A stretch of DNA of 64,000 nucleotides from Blattabacterium sp. (Blattella germanica) str. Bge. GTDB lineage: Bacteria > Bacteroidota > Bacteroidia > Flavobacteriales > Blattabacteriaceae. Under the pieces are notes generated by a model. The model made no database searches. It was given only the letters and a program-made list of their open reading frames with translations, and had not been told where the DNA came from. Of this stretch, positions 1-64,000 are shown in pieces (positions within the stretch are counted from its first letter, which is position 1; each line of letters starts with the position of its first letter). A program made the position numbers and the translations under genes. The stretch is from assembly GCF_000022605.2 (NCBI RefSeq), contig NC_013454.1, forward strand, positions 310,001 through 374,000. The letters run 5' to 3'.

Positions 1-221
1 GGGGAAGAGGGCTCATGCTAGGATTGGAATTGAATTTTCCTATTCAGGATTTGAAAAATATTTTAATTTATAAAGAAAAAGTATTTATCGGAACATCTAA
101 TAATCCATATGTTTTACGATTGCTTCCTCCGCTGAATATTAACGTAAATCATATAAAATTGTTTATTACGAAGTTAAAGAATTCCTTAGCGTATTTATAT
201 AAAAAAAATGGAAAATCATAA
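1..221 (+). CDS. argD: Acetylornithine aminotransferase, C-terminal part (5' end outside window)
   Basis: The window opens inside this gene; the frame is open from base 3. The visible 73 residues begin G-R-G-L-M-L-G-L-E, the conserved RG-LMLG-E strand near the C-terminus of class-III PLP aminotransferases, followed by a typical small-domain end. In arginine synthesis the enzyme converts N-acetylglutamate semialdehyde to N-acetylornithine. The substrate assignment rests mainly on position directly before carA, carB, argF', argB and argE. Its stop codon at 219-221 lies inside carA, a 14-base overlap that implies one transcript. The PLP lysine and start codon are outside the window, so another class-III aminotransferase cannot be fully excluded. 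Confidence 0.8.
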   Translation, partial: GRGLMLGLELNFPIQDLKNILIYKEKVFIGTSNNPYVLRLLPPLNINVNHIKLFITKLKNSLAYLYKKNGKS

Positions 222-1302
222 AATCAGAAACCGGGCTACTCTTATGTTGGAAGACGGAACAAGGTATGAAGCTTATCATTTTGGGGCCCCTGTATCCTCT
301 TCCGGAGAAGTTGTATTTAATACTGCTATGACTGGTTATACAGAAAGTATGACGGATCCCTCTTATAGAGGTCAAATCCTTACTTATACTTATCCTATAA
401 TAGGGAATTATGGGATTCCATCTTCTTCTTGTAAAGAATCTATTTTTGAATTTTATGAATCCGATAGAATTCAAGTCTCTGGACTTATTCTTTCTTATTA
501 TTCTAACCGTCCGTATCATTGGAATATGAGTTTATCCCTATCAGATTGGTTATTGAAACATGGAGTTCCTGGATTGTATGGCATAGATACCAGGTTTATT
601 GCAAAAAAACTTCGAAAAAAAGGAGGATCTATGTTAGGTAAAATTTTAATGGAAAATGAAGATCTTCCTTTCTATGATCCTAATCAGGATAACCTTTCTG
701 AAAAAGTATCTATTCATGAAAAAATTACATATGGAAATGGAAAATACAAAATATTACTTGTAGACTTTGGTTTAAAGAATAATATTTTACGTTGTCTCTT
801 GCGAAGAGATTGTACTGTTATAAGGGTTCCATGGGATTATGATTTTACGAGCGAAAAGTATGATGGATTGGTTCTTTCCAATGGACCTGGAAATCCTAAA
901 ATTTATGAAAAACCTATTCATTATATTCGTATAGCTATGAAAGAAGAACAACCTATATTTGGTATATGTTTAGGAAATCAACTTTTGGGAATTGCAGCAG
1001 GAGGAGATACTTATAAATTGAAATACGCGCATAGAAGTCATAATCAACCAGTTATATTATTAAAAACAGGAAAAAGTTTTATCACATCACAAAATCATGG
1101 ATTTGTTTTGGATGCAGAAAATCTTCCTAAAGAATGGAAAATATTTTTTAAAAATTTAAATGATGATACTTGCGAAGGGATCATTCATGATTCTAAACCT
1201 TTTTTTTCGGTACAGTTTCATCCAGAAGCTTCAAGTGGACCTACGGATACCGAATTTTTATTCGATCTTTTTATCAATTCAATTGTTAAAAGCAATAAAT
1301 AA
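208..1302 (+). CDS. carA: Carbamoyl-phosphate synthase small (glutaminase) subunit
   Basis: A 364-residue protein of usual CarA length. It hydrolyses glutamine and passes ammonia to CarB, feeding both arginine and pyrimidine synthesis. The N-terminal CarA domain shows a GEVVFNTAMTGY motif. The C-terminal class-I amidotransferase domain has the nucleophile elbow GICLGNQLLG with Cys254, and the pair His338/Glu340 in VQFHPEA, so the catalytic triad is complete. The start overlaps the end of argD by 14 bases, and carB follows after 24 bases. Retaining the glutaminase means the enzyme should use glutamine rather than only free ammonia (inference). I see nothing degraded. Confidence 0.97.
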   Translation: MENHKIRNRATLMLEDGTRYEAYHFGAPVSSSGEVVFNTAMTGYTESMTDPSYRGQILTYTYPIIGNYGIPSSSCKESIFEFYESDRIQVSGLILSYYSNRPYHWNMSLSLSDWLLKHGVPGLYGIDTRFIAKKLRKKGGSMLGKILMENEDLPFYDPNQDNLSEKVSIHEKITYGNGKYKILLVDFGLKNNILRCLLRRDCTVIRVPWDYDFTSEKYDGLVLSNGPGNPKIYEKPIHYIRIAMKEEQPIFGICLGNQLLGIAAGGDTYKLKYAHRSHNQPVILLKTGKSFITSQNHGFVLDAENLPKEWKIFFKNLNDDTCEGIIHDSKPFFSVQFHPEASSGPTDTEFLFDLFINSIVKSNK

Positions 1303-1326
1303 TTAAAAGAATCTTCCAAAATTAGT

Positions 1327-4300
1327 ATGAAAATAGACAAAGTACTTATCCTGGGATCAGGTGCATTAAAAATAGGAGAAGCTGGTGAATTTGATTATTC
1401 TGGAACACAAGCACTCAAAGCCCTTAAAGAGGAGGGGATTTATACTATACTGATTAATCCAAATATTGCCACAGTTCAAACTTCAAAAGAAATTGCTGAT
1501 AAAGTTTATTTTCTTCCTTTGACTTTATTTTTTATTCAAAGTGTTATAGATAAAGAAAAACCAAAAGGAATTTTATTGTCTTTTGGTGGACAAACTGCAT
1601 TAAATTGTGGAATTCAGCTTTTTCAAGAGGGAATTATCGAAAAATATAAAATTCAAGTTTTAGGAACCCCTATTGAATCTATTATTCACAGTGAAGATCG
1701 AAAATTGTTTCGAAATAGGTTGACTCATATTAATATAAAAACGGCAAAAAGTTTTGTAGTTCATTCTATGGATGATGCTATTTCCTATTCTTTAAAAATA
1801 GGATTTCCTATTATCATTAGATCTGCTTATACACTTGGAGGTTTGGGAAGTGGTTTTGCGAAAAATATTAATGATTTAAAAAAAATAGTAAGTAAGGCTT
1901 TTTCTTATTCTTCTCAAATTATTGTAGAAGAATATTTAGAAGGATGGAAAGAAATTGAATATGAAATAGTTAGAGATAAATATGATAATTGTATTTCTGT
2001 ATGTAATATGGAAAACTTCGATCCCATAGGAATTCATACAGGAGAAAGTATTGTAGTAGCACCATCACAAACTCTAACAAATTCTGAATATTATAGTTTA
2101 AGAAAATTAGCAATATCTATTGCTAGAAATTTTAATATAGTTGGAGAATGCAATGTTCAATTTGCATTAGACCCTAATTCAGAAGATTATCGTGTTATTG
2201 AAGTGAATGCACGTCTTTCTCGTTCAAGCGCTCTTGCTTCCAAAGCGACTGGTTACCCTTTGGCTTTTGTAGCTGCTAAATTGTCTTTAGGATACGGTTT
2301 ACATGAGTTGAAGAATGCTGTGACTAAAAATACTTCTGCTTTTTTTGAACCCGCGTTGGATTATGTTGTATGCAAAATTCCTAGATGGGATCTCAAGAAA
2401 TTTTATGGAGTTTCTAATAAAATAGGAAGTAGTATGAAAAGTGTTGGAGAAGTAATGGCTATTGGAGGTTCTTTTGAAGAAGCTTTACAAAAAGGGATTC
2501 GAATGTTAGACATCGGTATGCAAGGGTTCATAAACATGAATAAGAAAAAACAGGAGTCTAATCATTTACTGAAAGAATCCCTTAAAAAACCTACAGATCA
2601 AAGAATTTTCTTTTTAGAAGAAGCTTTAGAAGAAGGTTATTCTATGAAAGAAATACATGATTTAACGAAAATTGATCCATGGTTTTTATACCTACTTGAT
2701 AATATTTTTCAAACAAAAAAAAAGATAGATGATTTTGATAATTGGAGAGATGTTCCGGACGAATTGTTACGTAAAGCGAAAAAAGAAGGTTTTTCTGATA
2801 TGCAAATAGCTAGTATTTTTTTTAACAAACAAAGCGATCTATATAACAGTATTTCTCATTTAGAACAAGAAATAAGAGAATATAGAAAAGAAAAGAACAT
2901 AGTTCCATATGTAAGACAAATTGATACTTTAGCTTCTGAATATCCAGCATATACAAATTATTTGTATTTAACCTATCATGCCATTCAACATGATATCATT
3001 TATGAAAAAGATGATAAATCTGTTATCACATTAGGATCTGGTGTTTATAGAATTGGAAGTAGTGTAGAATTCGATTGGTGTTGTGTGAATGCATTAAATA
3101 CTATTAAGAAAGAATCTTATAGATCAATCATGATTAATTATAATCCTGAAACTGTGAGTACTGATTTTGATGTATGTGACAGATTATATTTTGAAGAGCT
3201 GACTTTAGAACGTGTATTAGATATTATTGAACTAGAAAAACCGAAAGGAACAATTGTTTCCATGGGAGGACAAATTCCTAATAATTTGGTTCTAAAACTT
3301 TATGAAAAAAAAGTAAAAATTTTGGGGACCTCCCCTATTTCCATAGACCAAGTTGAAAATAGATACAAGTTTTCTAATGCTATGGATCATTTAAAAATTG
3401 GACAACCTAGATGGAAAGAATTATCCGATTTTGATACTATTTATCAATTTGTCAAAGAAGTGGATTTTCCCATATTGGTTAGACCTTCGTATGTGCTTTC
3501 TGGTGCAGATATGAATGTTCTTTCTAATCAAGAGGAATTGCAACACTATCTTAGTGAAAAAGTATCTATATCTCCTGAATATCCATTAATTATTACAGAA
3601 TTTATTAGAAATGCAAAAGAAATTGAATTAGATGCTGTTTCTCAAAATGGAGAAATTTTGTATTATGCTATATCAGAACACGTAGAGTTTGCAGGAGTCC
3701 ATTCAGGAGATGCTACTTTAGTATATCCTCCACATAATCTCTATTTATCAACATTAAAAGAAATCATTTGTATATCCAAAAAAATATCCAAATATTTTAA
3801 TATATCTGGTCCTTTTAATATTCAATTTCTATCTAAAGATAATGAAATTAAAGTCATTGAGTGTAATTTGAGAGCCTCTAGAAGTTTTCCTTTTGTATCA
3901 AAAGTGTCTCATTTTAATATGATTGAATTAGCTACTCAAATTCTTCTTGGAAAAAAGAAAAATAAAGTAGAACCTAATTTTTTCATGACAAATTTTTTAG
4001 GAGTTAAAGCTTCCCAATTTTCTTTTTCTCGTTTGCAAAATGCAGATCCTATTCTTGGAGTGGATATGGCTTCAACAGGAGAGGTGGGATGTTTAGGAAA
4101 TACTTTTGATGAAGCACTTTTAAAATCCATGATTTCTGTTGGTTATACCATTCCAAAAAAAAATATATTGATATCTGGAGGTCCGATTGGATCTAAATTG
4201 GACCTTTTGGAGGTCGTAAAACTGTTGCATAAAAAAGGATATATATTATTTGCTACAGAAGGCACCAATAATTTTTTATCCAATCATGGAATTCCCTCTA

Positions 4301-4560
4301 TTAGGGTTTATTGGCCGAATGTAAAAAAATATTCAAATGTTATTGAATTGATAAAAAATAGAAAATTAGATCTTATCATTAATATTCCAAAAAATCTAAG
4401 TAAATCAGAATTGGATAATGATTATGCGATCAGACGTTGTGCGGTAGATTTTAATATTCCTCTGCTGACTAATGCGCGTTTAGCAAAAGCTTTTATCCGA
4501 GCATTTTGTAATTTATCTATGGACCAATTATTTATAAAAGCTTGGAATGAATATAAATAA
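1327..4560 (+). CDS. carB: Carbamoyl-phosphate synthase large subunit
   Basis: Full-length at 1077 residues, close to the usual 1,070-1,080. Two homologous synthetase halves are visible. The first carries the ATP-grasp motif EVNARLSRSSALASKATGYP at about residues 290-310. The second begins near residue 560 with ITLGSGVYRIGSSVEFD and contains the matching IECNLRASRSFPFVSK motif. The last 140 residues or so form the MGS-like allosteric domain (ISGGPIGSKLD onward). It makes carbamoyl phosphate from bicarbonate, two ATP and ammonia delivered by CarA. It sits between carA and the transcarbamylase gene, so producer and consumer of carbamoyl phosphate are co-transcribed. Confidence 0.98.
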   Translation: MKIDKVLILGSGALKIGEAGEFDYSGTQALKALKEEGIYTILINPNIATVQTSKEIADKVYFLPLTLFFIQSVIDKEKPKGILLSFGGQTALNCGIQLFQEGIIEKYKIQVLGTPIESIIHSEDRKLFRNRLTHINIKTAKSFVVHSMDDAISYSLKIGFPIIIRSAYTLGGLGSGFAKNINDLKKIVSKAFSYSSQIIVEEYLEGWKEIEYEIVRDKYDNCISVCNMENFDPIGIHTGESIVVAPSQTLTNSEYYSLRKLAISIARNFNIVGECNVQFALDPNSEDYRVIEVNARLSRSSALASKATGYPLAFVAAKLSLGYGLHELKNAVTKNTSAFFEPALDYVVCKIPRWDLKKFYGVSNKIGSSMKSVGEVMAIGGSFEEALQKGIRMLDIGMQGFINMNKKKQESNHLLKESLKKPTDQRIFFLEEALEEGYSMKEIHDLTKIDPWFLYLLDNIFQTKKKIDDFDNWRDVPDELLRKAKKEGFSDMQIASIFFNKQSDLYNSISHLEQEIREYRKEKNIVPYVRQIDTLASEYPAYTNYLYLTYHAIQHDIIYEKDDKSVITLGSGVYRIGSSVEFDWCCVNALNTIKKESYRSIMINYNPETVSTDFDVCDRLYFEELTLERVLDIIELEKPKGTIVSMGGQIPNNLVLKLYEKKVKILGTSPISIDQVENRYKFSNAMDHLKIGQPRWKELSDFDTIYQFVKEVDFPILVRPSYVLSGADMNVLSNQEELQHYLSEKVSISPEYPLIITEFIRNAKEIELDAVSQNGEILYYAISEHVEFAGVHSGDATLVYPPHNLYLSTLKEIICISKKISKYFNISGPFNIQFLSKDNEIKVIECNLRASRSFPFVSKVSHFNMIELATQILLGKKKNKVEPNFFMTNFLGVKASQFSFSRLQNADPILGVDMASTGEVGCLGNTFDEALLKSMISVGYTIPKKNILISGGPIGSKLDLLEVVKLLHKKGYILFATEGTNNFLSNHGIPSIRVYWPNVKKYSNVIELIKNRKLDLIINIPKNLSKSELDNDYAIRRCAVDFNIPLLTNARLAKAFIRAFCNLSMDQLFIKAWNEYK

Positions 4561-4577
4561 ATGAAAAAGAAAAGTTT

Positions 4578-5537
4578 ATGAAAAAATTTTTTAGCGTAGA
4601 AGATGTTATTAACGTATATGATCTTATTAAAGAAGCTCTTATTTTAAAAAAAAATCCATATAAATTTAAACATATTGGAAAAAATAAAACAATTGGATTG
4701 GTTTTTTTTAATCCTAGTTTACGGACAAGAATTAGTTGTCAGAAAGCTGCTTTTCATTTAGGATGCAACACTTGGGTATTGGATATTCATAAGGATTCTT
4801 GGAAAATTGAAATGAATGATGGAAGTGTGATGAAAATGACACAAGAACATTTAAAAGAAGCCATTTCTGTAATGAGCATATATTGTGATATTCTTGCAGT
4901 TAGAACTTTTCCTAGTTTATCAGATCAAGATTCTGATTACAAAGAAATAATTTTTAATAAAATATTGAAATATTCTAGAGTTCCAGTTGTCAACATGGAA
5001 AGTGCGACTTTGCATCCTTTGCAGTCTTTAGCTGACGTAATGACTATTGCCGAATTTACATCTTTTTTTAAAAAAAGATGTAAAGTTGTGTTAAGTTGGG
5101 CCCCTCATATCAAACCATTGCCACATTCAGTGGCCAATTCTTTTTCTCAATGGATATCCAAAATAGAGCAAATTGATTTTACTATTGCATGTCCAGAAAA
5201 ATACGATCTTCATAAAAAATTTTCTAATGGAGCTTTCACTACACATCATCAAAATGTGGCTTTTAGAAATGCCGATTTTATTTATGCAAAAAATTGGAGT
5301 AGTTATTTAGATTATGGAAAAATGCTTTGTCAAAGTTCGGACTGGATGATCACTGTAAATAAAATGAAATTAACCAATCAGGCTAAATTTATGCATTGTT
5401 TACCTGTAAGAAGAAATGTTGTGGTAGAAGATGCTGTTTTAGATAGCAAAAAACATTCCATTGTATTGCAACAAGCAGAAAATAGAATTTTCGCCTCACA
5501 AATAATTTTTTTAAAAATTCTACAATCTTTATCATGA
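4578..5537 (+). CDS. argF': N-acetyl-/N-succinylornithine carbamoyltransferase
   Basis: This 319-residue transcarbamylase is of the Bacteroidota type acting on acylated ornithine, not classical ornithine transcarbamylase. It shows the carbamoyl-phosphate loop FFNPSLRTR (Ser47-Arg51) and the HCLPVRR motif (His273-Arg279). From memory of characterised enzymes, the residue before the EHL/EHI turn separates acetyl-users (Glu) from succinyl-users (Pro). Here that residue is Gln89, so the preferred acyl group cannot be read from sequence. The neighbours argD, argB and argE show it belongs to arginine synthesis, and ArgE would deacylate the product to citrulline. It overlaps argB by 4 bases (ATGA), indicating translational coupling. 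Confidence 0.9.
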   Translation: MKKFFSVEDVINVYDLIKEALILKKNPYKFKHIGKNKTIGLVFFNPSLRTRISCQKAAFHLGCNTWVLDIHKDSWKIEMNDGSVMKMTQEHLKEAISVMSIYCDILAVRTFPSLSDQDSDYKEIIFNKILKYSRVPVVNMESATLHPLQSLADVMTIAEFTSFFKKRCKVVLSWAPHIKPLPHSVANSFSQWISKIEQIDFTIACPEKYDLHKKFSNGAFTTHHQNVAFRNADFIYAKNWSSYLDYGKMLCQSSDWMITVNKMKLTNQAKFMHCLPVRRNVVVEDAVLDSKKHSIVLQQAENRIFASQIIFLKILQSLS

Positions 5538-6316
5538 AAATCCATATAGTCAAAATTGGAGGTTATTTAATTAATGACCAGGAGGTTCTTAATTCTTCTT
5601 TGAAAGCTTTTTGTAAACTACAAGGGAATAAAATATTGATTCATGGAGGAGGAAGAAAAGCAGATTTTATTTCAAATAAAATGGGAATTTCTCAAAACAT
5701 TATACAAGGTAGAAGAATAACAGATAAAGAAACCCTGGACGTAGTTGTTATGACTTATGCAGGAATGATCAATAAAAATATTGTGTCTATATTACAATCT
5801 TATCACTGTAATGCTTTGGGTTTATGTGGAGCAGATGGAAATTGCATTAAATCATATTTACGAAAAAAAACAAATATTGATTATGGATATGTGGGGGATC
5901 TCAATAGTCAAAGTATTAATACTCGTTTAATAAAATTTTTATTGACAAATAATATCATTCCTGTGTTATGTTCTATAACTCATGATGGAATAGGAACACT
6001 GCTTAACACAAATGCAGATACAATAGCTGCTTATATGGCAATATCCTTATCCAAGGAAAAAAATTGTGAAACGGAATTACATTTTTGTTTTGAAAAAAAA
6101 GGAGTTTTACGAGATATGAAAGATTCTGAATCTTATTATCAAAAAATAAATTTGAATTCATTTCAAAAAATGAAACAAAATCATACCATAAAAAATGGAA
6201 TGATTCCTAAATTGGAAAATGCTTTTTTGGCATTAAAAAATGGAGTGACTAAGGTTAGCATAGGCCTACCTAACTATTTAAATGATGTTAATAATAAGAC
6301 TATTTTATGTCTGTAG
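5534..6316 (+). CDS. argB: Acetylglutamate kinase
   Basis: A 260-residue amino-acid-kinase-fold protein, slightly shorter than most ArgB. It has the N-terminal phosphate-binding KIGG segment (residues 7-10), the glycine-rich IHGGGRKAD loop, and a C-terminal GMIPKLENAF stretch typical of ArgB. It phosphorylates N-acetylglutamate, the second step of arginine synthesis; in some Bacteroidota the succinyl analogue is used instead. The start overlaps argF' by 4 bases and the end overlaps argE by 10 bases. No long N-terminal extension for arginine feedback, as seen in hexameric ArgB, is present, so allosteric inhibition is not evident. Confidence 0.93.
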   Translation: MKIHIVKIGGYLINDQEVLNSSLKAFCKLQGNKILIHGGGRKADFISNKMGISQNIIQGRRITDKETLDVVVMTYAGMINKNIVSILQSYHCNALGLCGADGNCIKSYLRKKTNIDYGYVGDLNSQSINTRLIKFLLTNNIIPVLCSITHDGIGTLLNTNADTIAAYMAISLSKEKNCETELHFCFEKKGVLRDMKDSESYYQKINLNSFQKMKQNHTIKNGMIPKLENAFLALKNGVTKVSIGLPNYLNDVNNKTILCL

Positions 6317-7386
6317 TCAATTTGCAAGTTTTAAAGGAAGAAGCTATCCAGCTTTTGATACAATTAATCAACACACCTTCTATATCCAAACAAGAAAATA
6401 AGGTCTCTTTTCTTATAGAAGATTATCTTCATAAATATGGATTTCATGTAAAAAGAAAATTTAATAATATATGGACTGAAAATGATAATTATTTAAAAAA
6501 AGAAAATATACGAACTATACTATTCAATTCTCATCATGATACGGTAAAACCAGGAAAAAATTGGAAAACAAATCCTTTTTCTGCTATAAAACAAGAAGAT
6601 AAACTAATAGGATTAGGTAGTAATGATGCTGGAGCTTCCGTCGTTTCATTAATATCTACTTTTATATATTTAAGTGGATTATCGGAATTACCTTACAGAT
6701 TGATTCTTTCAATTACCGCGGAAGAAGAAATATCTGGACCTTTAGGTATTAGAGCCATTTTACCTGAGTTGGGATGTATCGACTTAGGAATTGTAGGGGA
6801 ACCTACACAGATGCAAGTGGCTATTGCTGAAAAAGGATTAATGGTGTTAGATTGTGTAGCCGAAGGGAAAACAGGACATTCTGCAAGAGATATAGGAATT
6901 AATGCTATTTATGTAGCGACAAAAGACATAGAACACTTAAGAAATTTATATTTTGATAAAAAATCAGAATTGCTAGGTTGTACGACCTTAAATGTTACTC
7001 AAATACAAGGAGGAATACAACATAATGTGATTCCTGATTTTTGTTCTTTTGTAGTAGATATTAGAACCAATGAATTATATAAAAACGAGGAAATCATTGA
7101 AATTATACAAAAAAAAATTCACTCTAAAATGAAACCTCGTTCTTCTCATTTAAATTCTTCTTTCATAAATCCTATGCATCCCATTGTTTTAAAAGCTAAA
7201 CGAATAGGAAGAAAAACTTATGGATCTCCTACCCTTTCAGACCAAAGCATTATGCCTTTTTCAACCATTAAAATGGGAGTTGGAGATAGTGTACGTTCTC
7301 ATACGCCTAATGAATACATTTTGATTTCAGAAATCATGGAAGGAATAGAGATTTATATCTCTTTGTTAAAAGACTTTTCCTTTTGA
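6307..7386 (+). CDS. argE: Acetylornithine/acetylcitrulline deacetylase (M20 family)
   Basis: A 359-residue M20 metallopeptidase-family protein. Visible features are the metal-ligand segment SHHDTVKPG, the GLGSNDAG bridging-aspartate motif, the catalytic TAEEEISGP glutamates, and the dimerisation domain starting near GEPTQMQ...GKTGHSA. As the last gene of the arginine operon it most likely removes the acyl group from acetylcitrulline (or the succinyl analogue), made by the upstream transcarbamylase, giving citrulline for argininosuccinate synthase and lyase (argH lies at 51 kb). The start ATG lies inside argB. The substrate is inferred from context; M20 relatives such as DapE are alternatives. 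Confidence 0.9.
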   Translation: MSVVNLQVLKEEAIQLLIQLINTPSISKQENKVSFLIEDYLHKYGFHVKRKFNNIWTENDNYLKKENIRTILFNSHHDTVKPGKNWKTNPFSAIKQEDKLIGLGSNDAGASVVSLISTFIYLSGLSELPYRLILSITAEEEISGPLGIRAILPELGCIDLGIVGEPTQMQVAIAEKGLMVLDCVAEGKTGHSARDIGINAIYVATKDIEHLRNLYFDKKSELLGCTTLNVTQIQGGIQHNVIPDFCSFVVDIRTNELYKNEEIIEIIQKKIHSKMKPRSSHLNSSFINPMHPIVLKAKRIGRKTYGSPTLSDQSIMPFSTIKMGVGDSVRSHTPNEYILISEIMEGIEIYISLLKDFSF

Positions 7387-7393
7387 TTTTGAT

Positions 7394-7423
7394 TTTGAAT
7401 TTGAAACAAAAAAGGTAAATTTG
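7394..7423 (+). promoter_or_regulatory. Probable promoter for trxA
   Basis: A TTTG at 7394-7397 is followed after 18 bases by TAAATTTG (7416-7423), matching the Bacteroidota consensus TTTG-N17-20-TAnnTTTG. It ends 19 bases before the trxA ATG. The upstream part overlaps a small TTTTGA triplicate (about 7380-7397). AT-rich DNA gives chance matches. Confidence 0.55.
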
Positions 7424-7442
7424 TTATTTAAATGGAAAAAAT

Positions 7443-7766
7443 ATGTTACAAGAAATAAACGATGAGAACTTTGAAAAGTTAGTTTATGAATCTGATAAAC
7501 CTATTTTGGTAGATTTTTGGGCTCCATGGTGTTCTCCATGTAGAGCTTTGTCTGTTTTATTAGAAGATATATTTACTGAATATCATAATAAGGCTTTGAT
7601 TTTTAAGTTGAATGTGGATAAAAATCCAAAATTTTCTTCTAAATATGGAATACGAAGCATTCCTACTATGATCTTTTTTAAAAATGGAGAAAAAAAAGAT
7701 ATGCATATTGGAATAGCTTCCAAAGAGGATATCAGAAAAAAATTAGATGCTTTAATTTCTCAATAA
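7443..7766 (+). CDS. trxA: Thioredoxin
   Basis: A complete 107-residue thioredoxin fold. The redox site reads WAPWCSPCRA with Cys30 and Cys33, so the usual Gly between the cysteines is Ser31 (CSPC instead of CGPC). The cis-proline segment SIPTMIFFKNGE is present. It would reduce cytosolic disulfides, serving peroxiredoxin and biosynthetic enzymes, with electrons from thioredoxin reductase (not in this window). It stands alone between the arginine operon and tRNA-Asp with its own likely promoter. The Gly-to-Ser change may alter redox potential or partner choice, but the fold looks intact. Confidence 0.93.
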   Translation: MLQEINDENFEKLVYESDKPILVDFWAPWCSPCRALSVLLEDIFTEYHNKALIFKLNVDKNPKFSSKYGIRSIPTMIFFKNGEKKDMHIGIASKEDIRKKLDALISQ

Positions 7767-7781
7767 TAAATAAATAATTGA

Positions 7782-7855
7782 GGTCTGGTAGTTCAGTTGG
7801 TTAGAATACATGCCTGTCACGCATGGGGTCGCGGGTTCAAATCCCGTCCAGACCG
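7782..7855 (+). tRNA. tRNA-Asp (GTC)
   Basis: The sequence folds into a standard cloverleaf. The acceptor stem GGTCTGG pairs with CCAGACC, the anticodon stem CATGC/GCATG encloses the loop CTGTCAC with anticodon GTC at 7816-7818, and the T-arm is GCGGGTTCAAATCCCGT. The discriminator is G. The 3' CCA is not encoded (the next bases are CAT), so it must be added after transcription. Confidence 0.97.
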
Positions 7856-7868
7856 CATTCTGTTTTTT

Positions 7869-8501
7869 TCAATCCAATAAGCTCATTTTATATTTTATGA
7901 GATCCTCTATGGATATAATTTTCATGTTAAATTTTTTAGCAATCTGAATCAATTGTGGGAGACGTGCCATAGATCCATTTTGATTAAGTATTTCTACCAA
8001 AACACCTCCAGGTGTATATCCAGCCATTTTGGTTATATCAATAGCCGCTTCTGTATGTCCAGGTCTTTCTAATACACCTCCTTTTTTTGCACGAAGAGGA
8101 AATATGTGCCCTGGTTTATTGAATGCTTCTGGTTTAACTTCTTTGACTAAAGCAAGAATAGTTTTAGCTCTATCTGAAACTGAAATTCCAGTACTAACCC
8201 CATGTCCTCGTAAATCTACGGAAACCGTAAAAGCCGTTTTTCTAGGATCTGTGTTATTTTCTACCATCATTTTAAGTTCTAGTTGATCACATTTTTCTTC
8301 TGTTAGGGAAACACAAACGAGTCCTCTTCCATGAGTGATAAGAAAATTGACAATTTGAGGAGTTATTTTTTCAGCAGCTACTATAAAATCTCCTTCATTT
8401 TCACGATTTTTATCATCGACCACAATAATGATTTTTCCATTTTGGATATCCTGAATGGCTTCTTCAATATGATCGAAATTTTGATTCGAACCAAAAACCA
8501 T
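7869..8501 (-). CDS. ribB: 3,4-dihydroxy-2-butanone 4-phosphate synthase (stand-alone RibB)
   Basis: This 210-residue protein is the RibB domain alone. It shows DDKNRENEGDF (acidic metal/substrate loop), THGRGLVCVSL, and RPGHTEAAIDITKMAGYTPGGVLVEI. It converts ribulose 5-phosphate to the four-carbon riboflavin precursor. Many bacteria, including many Bacteroidota, have RibB fused to GTP cyclohydrolase II. Here the gene ends at the domain boundary, so RibA must be encoded elsewhere or be missing. It is last in a minus-strand run with the LptF/G-type gene and ftsK, 18 bases downstream of the former. Confidence 0.93.
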   Translation of the reverse strand: MVFGSNQNFDHIEEAIQDIQNGKIIIVVDDKNRENEGDFIVAAEKITPQIVNFLITHGRGLVCVSLTEEKCDQLELKMMVENNTDPRKTAFTVSVDLRGHGVSTGISVSDRAKTILALVKEVKPEAFNKPGHIFPLRAKKGGVLERPGHTEAAIDITKMAGYTPGGVLVEILNQNGSMARLPQLIQIAKKFNMKIISIEDLIKYKMSLLD

Positions 8502-8519
8502 ATCTATATTATATTTGTT

Positions 8520-9665
8520 TTATTGAATATAAAAATCATCCATTACAGTTTTATAAGTCATCCATATACTTACTGGAAAAAAAATAAAATTAGGAATCCA
8601 TGCTCCTATCCATGGATATATTTCAACTTTTTCTACTTTATTTTGAGTTATGGTCAGTAAAGTATAATAAATGATGAATATAGCTAGTGCTATCATAGTA
8701 GGATAACCTATTCCTCCTTTTCTAATAATAGCTCCTAATGGAGCTCCAGTCAGAAACATTATAATGCATGTTACTGGAAATGTAAATTTTTTTTGCAATT
8801 CCAATTGCAGCTTGGCTAATTTATGGATATTTTCCTTCTGATGTTTACTTTTTTCTTTTTTTAAAAGATTAATTTTTTGAATCAAATTTTGGGTATTATA
8901 GGACTCATAGTCATCTAAGTTTTTGATTTCTTCATAGAAAGGAATTTGAAAATTTTGAATTAAAGTATCAAATTGTACAATTTGATAAGAAGATTGTTCT
9001 TTATTCGTATTTTCACTATACAAAATTCCATTAATTAATTTAAATTGAATGAATTCGGATTGATCTTTATTTGGAATGAAAAATCCTTTTTGAGAAAGAA
9101 TAGTATTTACTAGTAAATTTTTGTCATAAAAAAAAATAAATATATTATGCAGTTGTTGATTCTTTTTTCTGTCTATTTTTATGAAAAAATCCGGCAATAA
9201 ATTTACAAATATTCCTTCTTTTAATTTGAAAGAGGGATGAGTGGATGATATTTTATACCCTAATTTTTTAGCTTGTTTGATCGCTTTTGGAATGGCTAAA
9301 TCGGAAAAAAAATACAGTCCAATTGATAAAATGCAGGTTATTCCTAAAATAGGCTTCATGACACGAAAAAGAGATATTCCAGAAGATTTAATTGCAATAA
9401 GTTCTTGATTTTCTGATAAATGACCAAATGTAATGATAGAAGTTAATAATAGGGATATAGGAGTCACTAATGGAATAATAGATATCCCGAAATAAAATAC
9501 AAATTTTATTATTATTAAAATATTGATATTTTTTCCAGTCAATTCATCTATTTGACTCCAAAAAAATTGAATCATAAAAACGGCAAATATTGTCGAAAAA
9601 ATAATGAAAAAAGGAGTTATAAATAAACGAATCATATATAGATCAAGTTTTTTTATTGGAATCAT
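8520..9665 (-). CDS. LptF/LptG-family permease (YjgP/YjgQ)
   Basis: A 381-residue membrane protein with the family layout: two or three N-terminal membrane helices starting LDLYMIRLFITPFFIIF, a long hydrophilic periplasmic domain at about residues 125-275, and three C-terminal helices including FPVTCIIMFLTGAPLGAI. The family forms the inner-membrane part of the LptB2FG machine that extracts lipopolysaccharide, so outer-membrane LPS transport appears retained. LptF and LptG cannot be told apart here. It starts 3 bases after the ftsK stop. In free-living flavobacteria I recall a lolA gene between the two; nothing remains of it here. Confidence 0.85.
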   Translation of the reverse strand: MIPIKKLDLYMIRLFITPFFIIFSTIFAVFMIQFFWSQIDELTGKNINILIIIKFVFYFGISIIPLVTPISLLLTSIITFGHLSENQELIAIKSSGISLFRVMKPILGITCILSIGLYFFSDLAIPKAIKQAKKLGYKISSTHPSFKLKEGIFVNLLPDFFIKIDRKKNQQLHNIFIFFYDKNLLVNTILSQKGFFIPNKDQSEFIQFKLINGILYSENTNKEQSSYQIVQFDTLIQNFQIPFYEEIKNLDDYESYNTQNLIQKINLLKKEKSKHQKENIHKLAKLQLELQKKFTFPVTCIIMFLTGAPLGAIIRKGGIGYPTMIALAIFIIYYTLLTITQNKVEKVEIYPWIGAWIPNFIFFPVSIWMTYKTVMDDFYIQ

Positions 9666-9668
9666 AAC

Positions 9669-11441
9669 TTAGTCAGGTTCTGGAAGAAAGAAATATTCGT
9701 TTTTTTTATCATTTTTTTTGTAAAAATCAACGATTTTTTGAATATCTGATAAATCAATAAAGGGACATTGTAACCGAATCAATTCATTTCTATTAGAAAA
9801 TAATAGATCTCCTTTTCCTATTAATTGTTCAGCTCCTGAACAATCTAATATGGTTCTAGAATCTATTTTAGAACTTACTCGAAATGCAATTCGTGCAGTG
9901 AAATTGGATTTGATTAATCCAGTAATAACATCAACGGATGGTCGTTGTGTTGCTATTATCAAATGAATACCTACAGCACGAGCCAGCTGAGCTAATCGAG
10001 TTATATATGTTTCTATTTGTTTTTTTTGATAAAAAGAAAAACTTAAGTCTGCAAATTCATCAATGATTAGTATGATATAAGGTAAATGATATTTTTGATT
10101 GTATTCTTGAATATTTCTAACCTTATATTTTTCTAAAAGAGCATATCTTTTATCCATCTCTTTACACAAAGAATTTAATATATTTTTTACTTGATGTAAA
10201 TCTGTGATTATGGGTTCTATAGAATTGGGAATAGCCGCAAAATAAGATTTTGAAATTTTTTTGTATACAGATAATTCTACTTTTTTTGGATCAATCAAAA
10301 TAAATTTGATATCTTCTGGATTCTTTTGATATAACAAAAAAATAATCATAACATTTAATCCTACGGATTTGCCTTGTCCAGTTGATCCTGCTATAAGTAA
10401 ATGAGGCATTTTAGTTAAATCTATAACAAAAATTTTATTAAATACTGTTTTTCCTAAAGAAATCGGGAGTTCCATTTCATGACTCATTTTGTGACTTTCT
10501 TCTGAAAAAAGAATGTCTTTCATATAAACAGGATAACGATTATGATTCGGAATTTCTATTCCAATGGATCCTTTTCCAGGCATGGGAGCTATAATTCTTA
10601 TGGATATAGCAGATAAATTTAAGGCGATTTCATTTTTTAAATTTTTTATTTTTGAGATTCTTGTTCCTACCTTAGGATAAATTTCATACAAAATGATAGT
10701 AGGTCCTATAATCGCTTTTATTTGACATATTTCTATTTTATAATAGTTAAGTACTTGGACTATTTTTTTTTTATTAGAATCTATTTCTAGGTTATTCACT
10801 GATATGGAAGAAAAATCTTTTTTAGAAAAAATAGAATGGAGAATGTTTTTATTTTTTGGACTGGATTCATTCGTTTTTTTCAATGGTCTATTAACAATCT
10901 TTGTATTTAAAAAAAAATTGCACAATTTATTGCACAATTTGAAGATTGTATCTGTTTCTTCGTAAGATTGTATTTTTTGTGGAATTCCATTTTTTGGAGG
11001 ATTCATACGAAAAATAATGATAAAGTAAAAAATAATACTCGTAAAAATAAGTATATATGATCCTATTTTTCCAAATAAATGGATCAACAAATTCCCTATT
11101 TCAAATCCAAAAATTCCACTAAATATTCCTTGATCAGGAATAACAAGATAAAAAGTTATTGGAAGCCATATACTAAAAAATATAAATTTACATATTGTTG
11201 ATTTATAAAAATCATTCAATAGTTTTTTTCTTACAAAAAGAATTCTTAATCCTGTGATAAACAGTAATATAGGAACAAAAAACACACTAATTCCTATTCC
11301 ACAGTAAATGAAATAGTGAGAGACTACAGCCCCCATTTTTCCAAGTAAATTTTCTGCTATGATTTCTTTATCAAAAAGTTTTTCCAATTGGCTTTGATCA
11401 TTTTTCCAATGAAAAAGGAAAGAAAAAAAACTTAATAACAA
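9669..11441 (-). CDS. ftsK: DNA translocase FtsK, shortened at both ends
   Basis: This 590-residue protein carries the FtsK/SpoIIIE motor: an alpha-domain around VGTRISKIKNLKNEIALNL, Walker A IAGSTGQGKSVGLN, Walker B ILIIDEFADL, and ATQRPSVDVITGLIKSN. FtsK pumps DNA at the division septum during chromosome segregation. Two things are odd. The longest open frame begins at a TTG (11439-11441) with a stop 9 bases upstream, so the first membrane helix is cut, and no ATG is available. The protein also ends at FFLPEPD just after the beta-domain, so the C-terminal winged-helix gamma domain that reads polar KOPS sites and contacts XerD is absent. Three further membrane helices remain. Protein production may depend on slippage at T-runs. 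Confidence 0.85.
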   Translation of the reverse strand: MLLSFFSFLFHWKNDQSQLEKLFDKEIIAENLLGKMGAVVSHYFIYCGIGISVFFVPILLFITGLRILFVRKKLLNDFYKSTICKFIFFSIWLPITFYLVIPDQGIFSGIFGFEIGNLLIHLFGKIGSYILIFTSIIFYFIIIFRMNPPKNGIPQKIQSYEETDTIFKLCNKLCNFFLNTKIVNRPLKKTNESSPKNKNILHSIFSKKDFSSISVNNLEIDSNKKKIVQVLNYYKIEICQIKAIIGPTIILYEIYPKVGTRISKIKNLKNEIALNLSAISIRIIAPMPGKGSIGIEIPNHNRYPVYMKDILFSEESHKMSHEMELPISLGKTVFNKIFVIDLTKMPHLLIAGSTGQGKSVGLNVMIIFLLYQKNPEDIKFILIDPKKVELSVYKKISKSYFAAIPNSIEPIITDLHQVKNILNSLCKEMDKRYALLEKYKVRNIQEYNQKYHLPYIILIIDEFADLSFSFYQKKQIETYITRLAQLARAVGIHLIIATQRPSVDVITGLIKSNFTARIAFRVSSKIDSRTILDCSGAEQLIGKGDLLFSNRNELIRLQCPFIDLSDIQKIVDFYKKNDKKNEYFFLPEPD

Positions 11442-11512
11442 AAAAGACTACTTACCAATAAAAAAATCCTAAAAAAGTTCTAATAGTTTGATTTTCGTTT
11501 TTTCTTTTTTTT
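11442..11512 (-). other. Out-of-frame remnant of the ftsK N-terminal helix
   Basis: Read on the minus strand, the bases just upstream of ftsK encode R-T-F-L-G-F-F in another frame, then hit a stop. Two homopolymers lie between this and the ftsK frame: seven T (plus-strand A at 11460-11466) and six T (plus-strand A at 11440-11445). Adding one T to each would give R-T-F-L-G-F-F-L-L-V-S-S-L-F joined in frame to L-L-L-S-F-F, a normal first membrane helix. No ATG is found in that frame before an upstream stop (TAG at about 11513), so the true start stays unclear. Confidence 0.5.
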
Positions 11513-11576
11513 TGTAGCTATTTTTTTTTGTAATTTTTTTTGTTACATTGAAATAAATTAAATATTTTTTCTAAAA

Positions 11577-12707
11577 ATGAAAAAAACAAAAATGATTTTA
11601 TTTATTATTTTTTTAGGTATTTTTTATTCTTTTCATAGTTATAGTTTCGCTTTCGCTGATGAAAAAAACTCAAAAAAAAATGAAAATTATCACTTTAACA
11701 TGTTTGTAGATTTTAGGAGTAGTATTCATTCTGCAGTAAAAAAAGAATTTTTTGAGGGATCTCGTTTTTCTGAAGACCATTTGAATTTAGAAGTGATAGG
11801 AAAAGCAAATGACAAAATCAGTTATCGTTTTGCAAAAAAATTGAATCATAATAATAGAATAGTTGATTTAGCTTATTTAAAATATAAGTGGAATGATAAA
11901 CTTTACTTTTTGATCGGAAAACAACCAACTTCTTTTGGAAGCATGGAATATGCTAATGGGTTCTATGAATCACCATATAGGTATACAAATGTATATAAAA
12001 ATAAGGAGAATCCTATTGGAATCAATTTTATTTATCTTCCAATCAAAAATCATGAATTACAATTTCAAATTGTAAATAGCATACCAAATAATAGGGATAA
12101 TAAGGAAGAAAGTCCAATTCAAAAAGTGAATAATCCTATGGGTTATTCTGTGAATTGGAATTGGAGTTTTTTCAAAAATAGAATTTTACAAAATAGATGG
12201 TCATATTCTATTTTTCAAGAAAATGAAAATAAAAAATTTTGGAAATTGTTAGCTTTAGGGAGTAAGTTAAATTTCAAACTTTTTTCCATAGAAGCAGATT
12301 ACATATTAAGTGATGAAGACATAGAAAAAAATGGCGATATAACAAAAATTTTTCATTCATGGAATTCTGATTATAAAAATGCAGCAGCTGTAAAATATGG
12401 AACTTATTTAGTAAAATTGAAATACAATTTGATTCCAAAATGGAATTTGATTGCCAAAGGAGTATATGAAATGGGAACTTCTAAAAAAGCAATCAATAAT
12501 ATTTTGGATGAAAATAAATTGTTCAAAAAAGCATATACTTATTATGGAGGTATAGAATTTATTCCTTCAATCAAAAATGAAGATCTTAGTTTTCATTTTT
12601 TGTATCAAAATCAAAGAATTAATTACAGTTTAGATCAAATTAAAAAAGAAAATAAGAACAATCATTTTATCATGTTGGGATTGAGTTATCGTATTCAAAT
12701 GATTTAA
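11577..12707 (+). CDS. Outer-membrane porin, OprP/OprO-like
   Basis: A 376-residue protein with a clear signal peptide (Lys-rich start, hydrophobic core to about residue 25, likely cleavage after AFA). The remainder alternates short aromatic-rich beta strands with polar turns. The segment LYFLIGKQPTSFGSMEYANGFYESPYRY resembles the phosphate-selective porin O/P family, and the chain ends in an aromatic/hydrophobic strand (GLSYRIQMI) as expected for a beta-barrel. It probably provides diffusion through the outer membrane. Substrate choice cannot be read from sequence. It is divergent from ftsK across 135 bases and followed closely by nadD. Confidence 0.75.
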   Translation: MKKTKMILFIIFLGIFYSFHSYSFAFADEKNSKKNENYHFNMFVDFRSSIHSAVKKEFFEGSRFSEDHLNLEVIGKANDKISYRFAKKLNHNNRIVDLAYLKYKWNDKLYFLIGKQPTSFGSMEYANGFYESPYRYTNVYKNKENPIGINFIYLPIKNHELQFQIVNSIPNNRDNKEESPIQKVNNPMGYSVNWNWSFFKNRILQNRWSYSIFQENENKKFWKLLALGSKLNFKLFSIEADYILSDEDIEKNGDITKIFHSWNSDYKNAAAVKYGTYLVKLKYNLIPKWNLIAKGVYEMGTSKKAINNILDENKLFKKAYTYYGGIEFIPSIKNEDLSFHFLYQNQRINYSLDQIKKENKNNHFIMLGLSYRIQMI

Positions 12708-12729
12708 TAATATTATTTGATTGATTGGT

Positions 12730-13302
12730 ATGAAAATAGGACTTTATTTTGGATCATTTAATCCCATCCATTTAGGACATACAATTATTGCTAATCATAT
12801 AACAGAATTTTTATATATAGATCATGTTTGGTTCGTTGTTTCTCCACAAAATCCATTAAAAAAAAAAAATCTTTTAGATTATGAACACCGCATGAGAATG
12901 GTTCAAATGGCTATTTTTGGTTATGAAAAAATGAGTGTTTTGGATATAGAATACGGATATTCTCCTTCTTATACAATTCATACATTGTCTAATATAGAGA
13001 AAAAATATCCTAAAAATCAATTTTTTCTTATCTTAGGACAAGATTCTTTTTCTTCTTTAAGAAAATGGAAAAATTATAAAATTATTTTGAACAAATATGA
13101 TATTTTGGTTTATCCTAGACTTGGTTATTTCTCAGATTCTGTTTTTAAACGGAAAAATATAATTTTTTTGAAGGCTCCAATTATTGAATTATCATCTTCT
13201 TTTATTCGAGATTCTATTCAAAAAGGAAAAAATATGAAACCTATGCTTCATCCAGAAGTTTGGAATTATATGATAAAATATAAATTTTATAGAAAAAAAT
13301 AA
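12730..13302 (+). CDS. nadD: Nicotinate-nucleotide adenylyltransferase
   Basis: A 190-residue nucleotidyltransferase. The ATP-binding motif GSFNPIHLGH lies at residues 7-16, and the second family motif is in SSSFIRDSI near residue 158. It adenylates nicotinate mononucleotide to deamido-NAD. I chose the ATG at 12730, directly before KIGLYFGSF, rather than a TTG three codons earlier. An uninterrupted run of eleven A (12858-12868) encodes part of NPLKKKNLL; such runs are slippage-prone in AT-rich symbionts. It faces the minus-strand 5'-nuclease gene across 16 bases. Confidence 0.92.
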   Translation: MKIGLYFGSFNPIHLGHTIIANHITEFLYIDHVWFVVSPQNPLKKKNLLDYEHRMRMVQMAIFGYEKMSVLDIEYGYSPSYTIHTLSNIEKKYPKNQFFLILGQDSFSSLRKWKNYKIILNKYDILVYPRLGYFSDSVFKRKNIIFLKAPIIELSSSFIRDSIQKGKNMKPMLHPEVWNYMIKYKFYRKK

Positions 13303-13318
13303 AATTATTTTTCCGTTT

Positions 13319-14212
13319 TTATTTATAGTATTCATGAGCTTTTTTTAATAATCTTATGAATTCAAGTTCTTCAAATATTTTTTTAATAGAGAGCCAATTT
13401 GGTTTTTTTACATGGAATTTTTCCTCATGAAAAGAAAAAAGTGGGATGTCTGTCACAATGGTAATTAATTTCTTGGATAAAAGACCTAAATTTTTGTTTT
13501 TTTCAAGATTTTTTTGAATCTTTCCCTTAAGATCATGAGTGGAATTTAACAATTTTTCAATGCTTCCATATTTTTGAATAAATTTTTTAGCATTTTTTTC
13601 TCCTATTCCTGGCAATCCTGGGATATTATCAGAAGGATCTCCCATCATACTCCATAAATCTATAACTTGTTTTGGATGGTTGACTCCAAATTTTTCTTTT
13701 ATTTCCTCTATTCCGAATATTTTTTTTGGATTTCCTTTAAAAGGTGGTATGTAAACTTTAATATTTTCTGTGACCAATTGAAAAAAATCTTTGTCCAAGG
13801 TAATTATATAAATAATATATCCTTTATTTTCTGCTTTTTTAGCTATTGTTCCGATAATATCATCAGCTTCATATCCGTTTTTTGCATGCAAACAAGAAAT
13901 TTGAAAGGTTTTTAAAATTTTTCTAATATAAGGAATTGCTATGCAAATAGCTTCTGGTATTTTTTTTCTATGTGCCTTATATTTATAATATTCTTTTTTT
14001 CGAAAAGAAATTTCTTGATTGTCATCAAAAATGGTAGCCATATAAGATGGTTTTTCATCATTTAATGTTTTGATCAAAAAATATGTAAAATTTATGATAG
14101 GTGAAGTATTGAGTCCTTTGGAAGTCAAAAGAGGCTTATTTATGTAAGCATAATAACTTTGATAAATAAGAGGATATGCATCTATTAAAAATAATTTTTT
14201 ATTATTATTCAT
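13319..14212 (-). CDS. polA: 5'-3' exonuclease (PolA N-terminal domain only)
   Basis: A 297-residue protein matching only the N-terminal 5'-nuclease domain of DNA polymerase I. It begins KKLFLIDAYPLIYQSYYA, has the metal-binding EADDIIGT and DKDFFQLV segments, and a helix-hairpin-helix GDPSDNIPGLPGIGEKNA. The proofreading and polymerase domains that would add about 600 residues are absent. The gene ends cleanly 16 bases from nadD, so this is domain loss, not truncation by the window. The remaining flap endonuclease could remove RNA primers, with gap filling by another polymerase and sealing by LigA (19.9 kb). A free-standing Exo/Xni homologue is the alternative name. Confidence 0.9.
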   Translation of the reverse strand: MNNNKKLFLIDAYPLIYQSYYAYINKPLLTSKGLNTSPIINFTYFLIKTLNDEKPSYMATIFDDNQEISFRKKEYYKYKAHRKKIPEAICIAIPYIRKILKTFQISCLHAKNGYEADDIIGTIAKKAENKGYIIYIITLDKDFFQLVTENIKVYIPPFKGNPKKIFGIEEIKEKFGVNHPKQVIDLWSMMGDPSDNIPGLPGIGEKNAKKFIQKYGSIEKLLNSTHDLKGKIQKNLEKNKNLGLLSKKLITIVTDIPLFSFHEEKFHVKKPNWLSIKKIFEELEFIRLLKKAHEYYK

Positions 14213-14228
14213 ATTTTATAATTCTACT

Positions 14229-15914
14229 ATGAAAAAATCAAATAAATATACAGTAACGGCTGCTTTACCTTATGCAAATGGACCGATCCACATAGGTCAT
14301 TTAGCAGGAGTTTATTTTCCTGCAGATGTTTTTGTTCGTTATCTAAGACGAAAAAACAAAGATGTTATTTTTATATGCGGATCGGATGAACATGGAGTTC
14401 CTATTGCGATGCAAGCTAAAAGAGAAAAAAAAACACCTCAAGAAATAGTAAATAAGTATCATCACATGATTCAAGATTGTTTCACGAATTTTGGTATACA
14501 ATTTGACAACTATTCCAGAACTTCTACAGAAATTCATTACGAAATTTCTACTTCTTTTTTCAAAAAACTTCATGAAAAAGAAAAAATTTTTGAAAAAGAG
14601 TCTGAACAATATTATGATGAAGAAGCTAAACAATTTTTAGCGGATAGGTATATATCCGGTCAATGTCCCCATTGTAAAAAAGAGGAAGCTTATGGAGATC
14701 AATGCGAAAATTGTGGAAGTTCATTAATTCCTGAAGATTTGATACATCCAAAATCTACCATAAGTGGCAGTTTTCCAGTTTTTAAAAAGACCAAACATTG
14801 GTATTTTCCTCTGAATGAATATCAAAAATTCTTGGAAAAATGGATTTTAATTAATCATCAAACAGATTGGAAAGTGAATGTATATGGACAAGCAAAATCT
14901 TGGTTAGATCAAGGATTAAAACCTCGTGCTATAACAAGAGATTTAAATTGGGGTGTTCCTGTTCCAATTTTGCAAGAAAAAGGAAAAGTATTGTATGTTT
15001 GGTTTGAAGCTCCTATTGGATATATATCGTCTACTATAGAATGGTCTAAACGAAAAAAGATAGATTGGAAACCTTATTGGAAAGATAAAAAAACTAAATT
15101 AATTCAGTTTATAGGAAAAGATAATATTGTTTTTCACTGCATTATTTTTCCAGTTATACTTAAAGCATATGATGGTGGATATATATTACCGGATAAAATA
15201 TTAGCTAATGAATTTCTTCATTTAGAAAATAAAAAGATATCTACTTCTAAAAATTGGGCCGTATGGGGGCATGAATATCTAGAAGATTTTCCAAATCAAC
15301 AGGATACACTTCGTTATATACTCATTGCTAATATGCCAGAAAAAAAAGACAATAATTTTAATTGGAAAGATTTTCAAAGAAAAAATAATACCGAATTGGT
15401 TGCTATATTAGGAAATTTCGTGAATAGAAGTCTAACTTTGGTTAAAAAGTATAATAATGGCATTGTTCCTAATCCAGGAATTTTATCTATAGAAGATAAA
15501 AAAATTTTAAAAAAAATCAAGAATTATCCAGAATCTATAGGTGATTTTATTGAATCCTATAAATTCAGAGAAGCCTTGGCATGTTTTATGAATTTAGCTA
15601 AACTTGGAAACAAGTATTTAACAGAAGAAGAACCTTGGAAAAAGGAAGAAAAAAAACGTGTAGAAACCATTCTGTATGTTTCTTTGCAAATTGTTGGAAT
15701 GTTAGCTCAATTAGCAGAACCCTTTCTTCCACATACTGCAAAAAAATTGTTAGATATGCTTCGTTTGAAAACTTTTTTTTGGAATCAAATCAAAGAAAAA
15801 ATTTTATGTCCAGGACATTTATTGGGAAATCCCACTTTTTTATTTGAAAAAGTCACGAATGAAAGTATTGAAAAGCAATTAAAAAAATTAGAAAAAATAC
15901 GAAATACGAGGTAA
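14229..15914 (+). CDS. metG: Methionyl-tRNA synthetase, without C-terminal tRNA-binding domain
   Basis: A 561-residue class-I synthetase. The signature is PYANGPIHIGH at residues 15-25. A four-cysteine zinc knuckle (CPHCKKEEAYGDQCENCG) sits in the connective domain, and the KMSKS-equivalent is KISTSKNWAVWG. It charges initiator and elongator tRNA-Met. Bacteroidota MetRS often carry an extra C-terminal OB-fold tRNA-binding (Trbp111-like) domain of about 110 residues. Here the protein stops after the anticodon-binding helical domain. It is divergent from the 5'-nuclease gene with only 16 bases between the two starts, so their promoters must overlap coding sequence or be very compact. Confidence 0.96.
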   Translation: MKKSNKYTVTAALPYANGPIHIGHLAGVYFPADVFVRYLRRKNKDVIFICGSDEHGVPIAMQAKREKKTPQEIVNKYHHMIQDCFTNFGIQFDNYSRTSTEIHYEISTSFFKKLHEKEKIFEKESEQYYDEEAKQFLADRYISGQCPHCKKEEAYGDQCENCGSSLIPEDLIHPKSTISGSFPVFKKTKHWYFPLNEYQKFLEKWILINHQTDWKVNVYGQAKSWLDQGLKPRAITRDLNWGVPVPILQEKGKVLYVWFEAPIGYISSTIEWSKRKKIDWKPYWKDKKTKLIQFIGKDNIVFHCIIFPVILKAYDGGYILPDKILANEFLHLENKKISTSKNWAVWGHEYLEDFPNQQDTLRYILIANMPEKKDNNFNWKDFQRKNNTELVAILGNFVNRSLTLVKKYNNGIVPNPGILSIEDKKILKKIKNYPESIGDFIESYKFREALACFMNLAKLGNKYLTEEEPWKKEEKKRVETILYVSLQIVGMLAQLAEPFLPHTAKKLLDMLRLKTFFWNQIKEKILCPGHLLGNPTFLFEKVTNESIEKQLKKLEKIRNTR

Positions 15915-15953
15915 AATAAAATTCTAGTAAATTTTATATTTTGACTGTTTTTG

Positions 15954-16038
15954 CGGAGAGAGAGGGATTCGAACCCCCGGAGGCATAAACCTCAACGGTT
16001 TTCAAGACCGCCGCAATTAACCACTCTGCCATCTCTCC
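15954..16038 (-). tRNA. tRNA-Ser (TGA)
   Basis: On the minus strand a cloverleaf with the long variable arm of serine tRNAs. The acceptor GGAGAGA pairs with TCTCTCC, and the anticodon loop CTTGAAA carries TGA (plus-strand tca at 16002-16004). The variable arm is followed by a T-arm containing GGTTCGAATCC. The discriminator is G and CCA is not encoded. It lies 2 bases from the lysA stop. Confidence 0.96.
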
Positions 16039-16040
16039 AT

Positions 16041-17282
16041 TTACATGTTGGGGATTTCCACTATGTTTCTAAGAAGGTCTTGCATAGTTTCTCTTTTTCT
16101 TATAAGAAAATCTTTTCCTTGAAAAATGAAAACTTCAGCAGGTCTATAACGAGAATTATAATTAGAAGACATAGAAAAACAGTAGGCTCCCGCATTTTTC
16201 ATGCATAAAATGTCACCTTCACGTATTTCTTGAATTTTTCTATTCAAACCGAAGGTATCCGATTCACAAATATATCCTACTACGGTATAAAAGCGAAAAC
16301 GACCGTTTGGATTAGAAATATTTTCAATACAGTGATAGGCATTATAAAACATAGGACGAAGGAAATGATTAAAGCCTGAGTCTACTCCAGCAAAAACAGT
16401 AGAAGTTGTGTGTTTTATAACATTTACATGAACTAAAAAATATCCCGATTCACTAACTAAAAATTTACCTGGTTCAAAAATAAGAGCAATTTGACTTCCG
16501 TAACTTTGACAAAAATTTTTAAATTTTTCAGTGATAGAATGACTTAAAGAAGTTAAATTCGTTTTGATATCATTTTTTTTATATGGAACTTTAAAACCAC
16601 TTCCAAAATCAATATAATCAAGATTTGGAAAATCTATAGCTGTTTGAAACAATATTTTTGCCCCTTCTAAAAAAGATTTGATATCTGATATATCAGATCC
16701 TGTATGCATATGAAATCCTTCTATTTTGAGTCCTGTATTTTTTAATATTCTTTTCATATGAGGAATTTGATAATAAGAAATTCCAAATTTAGAATCAATA
16801 TGTCCTACTGAAATTTTTGAATTTCCTCCTGCCATAATATGCGGATTGATTCTTATCCCTATAGAATAATTTGGATAATATTCTCCAAATTGTTCTAAAA
16901 TGGATAGATTATCTAGGTTTATCCTAACTCCAAAATCAACGGCTTTTTTGATTTCTTGAATAGAAACACAATTTGGTGTGAATATAATTTTTTTAGGATG
17001 AAAACCAGCTTTTAATCCTAGTTCTACTTCCTGGATAGAAACGGTATCTAATCCACTTCCTAATTGTTGTAAAAATTTTAATATATTCAGATTAGTATTA
17101 GCTTTACAAGCATAATTAATTATGAAATTTTTGATTTTACCGAAAGCATTTTTCATCTTTATATATTGTTTTTTGATTTTGCAAGAATCGTATATATAAA
17201 GTGGAGTTCCATATTTTTTCGCTAGTTGAATTAAGTGCTCTCTATGAACTGTAGAACTCATATTTTTAAATTCATTCATCAT
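16041..17282 (-). CDS. lysA: Diaminopimelate decarboxylase
   Basis: A 413-residue fold-type-III PLP decarboxylase. The PLP lysine lies in INYACKANTN, the histidine segment is EGFHMHTGS, the phosphate-binding glycine loop is DFGSGF, and the C-terminal site is CESDTFG. It makes lysine from meso-diaminopimelate, the final step of lysine synthesis, which fits nutritional provisioning of a host. Two adjacent ATG codons begin the frame and the first is reported. The gene ends next to tRNA-Ser. The specificity helix suggests LysA rather than ornithine or carboxynorspermidine decarboxylase, but this is by overall resemblance. Confidence 0.93.
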   Translation of the reverse strand: MMNEFKNMSSTVHREHLIQLAKKYGTPLYIYDSCKIKKQYIKMKNAFGKIKNFIINYACKANTNLNILKFLQQLGSGLDTVSIQEVELGLKAGFHPKKIIFTPNCVSIQEIKKAVDFGVRINLDNLSILEQFGEYYPNYSIGIRINPHIMAGGNSKISVGHIDSKFGISYYQIPHMKRILKNTGLKIEGFHMHTGSDISDIKSFLEGAKILFQTAIDFPNLDYIDFGSGFKVPYKKNDIKTNLTSLSHSITEKFKNFCQSYGSQIALIFEPGKFLVSESGYFLVHVNVIKHTTSTVFAGVDSGFNHFLRPMFYNAYHCIENISNPNGRFRFYTVVGYICESDTFGLNRKIQEIREGDILCMKNAGAYCFSMSSNYNSRYRPAEVFIFQGKDFLIRKRETMQDLLRNIVEIPNM

Positions 17283-17306
17283 ATTTTCATGTTGAAAAAT
17301 GTTTTT

Positions 17307-19709
17307 TTACAATAAAGCTAAATGAATCACATCATTCATATTTCTAACATAATCAAAGGTTAATCCTTTTAAATGTTCTGATTTAATTTCCTCTACATCT
17401 TTTTTATTATCCTGTGAAAGTATAATTTCTTTAATATTAGCTCGTTTAGCCGCTAAAATTTTTTCTTTAATTCCACCTACAGGAAGTACCTTTCCTCTTA
17501 GAGTTATTTCTCCTGTCATAGCTAAATGAGGTTTTAATTTTCTTTTCGTAAAACTTGACACTAGAGAGGTTAACATTGTGATCCCTGCAGATGGACCATC
17601 TTTAGGAACTGCTCCTTCAGGAACATGAACATGTACATTTTTTTCTTCCAACATTATAGGATCTATGTTAAATTCTTTATAATTAGCTTTAATATACTGC
17701 AAAGCAATCGTTGCAGATTCTTTCATGATTTCTCCTAAATTACCAGTAATACTTAAATTTCCTTTTCCCTTAGATAAACTGGATTCAATATACAAAATAT
17801 CTCCACCAAAATTAGTCCAAGCTAAACCTGTTACCACTCCTGGAACATTATTTTCTTCATAACGATCTGGATCGTTTGGGATTCCAAGAATATTTTCTAT
17901 TTTTTCAATATTGAAATGTTTCACATATTTTTTATTCATAGCAATATGCTTGGCCACATAACGTGCTAATTTTGCAATATGCTTTTCCAGAGTTCTTAAT
18001 CCAGATTCTCTGGTATAACTTTCAATCACTTTTTCTATTTGTTTCGTACCAAGTATTAAATCTGATTTTTTTAAACCGTTGTCTTTTAATTGTTTAGGAA
18101 GTATATGTTTCTTAACAATTTGTGTTTTTTCTTCTACTGTATATCCATTCATTTCTATGACCTCCATCCTATCTATAAGAGCTGGTTGTATATGGGTTAG
18201 TGAATTTGCTGTAGCAATAAACAAGACTTTTGATAAATCATAACCCATTTCCAGAAAATTGTCGTAAAACGAAGTATTTTGTTCAGGATCTAAAACTTCC
18301 AACATGGCGGAAGAAGGATCTCCATTTGTCCCTAAACCCATTTTATCTATCTCGTCTATCACAAAAACAGGATTGGAAGTTCCTACTTTTCGTATAGATT
18401 GCAAAAGACGACCTGGCATGGCCCCTATATAAGTCCTTCTGTGTCCACGAATTTCAGATTCATCATGCAAACCACCTAAAGAAATACGTACGTATTTTCT
18501 TTTCAATGCTGTGGCTATAGATCTTCCTAAGGAAGTTTTTCCAACTCCAGGGGGACCGTAAAAGCATAGAATAGGAGAACGCATGTCTCCTCTTAATTTT
18601 AAAACAGCTAAATATTCTATAATACGTTCTTTGACTTTTTCCAGACCATAGTGATCTCTGTCTAATATTTTTTGTGCATATTCTAAATCAAAACTATCTT
18701 TTGAATATCTTCCCCAAGGAAGGTCAATCATTAATTCTAGATAATTTCTCTGAACTGTGTATTCAGGCATTTGAGGATTAATTCTTTGCATTTTTAGCAA
18801 TTCTCTTTCAAACTGTTTTTTTGCTTCTTTTGGCCATTTTTTTCTGGACGCTTTAGCTCGCATTTCATCAATTTCTTTTTCATAAGAAATATCTCCTAAT
18901 TCTTCTTGTATAGCTTTAATTTGCTGATGCAAAAAATATTCTCTTTGTTGCTGATCCATGTCACTACGAACACGAGATTGAATATCATTTTTTAATTTAA
19001 TTTGTTGATGTTCTACGTTGAGAAAACGCAACGTTTCCATTGCTCTTTTTTTTAAATCATCGTATTCCAACAATTTTTGTTTATCTCTAGTAGCTAAATT
19101 CATATTAGCTGCAACGAAGTTGATTAAAAAAGAAGGACTTTCTATATTACGAATGGCAATACTTGCTTCTGATGGAATATTGGGGTTATCCTGAATGATT
19201 TTTATAGCAATTTCCTTTATAGATTCTACCAAAGCAAGGTATTCTTTATCTTTGCAGGAAGGTTTATTTTCTTCTAAAGCTATAATTTCTGCTTTAAAGT
19301 AGGGATCATTTTGAATAAAACGATTGACTTTGAATCTTCTTTTTCCCTGCAAAATCACAGTGGTATTTCCATCAGGCATTTTTAATAATTTCAATATTTT
19401 AGCAACCGTTCCAATAGAATATAAATCTTTTTCACTGAGATTTTCTATACCAGAATTTTTTTGTGTTAATACTCCAACCGTTTTATCAAATCCATAAGCA
19501 TCTTGTAATAATTGAATGGATCCACTTTTTCCTGCTATGATTGGAAAAACAATTCCGGAATACAAAACCATATTTCTAACTGTTAATATACATAATTGTT
19601 CAGGAATATCGTCTTTAAGAAGCTGATCCTCTTCATCTTGACTCATTAAGGGTATAAACTCAGCTTCAGACTCGAATCCAGATTCTGTAAATATATTTTT
19701 TAGTAACAT
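17307..19709 (-). CDS. lon: ATP-dependent protease Lon
   Basis: A full-length 800-residue Lon. The N-terminal substrate-binding domain (to about residue 300) is followed by the AAA+ module with Walker [12 protein letters not shown], Walker [12 protein letters not shown] and sensor [10 protein letters not shown]. The C-terminal peptidase has the catalytic serine in [11 protein letters not shown] and the lysine in [12 protein letters not shown]. It degrades misfolded and regulatory proteins in the cytosol. Retention in a reduced genome agrees with high chaperone and protease demand. Just upstream on this strand lie two copies of ATGCATCA, 16 bases apart. Confidence 0.97.
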
Positions 19710-19733
19710 AAAAAAATAGATTTCTTACTTAAA

Positions 19734-19757
19734 TGATGCATTAATTCTGTGATGCAT
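19734..19757. repeat. Two direct copies of TGATGCAT upstream of lon
   Basis: The octamer TGATGCAT occurs at 19734-19741 and 19750-19757, exactly 16 bases apart, 25 bases upstream of the lon start. Each core is the palindrome ATGCAT. The spacing could suit a dimeric regulator. No matching regulator is identified, and the element could be chance. Confidence 0.4.
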
Positions 19758-19790
19758 GAATTCATATAAGAATCATCACCACTTAATAAC

Positions 19791-19886
19791 TTAAGAATTA
19801 AATATACTGTTTTCTATATGAAAAACAAAACCATCTATACTGACTATTTCTCTTTTAAAACAATCGTTTAAAATTTGATTTATTTC
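19791..19886 (-). other. Short open frame following ligA, possible gene remnant
   Basis: The 170-base gap between ligA and lon contains, on the minus strand, a stopless stretch overlapping the ligA end. It encodes I-N-Q-I-L-N-D-C-F-K-R-E-I-V-S-I-D-G-F-V-F-H and then a stop (TAA at 19791-19793). It has no start codon of its own. The balanced residue mix is less lysine/phenylalanine-skewed than random AT-rich sequence, so it may be the relic of a lost gene. I do not recognise it. Confidence 0.25.
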
Positions 19887-21925
19887 TCTTTTTTTGCTTT
19901 TTTAAGCATATCTAGAAAAAGATTTTCTGTTAAAATTTGTACATGATTTTTTTTCATACTTTTTTTGAATTTGGAACCGAAATTTTTTCCAATTACTATG
20001 AAATTGATTTGATTGTTTACAGTATTATAGACTTTTCCACCTAGATTTTCTACCATATTTTGAGCTTTATGACGGGTCATACAAGATAATTTTCCTGTAA
20101 ATACAAAAGATTTTCCTTCAAGAGAAGATAATTTTTTAGAACATTTCGAAAAATGTAATCCGTATTTTATTAGCATTTGAACCGCATGTCTATTTTCATA
20201 AATTGAAAAATAAGTGATAATGCTTTCTGTAATTTTTTTTCCTATGCCTGAAATAGAAATTAAATGATCATAATTTGCATGCATTAAAGAATTGATATCC
20301 AAAAATTGTTTGGTTAATTTTTTAGAAATATCTTCTCCTACATGACGAATCCCTAAGGCATATAAGACTCTGGAAAAGGGATTCTCTTTAGATTTTTTTA
20401 TGTTGTTTATAATACTATCTGCCAATTTTTCTTTGACTCCATCTATTTGAAGAAGTTCTTCTTTTTTCAATTCATATAAATTATAAAAACTATATAAAAA
20501 ACCTTTTTTGTATAGTTTTTTTATCATTTCATTTCCAATTTTTTGAATATTCATAGCTTTTACGCTCACAAAATGTCTTATTTTTTCTATTCTTTGAGAA
20601 AAACAATTTTGATTGGTACAGTAAAATAATTCATTATTTTTTGTTAAAACGCTATTGCATGATGGACATTTCTTTAAAAAAAAGACAGGAAATGCTTGAC
20701 TAGATCTTTTTTTTATATTGATTCTTGTTACTTTTGGAATAATATTTCCACCTTTTTCTAACAAAAGGGTATCTCCATGATAAATTCCCATTTTTTGTAT
20801 GAAACTGTCATTATAAAGAGCTACTCTTTTGATTATTGTTCCAGAAATCAAGATAGGAACGACATTGGCTACAGGTGTAACGATTCCAGTCCGTCCGACT
20901 TGGAAGGTCAGGCTTAATAGTTTGGTTTCAGACAATTTTTGTCTAAATTTATAAGCTATGGCCCATCGTGGATATTTGTTGGTGAATCCTAAAAGGGATT
21001 GTTTTTGATATTCATTGACTTTAATAACTATGCCATCGATTTGGTAGGGAAGTTTATCTTTCCATAGATTCCAAAAGTCTATGAAATGAAATACTTCTTC
21101 CATGTTTTTACAAAAACGAGCTGTTTCTGGAATTTGAAAACCCCAATTTTTAATGTGTTTTAGAGATTCATATTGTGTGTCGAAAGGCAAATTTTTTCCT
21201 ACAACATGAAATGCTATACAAAACAAGTTTCTTTGACGTACTTTTTTACGATCCTGAATTTTCAGGGTTCCACTAGCCGTATTTCTTGGATTGGCATAAG
21301 GAGTTTTTCCACTTTTTATACGTTTTTTATTGATTTCTATAAAATTTTTTGTGGTAAGAAAAACTTCTCCCCGTATTTCAAGATACGCAGGATAATTATT
21401 TCCTCTTAATTTTAAAGGAACGTGTTTTATAGTTTTTATATTTTCTGTGACATCTTCTCCTTTTTCTCCATTTCCACGAGTTCCCGCATTTGTTAAAAAT
21501 CCGTTTTTATAAATTAAATTAATAGATACTCCATCATATTTGAGTTCACACACAAAGGAAAAAGTATGAATAGATTTACTGATTTTTTTTTTCCAAATTA
21601 TTAATTCTTTTTTAGAATAGGTCTTTTGAAGAGAGTACATTTTGTATTTATGATAAAAAACTGTAGAGGGTTCATGAATTTCTGCTCCTATTTTTATTGT
21701 GGGGGAAGTCGGGTCATAAAATTCAGGATATTTTTTTTCTAAAAAAAACAATTCTTCTAATTTTTTATCAAAATGAAAGTCGGAGATATCGGAAGTGTCA
21801 AAATTATAATATTGATAATTATATTTTGACAACTCTTTTCTGAGTTGGGATATTTTTTCTTTTATTTTTTTTTTGGATCCATGTAATTTTTTATCAATTT
21901 TTCTTGTAGGCGTAATATACTGCAC
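19880..21925 (-). CDS. ligA: NAD-dependent DNA ligase
   Basis: A 681-residue LigA. The adenylation site is CELKYDGVSINL (nucleophile Lys in KYDG), with RGNGEKGEDVTEN, an OB-fold, a four-cysteine zinc finger (CPSC...CTNQNC), helix-hairpin-helix repeats, and a C-terminal BRCT domain (LEGKSFVFTGKLS). It seals nicks during replication and repair. The start is a GTG inside prmC, a 32-base overlap; no ATG occurs before the conserved KEKISQLRKEL helix. The protein carries about 20 residues before that helix, longer than usual. Confidence 0.96.
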   Translation of the reverse strand: MQYITPTRKIDKKLHGSKKKIKEKISQLRKELSKYNYQYYNFDTSDISDFHFDKKLEELFFLEKKYPEFYDPTSPTIKIGAEIHEPSTVFYHKYKMYSLQKTYSKKELIIWKKKISKSIHTFSFVCELKYDGVSINLIYKNGFLTNAGTRGNGEKGEDVTENIKTIKHVPLKLRGNNYPAYLEIRGEVFLTTKNFIEINKKRIKSGKTPYANPRNTASGTLKIQDRKKVRQRNLFCIAFHVVGKNLPFDTQYESLKHIKNWGFQIPETARFCKNMEEVFHFIDFWNLWKDKLPYQIDGIVIKVNEYQKQSLLGFTNKYPRWAIAYKFRQKLSETKLLSLTFQVGRTGIVTPVANVVPILISGTIIKRVALYNDSFIQKMGIYHGDTLLLEKGGNIIPKVTRINIKKRSSQAFPVFFLKKCPSCNSVLTKNNELFYCTNQNCFSQRIEKIRHFVSVKAMNIQKIGNEMIKKLYKKGFLYSFYNLYELKKEELLQIDGVKEKLADSIINNIKKSKENPFSRVLYALGIRHVGEDISKKLTKQFLDINSLMHANYDHLISISGIGKKITESIITYFSIYENRHAVQMLIKYGLHFSKCSKKLSSLEGKSFVFTGKLSCMTRHKAQNMVENLGGKVYNTVNNQINFIVIGKNFGSKFKKSMKKNHVQILTENLFLDMLKKAKKEK

Positions 21926-22793
21926 GAATCATTCTGAAAAAACCTTGAAAATCTCTTCTGATTTCTATATTTAGAAATCCGATTTTTTTCAAAAAATCAA
22001 TAATATCTAAATAAATAAATTGGTTTATTTCAAAATAAACATAAACAACTCCAGTCAATTTTTTTTGGATCCAAAAAGAAATTTTTTTATAAAAAATCAA
22101 AGGATCCTCATCAGGAACAAATAAAGCTTGAAAAGGTTCGTATTGAATAATATTTGGATGTAATAATTTTTTTTCAGAAAGACGAACATAAGGAGGATTA
22201 CTCACAATTATGCTAACAGAATTTTTGTTCATTTTTGGGATAAAAATCGAATCTTTCAAGATATCCACCTTTTTAAATGAAATTTCTACATTATGTAATT
22301 CTGCATTTTTACGGGCTATATCAAGAGTTTCTTGATAAGAATCTATTGCATAAACGTGTTCCATTTCAGGTTTTTTCTTTTTTAAGGCAATACTAATGCA
22401 TCCACTTCCTGTTCCAATATCAAATATTTGAACTTTACTCGTATTTTTATTTTTGTTATCCTGTAGAATCCAATATACAAGTTCTTCCGTTTCTGGTCTT
22501 GGAATGAATACTTTTTCATTAACTATGAATTCCATGCCAAAAAAATAGGCCTTTCCAATGACATATTGAATGGGTCTATTTTTTTTTAATTCCCATAATT
22601 TTTCGATTAATTTTTCGTAAATCAAAAAATTGATTTTTTCTTTTCTACTTAATTGTAATAGTATAGTTGTTTTATCACATCGAAAAATATGAGTCATAAG
22701 TAAAAAAAAGATATTTTCTACCTCTTTAGGTTCTGTATATAAATCTTGAAGAGTTTTTTGAAATAAATGATAAAATTTGTCAAAAGATCTCAT
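21894..22793 (-). CDS. prmC: Peptide chain release factor N5-glutamine methyltransferase
   Basis: A 299-residue SAM-dependent methyltransferase with an N-terminal helical domain. The SAM motif is DIGTGSGCISIAL and the catalytic NPPY is in IVSNPPYVRLSEK. It methylates the GGQ glutamine of release factors RF1 and RF2. It overlaps ligA by 32 bases, and the two are probably co-transcribed. It is divergent from mnmE across 62 bases. Start ATG at 22791-22793. Confidence 0.94.
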   Translation of the reverse strand: MRSFDKFYHLFQKTLQDLYTEPKEVENIFFLLMTHIFRCDKTTILLQLSRKEKINFLIYEKLIEKLWELKKNRPIQYVIGKAYFFGMEFIVNEKVFIPRPETEELVYWILQDNKNKNTSKVQIFDIGTGSGCISIALKKKKPEMEHVYAIDSYQETLDIARKNAELHNVEISFKKVDILKDSIFIPKMNKNSVSIIVSNPPYVRLSEKKLLHPNIIQYEPFQALFVPDEDPLIFYKKISFWIQKKLTGVVYVYFEINQFIYLDIIDFLKKIGFLNIEIRRDFQGFFRMIRAVYYAYKKN

Positions 22794-22855
22794 AATTTGA
22801 AGGAAATTGAAATGATGTAAAAAAATACTTATTTTTATATTTATTTTTCTGTGTC

Positions 22856-24253
22856 ATGATGTTAGATGATGATACCATTGTAGCTTTAGCAACTCCAATT
22901 GGTTCCAGTGCAATCTCTGTTATTCGTCTTTCTGGAAAAACTTCCATATCTACTGTTGAAAATATTTTTCTTCCTATTAAACCTGGAAAAAAACTGAAAA
23001 ATCAATCTACACATACGATTCATTTAGGGTATCTTATAGAAGAAAATAAGAATTTATTGGATCAAGTATTAATTTCTATCTTTAAATCTCCTTTTTCTTA
23101 TACAGGAGAAAATATGATAGAGATCTCTTGTCATGGATCTTACTATATTCAACAACAGATTTTACAATTGCTAATTAGAAAAGGGATCCGTTTAGCCCGT
23201 CCTGGAGAATTTACATTTCGTGCTTTTCTAAATAAAAAAGTAGATTTATCACAAGCTGAAGCTGTAGCTGATTTAATTTCATCTGAAAATAAAGCGTATC
23301 ATGAAATTTCTTTACAACAGATCAAAGGAAGATTATCTAATCTCATTAAGGATTTAAGAATCAAATTATTGGATTTTGCATCTTTACTAGAACTTGAATT
23401 GGATTTTTCTGAAGAGAATGTGATTTTTGCCAATCGATCAGAACTTTTTTCCTTTTTACAAGAATTAAAAGAAACTTTAAAAGATTTAATTGAATCTTTT
23501 TCCTTAGGAAATTCTATAAAAAAAGGAGTTTATGTAGTCATTATTGGAGAACCTAATGTGGGAAAATCTACTTTTTTCAATCAGGTGATTCAAGAAGACC
23601 GTTCTATTGTATCCCATATAAAAGGGACGACTCGAGATTGTATAGAAGGAAAAATCATTTTAAATGGAATTCTTTTTCATTTTTATGATACAGCAGGAAT
23701 TAGAAAAACTATAGATCCCATCGAAGTGATGGGAGTTGAAAAAACCATGAAAAAAATGGATGAGTCTCAAATGATATTATATATTTTTGATTCTTCATCT
23801 TCAGAAAAAAAAAAACAGAAAAGAATTGTTCGTGAGATTCAAAAAATTCAAAAAAAGTATCCATTAAAAGATATTTTTGCAATAGCAAATAAGTCAGATC
23901 TATCCTATTTTCAGGATTTTTATAATATAAAATCAAAGGTTTCTTATTTTTTTGAAATTTCTGCAAGAAATCGTCACGAAGTAAAAAAAGTACTAGATAC
24001 TTTGAGTAATTTATTTTTTGAAAGATTCAAAGAAAAAAAAATAGTTGTTACACAAAGCAGACATTATGAAGCTTTGAAACTTTCATTAAGAGAGGTTTTA
24101 TTAGCCGATGAAGCTTTAAAAAAAGGACTTTCAGAAGATTTAGTATCTATCTATATTAAAGAAGCATTGCGTTATTTAGGAGAGATAACGGGAGAAGTCA
24201 CAAGTGAGGAGATCCTAAAAAATATTTTTTCCAAATTTTGCATTGGTAAATAA
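22856..24253 (+). CDS. mnmE: tRNA modification GTPase MnmE
   Basis: A 465-residue protein with the N-terminal folate-binding domain (FRAFLNKKVDLSQAEAVADLI), a central G domain with G1 GEPNVGKST, G3 DTAG and G4 ANKSD, and the diagnostic C-terminal FCIGK motif. With MnmG it installs the carboxymethylaminomethyl group on U34 of certain tRNAs. A run of eleven A (23805-23815) encodes the SEKKKQ segment in the G domain, a possible slippage site. Two adjacent ATG codons start the frame. gltX follows after 9 bases. Confidence 0.97.
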   Translation: MMLDDDTIVALATPIGSSAISVIRLSGKTSISTVENIFLPIKPGKKLKNQSTHTIHLGYLIEENKNLLDQVLISIFKSPFSYTGENMIEISCHGSYYIQQQILQLLIRKGIRLARPGEFTFRAFLNKKVDLSQAEAVADLISSENKAYHEISLQQIKGRLSNLIKDLRIKLLDFASLLELELDFSEENVIFANRSELFSFLQELKETLKDLIESFSLGNSIKKGVYVVIIGEPNVGKSTFFNQVIQEDRSIVSHIKGTTRDCIEGKIILNGILFHFYDTAGIRKTIDPIEVMGVEKTMKKMDESQMILYIFDSSSSEKKKQKRIVREIQKIQKKYPLKDIFAIANKSDLSYFQDFYNIKSKVSYFFEISARNRHEVKKVLDTLSNLFFERFKEKKIVVTQSRHYEALKLSLREVLLADEALKKGLSEDLVSIYIKEALRYLGEITGEVTSEEILKNIFSKFCIGK

Positions 24254-24262
24254 AATTCATAT

Positions 24263-25777
24263 ATGTCTCAAAATTTTGTAAGAGTTCGTTTTGCCCCTAG
24301 TCCAACAGGCCCACTTCATTTAGGTGGAATCAGAACAGCATTATACAATTATCTTTTTGCTAAAAGACATGGCGGTACATTTATTCTTAGAATAGAAGAT
24401 ACTGATCAAAAAAGATTTGTATCTAATTCGGAATCGTATATTCTTGAAACATTAAAATGGTGTCGGATAGAACCTGATGAAGGAGTCGGAGTAGGCGGTC
24501 CTTATTCCCCTTATTATCAATCCAAAAGATGTAATATTTATCGTTTTTATATCAATCAATTGTTAGAAAAAGGGGATGCTTATTATGCTTTCGATACAGA
24601 TATAGATATTGATAAAAAAAGGAAGGAATATAGCGAGAGGGGGTTCACTTTTTCTTATAATAACAGAGTTCGAATGGATATGGACAATTCTTTAACTATG
24701 ACGAAAGAACAATTACATGATAAGTTACAATCTTGTTCTTCCTATGTCATTCGATTTAAAGTCAAACCTGGAGAAAAATTGAAGATGCATGATCTCATAC
24801 GTGGGGAGATCATAATAGACTCAGATCATTTAGATGATAAGATATTGTTAAAATCAGATGGAGTAGCTACTTATCATTTAGCTAATACTATAGACGATCA
24901 TCTAATGAAAATCACCCATGTTTTAAGAGGAGAAGAATGGCTTTCATCTATGTCCTTGCATATATTATTATATAGGTCTTTTGGGTGGACTCCTCCTCTG
25001 TTTGCACATTTACCTTTGATTTTAAGAAAAGATGGAAAAGGAAAAATCAGCAAAAGAAATGCATCTAGCTTAGATTATCCTATATTTCCTATTCAATGGA
25101 AAGTTCCAGATACTCAAATCATCATTCCAGGATATAGAGAATTAGGTTATTTTCCAGAAGCATTTGTGAATATGTTAGCATTATTAGGATGGAATCCTGG
25201 AGTCAAAAATGAAATTTTTTCTTTACAAGAATTAGTAAATTTTTTTTCTTTGGAAAGAATCAACAAATCTGGTGTTTTTTTTGATCTCAAGAAAGCGAAT
25301 TGGTTCAATAAAAAATATTTGAATAAAAAAAAGAAGAAGTGTTTTCATTTCTTTGCGAAGAACTCAAAAAAACGTTTTATTCAATGTAAAAAAGATTATT
25401 TATGGAAAATTATCCATTTAACGATTGATAGAATTCATTTTATTCATGAAATATGGGAACATTCTTTTTATTTTTTTATTTCTCCTAGTTCTTATGAAGC
25501 TAATTTTTTCAATAAAATCTGTCATAAAAAATCCATACTTCAATTAGAAGATACAAAAATTTTGTTATCGAATGTAAATCCATTTACGTCTATCAATTTG
25601 AAATCTTTGTTTACAGAGTCTCAAAAAGAAAAACAGAAAATCATGCAATTATTTCGTTTGGCCTTAGTCGGAATTTTAAAAGGAATTGATATTTTCATGA
25701 TTTTTGAAATGCTAGGAAAAGAAGAAAGCATACAACGCATAGAAAAATTAATAAATCAAATCAAAGAAAAAATTTAG
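24263..25777 (+). CDS. gltX: Glutamyl-tRNA synthetase
   Basis: A 504-residue class-I synthetase. The HIGH-like motif is RFAPSPTGPLHLGGIRTALY near the N-terminus and the KMSKS equivalent is KISKRNASSLDYP. The C-terminal anticodon-binding region is rich in lysine and aromatic residues, as expected in this base composition, but present. It charges tRNA-Glu, and possibly tRNA-Gln if an amidotransferase exists; a tRNA-Gln gene lies at 47 kb. It sits between mnmE and the ribosomal-protein cluster. Confidence 0.96.
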   Translation: MSQNFVRVRFAPSPTGPLHLGGIRTALYNYLFAKRHGGTFILRIEDTDQKRFVSNSESYILETLKWCRIEPDEGVGVGGPYSPYYQSKRCNIYRFYINQLLEKGDAYYAFDTDIDIDKKRKEYSERGFTFSYNNRVRMDMDNSLTMTKEQLHDKLQSCSSYVIRFKVKPGEKLKMHDLIRGEIIIDSDHLDDKILLKSDGVATYHLANTIDDHLMKITHVLRGEEWLSSMSLHILLYRSFGWTPPLFAHLPLILRKDGKGKISKRNASSLDYPIFPIQWKVPDTQIIIPGYRELGYFPEAFVNMLALLGWNPGVKNEIFSLQELVNFFSLERINKSGVFFDLKKANWFNKKYLNKKKKKCFHFFAKNSKKRFIQCKKDYLWKIIHLTIDRIHFIHEIWEHSFYFFISPSSYEANFFNKICHKKSILQLEDTKILLSNVNPFTSINLKSLFTESQKEKQKIMQLFRLALVGILKGIDIFMIFEMLGKEESIQRIEKLINQIKEKI

Positions 25778-25838
25778 AATGTTTTTTTTTGAAAAAAGAA
25801 CATAAAAATATAGATTTACATTTTGGTAAAAAAATTTA

Positions 25839-26189
25839 ATGCTTAAACATTATGAAAATATCATGATAATCACTCCTATATTATCTGATGATCAAGCAAA
25901 AGAAACAGCAAAAGAATATGAAAATTATCTTATCCAAAAAAAAGGAAAGATAGTTTATCAGGAACATTGGGGATTAAAAAAACTAGCTTATCCTATTCAA
26001 AAAAAACAAAGTGGTTGTTATCATTTATTTGAATTTTTGTTGAACCCTAATTTAGTTTCTGATTTAGAATTAAAATTAAGACAAGATGAACATATTTTAC
26101 GTTTTTTAACTATAAAACTAAATAAATATGGAATAGAATATGCAGAAAGGAGAAGAAAAAAATTATTCAAAAAAGATGAAGAATTATGA
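25839..26189 (+). CDS. rpsF: 30S ribosomal protein S6
   Basis: A 116-residue S6, recognised from KHYENIMIITPILSDDQ at the start, the EHWGLKKLAYPIQKKQSGCYHLFEF core, and a lysine/arginine-rich tail. S6 binds S18 on the small subunit platform, and the S18 gene follows with a 4-base overlap (ATGA). Upstream sequence holds near-matches to the TAnnTTTG box (around TACATTTTG) but none exact, so a promoter is not called. Confidence 0.97.
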   Translation: MLKHYENIMIITPILSDDQAKETAKEYENYLIQKKGKIVYQEHWGLKKLAYPIQKKQSGCYHLFEFLLNPNLVSDLELKLRQDEHILRFLTIKLNKYGIEYAERRRKKLFKKDEEL

Positions 26190-26491
26190 TATTAGAGGAA
26201 ACCCATCAACATACAAAACAACAGGTAGGAGATAGTGATTTAAGATACTTGTCTCCTATTAAAATAGAAACCAAAGTAGAAAAAAAATATTGTTATTTCG
26301 AACAAAGAAATATCAAATATATAGATTATAAAGATCCTATATTTTTAATTAAATTTCTAAATGCACAAGGAAAAATATTGCCACGTCGTATCACAGGAAC
26401 TTTACAAAAAAATCAAAACAAATTAAATGCGGCGATCAAGAGATGTAGGCAAATTGGGCTGTTGCCTTTTGTAACAGATGATTTAAGATAA
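26186..26491 (+). CDS. rpsR: 30S ribosomal protein S18
   Basis: A 101-residue S18. The conserved C-terminal half includes YIDYKDPIFLIKFLNAQGKILPRRITG and AIKRCRQIGLLPFV. The N-terminal 25 residues form a family-typical variable extension. It is translationally coupled to rpsF by overlap, with rplI 3 bases downstream, giving the common S6-S18-L9 cluster. Confidence 0.97.
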   Translation: MILEETHQHTKQQVGDSDLRYLSPIKIETKVEKKYCYFEQRNIKYIDYKDPIFLIKFLNAQGKILPRRITGTLQKNQNKLNAAIKRCRQIGLLPFVTDDLR

Positions 26492-26494
26492 AAA

Positions 26495-26944
26495 ATGAAA
26501 ATTCTTCTAAAAAAAGACGTAGAAAATTTGGGGTTTCAATACGATGAATTAGATGTTAAACCTGGTTATGCTAGAAATTATTTGATTCCTAAGGGATATG
26601 CTGTTTTAGCATTACCTGGAATTATCAAAAATACTCGTGAAATATTGATGCAACGTTCTAAAAAAGAAAATTTTTTAATTGAAAAATCAAAAGAAATAGA
26701 AGATAAGTTAAGAAAATTAACTATTAAAATTCCAGCTAAAGTGGGAAAAGGAGGAAAACTTTTTGGTTCTATCAATAATCAAGAACTTATGAAAATTTTG
26801 AATAAAGAAGGAATTTCTATAGATAAAAAATTTATTAGAATCCCTGGAAATAAAATCATTAAAACAATCGGAAAACATCAGGCAAGTATACGCTTGCATA
26901 GAAAACACGAGTTTACATTAAATTTTGAAGTATTAGCTTATTAA
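26495..26944 (+). CDS. rplI: 50S ribosomal protein L9
   Basis: A 149-residue L9 with the N-terminal rRNA-binding domain (MKILLKKDVENLG, DVKPGYARNYLIPKGYA), a long connecting helix and the C-terminal domain with KVGKGGKLFGSI. Last gene of the S6-S18-L9 cluster. Its stop codon overlaps the stop of the convergent mntH gene by 4 bases. Confidence 0.97.
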   Translation: MKILLKKDVENLGFQYDELDVKPGYARNYLIPKGYAVLALPGIIKNTREILMQRSKKENFLIEKSKEIEDKLRKLTIKIPAKVGKGGKLFGSINNQELMKILNKEGISIDKKFIRIPGNKIIKTIGKHQASIRLHRKHEFTLNFEVLAY

Positions 26945-28284
26945 AGTAAAACGTCATATAATAAAAATAAATTTAGGAATATAACTATGATAGTGATAAA
27001 CCAAGCTGATATTTTTAAAATAGGTCCATTTGCAAATGTTCCCATTTTTTCAGAATCTCCTGTGAAAGAAACCAATGGAACAATAGCGAAACTTAATTGT
27101 ATAGATAAAATTATTTGACTAATTATTAATAATTCAGCTGTTCCTTTTTCTCCATAAACAATAGAAACAATCATAGCTGGAACAATAGCTATCAGTCTTG
27201 TTATTAATCTTCTTATCCAAGGTTTTAATCTTATACTCAGAAATCCTTCCATGACTATTTGTCCAGCTAAAGTTCCAGTGAGGGTGGAATTTTGTCCTGA
27301 TGCTAGCAAAGCTAATGCAAAAAAAATTCCAGCTAAGCTAGAACCAAGTATAGGAGTTAAAAGTTTGTGTGCATGCATGATATCTGCTACTTCTGTATGT
27401 CCAGCTTTGTGAAAAGTGGCTGCAGATATAATAAGTATGGCCGCATTGATAAAAAAAGCTAAGGATAAAGAGAAGGTGCTATCTATGGTTGCATATTTTA
27501 TAGCCATTTTTTTTCCTTCCGTAGTGCGGGGGTAATCTCTAGTTTGTATGATGCTTGAGTGAAGATAAAGATTGTGAGGCATTACGGTAGCTCCTAATAT
27601 TCCGATAGATATATAAAGAGAATGTGAATTTTTAATTATTTCTGGATCAGGAATAATGCCTTTTAAAATAGAAAAAATTTCCGGTTTTGAACTAATAATT
27701 TCAAAACTAAAACAAACTAAAATTGTAAATATTAAGGCGGCTACCACACTTTCAATGTATCTAAAACCTTTATATTGAAAAAATAAAATGATTAAAACAT
27801 CAATAGCTGTAATCAATACACCCCATGGAATAGGAATGCAAAAAAGGAGTTTTAAGGCTAACACAGAACCAATAATTTCAGCTAAGTCACAAGCCGCAAT
27901 GGCTATTTCACATAAGAACCATAATATAAAACTAATAAAAGGGGGATAATGATCTCTGCAAGCTTGTGCTAAATCTCTCTCACAAACAATTCCTAATTTT
28001 AAAGCTAAATGTTGTAAAATAATGGCGAAAAAATTGGATATAAAAATAACGGATAAAAGCATATAACCAAATTTTGCCCCTCCAGCAATATCTGTAGCCC
28101 AATTTCCTGGATCCATATACCCGACAGCGATCAATAGGCCTGGCCCAGTAAAAGCAAAAAGTTTTTTCCATATTCCTTTTTGTTGAGGAACAGAAACGGA
28201 AGAAAAAACTTCCGAAAGGGAAGGAGACTTGTTCTCATTCCTCCATCCTGTAGAAGATTTTTTTTTGGCATAATAGTAGAACAT
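26941..28284 (-). CDS. mntH: Nramp-family divalent metal (Mn/Fe) transporter
   Basis: A 447-residue membrane protein of the Nramp family. Transmembrane helix 1 carries the metal-binding DPGNWATDIAGGAKFGY and helix 6 carries GATVMPHNLYLH (the MPH motif). About eleven hydrophobic segments are visible. It imports Mn(II) or Fe(II) with protons across the inner membrane. The cytosolic N-terminal tail of about 45 residues is rich in Ser and Lys. It stands alone on the minus strand between rplI and the Phe/Tyr operon. Confidence 0.93.
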   Translation of the reverse strand: MFYYYAKKKSSTGWRNENKSPSLSEVFSSVSVPQQKGIWKKLFAFTGPGLLIAVGYMDPGNWATDIAGGAKFGYMLLSVIFISNFFAIILQHLALKLGIVCERDLAQACRDHYPPFISFILWFLCEIAIAACDLAEIIGSVLALKLLFCIPIPWGVLITAIDVLIILFFQYKGFRYIESVVAALIFTILVCFSFEIISSKPEIFSILKGIIPDPEIIKNSHSLYISIGILGATVMPHNLYLHSSIIQTRDYPRTTEGKKMAIKYATIDSTFSLSLAFFINAAILIISAATFHKAGHTEVADIMHAHKLLTPILGSSLAGIFFALALLASGQNSTLTGTLAGQIVMEGFLSIRLKPWIRRLITRLIAIVPAMIVSIVYGEKGTAELLIISQIILSIQLSFAIVPLVSFTGDSEKMGTFANGPILKISAWFITIIVIFLNLFLLYDVLL

Positions 28285-28363
28285 GAAAATATAAAGTTAA
28301 CCGTTTTAATCTTTTCGTTTCGTTGTCAATTCATATTTGAATTGATTTCATGGGATTAATAAA

Positions 28364-28394
28364 TTGCATTAAATAGAATAATTTATTATATTTG
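28364..28394 (+). promoter_or_regulatory. Probable promoter of the Phe/Tyr synthesis operon
   Basis: TTG at 28364-28366 is followed after 20 bases by an exact TATATTTG box (28387-28394), matching the Bacteroidota TAnnTTTG type. It leaves a leader of about 65 bases before the prephenate dehydratase start, which contains a small ORF and competing hairpins. Confidence 0.6.
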
Positions 28395-28420
28395 TTTCAA
28401 ATTTTTCCGCTTGATTGATA

Positions 28421-28471
28421 ATGAAACTTTCGGGTTTCCCAAGTGATTCAATCTTTCTATTAGTTTCATGA
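28421..28471 (+). CDS. Possible 16-residue leader peptide before prephenate dehydratase
   Basis: An ATG at 28421 opens a frame encoding M-K-L-S-G-F-P-S-D-S-I-F-L-L-V-S, ending TGA at 28469-28471. That stop overlaps the downstream ATG at 28468 as ATGA, a classic coupling arrangement. It lies between the likely promoter and the first gene of the operon. Two phenylalanines out of sixteen are suggestive but not strong for attenuation. The leader can also pair in two exclusive ways: 28423-28427 with 28434-28438, or 28421-28427 with 28463-28469. The second pairing would cover the start codon. Confidence 0.35.
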   Translation: MKLSGFPSDSIFLLVS

Positions 28472-29304
28472 AAAAAATAGCTATACAAGGGGTAAAAGGG
28501 TGTTTTCATCATGCAGCCGTTTCCAGATATTTTGAAGGATGTAATTATAAATTGATGGAATGTTCTTCTTTTAGAGAAGTAGCTGTTTCCGTTGCTAAAT
28601 CCAATGTAGATATTGGAGTTATGGCTATAGAAAATACCATAGCGGGTACAATATTGACCAATTACAGTCTTTTATCTGAATACAATTTGAAAATAGTAGG
28701 AGAGATATATATCCCCATACAACATCATTTAATGGCTTATCCAGGGCAAAAAATAGAAGATATTAAAGAAATCTATTCTCATTCAATGGCTATTTTGCAA
28801 TGTGAATTATTCATAGATGCTCATCCTTTTATAAAAATATCTGAATACTCAGATACAGCGGCTGCCGCTAAATATATTTCTATATGCAAAAAAAAAGGAT
28901 TAGCTGCCATCGCGTCTGAAAATGCGGCTAAAGAATATGGTTTAGAAATCATTTCCAAAAATATACAAACTATTACAAGGAATTTTACGAGATTTTTTAT
29001 CATTAAAAATTGTTATAAACAAGAGAATGCTTCCTTTAATAAAGCTTCACTAAGATTCAAAATTTTACATACTACTGGAAGTTTATCTCAGATTTTAAGT
29101 CTTATATCTAGTCTTGGAATCAATATGACTAAAATACAATCCATTCCTATAATACAAAGACCTTGGGAGTATTCCTTTTATGTCGATATTATATTCAATA
29201 ATATAAAATCTTATGAAAAAATGAAAAAATGCATCCAAAAAATTCCCTGTCTTCATAAATGGTCTATTATGGGAGAATATCAAAATGGTAGAATTAGATC
29301 CTAA
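28468..29304 (+). CDS. pheA: Prephenate dehydratase
   Basis: A 278-residue monofunctional dehydratase. The PDT domain shows AIQGVKGCFHHAA, IGVMAIENTIAGTI and the catalytic NFTRFFII segment (Thr-Arg-Phe). The last 80 residues resemble a phenylalanine-binding ACT domain (TTGSLSQILSLISSLGINMTKIQSIP). It converts prephenate to phenylpyruvate. Chorismate mutase activity is supplied by the fused enzyme three genes downstream. The next ATG shares one base with this stop, so translation is coupled. Confidence 0.93.
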   Translation: MKKIAIQGVKGCFHHAAVSRYFEGCNYKLMECSSFREVAVSVAKSNVDIGVMAIENTIAGTILTNYSLLSEYNLKIVGEIYIPIQHHLMAYPGQKIEDIKEIYSHSMAILQCELFIDAHPFIKISEYSDTAAAAKYISICKKKGLAAIASENAAKEYGLEIISKNIQTITRNFTRFFIIKNCYKQENASFNKASLRFKILHTTGSLSQILSLISSLGINMTKIQSIPIIQRPWEYSFYVDIIFNNIKSYEKMKKCIQKIPCLHKWSIMGEYQNGRIRS

Positions 29305-30458
29305 TGATTATAGCTGCAAAAAAAATGTTTCAAGTATCGGAATACTTTTTTTCCGAAAAAATGAAGGAAATTAATCTTCTTGAAAAAAAAGGTGTCAAAG
29401 TCATTAATTTAGGAATTGGAAATCCAGATCTACTTCCTCCAAAAGGAGTGATCCATAAAATGAAAAAAGCGTCAGAACTCAAGCATGCGAATACTTATCA
29501 AAGCTATATTGGAATAGAAGAATTACGTAATGCAATTTCTGATTGGTATAGAAAAGAATATCAAGTTGATGTAGATCCTAAAAGTGAGGTTTTGCCATTA
29601 ATGGGTTCTAAGGAAGGAATTATGCATATAAGCATGTCTTATTTAGACAAAGGGGATCAAGTTTTAATTCCAAATCCTGGATATCCTACTTATTCATCTA
29701 TATCAAGACTTTTGGAAGCAGAAATTATTTATTATAATCTTTATGAGTATGAAAATTGGTCTCCCAATATTCACTTGTTAGAAAAGAACAATCTTTCTAA
29801 AATCAAAATAATGTGGATCAATTATCCTCACATGCCTACGGGTGCAACAATTTCTTTGGAAAACTTAGAAAAAATTGTTTTTTTTGCGAAAAAAAACCGT
29901 ATTTTACTCGTTCATGATAACCCTTATAGTTTTATATTAAATAGTGAACGTCCTTTAAGTATTTTTAATGTAAAAGGATCTAAAGATATAGCCTTAGAAT
30001 TGAATTCGTTAAGCAAAAGTTACAATATGCCAGGATGGCGTGTAGGAATGATAATAGGAAAAAAAGAATTTATTAAGAATATACTAAAAGTAAAAAGTCA
30101 AATGGATTCTGGCATGTATTATCCCATACAAATTGGAGCTATAGAAGCTATGAATCATAATTCTAAGTGGTTTCAAAAACTGAATAGAGAATATATTCAA
30201 CGCAGAAAAATAATATGGGAAATCTGTGATTATCTAAACTTGAAATATTCAAAAGAAAGTTCCGGAATATTTGTTTGGGCAAGAATAACCGGTTCAGAAA
30301 AAAATGATCGAATATGGTCCGATGAATTTTTCAATACTCATCACATATTTATTACACCTGGAAGAGTGTTTGGAAACAATGGGAAAGGATATGTAAGGTT
30401 TTCTATGTGTTGTCCCGTAAAAATTTTGGAACAAGCAAAAAATAGAATTTTTTCATGA
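29304..30458 (+). CDS. Class I/II aminotransferase, probably aromatic amino acids
   Basis: A 384-residue fold-type-I PLP aminotransferase. Visible are NLGIGNPDLLPP, MGSKEGI, the NYPHMPTGA loop (usual NPxNPTGA), and the PLP lysine in LNSLSKSYNMPGWRVG. The gene lies between prephenate dehydratase and prephenate dehydrogenase with 1- and 4-base overlaps, so it most likely aminates phenylpyruvate and 4-hydroxyphenylpyruvate. This is context inference: the family also includes LL-diaminopimelate and aspartate aminotransferases. A second aminotransferase (aspC) lies at 43.2 kb. Confidence 0.85.
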   Translation: MIIAAKKMFQVSEYFFSEKMKEINLLEKKGVKVINLGIGNPDLLPPKGVIHKMKKASELKHANTYQSYIGIEELRNAISDWYRKEYQVDVDPKSEVLPLMGSKEGIMHISMSYLDKGDQVLIPNPGYPTYSSISRLLEAEIIYYNLYEYENWSPNIHLLEKNNLSKIKIMWINYPHMPTGATISLENLEKIVFFAKKNRILLVHDNPYSFILNSERPLSIFNVKGSKDIALELNSLSKSYNMPGWRVGMIIGKKEFIKNILKVKSQMDSGMYYPIQIGAIEAMNHNSKWFQKLNREYIQRRKIIWEICDYLNLKYSKESSGIFVWARITGSEKNDRIWSDEFFNTHHIFITPGRVFGNNGKGYVRFSMCCPVKILEQAKNRIFS

Positions 30459-31303
30459 ATATTGGAATAATAGGATTAGGGTTAATAGGTGGATCCATTG
30501 GTTTGGGATTGAAAAAATCCAATTTTGGAGATAAAATTATAGGAACAGATTCAAATCAGGAGAACGCTTCACATGCTGTGAAACTTGGAATTGTAGACGA
30601 AATAATTTCTTTGCAGGATCTCATTATGCAATCTTCAGTAATTATTTTATCTATTCCCGTAGATGGAATAGAAAAAATACTTCCAATTATTCTGAATAAA
30701 ATCAGTAAGGATACAGTGATTTTAGATACTGGATCTACTAAATATGATATTTGTAATCGGGTTTCTTCTCATCCGAAAAGAAGTCGATTTGTAGCGACAC
30801 ATCCTATTGCAGGAATTGAAAATTCTGGACCTATTTCAGCTCATTCAGATCTTTTTTATAAAAAAAATTGCATTATTTGTGATTCGGAACGGAGTGATCC
30901 AGATGCAATGTCTATTGCAAAAAAAATCTATTCTCTTATGGAAATGCGGATGATTTATATTTCCTCTAAAGAACATGATTTATATATTGCTTATATATCT
31001 CATTTACCTCATGTAGTTTCCTTTGCTTTAGCTAGTACAGTTTTAAAAAAATTTAAGAATGAAGAAAAAATTTTTCATAATATGATGGGAAGTGGATTAG
31101 ATTCAACGACACGTTTAGCGAAAAGTAAGCCTGAAACGTGGTTACCTATTTTTATTTCTAATAGAGAGAATCTGATTCAATCTATAGATTTTTATATTGA
31201 TTATTTAGAAATATTTCGTAATCATTTAATAAATAAAGAATTTCATAAGATCGATCAATACATGAAAAAGGCGAACGATATAAAAGATAAAAAATATGTG
31301 TAA
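30455..31303 (+). CDS. tyrA: Prephenate dehydrogenase
   Basis: A 282-residue TyrA. The N-terminal NAD-binding loop is IIGLGLIGGSIGLGL, followed by the ATHPIAGIENSGP motif containing the catalytic histidine, and SHLPHVVSFALA in the helical dimerisation domain. It oxidatively decarboxylates prephenate to 4-hydroxyphenylpyruvate on the tyrosine branch. No ACT domain is present at the C-terminus, so tyrosine feedback through such a domain is not expected. It overlaps the aminotransferase by 4 bases and the next gene by 8. Confidence 0.93.
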   Translation: MNIGIIGLGLIGGSIGLGLKKSNFGDKIIGTDSNQENASHAVKLGIVDEIISLQDLIMQSSVIILSIPVDGIEKILPIILNKISKDTVILDTGSTKYDICNRVSSHPKRSRFVATHPIAGIENSGPISAHSDLFYKKNCIICDSERSDPDAMSIAKKIYSLMEMRMIYISSKEHDLYIAYISHLPHVVSFALASTVLKKFKNEEKIFHNMMGSGLDSTTRLAKSKPETWLPIFISNRENLIQSIDFYIDYLEIFRNHLINKEFHKIDQYMKKANDIKDKKYV

Positions 31304-32387
31304 ATTCAATGTGATGGAAAAACTGAATAATAGTATAGACAGATCCTGGATTGATAAATTCAATCAACCTTTAATTATATCTGGTCCTTGTAGTGCAGAA
31401 AGTGAACAACAAATATTAGAAACAGCCAATCGATTAAATCCTAACTATGTTCAAATATTTCGGGCAGGAATATGGAAACCTAGGACAAAACCAAATAATT
31501 TTGAAGGAATTGGAAAAAAAGGACTTGAATGGCTTCATCAAGTTAAAAAAAATACGGGATTGTTGGTTGCAACAGAAATTGCTAATGCAGAACATGTTAA
31601 ATTGGCTATTTCTTTTGATATTGATGTTCTTTGGATAGGTGCTAGAAGTACAGCCAGTCCTTTCACTATTCAAGAAATAGCTGACGCTCTAGAAGGAGAA
31701 AAGAATAAAATTATTTTGGTGAAAAACCCAATTCATCCTGATATAGAATTATGGATAGGAGCTTTAGAACGTTTATTGGGGAAAGGTATAAAAAAATTGG
31801 GAGTGATACACAGGGGTTTTTATACCTACAAAAATTCTAAATATCGTAATCAACCTAATTGGAATCTTTTGTTCAATTTTAGGAGTCTTATTCCTAGAAT
31901 CCCCATTATATGTGATCCTTCACATATTTGTGGAAATAAAGAAGGAATTTTTGATATAGCAAAAAAAGCTTATCATTTTCAATCTGAAGGATTGATGATA
32001 GAAAGTCATTGTGATCCTGATCATGCTTGGAGTGATGCTCAACAACAAATTACTCCGGAAAAGCTTTTGGAAATGTTAAAACAATTAACAAATTTCAAAA
32101 AATTTGATCAAAAAAGTAAAAGGGATTTAGATTCTTTTAGAATTGTCATTGATGAACTAGATGAAAATATTATTGCGCTTTTCTCAGAAAGAATGAACAT
32201 TTCAAAGAAATTAGGATCTTTAAAAAAAGACTCAGATATTCCTGTTTATCAACCAGATAGATGGAATGATATTATGAAGAAATCTCTTATCTTCGGAAGA
32301 AGTTTAGGAATTTCTGAAGAATTACTTGAAGGAGTTTTTAAACTTTTGCATCAAGAATCTATTAAAATTCAAAATCAAATCAGATAA
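31296..32387 (+). CDS. Bifunctional DAHP synthase / chorismate mutase
   Basis: A 363-residue fusion. Residues 20-260 or so are a KDO8P-like (type I-beta) DAHP synthase with ISGPCSAESEQQI, FRAGIWKPRTKPNNFEG, ICDPSHICGNKEG and SHCDPDHAWSDAQQQI. The last 90 residues are an AroQ-type chorismate mutase helix bundle (RDLDSFRIVIDELDENIIALFSERMNIS split by context). It provides the first step of the shikimate pathway and the chorismate-to-prephenate step that feeds the three upstream enzymes. The start could be the ATG at 31296, which overlaps tyrA, or the ATG at 31314. Confidence 0.92.
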   Translation: MCKFNVMEKLNNSIDRSWIDKFNQPLIISGPCSAESEQQILETANRLNPNYVQIFRAGIWKPRTKPNNFEGIGKKGLEWLHQVKKNTGLLVATEIANAEHVKLAISFDIDVLWIGARSTASPFTIQEIADALEGEKNKIILVKNPIHPDIELWIGALERLLGKGIKKLGVIHRGFYTYKNSKYRNQPNWNLLFNFRSLIPRIPIICDPSHICGNKEGIFDIAKKAYHFQSEGLMIESHCDPDHAWSDAQQQITPEKLLEMLKQLTNFKKFDQKSKRDLDSFRIVIDELDENIIALFSERMNISKKLGSLKKDSDIPVYQPDRWNDIMKKSLIFGRSLGISEELLEGVFKLLHQESIKIQNQIR

Positions 32388-32416
32388 GAAAATTTAAATA
32401 GCTCAGTCCTAAAAAA

Positions 32417-33685
32417 ATGGCTTATTTATTTACCAGTGAATCTGTTTCAGAAGGTCATCCTGATAAAATTTCAGACCAAATATCGGACTCTATATTAGAT
32501 CATTTTCTAGCGTATGACCCAGATGCGAAAGTAGCTATAGAGACTTTAGTGACTACGGGACAAATTATATTAGCTGGAGAAGTCAATTCTAAAACTTGGG
32601 TGAATGTTAGAAAAATAGCTCGTAATATACTTAGAAAAATAGGATATACTAAAAATGAATATAGATTTCATGCAGATTCTTGTGGAATCATTTCTTCTAT
32701 TCAGGAACAATCTTTGGATTTATTAGAGGGAATTCAACGATCAAAAAAAGAATATCAAGGATCTGGAGATCAAGGAATAGTATTTGGTTATGCAGTGAAA
32801 GAAACGGAAAATTATATGCCTTTAACATTGGAAATCTCACATCATATATTAAGGGAACTTTCATCGATTAGAAATGAAGGAGAAAAAATGACTTATTTGC
32901 GTCCAGATGCAAAATCGCAAGTCACTTTGGAATATTCAGATACAAATGTACCAATGCATATTCACGCTATCGTGATTTCAACTCAGCATGATGAATTTGA
33001 TACGAAAGAAAGAATGCATAAACGTATCGTACAGGATATTATAAACATTTTGATTCCAAGAGTGAAAAATAATATTCGGTTAAAAAATATAAAAAAATTA
33101 TTTACAAATAAAACAAAATATTACATTAATTCTACAGGAAAATTTGTTAGGGGAGGCCCTCATGGAGACACGGGATTGACCGGAAGAAAAATTATAGTGG
33201 ATACTTATGGAGGAAGAGGATCTCATGGAGGAGGAGCTTTTTCCGGAAAAGATCCATCTAAGATGGATAGGTCTGGAGCTTATGCCGCTAGACATATAGC
33301 TAAAAATCTTGTTGCCGCAGGAATTTCAGATGAATTACTAATACAAATATCCTATGCCGCAGGAATTTCAGAACCGATTGGTATCTTTGTAAATACCTAT
33401 GGGAAATCAAAGATAGATAATGAAAAAATCGCGTCGAATATAAATCAAATTTTTGATTTACGTCCTTATGCTATAGAAAAAAGATTAAAATTGCGTCAAC
33501 CAATGTATGAAGAAACATCTGTGTATGGACATATGGGAAAAATTCCGAAAAAAGTGTATAAGTCTTTTTTGGATATAGAAGGAAATCAAAAAAAACAAGA
33601 AGTAGAACTTTTTACATGGGAAAAGCTGGACTATTTACCTGTCATAAAGGACATTTTTAATATGAATATGAAATTCAAAAAATAG
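32417..33685 (+). CDS. metK: S-adenosylmethionine synthetase
   Basis: A 422-residue MetK. Motifs in order are ESVSEGHPDKISDQISD at the N-terminus, GSGDQGIVFGYA (usual GAGDQG), GPHGDTGLTGRKIIVDTYGG, GGGAFSGKDPSKMDRSGAYAAR, and a C-terminal PIG/YGHMG segment. It makes SAM from methionine and ATP, needed by the methyltransferases in this window (PrmC, RsmG, TrmD, RlmB) and by radical-SAM MtaB. It follows the aromatic operon by 29 bases and probably belongs to the same long transcript. Confidence 0.97.
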   Translation: MAYLFTSESVSEGHPDKISDQISDSILDHFLAYDPDAKVAIETLVTTGQIILAGEVNSKTWVNVRKIARNILRKIGYTKNEYRFHADSCGIISSIQEQSLDLLEGIQRSKKEYQGSGDQGIVFGYAVKETENYMPLTLEISHHILRELSSIRNEGEKMTYLRPDAKSQVTLEYSDTNVPMHIHAIVISTQHDEFDTKERMHKRIVQDIINILIPRVKNNIRLKNIKKLFTNKTKYYINSTGKFVRGGPHGDTGLTGRKIIVDTYGGRGSHGGGAFSGKDPSKMDRSGAYAARHIAKNLVAAGISDELLIQISYAAGISEPIGIFVNTYGKSKIDNEKIASNINQIFDLRPYAIEKRLKLRQPMYEETSVYGHMGKIPKKVYKSFLDIEGNQKKQEVELFTWEKLDYLPVIKDIFNMNMKFKK

Positions 33686-33710
33686 GTATTTTTAGTTAAA
33701 TCTTTTAACA

Positions 33711-34511
33711 ATGTCTTACAATCTATTGAAAGGAAAAAAAGGAATTATATTTGGAGCCTTGGATGAAAATTCTATTGCTTGGAAGGTAGCAGAACGTGCT
33801 TATGAAGAAAAAGCATCTTTCGTATTAACTAATACACCAGCTTCTTTAAGAATTGGTAAAATTCATGAATTATCTCACAAAACAAAATCTATGGTAATTC
33901 CAGCAGATGCCACTTCTATATCAGATCTTAATATTTTGTTTGAAAAAACATTAGGTCATTTTGGAGGAAAAATAGATTTTTTATTGCATTCTATAGCTAT
34001 GTCTATGAACATCCGAAAAGGATTGACTTATCCCTCTCTCAATTATGAATTTTTAAGAAAAGGATGGGAAATATCTGCCGTATCTTATCATAAGATGATG
34101 CAAACAGCTTGGAAAAAAAAAGCGATGAATAAGTGGGGTTCTATTGTAGCTCTAACATATATTGCTTCTCAAAGAAGTTTTCCATATTATGGAGATATGT
34201 CTGACTATAAATCTTATTTAGAAAGTGTTACACGTAATTTTGGTTATTATTGGGGTATCAAAGAGAAGGTAAGGGTTAATACTGTATCACAGTCTCCTAG
34301 TCCCACTAGAGCAGCAAAAGCCATCAAAGGTTTTGATAAATTTTTTCTTTTTTCAGAAAAAATATCTCCATTAGGAAATGCTTCCACACAAGATTGTGCC
34401 AACTATATAATTACACTTTTTTCAGATTTAACAAGAAAAGTAACAATGCAAAACTTGTATCATGATGGAGGGTTTTCTAATACTGGAATTAGTGAAGCTA
34501 TGATTTTATAA
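33711..34511 (+). CDS. fabI: Enoyl-[acyl-carrier-protein] reductase
   Basis: A 266-residue short-chain dehydrogenase of the FabI type. The N-terminal cofactor segment is KKGIIFGALDENSIAWKVAE, then DFLLHSIAMS, and the catalytic Tyr-x6-Lys pair is in FPYYGDMSDYKSYLE. It performs the last reduction of type-II fatty-acid elongation, so membrane lipid synthesis is retained. FabI-type NAD(H) use is family knowledge. It lies 25 bases after metK and 48 before rpe. Confidence 0.93.
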   Translation: MSYNLLKGKKGIIFGALDENSIAWKVAERAYEEKASFVLTNTPASLRIGKIHELSHKTKSMVIPADATSISDLNILFEKTLGHFGGKIDFLLHSIAMSMNIRKGLTYPSLNYEFLRKGWEISAVSYHKMMQTAWKKKAMNKWGSIVALTYIASQRSFPYYGDMSDYKSYLESVTRNFGYYWGIKEKVRVNTVSQSPSPTRAAKAIKGFDKFFLFSEKISPLGNASTQDCANYIITLFSDLTRKVTMQNLYHDGGFSNTGISEAMIL

Positions 34512-34559
34512 AATTCCTCTTCTAAACTCAATCCTAATCCTTATGTAAAAATATGAAAT

Positions 34560-35225
34560 ATGAAAAAAATTATAGCTCCATCCTTACTTTCAGCTAATTT
34601 AGCATTTTTACATCGTGATATAAAAATGCTGAATGAAAGTGAAGCAGATTGGTTCCATATTGATATTATGGATTCCTCTTTTGTTTCTAATATTTCTTTT
34701 GGATCTTTGTTTACTAAATATGTAAAAAAATACGCTAATAAACCTATGGATGTTCATTTAATGATTTTAGAACCAGAACGATATATAAAAAAATTTAAGA
34801 ATTGCGGATCCGATCATTTACATATTCATTATGAAGCTTGTATTCACTTAAATAAAACTATTTTTTCTATTAAAAAATATGGAATGAAGGTAGGTGTAGC
34901 AGTCAATCCGCATACTCCAGTTTTTCTTTTGCAAGATATTATTAAAGATATAGATTTTGTTTTATTGATGAGTGTGAATCCTGGTTCTAGCGGACAAAAG
35001 TTTATTAACCAAACATATCAAAAATTAGAAGACACTAAAAATTTAATATTAAAAAAAGATTCTTCTGCTCTCATAGAAGTCGATGGAGGAATTAATTTAG
35101 AAAATGCGTCCTTATTATTCAAAAATGGAGCTGATATATTAGTATCAGGAACTACGATTTTTTCTAATTCTAATCCAAAAGAAATTATTCATAGAATGAA
35201 ATTTTGTAATAATGATTTATCATGA
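34560..35225 (+). CDS. rpe: Ribulose-phosphate 3-epimerase
   Basis: A 221-residue TIM-barrel epimerase. Diagnostic segments are IAPSLLSANLAFL, DWFHIDIMDSSFVSNISFG (metal-binding His and catalytic Asp), DVHLMI, LLMSVNPGSSGQKF and EVDGGINLENA. It interconverts ribulose and xylulose 5-phosphate in the pentose phosphate pathway, also supplying ribulose 5-phosphate used by RibB. The stop overlaps the dnaG ATG by 4 bases. Confidence 0.96.
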   Translation: MKKIIAPSLLSANLAFLHRDIKMLNESEADWFHIDIMDSSFVSNISFGSLFTKYVKKYANKPMDVHLMILEPERYIKKFKNCGSDHLHIHYEACIHLNKTIFSIKKYGMKVGVAVNPHTPVFLLQDIIKDIDFVLLMSVNPGSSGQKFINQTYQKLEDTKNLILKKDSSALIEVDGGINLENASLLFKNGADILVSGTTIFSNSNPKEIIHRMKFCNNDLS

Positions 35226-37063
35226 TTTGTAAAGAAACTATAAAAAAAATTCTTTCTGTTTCTTGCATAGAAGATGTGATTGGAGATTTTGTAGAGTTAA
35301 AAAAAAGTGGTTTAAATTATAGAGGACTTAGTCCTTTCTCTAATGAAAAAACACCTTCTTTTATAGTTTCTCCTACAAAAAAAATATGGAAAGATTTCAG
35401 TTCTGGAAAAGGGGGAAATATTATAACTTTTCTTATGGAACATGAACATTTTACTTATGTAGAATCATTACGTTATCTTGCTAAAAGATATCATATTAAA
35501 ATTCAATATACAGAAGAATTTAGTAAAATCGACCATGAAGAATATGAAAAATTATACTTTATACAAGATTATGCAAAACGTTTTTTCATAAATCAATTGT
35601 TTTGTACTAAAGAGGGACAGAAAAATGGATTCAATTATTTAATTCAAAAAAGAGGCTTTAATATGAAAATAATTCATAAATTTGAATTAGGTTACGCTCC
35701 ACTTTCTTGGAGTTTTTTTACTAAAAAAGCCTTAGAAAAAGGATTTAAAATACAGGATCTAAAAAAATCTGGTTTTACTATTTATAGGAAATATTCTAAT
35801 AATTTTTTTGATTGTTTTCGTAAACGTGTAATGTTTCCAATACATAATTTATCAGGAAGGGTGATAGGTTTTGGTGGTAGGAATATTGATTCTAGTTCTT
35901 CATATTCTACCAAATATATCAATTCATCTGAAAGTGATATTTTTCAAAAAAGTAAAATTCTATATGGTTTATTTCAAGCTAAAAAAAACATTCTCAAAGA
36001 AGATCTTTGTTATTTGGTGGAAGGATATACAGATGTTCTTTCTTTACATCAATCCGGAATCAAGAATGTGGTTTCTTCTTCCGGAATTTCATTGACTGTC
36101 GATCAAATACTATTGATCAAAAAATTTACAAAAAATATTGTTCTTTTTTATGATGGAGATCGTTCTGGAATTAAAGCCTCTTTAAGAGGAATTAATATGA
36201 TATTGGAACAAGGAATAAATTTACGTATATTATTCATTTCTAACGGAGAAGATCCAGATTCTCTATCTAAAAAGTATTCTATCTCTCAACTCAAAGATTT
36301 TTTAGCGAAAAATAGTTATAATTTCATTTCTTTCAAACAAAAAATATATGGAAAATTTCATCAAGATGATCCCATTAAAAAATCATTTTTTGTTTTAAAC
36401 ATTTTGAATAGTATTTCAAAAATATCCAATGTTCTTCAAAAAGAATTATACTTGCAAGAAGCATCCAAAATGTTACAAATTCGTCAAAAAATTCTAATTA
36501 ATGAATTGGAAAGAATCAACAAAAAAAATGGACAAAAACTTCGTACGGTTCAAGCAATTCAGGCGGGAGGAAATAACCAAAACACTAACACTCTTCTTTT
36601 TATTGAAAAAGAATTGATTCAATTGATTTTAAATCATGGAAATAAAATAATCAAAAAAGAAAAATGCAATACAACAGTTTTAGAAGAGATATTATATGCT
36701 TTCAAATATTGGAATTTACGTTTTTCTTTGAATAAGAACCAAGAAATATTTGATAAAATTTGTTTACAAAATAAAAAAATAGGTCATTACAAGTTGAATA
36801 ATACAGAATTTTCTGATAAAGAAAATCCAAAATTTTATTCATTATCTAAATGGGATAAAAAAGGAATCAAAGTTTCATCTTTCGATGATCACATAGATCA
36901 ATATATAACGGATATTTTATTGAGATATAGGGTTTTATATATTTCAAAATTGATAAAAAAAGAAATCATTCATATCACAAAAGATGATGATAGATTAAAA
37001 AAAATCATGGATTTAACAAATGTTAAAAATGAAATTCATAAAAAGTTACATAGATATGTGTGA
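35222..37063 (+). CDS. dnaG: DNA primase with substituted zinc-finger ligands
   Basis: A 613-residue DnaG. The N-terminal domain aligns with the CHC2 zinc ribbon (GLCPFHNEKTPSF...CFGCGxGG), but all four ligands are changed: Ser37, Ser40, Asp58 and Ser61. The surrounding fold residues and FLMEHEHFTYVESLRYLAK are kept. The TOPRIM catalytic core is complete (YLVEGYTDVLSLHQ; LFYDGDRSGIKA). It makes RNA primers for replication. The last 180 residues (DnaB-interacting region) are low-complexity and lysine-rich. I recall similar ligand loss in flavobacterial primases, which would make it ancestral rather than symbiont decay. Confidence 0.93.
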   Translation: MICKETIKKILSVSCIEDVIGDFVELKKSGLNYRGLSPFSNEKTPSFIVSPTKKIWKDFSSGKGGNIITFLMEHEHFTYVESLRYLAKRYHIKIQYTEEFSKIDHEEYEKLYFIQDYAKRFFINQLFCTKEGQKNGFNYLIQKRGFNMKIIHKFELGYAPLSWSFFTKKALEKGFKIQDLKKSGFTIYRKYSNNFFDCFRKRVMFPIHNLSGRVIGFGGRNIDSSSSYSTKYINSSESDIFQKSKILYGLFQAKKNILKEDLCYLVEGYTDVLSLHQSGIKNVVSSSGISLTVDQILLIKKFTKNIVLFYDGDRSGIKASLRGINMILEQGINLRILFISNGEDPDSLSKKYSISQLKDFLAKNSYNFISFKQKIYGKFHQDDPIKKSFFVLNILNSISKISNVLQKELYLQEASKMLQIRQKILINELERINKKNGQKLRTVQAIQAGGNNQNTNTLLFIEKELIQLILNHGNKIIKKEKCNTTVLEEILYAFKYWNLRFSLNKNQEIFDKICLQNKKIGHYKLNNTEFSDKENPKFYSLSKWDKKGIKVSSFDDHIDQYITDILLRYRVLYISKLIKKEIIHITKDDDRLKKIMDLTNVKNEIHKKLHRYV

Positions 37064-37145
37064 TTTTTTCTTTTAATCATTTTTTCTTTTTCCTATAATC
37101 CTAAATAATTTTTTTGGTAAATTCGTGCATATAAACTTGCGAAAA

Positions 37146-37775
37146 ATGAAGACATTAATTTCAAAAAAAGCGCCTAATTTTACGGCAAGTGCGGTATTAA
37201 ATGGAAAAAATATTGTACAAAATTTTACTTTAGAACAATTTTATGGAAAAAAGTATGTTTTACTTTTTTTCTATCCTAAAGATTTTACTTTTGTTTGTCC
37301 CACAGAAATTTATGCATTTCAAGAAAAAATAAAAGATTTTGAGACTAGAAATGTACAAATCATTGCTGTATCTACGGATACAGAACAATCTCATTGGGCT
37401 TGGTTACAGATGCCAAAAGAAAAAGGTGGAATATATGGGGTCACCTACCCTATTGTTTCTGATATTAATAAAACCATATCTCATAATTATGGAGTTTTGT
37501 CTGGAGATTGGATTTTAGATTCTAATGAAGGATTGAAAGCAACGGGAGAACTTATTGCTTACAGAGGTTTATTTTTAATAGATAAAGAAGGTATTATACG
37601 ACATATTTTAATTAATGATTTTCCTTTAGGTAGAAATGTACATGAAGCTATTCGTATGGTAGATTCTCTTCAATATTATGAAAAAAGTGGAGAAGTGTGC
37701 CCAGCTAATTGGACAATTGGAAAAAAAGCCATGAAGGCTAGTCATAGTGGAATTGTAGATTATTTTTCATCTTAA
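37146..37775 (+). CDS. Peroxiredoxin (AhpC/Prx1 type)
   Basis: A 2-Cys peroxiredoxin of 209 residues. The peroxidatic cysteine is Cys51 in FFYPKDFTFVCPTE and the resolving cysteine is Cys185 in GEVCPANW, so the catalytic pair is complete. It reduces hydrogen peroxide and organic peroxides, with thioredoxin (7.4 kb) a plausible reductant. The frame extends upstream to a GTG at 37125, but the ATG at 37146 before KTLISKKAPNF fits the family start. A hairpin follows the stop. Confidence 0.92.
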   Translation: MKTLISKKAPNFTASAVLNGKNIVQNFTLEQFYGKKYVLLFFYPKDFTFVCPTEIYAFQEKIKDFETRNVQIIAVSTDTEQSHWAWLQMPKEKGGIYGVTYPIVSDINKTISHNYGVLSGDWILDSNEGLKATGELIAYRGLFLIDKEGIIRHILINDFPLGRNVHEAIRMVDSLQYYEKSGEVCPANWTIGKKAMKASHSGIVDYFSS

Positions 37776-37787
37776 AAAAAGAAAAGT

Positions 37788-37820
37788 GGATCAGATGATC
37801 TTCAATCTGATCCTTATTTC
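37788..37820 (+). terminator. Hairpin after the peroxiredoxin gene, probable terminator
   Basis: GGATCAGAT (37788-37796) and ATCTGATCC (37805-37813) form a perfect 9-base-pair stem with an 8-base loop, followed by TTATTTC. The T-tract is short, so termination may be partial before mtaB, which begins at 37830. It is the clearest intergenic hairpin in the window. Confidence 0.6.
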
Positions 37821-37829
37821 AAAAAGAAA

Positions 37830-39170
37830 ATGATGAAAAAAAAAGTAGCATTTTATACAATGGGGTGTAAATTGAATTACGCAGAGACCTCTACTATAGC
37901 AAGAAAATTTTCTAATTTATATTATCAACATGTTCCTTTCAAAAGTTATGCAGATATTTATGTAATCAATAGTTGTTCTGTTACAAAAAATGCAGAAGTT
38001 GAATTTAGGCACATTGTACGTTCTGCTATGAATCAAAATTCACAAGCTTTTATTATAGCAATAGGATGTTATGCTCAACTGAATTCTAAAAAAGTTTCTT
38101 CTATCGTTGGAGTAGATCTCGTTTTAGGTTCTTACGAAAAATTCAAAATCACAGATTATCTTGATCTAGAATTATTGAAAAAATCTCATCCAAAGATTAT
38201 TTCAAATGCAAAGACAAAAAATACTTATTTTCCATCGTTTTCCGTTGGAGATAGAACTCGTTCTTTTTTGAAAATACAGGATGGATGTGATTATAAGTGT
38301 AGCTATTGCATTATTCCCATATCAAGAGGGGCCTCTCGTTCTGAGAGTATAGAAAATATATTGAAAAATATTAGGCTTCTTTTTCGAAACGGTGTGAAAG
38401 AAATAGTTTTAACAGGTGTTAATATTGGAGATTACGGAAAAAAAATATATGGAGAAAATCGTCGTTTATATACATTTTTTGATTTAATACAAGCTATAGA
38501 TCAAATCAAAGAAAAAGGAAGAATACGTTTATCTTCTATAGAACCTAATTTATTAAAAAATGAATGTATTGAATTTTTGTCTAAAAGCAAACATTTTGTT
38601 CCTCATTTTCATATTCCTTTACAATCTGGAAGCAACGATATATTGGGAAAAATGCATAGACGTTATAAACGAGAACTTTATCAAGAAAAAGTAAACAAAA
38701 TCCGATGTTTCATACCAGATGCTTATATCGGTTCAGATATTATTGTTGGGTTTCCTGGAGAAACACATAAACATTTTTTGGAAACTTATCATTTTTTGAA
38801 AAAATTAGAAATTTCATCTCTACACATATTTACCTATTCTCCTAGACCCAATACAAAATCTATCACTCTACAGGGATATGTTTCTAAAAAAATACAATGG
38901 AAACGGAATCAAATTTTGAGAAATCTTTCAAACAAAAAATATCGTTTTTTTTGCGAAAGGCAAGTTTACACAAAAAAAACCGTTTTATTTGAAAAAAATT
39001 CTACAAATCAAGAATATTTATATGGATATACAGAAAATTATATTAGAACTAAAATTCCATTGAATTCATACAATTTGTCATGTTATAGAAACACATTACA
39101 AGAAGTGTTTATCACAAAAATAGACCAAGATGGAATTATGATAGCAGAACCTATACAGAACTATAACTGA
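37830..39170 (+). CDS. mtaB: tRNA t6A37 methylthiotransferase MtaB
   Basis: A 446-residue radical-SAM methylthiotransferase. The N-terminal UPF0004 domain contributes cluster cysteines (TMGCKLN, NSCSVT, IGCYAQ). The radical-SAM motif is DGCDYKCSYCIIP (CxxxCxxC). A C-terminal TRAM-like region follows. It converts t6A to ms2t6A at position 37 of tRNAs reading ANN codons. The CKLNYAE start distinguishes the MtaB branch from MiaB and RimO. Two adjacent ATG codons begin the frame. Confidence 0.92.
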   Translation: MMKKKVAFYTMGCKLNYAETSTIARKFSNLYYQHVPFKSYADIYVINSCSVTKNAEVEFRHIVRSAMNQNSQAFIIAIGCYAQLNSKKVSSIVGVDLVLGSYEKFKITDYLDLELLKKSHPKIISNAKTKNTYFPSFSVGDRTRSFLKIQDGCDYKCSYCIIPISRGASRSESIENILKNIRLLFRNGVKEIVLTGVNIGDYGKKIYGENRRLYTFFDLIQAIDQIKEKGRIRLSSIEPNLLKNECIEFLSKSKHFVPHFHIPLQSGSNDILGKMHRRYKRELYQEKVNKIRCFIPDAYIGSDIIVGFPGETHKHFLETYHFLKKLEISSLHIFTYSPRPNTKSITLQGYVSKKIQWKRNQILRNLSNKKYRFFCERQVYTKKTVLFEKNSTNQEYLYGYTENYIRTKIPLNSYNLSCYRNTLQEVFITKIDQDGIMIAEPIQNYN

Positions 39171-39171
39171 A

Positions 39172-39897
39172 TTATTTATCCAATTTGTTTGTCATAGGTC
39201 TGAATTCTACATTAAAAATTTCTTGAAAAGATTTTTTTATCATACGTTTTACCTCTTGAAAAGAGATATCATTTTTTTTTAATTCTTTTTTCAAAGAAGT
39301 TACTTCTTGATTGTAAATTCCACAAGGAATAATATGATCAAAATACCGTAAATCTGTATTTACATTTAATGCAAATCCGTGCATGGTTACCCAACGACTC
39401 ATTCTAATTCCTATTGCACATATTTTTCTCGATTTTCCGTTTTTTACATTATTATGAAACCATACCCCTGTTTTTCCTTTTTTTCGTTCTCCCTTAATTC
39501 CATAATTTTTCCATAAAAAATGAATAATGACTTCTTCTAAAAGACGAAGGTATTTATGAATATCCGTAAAAAAATAATCCATATTTAAAATGGGATATCC
39601 TATCAATTGCCCCGGTCCATGATAAGTGATATCACCTCCTCTATCTGTTTGATAACAGGTTGCATTTATTTTTTTTAAAAAATCTGATGAAACCAACAAA
39701 TGTTTATCTTTTTTTCCATTTTTTCCTATAGTATACACATGAGGATGTTCTACAAATAGAAAATATCCGGCTTTTTGAGAAGGAATGTTATTTACTTTTT
39801 TTTGAATAATATCATCAAATAATCTTTTCTGATATTTCCAAGTTTCTTCATATTTTTTTTTTCCTAAATCTTCGAAAAAAAGTATTTTTTTTTTCAT
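39172..39897 (-). CDS. lipB: Octanoyl-[acyl-carrier-protein]:protein octanoyltransferase
   Basis: The protein is 241 residues from the ATG at 39895-39897. Key segments are DRGGDITYHGPGQLIGYPI, CAIGIRMSRWVTMHGFALNV, and the catalytic cysteine in HIIPCGIYNQEVTSL. It transfers octanoate from ACP to lipoyl domains of 2-oxoacid dehydrogenases, with LipA then adding sulfur. The frame extends 25 codons further upstream, but that part lies in the region divergent to lysS and does not match the family. Confidence 0.93.
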   Translation of the reverse strand: MKKKILFFEDLGKKKYEETWKYQKRLFDDIIQKKVNNIPSQKAGYFLFVEHPHVYTIGKNGKKDKHLLVSSDFLKKINATCYQTDRGGDITYHGPGQLIGYPILNMDYFFTDIHKYLRLLEEVIIHFLWKNYGIKGERKKGKTGVWFHNNVKNGKSRKICAIGIRMSRWVTMHGFALNVNTDLRYFDHIIPCGIYNQEVTSLKKELKKNDISFQEVKRMIKKSFQEIFNVEFRPMTNKLDK

Positions 39898-39918
39898 ACT
39901 ATAATAAATAATAAAAAA

Positions 39919-39926
39919 CAAATGTA
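39919..39926 (-). promoter_or_regulatory. Possible -7 box for lipB
   Basis: On the minus strand TACATTTG (plus-strand CAAATGTA) matches TAnnTTTG exactly, 21 bases upstream of the chosen lipB ATG. No convincing TTG lies at the right distance upstream, so support is the box alone plus its position in a short divergent region. It also argues for the downstream lipB start. Confidence 0.4.
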
Positions 39927-39982
39927 CCTTCGTTTTGTTCATTTTTGGTACATACATATTTGGTCCATACACAAATCAATCT

Positions 39983-41473
39983 ATGCCCTATTTATCAGAA
40001 CAACAAATCATACGCAGAAAAAAACTAGATCAACTCAAATTATTAGGAATAAACCCTTATCCATCAGAGGAATATAATGTAACCACTACCATTTGTAATA
40101 TACAAAAAAATTTTAAAGAAAAAGAAACTATTAGCATAGCCGGACGTTTAATGCGTTTGCGGATTTTAGGAAAAGCTTCTTTCGGAGAAATCAAAGATCA
40201 CACGGGGTGTATACAAATATATTTTTCTAAAGATCATTTATACTCGGATAAAATGGGAAAAGAGGACACTTACAATATTTTTTTTAAAAAACTTATAGAT
40301 ATAGGAGATATTATTGGAGTGACAGGTTTTTTATTTAGAACGAAGATGAATGAAATCACTATACATGCTCATAAATTAACTTTGTTATCCAAATCTATAC
40401 GCCCCTTACCACAAGTTAAAATAGATAAAAAAAATAAAAAAACATATGATGCTTTTTCCAATACGGAACAACGTTATCGTATGCGTTATGTAGATCTTAT
40501 AGTCAATGATCATGTCAAAGAAATTTTTTTAAAACGGACTCGTATCATACAGGGAATCAGGAAATTTTTGGATGATAAAGGGTATCTAGAAGTAGATACA
40601 CCTATTTTACAATCTATTCCTGGAGGAGCTATAGCTCGTCCTTTTGAAACTTATCATAACACTTTAGGAATTCCATTATATTTACGTATAGCTAATGAGC
40701 TTTATTTGAAAAGACTTATAATTGGTGGATTTCACGGTGTTTATGAATTCTCTAAGAATTTCAGAAATGAGGGAATGGATCGTATCCATAATCCAGAATT
40801 TACTGTATTGGAGTTTTATATAGCTTATAAAGACTATTATTGGATGATGAATTTTACAGAACAATTGATGAAATGTATTTGGAATCAATTTAAAGAAAAA
40901 GATCATATTAGTTTTCAAACTCCTTTTCCCCGTATTCCTATATTGGATTCTATTAAAAAATATACAGGATTTGATTTAGAAAAAATGGAAGAGGAGGAGT
41001 TAAGAAAAGTGTGTAAAAAATTGCATATAGAAGAAAATCCAAAAATGAGTAAAGCAAAACTGATTGAAAATATTTTTGAAGAAAAATGCGAAAAAAATTA
41101 CATAAATCCTACTTTTATTATTGATTATCCATTAGAAATGAGCCCTTTAACTAAAAAACATCGTCATAAAGAAAATTTATCAGAACGTTTTGAACTTATT
41201 ATCAATGGTCAAGAAATTGCTAATGCTTATTCAGAACTTAATGATCCTATAGATCAACTTGATCGTTTACGAAAACAAATCAAGTTATCTGAAAAAGATG
41301 AATCCATGTCAATGGATCAAGATTTTATACGTGCTTTAGAATTCGGAATGCCTCCTACTGCAGGAATTGGAATTGGAATCGATCGTTTAGTGATGTTACT
41401 AACTCAAAAATATTCTATTCAAGAAGTTTTATTTTTTCCACAAATGCGTCCAGAAAAAGGAGGCAAAAAATAA
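39983..41473 (+). CDS. lysS: Lysyl-tRNA synthetase (class II)
   Basis: The protein is 496 residues from the ATG at 39983 (PYLSEQQIIRRKKLDQLKLLGINPYP). The frame reaches 16 codons further upstream without family resemblance. An N-terminal OB-fold anticodon-binding domain precedes the class-II core with motif 2 (FRNEGMDRIHNPEFTVLEFY) and motif 3 (GIGIGIDRLVMLL). It charges tRNA-Lys. Some Bacteroidota LysRS have a C-terminal extension of about 70 residues; this one ends soon after motif 3. It is convergent with the amidohydrolase gene, 6 bases apart. Confidence 0.95.
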   Translation: MPYLSEQQIIRRKKLDQLKLLGINPYPSEEYNVTTTICNIQKNFKEKETISIAGRLMRLRILGKASFGEIKDHTGCIQIYFSKDHLYSDKMGKEDTYNIFFKKLIDIGDIIGVTGFLFRTKMNEITIHAHKLTLLSKSIRPLPQVKIDKKNKKTYDAFSNTEQRYRMRYVDLIVNDHVKEIFLKRTRIIQGIRKFLDDKGYLEVDTPILQSIPGGAIARPFETYHNTLGIPLYLRIANELYLKRLIIGGFHGVYEFSKNFRNEGMDRIHNPEFTVLEFYIAYKDYYWMMNFTEQLMKCIWNQFKEKDHISFQTPFPRIPILDSIKKYTGFDLEKMEEEELRKVCKKLHIEENPKMSKAKLIENIFEEKCEKNYINPTFIIDYPLEMSPLTKKHRHKENLSERFELIINGQEIANAYSELNDPIDQLDRLRKQIKLSEKDESMSMDQDFIRALEFGMPPTAGIGIGIDRLVMLLTQKYSIQEVLFFPQMRPEKGGKK

Positions 41474-41479
41474 ATTATT

Positions 41480-42481
41480 TTATTTATTGACTAATCCTAA
41501 TACTCTTAATCCGTTGATTGTAGCAATTTCTACTAAATGATCTATATCATAATAATGACAAGCTTCTAACATGACACGTAATTCTATCCATAGATTTCCA
41601 TCCGAAAAAGGTTTGTAAATATCACAAATGTTATCTGTTCCAAAAGCCACAATGATTCCTTCAGGAACCATTTCATCTACTGGAGTGATGGAATTATGAC
41701 TAGGAGTCAAACGTTCACTTCTGGTATGATCAATCCAAGCTATGGGACAAGAAATGACCATTAAATCTGCTTTTTTCATTAATTGATATGTTTTATAACG
41801 ATAAGCTCTAGCATGTGCTGCTAAAGAAATACTATGTATGGCGACTACTTTTCCTTGCATTCCATGTTCAATCGTTTTTTTTGCTAATTTTTCAGTTTCT
41901 TTTTCTTCGCTAGTATTAAATTGATCAACATGGACATGGACTATTTTTCCTTTTTTTTTAGCTGTTTTTAATAAAATATCTAGATGTTCATCTTCTTTTC
42001 CATAATCTTTAGCGGGTAATCCACCAATTATATCCACGAATTCTACTGATTTATCAAACCAATATTTTGACTTCTTGTCCAATACTCCTTTCAAAACTTG
42101 ATTGGCAAAACAAATATGGATGGAATTTTCATAATTCCTTTTCAATTTTTTAGCGGCTTTCAAGGCACGGTCTTCAATAATTTCATCCACATCAATAAAG
42201 GTGCACAAAGCTTGTGTTCCTTGCATTAAAAAATATTCCAAAGCTTTTTCCATACGAATATAAATATCCTCTACTGTCGCTAAACGTTTCATTTCATCAA
42301 CCAGATACCATTTTTTTTTGAGTGAAGAATAAGAATATTTGAAATTTTTTTTTGTTAGAGTATAAGCCCTATCTAAGTGAGCATGAGCATTTACCCATCC
42401 TCCTTTTTCTTTCACTTTCTCTATAAAAATTTTTTTAGGATTCATTTTCAATCGGTTTTTTTTTAAATATTGGAAATCCAA
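41480..42481 (-). CDS. CodA-like metal-dependent amidohydrolase, substrate unknown
   Basis: A 333-residue TIM-barrel amidohydrolase resembling cytosine deaminase across its length. Metal-binding motifs are VNAHAHLDRAY (His33, His35), VHVHVDQFN, AIHSISLAAH and FGTDNICD. In E. coli CodA the second motif reads HCDE, its Glu acting as proton shuttle; here the equivalent residue is Gln, so cytosine deamination is doubtful. Other members act on triazines, hydantoins, imides and related rings. The frame's first ATG overlaps rsmG by 19 bases; the ATG at 42443-42445 (MNPKKIF) is an equally good start. Retention in a reduced genome suggests a useful role, perhaps in nitrogen salvage (inference). Confidence 0.75.
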   Translation of the reverse strand: MDFQYLKKNRLKMNPKKIFIEKVKEKGGWVNAHAHLDRAYTLTKKNFKYSYSSLKKKWYLVDEMKRLATVEDIYIRMEKALEYFLMQGTQALCTFIDVDEIIEDRALKAAKKLKRNYENSIHICFANQVLKGVLDKKSKYWFDKSVEFVDIIGGLPAKDYGKEDEHLDILLKTAKKKGKIVHVHVDQFNTSEEKETEKLAKKTIEHGMQGKVVAIHSISLAAHARAYRYKTYQLMKKADLMVISCPIAWIDHTRSERLTPSHNSITPVDEMVPEGIIVAFGTDNICDIYKPFSDGNLWIELRVMLEACHYYDIDHLVEIATINGLRVLGLVNK

Positions 42482-43083
42482 ATTACTTTTTTAGTTATAA
42501 AAAATGGTTCTTTAAAATAATGATTTAAAGGATATTCTATTGCATGAGGAAATTTTTTTAATTCCTCAGAAAGATTTCCTCCTTTTAGATGGAAAACTCC
42601 ATTTTGAATTTTAGAATTAGATTTGCATTTAAATTTATTTTTTATCCAATTCTGAATGATGTCTATTTTTGTTACGGCTCTAGTAACCACAAAATCAAAT
42701 TTATTTTCTAATTTTTCTGCACGTATACAAATAGGATGTGCATTTTTTAAATGAAGATCATATATGATTTTTTCTATAATTTTAATTTTTTTTCGAATAG
42801 AATCGACCAATATAAATTCTGTATGAGGAAAAACTATGGATAATGGAATACCCGGAAATCCTCCTCCTGTGCCTAAATCCATAACACATGATCCAGGAAA
42901 AAAAGAAAATACTTTAGCTATTCCTAAACAAAAAAGGATATGTTGTTGATCAAAATCGTAAAATGTCTTTCTAGAAATTAGATTGACATGTGTATTCCAA
43001 TATGCGTACAAGTTTTTTAAAGAAGACAACTTATAAAGTTGTTGATTCAATAAATCTGGAAAATATTTTTTATATAATTCCAT
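42463..43083 (-). CDS. rsmG: 16S rRNA (guanine527-N7)-methyltransferase
   Basis: A 206-residue SAM methyltransferase (GidB). The SAM motif is VMDLGTGGGFPGIPLSI, preceded by the family segment NLISRKTFYDFDQQHIL, and the VTRAVTKIDIIQNW segment follows. It methylates G527 of 16S rRNA. Its minus-strand promoter pair is visible at 43109-43138. The amidohydrolase gene overlaps its 3' end. Confidence 0.93.
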   Translation of the reverse strand: MELYKKYFPDLLNQQLYKLSSLKNLYAYWNTHVNLISRKTFYDFDQQHILFCLGIAKVFSFFPGSCVMDLGTGGGFPGIPLSIVFPHTEFILVDSIRKKIKIIEKIIYDLHLKNAHPICIRAEKLENKFDFVVTRAVTKIDIIQNWIKNKFKCKSNSKIQNGVFHLKGGNLSEELKKFPHAIEYPLNHYFKEPFFITKKVIWISNI

Positions 43084-43108
43084 ATTAATGGATAAATAAA
43101 TTTATAAC

Positions 43109-43138
43109 CAAATTTATTTAGATTTGTAATCATTTCAA
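43109..43138 (-). promoter_or_regulatory. Probable promoter of rsmG
   Basis: On the minus strand TTG (plus-strand CAA at 43136-43138) is followed after 19 bases by TAAATTTG (plus-strand 43109-43116), an exact Bacteroidota-type pair 25 bases upstream of the rsmG start. It interleaves with the aspC box on the other strand. Confidence 0.55.
43119..43126 (+). promoter_or_regulatory. Possible -7 box for aspC
   Basis: TAGATTTG matches TAnnTTTG, 29 bases before the aspC ATG. No TTG lies at the expected distance upstream. It is 2 bases from the divergent rsmG box, so the two genes would share a very compact promoter region. Confidence 0.45.
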
Positions 43139-43155
43139 ATCAAATTCTAATATCT

Positions 43156-44346
43156 ATGGAAAATAGATTGTCCCATCGTTTGCAGAATATATCTTATTCG
43201 CAAACCATAGCTATGTCAGCTAAAGCCAGAGAATTAAAAAACAAAGGCTATGACATTATCAACTTAAGTTTGGGGGAACCCGATTTTTTACCTCCTAATT
43301 TTGTTTTAGATGCTGCTAAAAAAGCGATAGATGAAGGTTTTCATTATTATACTCCCGTATCCGGATATTTAGAACTTAGAAAAGTAATATGCGAAAAATT
43401 CTACCGTGATAATCATTTAAAATATACACCTTCTCAAATTGTAGTTTCTACTGGAGCCAAACAAGCTATCATGAATGTTCTTTTGTCTTTGCTTAATCCA
43501 AATGATGAAGTTCTCATTCCTTCTCCTTATTGGGTTAGTTATTTACAAATGGTCAAATTGTGTGAATCTTATCCTGTTGTCATTCAAACAACTATGAATA
43601 ACGATTTTAAGATTCATCCAGAACAATTAGAAAAAGCAATCACATCTAAAACTAAATTATTTATTTTTAGTACTCCTTGTAATCCTACAGGAAGTGTTTA
43701 TTCTTATCAAGAATTAAGAGATTTAGCTGAAATTTTTAAAAAACATCCAGAAATCATGATTCTTTCTGATGAGATTTATGAACATATTTGTTACTTGGAC
43801 AAACATCCTACTAGTATTGCTACATTTCCTGATATTCATAATCAAGTCATCACACTGAATGGGCTATCTAAAGCTTTTTCAATGACGGGATGGAGAATTG
43901 GATATATTGGAGCTCAAGAATGGATTGCTCAATCTTGTGATAAGATTCAGGGACAAATGACTTCTTGTGCCAATTCTATTGCACAGAGGGCAGCTATTGA
44001 TGCATTAAAAGCCGATCCTAGTCAAATAGGATATATGATCAAAGAGTTTAAAAAAAGAAGAAATTTAGTTTTGGATCTGATTAAAGAAATTGATGGTTTC
44101 AATTTAACAAAACAAATGGAGCTTTTTATTATTTTTCCAAAAATTTCAGATTTTTTTGGTAAAAAATTATATGGAAAAATGATTCAAAATGCAGATGATT
44201 TTTCTGAATTTTTACTTGAAAAAGCTCAAGTAGCTACCGTAAGTGGTAGTGCTTTTGGGGATAATGAATGTTTGCGGATTTCTTACGCATCCTCAGAAGA
44301 TAAAATTCTGGAAGCCTTCACGAGAATCAAAAAAGCATTAAACTAA
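43156..44346 (+). CDS. aspC: Aspartate aminotransferase (class I-gamma)
   Basis: A 396-residue PLP aminotransferase. Recognised segments are INLSLGEPDFLPP, STGAKQAIMN, FSTPCNPTGSVYS, ILSDEIYEH, and the PLP lysine in LNGLSKAFSMTGWRIGY, with the substrate-carboxylate arginine near LRISYASS. It interconverts aspartate and glutamate nitrogen, central to nitrogen flow in an amino-acid-providing symbiont. Many Bacteroidota relatives also act on other acidic or aromatic substrates. It has its own promoter region shared with rsmG. Confidence 0.92.
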   Translation: MENRLSHRLQNISYSQTIAMSAKARELKNKGYDIINLSLGEPDFLPPNFVLDAAKKAIDEGFHYYTPVSGYLELRKVICEKFYRDNHLKYTPSQIVVSTGAKQAIMNVLLSLLNPNDEVLIPSPYWVSYLQMVKLCESYPVVIQTTMNNDFKIHPEQLEKAITSKTKLFIFSTPCNPTGSVYSYQELRDLAEIFKKHPEIMILSDEIYEHICYLDKHPTSIATFPDIHNQVITLNGLSKAFSMTGWRIGYIGAQEWIAQSCDKIQGQMTSCANSIAQRAAIDALKADPSQIGYMIKEFKKRRNLVLDLIKEIDGFNLTKQMELFIIFPKISDFFGKKLYGKMIQNADDFSEFLLEKAQVATVSGSAFGDNECLRISYASSEDKILEAFTRIKKALN

Positions 44347-44355
44347 AAAAAATTG

Positions 44356-44431
44356 GGTGGACGACCGGATTCGAACCGGCGACCCTCAGAACCACAATCT
44401 GATGCTCTAAACCAACTGAGCTACGTCCACC
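44356..44431 (-). tRNA. tRNA-His (GTG)
   Basis: A minus-strand cloverleaf. The acceptor GTGGACG pairs with CGTCCAC, with the histidine-specific extra G(-1) encoded at 44431 opposite discriminator C73 (44356). The anticodon stem CAGA/TCTG closes loop TTGTGGT with anticodon GTG. The T-arm is GCCGGTTCGAATCCGGT. CCA is not fully encoded (CAA follows C73). Confidence 0.96.
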
Positions 44432-44445
44432 ATAAACAAATATAA

Positions 44446-45507
44446 TTAATAACAAAAACTTTCTATAATTTTTTTACAATAAAAAAAAAGATCACTATAT
44501 ATCCATTTTAGGATGGATTTTTTTTCTTGAATAGGGTATAAAAGATGAACATTTGCACCTGCATCTAATGTAAAATAGATATTTTTCTTGCTTTGAATTC
44601 TAAAATCCCATACTGTGTGAAGAACATTCAGAGTATTTGGTTTCATCCATAAAAAATAGGGACGAGATGTCATGATCATAGCATGAAGAGTCAATGCTTC
44701 ATGTTCTATCAATTCTCCAAATTCTTGAAAGTCTCCTATTTTCAATATGGATATAAGCCGATCCATATTTTGATTAGCACATTGAAATCTTACTCTAGCA
44801 TAAGGATGCTTATTCATTAATAGATGCCCTTTTGAACTTAATATTTTTTTAGGTTTTTCATCTATTATTAAAATAGTATTTACCATTTTTTTAAAAATGG
44901 GGTGTACTTTATATGGATATGGAATAGCATAAAGATCATTACTTCCTTTTATAGATTTATGAGACCCCCAGACAACAAGTCCAGGATAAATAGATCTGCA
45001 AGCACTTCCGGAACCTAACCTTGCTAAAAAAGAAGCTTTTTTTAAAAAAAAATCTTTTTTTAAAGAAAAAACTAATTTTTTTTCTATTTCCATAATGCAT
45101 AATGCTAAAGCACTCATGGAAGAGGCAGAAGAAGCTATTCCACTACTATGTGGAAAAGTGTTATAGGTTTCTATAATAAAATTAAAATCTCGCAAATAAG
45201 AACAATAAAATGAAATTCTATGAAAAAATTCTAAAATTTTTGGAAGAAAACTAGTTTTTTCTTTTCCGGATAGAAAAATTTTTATGGATAAATTTCTTTT
45301 TTTTTTCTCTTGATAAATTAATCGTGTGACCGTATATACTCTTCCCAGAGAATAACTAATAGACGAATTCAACGGAATTTGAATTTTATTCTTATGTTTT
45401 CCCCAATATTTAATTAAAGCGATATTAGAATGACTTTTTTTTGTAATTACTCCATTTGGTTCTATAGAATATTTTTTTTTTCTATAAAAAAAACAATTTT
45501 TTTTCAA
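44446..45507 (-). CDS. mvaD: Diphosphomevalonate decarboxylase
   Basis: A 353-residue GHMP-family enzyme. It has SNIALIKYWGKHKNKIQIPLN near the start, the ATP-binding SSGIASSASSMSALAL loop and SGSACRSIYPGLVVWG containing the conserved Ser-Arg. It decarboxylates mevalonate diphosphate to isopentenyl diphosphate, so isoprenoids come from the mevalonate route, known in flavobacteria but unusual for bacteria overall. UppP (48.2 kb) acts on a downstream polyprenyl carrier. About 25 lysine-rich residues precede the conserved start, so a later start is possible. Confidence 0.93.
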   Translation of the reverse strand: MKKNCFFYRKKKYSIEPNGVITKKSHSNIALIKYWGKHKNKIQIPLNSSISYSLGRVYTVTRLIYQEKKKRNLSIKIFLSGKEKTSFLPKILEFFHRISFYCSYLRDFNFIIETYNTFPHSSGIASSASSMSALALCIMEIEKKLVFSLKKDFFLKKASFLARLGSGSACRSIYPGLVVWGSHKSIKGSNDLYAIPYPYKVHPIFKKMVNTILIIDEKPKKILSSKGHLLMNKHPYARVRFQCANQNMDRLISILKIGDFQEFGELIEHEALTLHAMIMTSRPYFLWMKPNTLNVLHTVWDFRIQSKKNIYFTLDAGANVHLLYPIQEKKSILKWIYSDLFFYCKKIIESFCY

Positions 45508-45514
45508 AATTTAA

Positions 45515-46924
45515 TTACAAATTATCATTTTCACTTTGGTTGATATAATCTAACATTTTTTTATCATCCAATTCTCCTTCAGAACGAGCTATGACACAAC
45601 TAGCTAATCCATTTCCTATCACATTAACGGTAGTGCGAGCCATGTCCATTAATTCATCTATACCTATAATAGCTAAAATGGGCCAAGTAGGTAATCCAAA
45701 AGAAGCAACAGTTGCTAAAAGAATAACTAAAGAAGCTCTAGGAACTCCTGCTACTCCTTTACTGGTTAAAATTAAAGTCAAACCTATGAAAATTTGTTGA
45801 CTAAAACTCAAAGGAATACCGGAAGCTTGTGCTACAAATACAGTTGCTAAAGATAAATAGAGAGTCGTTCCATCTAAATTGAAACTATAACCTGTAGGAA
45901 TCACAAAAGCAATAATTTTTCTGGGGACCCCTAATTTTTCTAAATTTTCCATAAGCAGAGGTAAAGCAGATTCTGAACTTGTAGTAGCAAACGCAAGTGA
46001 AACTGGTTCAGTTAATGCTTTTATAAAACCTTTTAAAGGTACTTTAATCCATAAAAGAATAGGAAACAAAACAATTATCAGAAAAATAAGTAAAGCAATA
46101 TAAAGAGTCAACAATAACTGAAATAAATTATATAAAATATCCAATCCCATATGTCCTACTGTATAAGCTATAGCAGAACCGACTCCTATAGGAGCAAAGT
46201 ACATGATAATTTTAGTAAATTTAAACATGATTTCTGAAAGACTCTCTGCAAATAACAATAGAGGGCCTCGTTTTTTTTCTTCCAAAAAAACCATGGATAT
46301 TCCGAATATAACAGAAAATACCACTATAGGTAATACATCTCCATGATATATGGATTTTATAAAGTTTTCTGGAAATACATGAAGAATAGTGTTTTGCCAA
46401 GTTCTACTTTCTACTTCTGGCAATTGTTGTTCTGTGATTCCCGAAGGCATTACAATGCCTACTCCAGCTTGAGAAACATTAATAGCAATCAGACCTATGA
46501 ATAAAGCTAAAGTTGTAACTACTTCGAAATAAAGTAGGGATTTCCATCCCATACTGCCTAATTGTTTAATATTAGAATGACTTGCTATTCCAACTACTAA
46601 AGTTGAAAATAATATTGGAGCAATAATAGTTTTTATCAATCTCAAAAATATTTGAGATAAAAATCTTAGTTCTACAGCAATTTTTGGTAGATCTAATCCC
46701 ATTTCTATTCCTATGATAATGGATAACAAGATCCAAGTAGTTAAATCTTTTTTAAGAAAGGCATACAATACAAAAAGAGAAATGACGAAGCATCTTAATA
46801 TGCAAAGTGTCAACTTGTCAAATCCTAAAAAAGATCTGGATAAATGGATCAACACATATGCTAAAACACTCAAAAAAGCTATTAATAAAACTTTTTCCTT
46901 TTTTACTTTCATTCCAATACTCAT
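45515..46924 (-). CDS. Dicarboxylate/glutamate:cation symporter (DAACS family)
   Basis: The protein is 469 residues from the ATG at 46922-46924. The family core is clear: serine-rich re-entrant loop TTSSESALPLLMENLEKLGVP, the NLDGTTLY motif in helix 7 (TGYSFNLDGTTLYLSLA) and GVAGVPRASLVIL, with about eight membrane helices. It imports glutamate, aspartate or C4-dicarboxylates with protons or sodium. Such a carrier could supply host-derived glutamate or aspartate to the biosynthetic operons here (inference). The open frame extends 27 codons further into the tRNA-Gln gene, which cannot be coding. Confidence 0.9.
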   Translation of the reverse strand: MSIGMKVKKEKVLLIAFLSVLAYVLIHLSRSFLGFDKLTLCILRCFVISLFVLYAFLKKDLTTWILLSIIIGIEMGLDLPKIAVELRFLSQIFLRLIKTIIAPILFSTLVVGIASHSNIKQLGSMGWKSLLYFEVVTTLALFIGLIAINVSQAGVGIVMPSGITEQQLPEVESRTWQNTILHVFPENFIKSIYHGDVLPIVVFSVIFGISMVFLEEKKRGPLLLFAESLSEIMFKFTKIIMYFAPIGVGSAIAYTVGHMGLDILYNLFQLLLTLYIALLIFLIIVLFPILLWIKVPLKGFIKALTEPVSLAFATTSSESALPLLMENLEKLGVPRKIIAFVIPTGYSFNLDGTTLYLSLATVFVAQASGIPLSFSQQIFIGLTLILTSKGVAGVPRASLVILLATVASFGLPTWPILAIIGIDELMDMARTTVNVIGNGLASCVIARSEGELDDKKMLDYINQSENDNL

Positions 46925-46966
46925 TTTGTAAAATTCAACATATCTCAAAAACCATATATTTGGTAA

Positions 46967-47037
46967 CAGACCCGTAGGGACTCGAACCCCAACTAACAGA
47001 ACCAAAATCTGCTGTGCTACCGTTACACAACGGGTCT
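46967..47037 (-). tRNA. tRNA-Gln (TTG)
   Basis: A minus-strand cloverleaf. The acceptor AGACCCG pairs with CGGGTCT, the anticodon stem CAGA/TCTG closes loop TTTTGGT with anticodon TTG, and the T-arm contains GGGGTTCGAGTCCC. The discriminator is G and CCA is not directly encoded. It lies 42 bases upstream of the symporter start. Confidence 0.96.
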
Positions 47038-47127
47038 ATATGTAAATATATACCTATTTTTTTTCAAAAACATTATAATTATGCCTAAATTAAGGTTTTT
47101 TGGTTATTATTTAAACTCATATAAATT

Positions 47128-47466
47128 ATGTCTGTGAAAATACGTTTAAAAAGAATAGGGAAAAAACATAAACCTATTTATCATATAGTTGTAGCTGATT
47201 CTCGTTCTCCACGAGATGGTAAATTTATTGAAAAACTAGGAACCTATAATCCTCATACAGACCCTCCTTCAATTGTATTAAAAATGGAAGATGCTGTCTC
47301 TTGGTTAATGAAAGGAGCCCAACCTACCAACACGGTTAGATCCATTTTGTCTAAAAATGGTGTATTACTCAAAAAACATTTATTAGAAGGAGTGAAAAAA
47401 GGAGTTTTAACTGATGAAGAATGCCACAAAAGATTTCATGGATGGTACAAAAAATATAAAATTTAA
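47128..47466 (+). CDS. rpsP: 30S ribosomal protein S16
   Basis: A 112-residue S16. The first 80 residues are canonical ([55 protein letters not shown]). The C-terminal tail is shorter than in most Bacteroidota, which often carry 60 or more extra residues. The stop overlaps the convergent truB stop by 4 bases. The 90-base region upstream shows no exact TAnnTTTG box. Confidence 0.97.
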
Positions 47467-48176
47467 TTTAGTAAGTAACATGGAAATTCTAATTTGATTG
47501 AAAGATGGGATTCTAGATCATTTATAGAAAAATTCCCTATGCGTTCTCTTCTTAAAGAAAGAAGATAGCCTCCGCTTTTGAGTGCTTTTCCAAAATCTTG
47601 GGCAACAGATCTAATATAAGTGCCTTTTCCACATTCTATAAAAAATTTTATGTAGGGAATTCCTATTTTTAGAATATGAAATTGATAAATTTTTACACGT
47701 CTAGACTTCATGGAATTGATTTTTTCTCCTTTTCTAGCATATTCATAGAATCTTTTTCCTTTTGTTTTTAAGGCAGAAAAAGAGGGAGGATATTGATCGA
47801 TTTCTCCCACAAATTTTTGAGATGTTTTTCTAATCAGTTGAGGAGTGATGTGCGAAATAGAAGAAAAATTATATTCCTCTGTTTCTGAATCAAAAGACAA
47901 AGTTTCACAGCCTAATTTGATAATTCCTGTATAAGTTTTTTTATAATTTTGAATATCATCTACTTTTTTAGTATATTTTCCTGTAAGAATAATTAATAAA
48001 CCTGTAGCAAGAGGATCTAAAGTTCCTGCGTGTCCTATTTTTAAATTTCCTTTTTTTGGAATAGTCGTGAGAATAAAACTTTTAATTTTTTTAACAATTT
48101 CAAAAGAAGTCCATCCCCAGGGTTTATCTATTAATAATATTTTTCCATTTTGGAATTCTAATAAATCTTTGATCAA
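47463..48176 (-). CDS. truB: tRNA pseudouridine-55 synthase
   Basis: A 237-residue TruB. Motifs are [37 protein letters not shown] (catalytic Asp in TLDP), [22 protein letters not shown], and [18 protein letters not shown]. It makes pseudouridine 55 in the T-loop of elongator tRNAs. The PUA domain seen in longer TruB is absent, as in other short forms. Its start overlaps the uppP stop by 4 bases. Confidence 0.95.
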
Positions 48177-48967
48177 AATTTACCAAGTGGTTTCATCAAA
48201 TAATGTATAACAAGAAAAAAAATACCTAAAATGATTCTATAATATCCAAAAAATTTGAAATTATTCTTTTTCAAATATTTCATAAAAAATTTTACAGCTA
48301 TTATTCCAGTTATGAAAGCTGCTAAGTTTCCTAAAAATAATAATTCTATTTCTTGAAATGTAAAAGAATTTAGTTGAAAATAATAGTCAAATAATTTTTT
48401 GCATGTAGCAATTCCAATAACAGGCACAGATAAAAAAAAAGAGAATTCAATAGATTTTCTTCTACTAATATTTTGGAGCAGACAAGCAACAATGGTGCTT
48501 GCACTTCTAGACACTCCTGGAATCAAAGCCATACATTGAAACAATCCAATAATAAAAGCTTTTAAATAAGTAATGCTGTTTTTTTTATTAGAGGAATTCT
48601 TTTCATAAAAATTTTCTGTTTTCAAAATGACTAATCCTCCTATAAAAAGAGATAGAGCAACGGTCAGTGGATTCCCTAATAAAAAGTTTGTTTTTTGGAA
48701 AAAAAAACCCAAAATTCCTACAGGAAAACTAGATACAAAAATTTTTAGGTAAAAATCCCATTTTTGAAAAAAAAATTTGTTTCTATATAAAAAAACAACT
48801 GATAAAACAGCTCCCAGCTGAACAGATACAAGAAATAAATTTGTTATTTTCTTTTCTAGTATTCCCATAATAGAAGCTGCTAGGATCATGTGACCTGTAG
48901 AAGAAATAGGGAAAAACTCTGTAATTCCTTCAATAATCCCTAATAGGATTGATTGAATGTAATTCAT
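48173..48967 (-). CDS. uppP: Undecaprenyl-diphosphatase
   Basis: A 264-residue multi-pass membrane phosphatase (BacA). Catalytic segments are LLGIIEGITEFFPISSTGHMIL at the N-terminus and LIPGVSRSASTIVACLL in the middle, containing the conserved Glu, Ser and Arg. It recycles the C55 lipid carrier for peptidoglycan and polysaccharide export, consistent with murB in this window and a retained cell wall. It is coupled to truB. Confidence 0.95.
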   Translation of the reverse strand: MNYIQSILLGIIEGITEFFPISSTGHMILAASIMGILEKKITNLFLVSVQLGAVLSVVFLYRNKFFFQKWDFYLKIFVSSFPVGILGFFFQKTNFLLGNPLTVALSLFIGGLVILKTENFYEKNSSNKKNSITYLKAFIIGLFQCMALIPGVSRSASTIVACLLQNISRRKSIEFSFFLSVPVIGIATCKKLFDYYFQLNSFTFQEIELLFLGNLAAFITGIIAVKFFMKYLKKNNFKFFGYYRIILGIFFLVIHYLMKPLGKF

Positions 48968-49007
48968 GATGGAATGGAATGTCTATTGTTTGAAATTAAT
49001 TATTATA

Positions 49008-50936
49008 TTATACATCAATTTTTGCATGTATTGCATTTTTTTCTATGAAATTTCTACGTGGAGGAACTTCATCTCCCATAAGAATGGAGAATATTTTGTC
49101 TGCTTCCGAATCATTTTCTATATTTACTTTACGTAGAGTTCTATTTTTGGGATTCATAGTCGTTTCCCAAAGCTGTTCTGCATTCATTTCTCCTAATCCT
49201 TTGTAACGTTGAATGTTAACAGATTTTCTCCCTCCTAATTGATTAAGAATATTCTCTCTTTCTTCATCATTCCAAGCATATTGAGAATGATTTCCTTTTC
49301 GAATTAAATAAAGTGGAGGAGTAGCAATATAAATGTGACCTTTTTCTATGAGAGGTTTCATATAACGAAAGAACAATGTTAAAATCAAAGTAGAAATATG
49401 ACTTCCATCTATATCCGCATCTGTCATAATAATAATTTTATTGTATCTCAGTTTTTTTACATTGAAAATCTCTTGATCTTCCTCTGTTTCAATAGAAACT
49501 CCTAAAGAAGCAAATATATTTTTTATTTCCTCATTTTCAAATATTTTATACTGCATCGCCTTTTCAACATTTAAAATCTTACCTCGCAAAGGTAAAACGG
49601 CTTGAAAGTTTCTATCTCGACCTTGTTTAGCTGTTCCTCCAGCAGAATCTCCTTCAACCAAATAAATTTCACAATTTTCTGGATTGTTGAAAGAACAATC
49701 TGCTAATTTTCCAGGTAAAATACTGTTATTAATGGGATTCCTTTTTTGTATGAATTCACGAGCTTTTCTAGCCGCTTGACGTGCTTTGGCTGCAAGTATG
49801 ACTTTATCAATAATTTTTTTTCTGTCGCTAGGGTGTTCTTCTAAATAACTGTTCAACATTTCTCCCACAATTTTATCTACAATCCCCCCCACTTCGTGAT
49901 TACTTAATTTTGTCTTAGTTTGTCCCTCAAATTGAGGTTCCATAACTCGAACAGATATAATAGCTGTAATTCCTTCTCTAAAATCATCTCCAGTTAACTC
50001 CACTTTATCCTTATTAGATAAAATTCCATATCCATCCGTATATTTTTTTAACGTTCTTGTTAATGCTCTTCTAAATCCAGAAAGATGAGTTCCTCCTTCA
50101 TAAGTATTTATATTGTTAACATAAGAATAAATTTTTTCTTTAAAAGAAGTATTGTACTGCATTGCTACTTCTACAATCGTATTATCTTTTTCTCCTTCTA
50201 TAAAAATGACATTCTTGGTTAAAGATTCCTGATTTTTATCTAAAATAGTAAGATATTCTTTTAATCCGTTTTTAGAAAAAAAATGTTCTTTGATGTTCTC
50301 TCTTTCGTCTTTTAAAAACAAGTAGAGTCCTTTATTTAAAAAAGCTAATTCTTTCAATCGATTGACTATAATTTCATAATTATATGTAATAGTTTGAAAA
50401 ATAGAAGGATCAACCAGATAATGAATTTTTGTTCCTTGCATATTGGTTTTTCCTAAACATTTTACAGAATAAAGAGCTTTCCCTTTTAAATACTCCTGTT
50501 GATAAATTTTTCTATTACGATAAATTGTTACTATAAGTTTTTCAGATAGAGCATTCACACAGGAAATCCCTACTCCGTGTAATCCTCCAGAAACTTTATA
50601 AGAATTTTTATCAAATTTTCCCCCTGCACCAATTTTAGTCATAACTACTTCAAGAGCAGATTTTCCTTCTTTTTTATGAATATCTATTGGAATTCCACGA
50701 CCATTGTCAAGTATGGTAATAAATCCATTTTTGTGAATTGTCACCCATATTTTATTGCAAAAACCTGCTAAGGCTTCATCTACAGAATTATCTATAACTT
50801 CGTAAACTAAATGATGTAATCCTCTAATTCCTACGTCTCCAATATACATAGAAGGTCTGAGTCTGATATGCTCTATTCCTTCAAGAGATTGAATACTATC
50901 TGCTGTATAATTTTTTGTAGTATTATGTTTACTCAT
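49008..50936 (-). CDS. gyrB: DNA gyrase subunit B
   Basis: A 642-residue GyrB. The GHKL ATPase domain has VYEVIDNSVDEALAG, ILDNGRGIP and SGGLHGVGISCVNALS. The TOPRIM domain has YLVEGDSAGGTAKQGRDR and MTDADIDGSHI. The C-terminal QRYKGLGEMNAEQLWETTM segment is present. With GyrA it introduces negative supercoils. No long insertion in the TOPRIM domain is visible. A topoisomerase IV ParE identity is less likely from the QRYKGLGEMN(A/P)EQLWETTM pattern. Confidence 0.95.
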   Translation of the reverse strand: MSKHNTTKNYTADSIQSLEGIEHIRLRPSMYIGDVGIRGLHHLVYEVIDNSVDEALAGFCNKIWVTIHKNGFITILDNGRGIPIDIHKKEGKSALEVVMTKIGAGGKFDKNSYKVSGGLHGVGISCVNALSEKLIVTIYRNRKIYQQEYLKGKALYSVKCLGKTNMQGTKIHYLVDPSIFQTITYNYEIIVNRLKELAFLNKGLYLFLKDERENIKEHFFSKNGLKEYLTILDKNQESLTKNVIFIEGEKDNTIVEVAMQYNTSFKEKIYSYVNNINTYEGGTHLSGFRRALTRTLKKYTDGYGILSNKDKVELTGDDFREGITAIISVRVMEPQFEGQTKTKLSNHEVGGIVDKIVGEMLNSYLEEHPSDRKKIIDKVILAAKARQAARKAREFIQKRNPINNSILPGKLADCSFNNPENCEIYLVEGDSAGGTAKQGRDRNFQAVLPLRGKILNVEKAMQYKIFENEEIKNIFASLGVSIETEEDQEIFNVKKLRYNKIIIMTDADIDGSHISTLILTLFFRYMKPLIEKGHIYIATPPLYLIRKGNHSQYAWNDEERENILNQLGGRKSVNIQRYKGLGEMNAEQLWETTMNPKNRTLRKVNIENDSEADKIFSILMGDEVPPRRNFIEKNAIHAKIDV

Positions 50937-50990
50937 AATCCATTAGAAATTTTTCTTTTTTCCATAAAAATTTATAGTTTTATCTTCGAT

Positions 50991-50998
50991 CAAAGATA
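50991..50998 (-). promoter_or_regulatory. Possible -7 box for gyrB
   Basis: On the minus strand TATCTTTG (plus-strand CAAAGATA) matches TAnnTTTG exactly, 54 bases upstream of the gyrB ATG in the short divergent region with argH. No TTG at the proper upstream distance was found. Confidence 0.4.
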
Positions 50999-51016
50999 GA
51001 ATAAAAATGTTTTTAC

Positions 51017-52375
51017 GTGAAAATTTGGGAGAAAAAGACTCATTCGAGTATAGATAAAGAAATAGAAAATTTTACTTCAGGTAAAGATTCTAAAATAGAT
51101 TTACTTTTAGCTCCGCATGATGTAATAGGGACTATAGCTCATATCATTATGTTGAAAAGTATTGGATTATTAAATCAAAAAGATTTAATAATTTTGATTC
51201 AGGAGTTGCGTCATATTTATGTTCACGAAATATTAAAGAATAATTTTAAAATGGATGAAGGAATAGAAGATATTCATTCTCAAATAGAGTTTTTATTAAC
51301 AAATCGTTTAGGAGAAGTAGGAAAAAAAATACATAGTGGTCGATCTAGAAACGATCAAATATTGGTGGACTTGAAACTTTTTGTTCGTACAGAAATCAAA
51401 GAAATAGTTTTGATTGCTTATTCTTTTTTTGATTTTTTATTAAAATTAAGTGAACAACATAAAAATACATTAATGCCTGGTTATACTCATTATCAAATAG
51501 CTATGCCATCTTCTTTTGGTCTTTGGTTTTCTGCATATGCAGAAAGTTTGATAGATGATTTACTGTTAGTTCACACGGCATATCGTATTGTCAATAAAAA
51601 CCCTTTAGGATCTGCTGCGGGTTATGGTTCTTCTTTACCTTTAAATCGAAAAATGACAACGGATTTATTGGGATTTGAAAATTTAAATTATAATGTAATA
51701 TATGCTCAAATGGGACGTGGTAAAATGGAAAGAATCGTTTCAGAATCTATTGCTTCATTAGCAAGAACTTTAAGTAAAATGGCACAAGATATTTGCTTAT
51801 ATTTAAGTCAAAATTTCAATTTCATTAGTTTTCCTGATCATTTGACTACCGGATCTAGCATCATGCCTCACAAAAAAAATCCAGATGTTTTTGAGATGAT
51901 ACGAGCTAAATGTAATAGAATGATTTCATTGCCTAATGAAATTTCTTTGATTTCTTCTAATTTGTGTTCTGGATATCATAGAGATTTTCAAATTATTAAA
52001 GAAAGATTTCTTCCTATTTTTGAAGAAATCAAAAAATGTTTTTCTATGTTTCAGTATATGTTGAATCATATCATAGTGAGAAAGGACATTCTTAAGGAAG
52101 AGAAGTATAAATACTTGTTTAGTGTAGAGGCAGTTAACAAACTTGTTGTTGAAGAAGGATATTCTTTTAGAGATGCTTATCAAAAAATAGGTTCAGATAT
52201 ACAAAATGGATGTTTCAAACCCTTGACAAATAGTTTTTATTCTCATGAAGGAAGCATAGGGAATTTATGCAACACAAAAATTAGAAATTTGATGCAAAAT
52301 GTGATAAAAGAATTTGATTTTTATAAACTTGATCAAGTTATAAAACGTTTAATTTATAGCAAAATTCATTTTTAA
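51017..52375 (+). CDS. argH: Argininosuccinate lyase
   Basis: A 452-residue fumarase-superfamily lyase. Visible are DIHSQIEFLLTNRLGEVGKKIHSGRSRNDQ, TLMPGYTHYQIAMPSSFG, and the signature TTGSSIMPHKKNPDVFE with the catalytic serine loop (His replaces the more common Gln, as I recall for Bacteroidota). It releases arginine and fumarate, the last step of arginine synthesis, completing the pathway begun by the operon at the window start. The start codon is GTG at 51017; no ATG precedes KIWEKKTHSSI. The terminal 50 residues are family-typical in length. Confidence 0.94.
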   Translation: MKIWEKKTHSSIDKEIENFTSGKDSKIDLLLAPHDVIGTIAHIIMLKSIGLLNQKDLIILIQELRHIYVHEILKNNFKMDEGIEDIHSQIEFLLTNRLGEVGKKIHSGRSRNDQILVDLKLFVRTEIKEIVLIAYSFFDFLLKLSEQHKNTLMPGYTHYQIAMPSSFGLWFSAYAESLIDDLLLVHTAYRIVNKNPLGSAAGYGSSLPLNRKMTTDLLGFENLNYNVIYAQMGRGKMERIVSESIASLARTLSKMAQDICLYLSQNFNFISFPDHLTTGSSIMPHKKNPDVFEMIRAKCNRMISLPNEISLISSNLCSGYHRDFQIIKERFLPIFEEIKKCFSMFQYMLNHIIVRKDILKEEKYKYLFSVEAVNKLVVEEGYSFRDAYQKIGSDIQNGCFKPLTNSFYSHEGSIGNLCNTKIRNLMQNVIKEFDFYKLDQVIKRLIYSKIHF

Positions 52376-52382
52376 GGATCCT

Positions 52383-53048
52383 CTAAGAATCCAATTTTCG
52401 TTTAAGTAGAATGGATTTTTGAGAAAACCAATCTTTTATTTTTTGATGATGTCCAGATAAAAGAATTTTTGGGACAGACCATCCTTTATAAAGGACTGGA
52501 CGAGTATAAACGGGAGGGGCTATTAAGGATTCTTTTTGAAAAGAATCTGTCAGAATGGAATCTTTATTTTGTATAACTCCAGGCAATAATCTAACTACAG
52601 ATTCTACAACAACAGCAGCTGCTAATTCTCCTCCAGATAAAATGTAGTTTCCAATAGATATTTCTTTGGAAATTAGATTGTCTCTAATTCTTTGATCAAT
52701 TCCTTTGTAACGTCCACAAAGAATGATTATATTTTTTTTATTAGTTAAAGTTTTCGCATATTTTTGTGAAAATAATTTTCCATCAGGAGTCATAAAAATT
52801 TTTTCGTCATAATTTCGTTCTGATAACAATTTTGAAAAACATTGATATACAGGTTCTATTCGGATCACCATTCCAGATCCTCCTCCATAAGGATAATCGT
52901 CCACTTTTTTTCGCTTCCCTAAACCATATTTACGTAAATCATGAACATAAATATCAATCAATCCTTTATTGATTGCCCTTTTAATAATAGAATTGGAAAA
53001 AGGGCTATGAAGGATTTCAGGAACAACGCTAACAATATCTATACGCAT
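52383..53048 (-). CDS. trmD: tRNA (guanine37-N1)-methyltransferase
   Basis: A 221-residue SPOUT-class methyltransferase. It has IDIVSVVPEILHSPFSNSII, the DDYPYGGGSGMV motif, the knot region ILCGRYKGIDQR and IGNYILSGGELAAAVVVESVVRLLPGV, and the C-terminal LLSGHHQKIKDW helix. It forms m1G37, guarding reading frame at proline and some leucine/arginine codons. It is convergent with argH (7 bases) and divergent from der. Confidence 0.96.
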   Translation of the reverse strand: MRIDIVSVVPEILHSPFSNSIIKRAINKGLIDIYVHDLRKYGLGKRKKVDDYPYGGGSGMVIRIEPVYQCFSKLLSERNYDEKIFMTPDGKLFSQKYAKTLTNKKNIIILCGRYKGIDQRIRDNLISKEISIGNYILSGGELAAAVVVESVVRLLPGVIQNKDSILTDSFQKESLIAPPVYTRPVLYKGWSVPKILLSGHHQKIKDWFSQKSILLKRKLDS

Positions 53049-53110
53049 TATTTTTTTTAGTAATATACACTTTGACTAAGAATCTAGGAATGAAACTAAT
53101 GAAAAAATTC

Positions 53111-53118
53111 TACCTTTG
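53111..53118 (+). promoter_or_regulatory. Possible -7 box for der
   Basis: TACCTTTG matches TAnnTTTG, 16 bases before the der ATG, implying a leader of only a few bases. No TTG lies 17-20 bases upstream; the nearest TTTG is at 53071-53074. Confidence 0.45.
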
Positions 53119-53134
53119 TGAATAATTTATAAAA

Positions 53135-54466
53135 ATGAATTATACCGTATCTATTGTAGGACGTCCAAATGTAGGAAAATCGACTTTTTTTAATCGTCTT
53201 GTAGGAAGAAGAAAAGCTATTGTTCATATTACAAGTGGAGTTACAAGAGATCGAATTTTTGGAAATTCAGAATGGAATGGAGTCAAATTTTCTGTAGTGG
53301 ACACAGGTGGTTTTAGTTTTGCGACTTCAGAAAATGATGTCCTTGAAAAAGAAATAAAAAATCAAATTTTCATAGCCATTAAAGAAGCTGATGTGATTTT
53401 ATTTTTAGTAGATATAAAAATGGGAGTATTAGATACAGATAGAGAAATAGCTAAAATCCTCAGAAAATCTCAAAAAATAACTTTATTAGTAGTGAATAAA
53501 GTAGATAACGGAATATTATATTCCGATACAGATTTTTTCCATTTAGGATTTGAAAACTGTTACTATATATCAGCGATAAATGGAAGTGGAACAGGAGAAT
53601 TACTAGATAAATTAGTGGAAATATTCAAAGATAAATTCGTTCAAAAAAAAGAAAAAATCATAAATAAAGAATTCCTTCCTCGTTTTTCTGTGGTAGGACG
53701 TCCAAATGTAGGAAAATCGACTTTGATTAACTCTTTTCTAGATAAGAACCATCATATTGTAACTCACATTTCTGGAACAACTAGAGATAGCCTAGATGTT
53801 TTCTACAAAAAATGGGGATATGAATGTATTTTAGTTGATACTCCTGGAGTAAGAAAAAAATCAAAAATAAGAGAAAATATTGAATTTTATTCTTCTATAA
53901 GAACGGTAAGAACGATAGAATACACTGATGTTTGTCTTTTAATGGTAGACGCGGTTCGTGGATGGGAAAAACAGGATACGAATATTTTTCGATTAGTGAA
54001 AACAAATCATAAAGGGATTATAATTCTTGTTAACAAATGGGATTTATTTCATAATAAAAATTTTTCTATACAAAAACATTTTGAATTTTTGATTCGAAAA
54101 AAAATATCTCCATTTGAAAATGTTCCCATTCTTTTTATATCTGCTAAAAATAAAAATGGAATACATCATATTATTCCCCTAGCAGATCAAATTTTAAAAT
54201 CCCGTAAAAATAGATTAAAAACGAATATTTTAAATAAAATTATGTTACCAATTTTGAAAAAAAATCCTCCTCCTTCTAAGAAAAAAAAGAAATTAATAAC
54301 TATTAAATATTGTACTCAGCTTCCCTCATGCACGCCAATATTTATTTTCTTTTCTAATTTTCCTCAATACATAAAAGAATCTTACAAAAGATTTGTTGAA
54401 AATCAAATTCGTTCTCACTTTGATTTTAGAGGGGTTCCCATACAAATTTTCTTTAGAAAAAAATAA
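53135..54466 (+). CDS. der: Ribosome-assembly GTPase Der (EngA)
   Basis: A 443-residue protein with two tandem GTPase domains, the hallmark of Der. G1 motifs GRPNVGKSTFF (about residue 8) and GRPNVGKSTLI (about residue 188) are nearly identical even at DNA level. DTGG/DTPG and NKVD/NKWD motifs occur in both domains, and a C-terminal KH-like domain follows. It acts in 50S subunit maturation. The lysine-rich linker KNPPPSKKKKK is family-like. Confidence 0.97.
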   Translation: MNYTVSIVGRPNVGKSTFFNRLVGRRKAIVHITSGVTRDRIFGNSEWNGVKFSVVDTGGFSFATSENDVLEKEIKNQIFIAIKEADVILFLVDIKMGVLDTDREIAKILRKSQKITLLVVNKVDNGILYSDTDFFHLGFENCYYISAINGSGTGELLDKLVEIFKDKFVQKKEKIINKEFLPRFSVVGRPNVGKSTLINSFLDKNHHIVTHISGTTRDSLDVFYKKWGYECILVDTPGVRKKSKIRENIEFYSSIRTVRTIEYTDVCLLMVDAVRGWEKQDTNIFRLVKTNHKGIIILVNKWDLFHNKNFSIQKHFEFLIRKKISPFENVPILFISAKNKNGIHHIIPLADQILKSRKNRLKTNILNKIMLPILKKNPPPSKKKKKLITIKYCTQLPSCTPIFIFFSNFPQYIKESYKRFVENQIRSHFDFRGVPIQIFFRKK

Positions 54467-54507
54467 TTTTTATTTGGAATTTATTATCTACTTGTTTTGA
54501 TAATACC

Positions 54508-55098
54508 GTGATAACACATTTAAGAGGAAAGTTAATAGAAAAAAATCAATCTTATTTAATAATAGATTGTCATGGAGTAGGATATCATATTCATATTTCA
54601 TTATACACCCATTCTTCTTTGTTAGAAGAAGAAGGAAAAGATATATGTATACATACTTATCTTTTTATAAAAGACAATCAACATGTTTTGTATGGTTTTT
54701 TTGACAAAATAGAGAGAAAAATATTTTCTTATTTGATATCCGTGAATGGAATAGGTCCAAGTTCTGCTATCATGTTATTATCTTCTCTGACTCCATATGA
54801 AATAGAAAAATCTATATCTAAAGAAGATATAAAAGCATTTGACAAAGTTAAAGGAATTGGGACAAAAACAGCTCAAAGAATTATTATTGAATTAAAAGAT
54901 AAATTTACTAAAGAAATTTTTTATAAAAAAGTAAAAAACGAAAACACACCTTATTCAATCAAAAAAGAAGCTTTAAGTGCTTTGAGCGTACTTGGATTTT
55001 CTACTAAAGAATCTAAAAAGATTTTGGATGATATTTTGAATGAACATCCAGAATTTTCTGTAGAAAATCTCATTAAAGAATCTTTGAAAAAATTATGA
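54508..55098 (+). CDS. ruvA: Holliday junction DNA helicase subunit RuvA
   Basis: A 196-residue RuvA. The N-terminal OB-fold begins THLRGKLIEKNQSYLIIDCHGVGYHIHIS, the helix-hairpin-helix domain contains ISVNGIGPSSAIMLLS and KVKGIGTKTAQRIIIELKDK, and a small C-terminal RuvB-binding domain is present. It tetramerises on Holliday junctions and loads RuvB for branch migration, so some recombination repair is retained. The start is GTG at 54508; no ATG fits. It follows der by 41 bases. Confidence 0.94.
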   Translation: MITHLRGKLIEKNQSYLIIDCHGVGYHIHISLYTHSSLLEEEGKDICIHTYLFIKDNQHVLYGFFDKIERKIFSYLISVNGIGPSSAIMLLSSLTPYEIEKSISKEDIKAFDKVKGIGTKTAQRIIIELKDKFTKEIFYKKVKNENTPYSIKKEALSALSVLGFSTKESKKILDDILNEHPEFSVENLIKESLKKL

Positions 55099-55144
55099 AA
55101 TAATGATTTCCGATTTATAAAAAAAACAAACTTGAAAAATAATA

Positions 55145-55152
55145 TACTTTTG
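55145..55152 (+). promoter_or_regulatory. Possible -7 box for the PiT transporter gene
   Basis: TACTTTTG matches TAnnTTTG. It ends only 8 bases before the GTG that opens the long frame, so transcription would begin at or next to that codon. Translation would then be leaderless, or would start at the ATG at 55185. Confidence 0.4.
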
Positions 55153-55160
55153 CTTTTTTT

Positions 55161-57461
55161 GTGAATTCAATAATACCTCTTATTATGAAATTTTTTTATA
55201 CCTCAATTATAGTGGTTCTTTTTTTATTATCCATATTTGATCTAATTGTTGGTTTAATTAATGATGCAGTTAATTTTCTTAATTCTGCTATTGGATCTCA
55301 AGTTGCTTCTCGTAGAACTATCATGATTTTTGCTAGTTTAGGGATTTTATTAGGAGCTTTTTTATCTAGCGGAATGATGGAAATAGCAAGAAAAGGAGTT
55401 TTTGATCCTTCCTATTTTTATTTTTCAGATATTATTTTTATTTTTTTAGCGGTTATGATATCCGATATTATTTTGCTGGATGTTTTTAACACTTTAGGAT
55501 TACCCACTTCCACCACAGTATCTATGGTTTTTTGTTTATTAGGTGGAGCTTTCAGTATAGCCATGATTAAAATGAGTTCTCCATTAAATAATGAACCCTT
55601 TCATCATCTCACTCTATATATTAAAGCAGAAAAAACATTAACTATTGGAATAGGGATTTTTTTATCTATTATAATTTCTTTTACTTCTGGTGCTTTCATT
55701 CATTATTTCATTCGTTCTTTATTTAGTTTTGAATATGAGAGTAAATTAAAATATGCAGGAGTCATATGGACTGCTATTTCATTGAGCAGTATGACTTATT
55801 TTCTCATTGTAAGAGGGTTGCACAGCACATTACAAGGAAGGATTCATGAAAATTTAACAGAATTTTCCTTATTCATTCAATATTTCATAAAATGGATCCA
55901 CCATAATTTTTTTGTTTTTTTGCTCATATTATTTTCAACATGGACGATTGTAGCAAAAATATTTGTTTCTTTGGGATACAATATATTAAAATTTGTCGTA
56001 TTATACGGAACTTTTTCTTTGGCTATGGCTTTTGCAGGAAATGATTTAGTCAATTTTATCGGAATTCCTATAGCTGGAATACAGTCTTATAATATATGGA
56101 AAGAAGCGGGAAGTCCTATTGCTGAAAAATTCAACATGAAAAGTTTATCTGGAAATGTGCAGGTTCCATCTTTATTTTTGATTTTTGCAGGAATGATTAT
56201 GATATTGACTCTTTGGTTTTCCAAAAAAACAAAGAACATTACTAGCACAGAGATTAATTTAAGTAGACAAAATGAAGGGCCAGAGAAATTTTTATCCAAT
56301 TCTTTTTCTAGAGGAATTGTCCGATTTTTTTTATGTTTCGGAAATTATTTTTTTAAATTCTTTCCGAAAAGGCTTTTGGTTAAAATAGAAAAAAATTTTA
56401 AGCAAAAAAAAACACAAGAAAACGTAGCTTTTGACCTAGTTAGAGCTTCTGCGAATTTAACCATATCTAGTATATTGATATCGATAGCTACGGTTCATAA
56501 ATTACCATTGTCAACTACTTTTGTTACTTTTATGGTTTCTATGGGGACTTCTTTTTCAGATAGAGCTTGGGATCGAGAAAGTGCTGTTTATAGAGTTTCA
56601 GGAGTGTTAAAAGTTATAAGAGGATGGTTTTTAACAGGTTTAATCGCCTTTACAATGGCAGGAATGACAGCTGCTTTTTTATACTTTTTTAAAGCATGGG
56701 CTTTATTCTCTCTTATTTTTTTAATTGTATTTGTTTTTTACAAAAGTTATAAAAAATATCATAAAAAAATCAAAGAAGAAAAACCGTTTTTTAATATGAT
56801 AGTAAATATGACTCTAGACTTAAACAAAACCTTTGATATTCTTAACCCTATACTTGAATATATAGAGGAAATTTATAAAAAAAGTATAGAAGGAATTACT
56901 CAAGAAAATTTAAAAACTCTTCAATATAGTAGAAATACTTTTTTAAAAGTAAAAGAAAATTTTATCAGTATACAGAACTCTTTAATTCAAGTCATTCGAA
57001 AAACGAAAAACAGTGAACCCATTTCTGGAATTCTTTATTTGCATATATACAACAAAACTCAAGAGATTATTGAATCTTCAGAAATTATTACTAATCACAC
57101 ATTATTTCATGTGATCAATAGCCATAAACCTTTAAAATATCAACAGAAAAAAAATTTGTTAATACTTGAAAATCTAATGATTGAACATTTTCACATCATA
57201 AAAAAAATAACAATAGATAGAAATTGTAAACAAATCCAATTTCCTTGTACAATCCAAAATCAAATCCTAAAAAAAATAGAAGAACAAATGAATCAACAGG
57301 TACTGGGAATTATTTATAAGAAATATGGAACAAAAAACACTTTATTGATGTTGGATCTTCTTTTACAATCAAAAAAAATAACAGAAAGCATAGAAGATAT
57401 TATACAATTGTATCACAATGTATTATCCAAAAAAAAAGACGCGTCTTTTCTAGCTTTCTAA
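55161..57461 (+). CDS. PiT-family inorganic phosphate transporter with C-terminal helical domain
   Basis: A 766-residue inner-membrane protein. Two PiT repeats are seen: the first around FDLIVGLINDAVNFLNSAIGS with the LGLPTSTTVSMVFCLLGGAF loop, the second around MAFAGNDLVNFIGIPIAG and HKLPLSTTFVTFMVSMGTSF. About ten membrane helices are present. The last 200 residues or so are a soluble, lysine-rich helical region resembling a PhoU-like domain. It probably imports phosphate with a cation; sulfate or other anions are possible for distant PiT members. The frame starts at GTG 55161, but the ATG at 55185 is also plausible. It is convergent with the LuxE-like gene, 3 bases apart. Confidence 0.87.
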   Translation: MNSIIPLIMKFFYTSIIVVLFLLSIFDLIVGLINDAVNFLNSAIGSQVASRRTIMIFASLGILLGAFLSSGMMEIARKGVFDPSYFYFSDIIFIFLAVMISDIILLDVFNTLGLPTSTTVSMVFCLLGGAFSIAMIKMSSPLNNEPFHHLTLYIKAEKTLTIGIGIFLSIIISFTSGAFIHYFIRSLFSFEYESKLKYAGVIWTAISLSSMTYFLIVRGLHSTLQGRIHENLTEFSLFIQYFIKWIHHNFFVFLLILFSTWTIVAKIFVSLGYNILKFVVLYGTFSLAMAFAGNDLVNFIGIPIAGIQSYNIWKEAGSPIAEKFNMKSLSGNVQVPSLFLIFAGMIMILTLWFSKKTKNITSTEINLSRQNEGPEKFLSNSFSRGIVRFFLCFGNYFFKFFPKRLLVKIEKNFKQKKTQENVAFDLVRASANLTISSILISIATVHKLPLSTTFVTFMVSMGTSFSDRAWDRESAVYRVSGVLKVIRGWFLTGLIAFTMAGMTAAFLYFFKAWALFSLIFLIVFVFYKSYKKYHKKIKEEKPFFNMIVNMTLDLNKTFDILNPILEYIEEIYKKSIEGITQENLKTLQYSRNTFLKVKENFISIQNSLIQVIRKTKNSEPISGILYLHIYNKTQEIIESSEIITNHTLFHVINSHKPLKYQQKKNLLILENLMIEHFHIIKKITIDRNCKQIQFPCTIQNQILKKIEEQMNQQVLGIIYKKYGTKNTLLMLDLLLQSKKITESIEDIIQLYHNVLSKKKDASFLAF

Positions 57462-57464
57462 GAG

Positions 57465-58427
57465 TCAAATGGTCATTATGTTGCACCCTCTTAGATCTGA
57501 AAAATCCATTCTTCCTAATACTTCGAATTCATAGTCATTTATTTTTTTTCCTAAATCTTCAGTAGAAATAAAAGGACAAGATAAGTAATTCGATAAATCT
57601 ATAATATCAATTCCTCCTATCTTATTGTTATCTATATGAATCATAGGGTCTTCTGGATCTCTTATATATATTTTCATCCAAGGAGGACATCGAAATACAC
57701 CGTTTTTTTTTGCATAGGCTTGAGAAAGCAATTCTGTCATACCATATTCCGAGTGAATTTCCTTTACACAAAAAAATTTTTTCAATAAATTGTGTAATTC
57801 TTCTCTAATTATTTCTTTTCTTTTTCCCTTCATTCCTCCTGTTTCCATAACAATCACGTTTTCTTGATTCCCATTTTTTCCCACATATTCTATGAAATCT
57901 AATAAAGAAAAACTAAGTCCAAAAATGAAAATATTTTTTTGATCAGGAATAATAAGATTTTTATTATAGTCATAAATAAAATGACTTCCATTTTGAATGG
58001 TTTTTTGTATAAAATATTTTACCATGTAAATTAAAGAAGAATCCTTTCTATCAAGAGGAAAAAATCCTAAAAATTTGAATTTTTCTATTGGTCCATAAAA
58101 GAATTCAAATCCTTTTCTAATACTGTTCATATAAACACTTAAATCTGCTACATAATGTTTACTTTTTATTCCTGTAGTTCCACTACTAGTGAAAATGATA
58201 TCTGGAATGCTAGTTTTACTACTCCAAATACAATGTGTTTTGAAAAAAGAAATAGGTAAAAAAGGAATTTTAGAAATATTTTTTATTTTCATTGGATCAA
58301 TCTTCAATAATTGAAGATAGTTTCTATAAATTTTGTTATTTGCAATTTGATAATGAAATATATCCAATGCTAAATTTTCAAATTCTTTTTTAGATAATAT
58401 CGAAAAAATCTTCTTTTTAAAGCTCAT
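57465..58427 (-). CDS. LuxE/acyl-protein synthetase-like adenylating enzyme
   Basis: A 320-residue member of the ANL-related LuxE group. The AMP-binding signature is DIIFTSSGTTGIKSKHY near residue 80, followed by EIHSEYGMTELLSQAYA and the late STEDLGKKINDYEFEVLGRMD segment that resembles the end of the adenylation domain. The protein is short and lacks the usual full C-terminal swivel domain. It could activate a fatty acid or other carboxylate, but the acceptor is unknown. It follows cvpA by one base on the minus strand. I recall such proteins as widespread and uncharacterised in Bacteroidota. Confidence 0.75.
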   Translation of the reverse strand: MSFKKKIFSILSKKEFENLALDIFHYQIANNKIYRNYLQLLKIDPMKIKNISKIPFLPISFFKTHCIWSSKTSIPDIIFTSSGTTGIKSKHYVADLSVYMNSIRKGFEFFYGPIEKFKFLGFFPLDRKDSSLIYMVKYFIQKTIQNGSHFIYDYNKNLIIPDQKNIFIFGLSFSLLDFIEYVGKNGNQENVIVMETGGMKGKRKEIIREELHNLLKKFFCVKEIHSEYGMTELLSQAYAKKNGVFRCPPWMKIYIRDPEDPMIHIDNNKIGGIDIIDLSNYLSCPFISTEDLGKKINDYEFEVLGRMDFSDLRGCNIMTI

Positions 58428-58428
58428 T

Positions 58429-58929
58429 TTAAAATTTTAAAAAAAAATATAATTCTTTCAATTTGTTAAATAAATATCCTTTTCTAGAGAAAAAAAATTG
58501 AAATTCTTTTTCAAAGGAATTTTTAAAAAAACTATAAGGAATTATATTGATTTTTTGATTTGCTTCTTTTAGAAAAAAAAGACATATTGAAATACAAAAA
58601 AAATATTTCGTCATGCCTAATATTCCACCAAAAAATCTGTCTACAGGTTTCATCCATGCAATCATCATAATAAATTCTATTAATTTTTTAGACCAAAAAG
58701 CTAAAAAAATTATAGAAATAAAAAAAACAATTAAAGAAGAAACTAGAAAAAGATAGGATTCTTTGCTTACTACATTGATTTTTTGAATTAAGTCAAATAC
58801 AAAGTTTCCTTTGTAAATAAGGATTAAAAATATCATGAATCCAAAAAATTGAGAAATTAAACCTTTTTGATATCCATGATATCCTCCATATAAAACTAGA
58901 ATGATAATAATTATATCTAATACTAACAT
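58429..58929 (-). CDS. CvpA family membrane protein
   Basis: A 166-residue protein with four hydrophobic segments. Its start LVLDIIIIILVLYGGYHGYQKGLISQFFG matches the CvpA (colicin V production) family hallmark: a D-rich first helix with a GxxxGxxKG turn. CvpA proteins are inner-membrane proteins linked in other bacteria to envelope integrity and bile or stress tolerance; molecular activity is unknown. It is divergent from the conserved hypothetical gene with 2 bases between starts, and in a unit with the LuxE-like gene. Confidence 0.8.
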   Translation of the reverse strand: MLVLDIIIIILVLYGGYHGYQKGLISQFFGFMIFLILIYKGNFVFDLIQKINVVSKESYLFLVSSLIVFFISIIFLAFWSKKLIEFIMMIAWMKPVDRFFGGILGMTKYFFCISICLFFLKEANQKINIIPYSFFKNSFEKEFQFFFSRKGYLFNKLKELYFFLKF

Positions 58930-58931
58930 AA

Positions 58932-59294
58932 ATGGAAAAAAAATTTCTGCAACAATTTCATATCAATTGGAATAAAGTCATGTTATACATACGAAATCAT
59001 TTTTCCATAGAAGGAAAAATTGATATCATTGGAATTATTTACTTAATAGGAATTCAAGAACTAGGCAAAGGTAAAAATAGATTTTTAAATAAAGAAGATA
59101 AAATCAATATTCTACATATTGCAATATGTAGAATACTAGAACCTTTTGGTTATTATTCGTTCCTTGGAAGAGATAAGGAAGGATGGCCTCATTATATATT
59201 GAAAACAAAGATTCCTTTTAATCAGGAAGAACAATTGTTTTTAATTCAAAAAGCTATCATTCGTTATATGAGTGAAGAAAATATTATAGAATAA
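58932..59294 (+). CDS. Conserved hypothetical protein of Bacteroidota
   Basis: A 120-residue soluble protein I recognise only as a Bacteroidota-specific conserved hypothetical. It has an N-terminal amphipathic helix region, the segment [25 protein letters not shown], a cysteine-containing helix, and [16 protein letters not shown], which looks like a conserved functional patch (Asp, Gly, Trp, Pro, His). No signal peptide or membrane helix is seen. It lies 2 bases upstream of pheS, in the same direction, and starts back to back with cvpA. The function is unknown. Confidence 0.7.
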
Positions 59295-59296
59295 AT

Positions 59297-60274
59297 ATGG
59301 ATCAAAAAATAGATCAAATAAAAAAAGAAATCAAATGTTTTCATATTAAAACATATAATGATTTAGAAACATTTAGAATTAAATTTTTAGGAAAAAAAAG
59401 AGGAATTCTAACAATATTATTCAAAGAATTAAAAAAAATATCCATTCATAAAAGAAAAATTTATGGAAAAATTATTAATGAATTAAAAAAAGAAGTTCAA
59501 AAAAAAATTTTTTACTACAAATCCAAAAATGACAATGAAAAAATACTTAAGTACGATCCGACTCTTCCTGGAAAATCTATAGAAATAGGATCCATTCATC
59601 CCCTATCTATGATCAAAAATAGAATCATAGATATTTTTCTAAAAATTGGATTTTCTTATGTAGACGGTCCTGAAATAGAAGATGATTGGCACAATTTTAC
59701 GGCTTTAAATATTCCAATCTTTCATCCATCTAGAGATATGCAAGACACATTTTTTTTATGTCAAAGTCCAGATATTTTGTTGCGGACACATACTTCATCT
59801 ATACAAATACGATACATGAAAAAACATCGTCCGCCTTTTCGTGTTTTATCTATAGGAAAAGTATATAGAAATGAAACTATTTCATCACGTTCAAATTTCA
59901 TGTTTCATCAAGCAGAAGGGTTTTATATAGATAAAAAAGTTTCCTTCTCTGATTTAAAACAAACGATTCATTATTTAATAACTTCTCTTTTTGGAAAAGA
60001 AAAAATCAGATTTCGTCCTTCTTATTTTCCATTTACAGAACCTAGTGCTGAAGTAGATATATATTGTAATAGAGAATGGTTAGAAATTATGGGCTGTGGA
60101 ATGATAGACCCCGAAGTTTTGAAAAATGTAGATATTGATCCAGAAATTTATTCTGGATTTGCTTTTGGAGTGGGAATAGAACGTTTAGCTTTAATGATTT
60201 ATCAGATGAAAGATATTAGAATTTATTTTGATAATGATATTCGTTTTTTAAGACAATTTAAAAATGAATTTTAG
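59297..60274 (+). CDS. pheS: Phenylalanyl-tRNA synthetase alpha subunit
   Basis: A 325-residue PheS. An N-terminal coiled-coil helix pair precedes the class-II catalytic core with [62 protein letters not shown] and the C-terminal [16 protein letters not shown] motif. With PheT (not in this window) it charges tRNA-Phe. Its 3' end overlaps the convergent rlmB gene by 17 bases. Confidence 0.96.
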
Positions 60275-61019
60275 ATTGAGATTTTCTTTGTCGAAAAACT
60301 TCATATAAAATCACTCCACAAGCTACAGACACATTTAAAGATGAAATTCCTTTTATTGCTGGTATTTTTGCTTTTTCGCAGGAAATTTCTAAATATTTGG
60401 GAGAAATTCCTTTTTCCTCATTTCCTAATATTAAAGCTGTTGGCCCTGAAAAATCAATATTGTACCAATATATATTGGATTTTTCCGTAGCAGAAACAAT
60501 TTTTAATCCAGAGTTCATTAAAAACTCTATAGTATTTTTTATATTTTTTTCTTGACATATTGGAACTTTAAACAAGGCCCCTGAAGAAGTTTTTATTGAA
60601 TCAGATCCAATCATTGCTGTGTATTTCTTTGGAATAATAATAGCGTCTGCTCCTACGCATGCAGAAGTACGTATTATAGATCCAAAATTTCTTACATCTG
60701 TAATCCGATCTAAAATAACCAAAAGTGGATTTTTTCCTTTTTCATAAAACACAGGAAGCAAATCTTTGATTTGATAAGTTTCTATAGGAGAAAGAATAGC
60801 AAAAACTCCTTGATGATTTTTATTTTTTAATTGATAAAATTTTTGTTTTGGAACGGTTTGAATTGGTATATTTTCTTTTTTGGAAAGACTTATTAATTCT
60901 TTGTAAGCATTTGATATTTTTCGAAATCCTCTTTGAAAAAAAAGCTTACTAATAGTTTTTTTAGATCGAATAGCTTCTATCAATGGACGTATTCCATAAA
61001 CAATTTCTAATTTACTCAT
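60258..61019 (-). CDS. rlmB: 23S rRNA (guanosine2251-2'-O)-methyltransferase RlmB
   Basis: A TrmH/SpoU-family methyltransferase of 253 residues from the ATG at 61017-61019; an ATG two codons earlier is also possible. The N-terminal substrate-binding domain begins [17 protein letters not shown]. The knotted catalytic domain has [37 protein letters not shown] and [16 protein letters not shown]. It 2'-O-methylates G2251 in the P-loop of 23S rRNA. A tRNA-specific TrmH relative is the alternative, but the N-terminal domain favours RlmB. Confidence 0.9.
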
Positions 61020-61035
61020 AGTCAAGGATTATAAT

Positions 61036-61365
61036 TTAATTTTTTTTATCAAAAATTCTAAAAATAGATTTACTTAATAAATTTTTGATAAAAAATCGTG
61101 AAATATTTCTACAGAAAAAAAAGATAAAAAGAAAAAGAAAAAAATATAAAATAGTTAAAAATCCAAATCCGATAACATAATTGCCGAAATAGAAGGAAAG
61201 AAAAAAACATAAAGAAAGACTTCCTAAAAAAAAAATAATAATACAAAATATCAACAAAAAAAAATTAAAAAAAATCTCTGTCATGATGGAAATCAATACT
61301 TGAATAACTTCATTTTTTAAAATACACCATTTTTTATGTAGAAAATTTCTAATAAAAATGAACAT
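61036..61365 (-). CDS. Holin-like small membrane protein (phage holin superfamily III type)
   Basis: A 109-residue protein with two strong hydrophobic hairpin segments (IFFNFFLLIFCIIIFFLGSLSLCFFLSFYFGN and GFGFLTILYFFLFLFIFFFC) between basic ends. Size, topology and position next to a YtxH-like gene match the Bacteroidota pair of a YtxH-domain protein plus a 'phage holin family' protein. These are chromosomal genes, not phage. The role is unknown, possibly envelope stress. The sequence is heavily biased to Phe and Ile by base composition, so family assignment is tentative. Confidence 0.55.
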   Translation of the reverse strand: MFIFIRNFLHKKWCILKNEVIQVLISIMTEIFFNFFLLIFCIIIFFLGSLSLCFFLSFYFGNYVIGFGFLTILYFFLFLFIFFFCRNISRFFIKNLLSKSIFRIFDKKN

Positions 61366-61396
61366 AAAAAAATAAAAAACTTATTAAGTCCCCAAT

Positions 61397-61651
61397 TCAT
61401 CTTCTACTTGATCTATTTTTCTTTATCCATTTTATTTTTTTCCACCTTGCTTCAACATCGGATTTGATCCGATATACTTTTTGACCAATTTTTTTACTAA
61501 TTTTCTGCAGATTTTCTCTTAATTCTTCTGTTTTCTTTCCTAGTATATTTTTTATTTTTTCTTCTTTTCTTGGAGATAACAGAATTCCCATTATTAAACC
61601 TGCCATGGTTCCTAGAATAACTCCCCAAAAAAAACTTCCTCCTCTTTTCAT
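61397..61651 (-). CDS. YtxH-like small membrane protein
   Basis: An 84-residue protein from the ATG at 61649-61651. It has one glycine-rich membrane helix (GGSFFWGVILGTMAGLIMGILLSPRK), then a charged helical tail likely to form a coiled coil. The GxxxGxxxGxLLxPRxG-like pattern is the YtxH/Gas-vesicle-like signature. A 14-codon extension to an upstream ATG exists but adds a lysine-rich tail before the helix. It precedes the holin-like gene by 31 bases in the same direction. Function unknown. Confidence 0.65.
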   Translation of the reverse strand: MKRGGSFFWGVILGTMAGLIMGILLSPRKEEKIKNILGKKTEELRENLQKISKKIGQKVYRIKSDVEARWKKIKWIKKNRSSRR

Positions 61652-61729
61652 AAAGAATAACAATTTTATATTTTTACGGATAAATTTACGCACAAAATTG
61701 TATTTGTGTATTTATGAAATATTTTTCAC

Positions 61730-62749
61730 ATGTTAATTAAAAAAAATTTTTCTCTCAAAAAATTTAATACATTTGGAATAAATGTTTATGCTCGTTATTT
61801 TGTAGAAGTGAAAAGTATAGAAGAAATTCAAAAAATTTTTGATATATATCCATCCATTCCAAAACTTTTTTTGGGAAATGGAAGTAATATTCTTTTTTTA
61901 AAAAATTATTATCCAGGATTAGTCATGAAAATGGGGGTTCAAGGAAAAAAAGTGATTCAGGAAAATGATTCTAAAGTGATTGTTCAAGCTTTTGCTGGAG
62001 AAAATTGGAATGAATTTGTAAAATGGACCATAAAAAAAGGATTTAGCGGTTTAGAAAATTTATCATTTATTCCTGGTACAGTTGGAGCTGCTCCCATTCA
62101 AAATATTGGAGCATATGGAACAGAAATCAAAGATTCTTTATTCAAAGTTCAAACGTATAAAACTGATAATCAAAAAATAATAGAATTTACACGTGAAGAA
62201 TGTCAACTCAAATATCGTTCTTCATTTTTCAAAAATCCTCATTACAGAAATAAATTTCTAATTTTATCTGTTTTTTTCTTTAAGAAAAAATATAAAAAAT
62301 TGAATACATCCTATGTGGAAATTCAAAAAGAATTAGAAAATATGAATATTAAAGAACCTACTATTAACGATTTAAGTAAAGCAATTTTTAATATTAGACA
62401 TCGTAAACTTCCAAATCCCAAAAAAATTGGAAATGCTGGTAGTTTTTTTTTGAATCCTATAGTGGGTATTTTGGATTTTCAAAAACTAAAATCTAAATAT
62501 CCCGCTATTATTGGTTATGATATTTCTAATGATAAAGTCAAATTATCTGCTAGCTCATTAATTGAAAGCACAGGATGGAAAGGAAAAAAAATTGGAAATG
62601 TAGGAGTATATGAGAGACAACCTATAATTTTAGTCAACTATGGAAAAGCTAGTGGAATGGATATATATTCTTTTTCAGAAAAAATAACAAAAGACATCAA
62701 AAAAAAATTGAACATTCTTTTATCAAGAGAAGTAAATATCATACGATAA
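61730..62749 (+). CDS. murB: UDP-N-acetylenolpyruvoylglucosamine reductase
   Basis: A 339-residue FAD-dependent MurB. FAD-binding motifs are LFLGNGSNILF and LSFIPGTVGAAPIQNIGAYG. The catalytic serine lies in IGNAGSFFLNPIV and the C-terminal active-site glutamate region follows. The length and Tyr-containing insertion segment (CQLKYRSSFFKN) fit the E. coli-like type I enzyme. It makes UDP-N-acetylmuramate for peptidoglycan, so cell-wall synthesis is retained. It is divergent from the YtxH-like gene. Confidence 0.95.
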   Translation: MLIKKNFSLKKFNTFGINVYARYFVEVKSIEEIQKIFDIYPSIPKLFLGNGSNILFLKNYYPGLVMKMGVQGKKVIQENDSKVIVQAFAGENWNEFVKWTIKKGFSGLENLSFIPGTVGAAPIQNIGAYGTEIKDSLFKVQTYKTDNQKIIEFTREECQLKYRSSFFKNPHYRNKFLILSVFFFKKKYKKLNTSYVEIQKELENMNIKEPTINDLSKAIFNIRHRKLPNPKKIGNAGSFFLNPIVGILDFQKLKSKYPAIIGYDISNDKVKLSASSLIESTGWKGKKIGNVGVYERQPIILVNYGKASGMDIYSFSEKITKDIKKKLNILLSREVNIIR

Positions 62750-62756
62750 GTCAAAA

Positions 62757-62855
62757 ATGAATCAAAAAAAATCCATAAAACAATTTGATCTTAATTCTTC
62801 CCTTTTTAAAGGGGGGTTGGGGAGTTCCGTCCCGTGTAATTTGATAAAAATTTGA
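62757..62855 (+). other. Small open frame spanning the GC-rich island
   Basis: An ATG at 62757 opens a 32-codon frame that reads through the G-rich block, encoding N-terminal M-N-Q-K-K-S-I-K-Q-F-D-L-N-S-S-L and a glycine-rich second half (L-F-K-G-G-L-G-S-S-V-P-C-N). It stops 4 bases before the next gene. I do not recognise the product, and it may simply be an uninterrupted stretch of a decayed repeat. Confidence 0.25.
62800..62836. repeat. GC-rich island with palindromic core, possible repeat remnant
   Basis: In otherwise very AT-rich intergenic DNA this block reads CCCTTTTTAAAGGGGGG, then TTGGGGAGTTCCGTCCCGTG. CCCTTT and AAAGGG form an inverted repeat with a 2-base loop, and GGGA/TCCC a second small hairpin. 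It resembles, from memory, the CCCTTTAAAGGGGGTTGGGG-type intergenic repeats of free-living Bacteroidota. No second copy occurs in this window. Confidence 0.45.
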
Positions 62856-62859
62856 ATTT

Positions 62860-63666
62860 ATGTCAATGACTATGACTTTAGAAAAATCAAAACAATACAT
62901 ACAAAACAAAATCAAAGAAAAACCTGATTTTGGAATTTTATTATTAGGAAGTCAGTTTGATAAACTAATAGAGGAGATTCAAAATCCTATATGCATTTCT
63001 TATGAAGAAATTCCCCTTTTTTCGAAAAAAAAATTATATGGAAAATTTTTATTTGGTCAAATAGAAGGGAAAAATGTGGTTTTTTTAATAGAACCTTTTT
63101 CTGAAGAAAATAGGACAAACTATTTTACTATTGTTTTGTGTAAACATATAGGAATCGATAAATTAATATTGATTAATATTTCTGGAGGAGTGAACCCCAA
63201 TTATAAAATGGGAGATGTAATGTTGGTTAAAGATCATATCAATTTTTTTCCAGAAAGCCCTAATATAAATGATTTGATAAAAAATCGATTTTTTGAAATC
63301 ACAGAACCATATGATCAAAAAATGTTAGAAATTGCAGAAAATATAGCCATGAATCATAATATAATTATCCAAAAAGGAGTTTATGTAGCTTTTCCCTATT
63401 CTAATTATAAAACCTATGCAGAATATGCTATGATAAGATCTATGGGGGGAGATAGTGTTGGAATGAATATAGTAACAGATGTCATTACTGCTAGATGTAT
63501 GAATCTACGAGTATTTGCCATATCCATTATTGTGATGGGGATGGGTTTATCTGAACCTAAGATTCAAAAGAATGCAGATTCTAGAAATACATTTTTTCAA
63601 GAAACGGAAAAATCTATATCTCTTCTAATATTAATAGTCAAAGAATTTATAAAACTTTGTTTCTAA
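62860..63666 (+). CDS. Purine nucleoside phosphorylase homologue with altered active site
   Basis: A 268-residue protein aligning end to end with trimeric PNP (ISYEEIPLFSKKKLYGKFLFGQIEGK, INISGGVNPNYKMGDVMLVKDHINF, RSMGGDSVGMNIVTDVITARCMNLRVFAIS). Catalytic positions have changed. By human PNP numbering: Arg84 is Pro79, His86 is Ser81, Tyr88 is Glu83, Ala116 is Ile107, Phe200 is Tyr183, Glu201 is Lys184, Asn243 is Met226; Ser33 (Ser31) and Asn115 (Asn106) remain. Normal phosphorolysis of inosine or guanosine therefore looks unlikely, yet the frame is intact. It may be an early pseudogene, a structural remnant, or an enzyme with new specificity. Confidence 0.75.
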   Translation: MSMTMTLEKSKQYIQNKIKEKPDFGILLLGSQFDKLIEEIQNPICISYEEIPLFSKKKLYGKFLFGQIEGKNVVFLIEPFSEENRTNYFTIVLCKHIGIDKLILINISGGVNPNYKMGDVMLVKDHINFFPESPNINDLIKNRFFEITEPYDQKMLEIAENIAMNHNIIIQKGVYVAFPYSNYKTYAEYAMIRSMGGDSVGMNIVTDVITARCMNLRVFAISIIVMGMGLSEPKIQKNADSRNTFFQETEKSISLLILIVKEFIKLCF

Positions 63667-63691
63667 TTAGATTCGAATAGAGAAGAGAGTT

Positions 63692-64000
63692 CTATAATTG
63701 ATTTATAATATTTCTTGTAATTTTTAGAAAAATATTTTTAATTTTATCGTTTTTTAAAACCCCAGGAATTCCCAAATCTGAATATTTTCGTATTTCCTGT
63801 AACATAGGAATTTCTCCAAGGAAAAAAAGATTCATTTTTTTGGAAAAATTTTTGACTCCATTTTTTCCAAAAAAATAACATTTTTCTTTACTTTCTTTTG
63901 TAAGAACATAAGACATATTTTCTATAATTCCAAGAATTGGAACAGAAATAGATTGAATACGAAACATTCCTACTGACCTGTTTACATCCGATAACGCTAT
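63692..64000 (-). CDS. mrp: Mrp/ApbC P-loop ATPase, C-terminal part (5' end outside window)
   Basis: The minus-strand frame is open to the window edge and reads A-L-S-D-V-N-R-S-V-G-M-F-R-I, then SVPILGIIENMSY, YFFGKNGVKNFSKKMNLFFLGEIPM and IRKYSDLGIPGVL, the C-terminal third of the Mrp family. These ATPases act as iron-sulfur cluster carriers. The CxxC cluster motif of many Mrp proteins, normally soon after ENMSY, is absent here; I recall that many Bacteroidota forms also lack it. The Walker A motif and start are outside the window. The internal ATG at 63967 is not the start. Confidence 0.85.
   Translation of the reverse strand: MALSDVNRSVGMFRIQSISVPILGIIENMSYVLTKESKEKCYFFGKNGVKNFSKKMNLFFLGEIPMLQEIRKYSDLGIPGVLKNDKIKNIFLKITRNIINQL

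Follow-up and report, generated by a model that had tools for sequence, protein, structure and literature searches.

An apparently inactive purine-nucleoside phosphorylase homologue maintained under strong purifying selection in Blattabacterium

In this study, we describe a purine-nucleoside phosphorylase (PNP) homologue of Blattabacterium, here called pseudo-PNP, that, judging by its sequence, apparently cannot carry out the PNP reaction, although selection acts on it no less strongly than on a peptidoglycan gene. We consider it probable (roughly 0.62) that a PNP inactivated in an ancestor survives as a PNP-fold protein without phosphorolysis, working in binding or as a scaffold by way of residues 151-201. 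The genome of strain Bge, which lives as a symbiont in Blattella germanica (PMC2768785), totals 640,935 bases over two contigs, and the larger contig accounts for 636,850 of them. In the window (the whole 64,000-nucleotide stretch of DNA analysed), the pseudo-PNP open reading frame of 268 amino acids occupies 62860..63666 on the + strand, starts with ATG and contains neither a stop nor a frameshift in its 268 codons; the ORF call is accompanied by PF01048 and PRK08202 profile matches, a fold model and orthologues in 41/49 congeners. Upstream lies murB (61730..62749, + strand) and downstream, in convergent orientation, the 3' part of an mrp/apbC-like gene (63692..64000, - strand), and both serve here as genomic context and as yardsticks of selection. 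The intergenic stretch between murB and pseudo-PNP (62800-62859) holds CCCTTTTTAAAGGGGGG followed by the leader GTGTAATTTGATAAAAATTTGAATTT (62834..62859, + strand), which resembles the sequence of related strains, where the majority form is GTATAATTTGATAAAAACTTGAATTT. It is possible that this leader acts as a promoter or leader of pseudo-PNP, and the two elements together could represent a terminator plus a promoter.

Judged from its sequence, the Bge protein is a homologue of the trimeric-type PNPs and a member of the PNP_UDP_1 superfamily. It matches the PNP_UDP_1 profile (PF01048) with E=3.8e-29 and 102.2 bits against a gathering score of 25.1, and the NCBIfam purine-nucleoside phosphorylase profile PRK08202 with E=7.8e-52 over most of its length, and its nearest solved structures are bacterial trimeric PNPs. 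Its score falls under all of the curated PNP/MTAP equivalog cut-offs (PRK08202, PNPH, PUNA/XAPA, MTAP), reaching 176 bits where PRK08202 demands 218, 161 where TIGR01700 demands 293 and 155 where TIGR01697 demands 197. An AF2 structure model built with 23 Blattabacterium sequences was of middling confidence (mean pLDDT 71, pTM 0.73, residues 125-150 below 50). Its top Foldseek matches were all PNPs (E about 1e-20), and VIA gave Z scores of 25-28 over about 250 residues, with 4lna at Z 27.8 and an rmsd of 2.6 over 252 residues. The nucleoside phosphorylase alpha/beta (PNP-I) fold is thereby predicted to be kept.

Active-site positions such as H64, R84 and E201 are given in human PNP numbering. 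The 41 Blattabacterium orthologues were compared with 14 homologues of the same order, in all of which (14/14) H64, R84, H86, Y88, A116, F159, E201, S220, T242 and D243 are kept, with S or T at position 33 and H257 present in 11/14. Neither the phosphate site (S33, H64, R84, H86, S220) nor the base site (E201, N/D243) of PunA/PNPH is intact in the orthologues. At the L59-Y60 junction (63034..63039, + strand, as for all the segments that follow), a three-residue deletion, seen as a gap in 41/41, takes out the xGHSG segment, so that H64 is deleted throughout. Residues 79-83 (63094..63108) stand where the RxHxYEG motif carried R84, H86 and Y88; R84 is absent in 41/41 (proline in 32, P79 in Bge), and H86, which in Bge is deleted or S, is absent in 41/41. 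The phosphate loop GxGL has given way to GSQF at residues 30-33 (62947..62958, the S33 region), with glutamine at the G34 position in 38/41; S persists at position 33 in 14/41, among them Bge, and the remaining 27 have V, N, D, I or Y there. Residues 203-207, NIVTD (63466..63480), replace STVPE, and S220 has become N in 33, D in 7 and H in 1 (N203 in Bge), never S. The base-binding loop GPxFETPAE has been rewritten as PYSNYKTYAE (residues 179-188, 63394..63423), a motif fixed in the genus: G196 and F200 are each Y in 41/41, E201 is K in 39, R in 1 and N in 1 (K184 in Bge), and Y180, Y183 and T185 are each found in 41/41. The former VITDL/T242-N243 segment corresponds to residues 224-230 (63529..63549), where T242 is V in Bge and N/D243 is replaced or deleted in 41/41, and the former His257 loop to residues 231-250 (63550..63609), which are hypervariable and of variable length (omega 0.22) and preserve H257 in 0/41. 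A116 is I107 in Bge. F159, which in the PunA/PNPH homotrimer is contributed by the adjacent subunit, is retained in Bge, and the position is F in 35/41 orthologues.

The initial annotation, which had described an intact PNP homologue with its catalytic residues replaced, was right in substance, and the replacements and deletions prove to be genus-wide (41/41). Its R84 to P79 and E201 to K184 changes stand, as does the loss of R84, H86 and N/D243. Its F200 to Y change is conservative and uninformative, given that outgroups have F, L or Y, and, owing to the deletions, its exact residue pairing across the segments RFHYYEG and VITDL depends on the alignment and is uncertain; the three-residue deletion removing H64 and the losses of S220 and H257 had been missed. 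Because both the residues and the profile scores depart from those of a PNP, it would be wrong to classify pseudo-PNP as a PNP enzyme.

Among 49 Blattabacterium genomes searched with PF01048, 41 have exactly one member and 8 have none. The frame is uninterrupted in 41/41 carriers, with neither frameshift nor internal stop, which bears out and extends the earlier observation of 268 codons free of stops; the "stops" reported by the search in G032 and G070 lie upstream of the true start ATG. G007 (L026, near 1463-1501) lacks an in-frame ATG around the position where the gene normally starts, and it is possible that a TTG or other start is used or that the start codon has been lost. In seven gene-less genomes murB and mrp are adjacent, 40-230 nt apart (654 nt in G026), and nhmmer gave no significant match to a PNP remnant in the gene-less genomes. 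The 654-nt gap of G026 (L043, reversed strand, about 2515-3167) is AT-rich, with no gene or PNP remnant detectable in it. A tree of murB and mrp, which rests on these two genes and in which long-branch attraction is possible, places the seven gene-less genomes in at least three separate places, mostly on long branches. With at least three independent losses, fast-evolving lineages evidently can do without the protein. Five very small genomes from other genera of this family gave no match. The scores separate cleanly: no Blattabacterium orthologue falls below 379 bits, and no other PNP of the order exceeds 213 bits. As a side observation, murB of G015 (L044, about 1501-2525, reversed strand) is seemingly split into two overlapping reading frames; an assembly error or a frameshift within this essential gene is possible.

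Fitted to one shared tree of 29 genomes, one-ratio codon models gave an omega of 0.141 for pseudo-PNP, 0.129 for murB and 0.135 for mrp, and fixing omega at 1 (kappa fixed) lowered lnL from -10218.8 to -10894.6, a difference of 676. Between Bge (G000) and G011, dN is 0.040 and dS 0.275 (dN/dS about 0.14), and between Bge and G018, dN is 0.034 and dS 0.298 (about 0.11); since dN/dS is this low in close pairs, the Bge copy itself is not newly relaxed. The loss of the active site is older than the radiation of the genus, and together with these pairwise values this rejects the very recent release from selection that the initial annotation had entertained. Its other suggestion, a retained and changed function, has held up: the alignment and dN/dS comparison that it proposed revealed purifying selection with substitutions common to all 41 carriers, as a retained function predicts. 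With its catalytic residues lost, its predicted fold kept and purifying selection acting on it, pseudo-PNP is, as far as sequence and model can tell, a pseudoenzyme.

The constraint is unevenly distributed. Taken by segment, omega falls to 0.026 across residues 151-180 and is 0.073 in 101-133, 0.109 in 181-222 and 0.13-0.29 elsewhere. The lowest value covers a near-invariant helix-strand at residues 151-177 (YDxKMLEIAENIAMNHNIIIQKGVYVA, 63310..63390, + strand). R84, S220, T242, H257 and their neighbours are fixed in outgroups and evolve fast in Blattabacterium, and conversely M164, N165, H166, N167 and K172 (helix 160-172) and S194 are variable in outgroups and invariant in Blattabacterium, whereas N106, D125, H126, N128, E188 and D198 are conserved in both Blattabacterium and ordinary PNPs. 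The constraint has thus moved: the old catalytic loops are fast, and residues 151-201 (helix, strand, PYxNYKT loop, helix) are guarded. Synonymous diversity within 151-180 is 0.70-0.87 of expectation against a three-gene mean of 0.57. Synonymous change being free in the invariant block, the constraint acts on the protein and not on the nucleic acid, and an overlapping RNA or DNA constraint over the block is ruled out by this average-or-higher diversity. Synonymous diversity is low at the 5' end of pseudo-PNP, and the same pattern is seen in murB and mrp.

With regard to purine metabolism, PF00156 detected three phosphoribosyltransferase-type proteins in Bge, which are read from their sequences as PRPP synthetase (Prs), PurF and a PyrE-PyrF fusion. 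The last of these resembles an orotate phosphoribosyltransferase joined to an OMP decarboxylase in an ORF of about 487 codons (G000:C1, around 515312-515626, - strand, locus L200). The same search gave zero candidates for a purine-base phosphoribosyltransferase (apt, hpt, gpt, xpt) in Bge, so that a base freed by PNP could not be salvaged in that way. The missing salvage explains how catalysis could go, not why the protein stayed.

Partners of pseudo-PNP were sought by a whole-genome comparison in which G002 and G021, both carriers of the gene, were set against G034 and G020, which lost it independently. Eight genes fit this two-versus-two pattern, namely pnp itself, folE, QueD/PTPS, an lptG-like permease, a second permease, a MazG-like gene, MntH and an LptC-like ORF. 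Across the 49 genomes folE, QueD/PTPS and the lptG-like permease are kept in G009, G010 and G029 despite the loss of pnp, and are lost in G063, where pnp stays; the second permease is likewise present in the pnp-less G009, G010 and G029, and MazG-like and MntH carry stops in G021, which keeps pnp. None of these six genes therefore shares the loss pattern of pseudo-PNP, and any partner was never lost, or is in the host, or was missed by this coarse test. Independently of pseudo-PNP, folE (GTP cyclohydrolase I) and the QueD/6-pyruvoyl-tetrahydropterin-synthase-like gene (for example G002:C1:78438-79013 and G002:C1:436698-437105) are lost together in the same five of 49 genomes, G020, G026, G034, G064 and, as decayed copies, G063, and this perfect co-loss points to a single pterin pathway. 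The lptG-like YjgP/YjgQ permease has several stops in the close relatives G014 (G014:C1:256091-257169) and G032 (G032:C1:254903-255981) and is absent from six other Blattabacterium genomes; a loss of LPS export may possibly be under way.

It seems to us that these data are best accommodated by the following course of events. An ancestral flavobacterial PunA-type PNP would have lost phosphorolysis before the Blattabacterium radiation, and the loss of purine-base salvage may have taken away the need for catalysis. The PNP-fold protein would have been retained, probably still as a PNP-like trimer, with its 151-201 face holding a partner that the symbiont never lost or a host-facing partner, and selection would now maintain the fold and the binding, not the chemistry. 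Within this reading, a partner or scaffold role is favoured over a new ligand, because hypervariable sequence of changing length makes up three walls of the old pocket. Several points count against it: the constrained loop lies where the base used to bind and would suit a new ligand too, the gene has been lost at least three times, the genome comparison revealed no gene lost along with it, and the structure model is of middling confidence. In a more ambitious version, which is tentative and which we hold in some doubt, cockroach symbionts would have turned the PNP fold into a strongly constrained hub for non-catalytic interactions or ligand sensing, binding through the invariant 151-201 segment, which would have been conserved from the common ancestor of the Blattabacterium genomes sampled onwards.

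The rival that deserves most attention is a rebuilt base pocket, in which Q32, Y180, N182, Y183, K184, T185 and N/D203 together with the invariant H126 and N128 would form a small-molecule site, either for a ligand or for a new reaction. The fixed PYxNYKT loop, the nearly uniform change of G34 to Q and the six residues shared with ordinary PNPs all speak for it; we regard it as unlikely, in that conserved ligand sites do not usually have walls that are hypervariable in both length and sequence, as the R84/H86 loop, the T242-N243 segment and the H257 loop are here, and the greatest gain in constraint falls on helix 151-168, off the pocket. That pseudo-PNP might be a working PNP with an unusual, mis-aligned or compensated active site is very improbable: the full-length fold, the significant PRK08202 match and the retention of F159 and most fold residues would suit such an enzyme, but seven active-site residues (R84, H86, H64, S220, E201, N/D243, H257) are absent in every carrier with deletions in those segments, the scores lie below the curated cut-offs, and a phosphoribosyltransferase for the product was not found in Bge by PF00156.

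Plain decay, with the gene a pseudogene on its way out, is hardly conceivable and at the sequence level already refuted. Eight genomes lack the gene through at least three independent losses and the catalytic loops are variable, as decay would have it; against this, omega equals that of murB and mrp and is far from 1, disrupted copies number 0/41, and the invariant blocks persist in 30 aligned sequences whose identity goes as low as 60%. Nor does a storage or bulk structural protein, proposed by analogy with the plant bark storage proteins derived from nucleoside phosphorylases, seem at all credible: such proteins do serve nitrogen storage elsewhere (PMC3751785), but a storage role gives no reason to expect an invariant helix-strand of 30 residues together with a loop that is likewise invariant. 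The binding or scaffold protein acting through residues 151-201 is the reading that we prefer.

It is assumed that a gene retained in a minimal genome serves the function given in its annotation, and automated annotation would call pseudo-PNP a PNP. Metabolic models of Blattabacterium should handle it cautiously, and as a pseudoenzyme that became fixed while the genome shrank it provides a clean case open to testing. A literature search, with most subscription journals outside its scope, found nothing on PNP in Blattabacterium or on a PNP pseudoenzyme. Pseudoenzymes are known as a kind; what appears to be new is a genus-wide, strongly constrained and apparently inactive PNP in a minimal genome. 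With the trimeric PNPs of the PunA/PNPH type (PRK08202; PDB 4lna, 4ns1, 8swt), pseudo-PNP has in common its descent, full-length fold, gene length and the NxSGG and DHIN core motifs; it differs from them in that its phosphate-, sugar- and base-binding residues are replaced or deleted, its score lies below the family cut-off and its constraint has moved to residues 151-201. The vegetative and bark storage proteins of Populus (BSP/WIN4) are similarly nucleoside-phosphorylase-like proteins that serve something besides nucleoside salvage (PMC3751785), although these are plant proteins of storage abundance and the comparison is drawn at the level of the superfamily. The Dis3/RNase II-like pseudonucleases (PMC8097288) differ in fold, organism and ligand, which is RNA, and resemble pseudo-PNP in that an enzyme fold outlives catalysis and is reused for binding.
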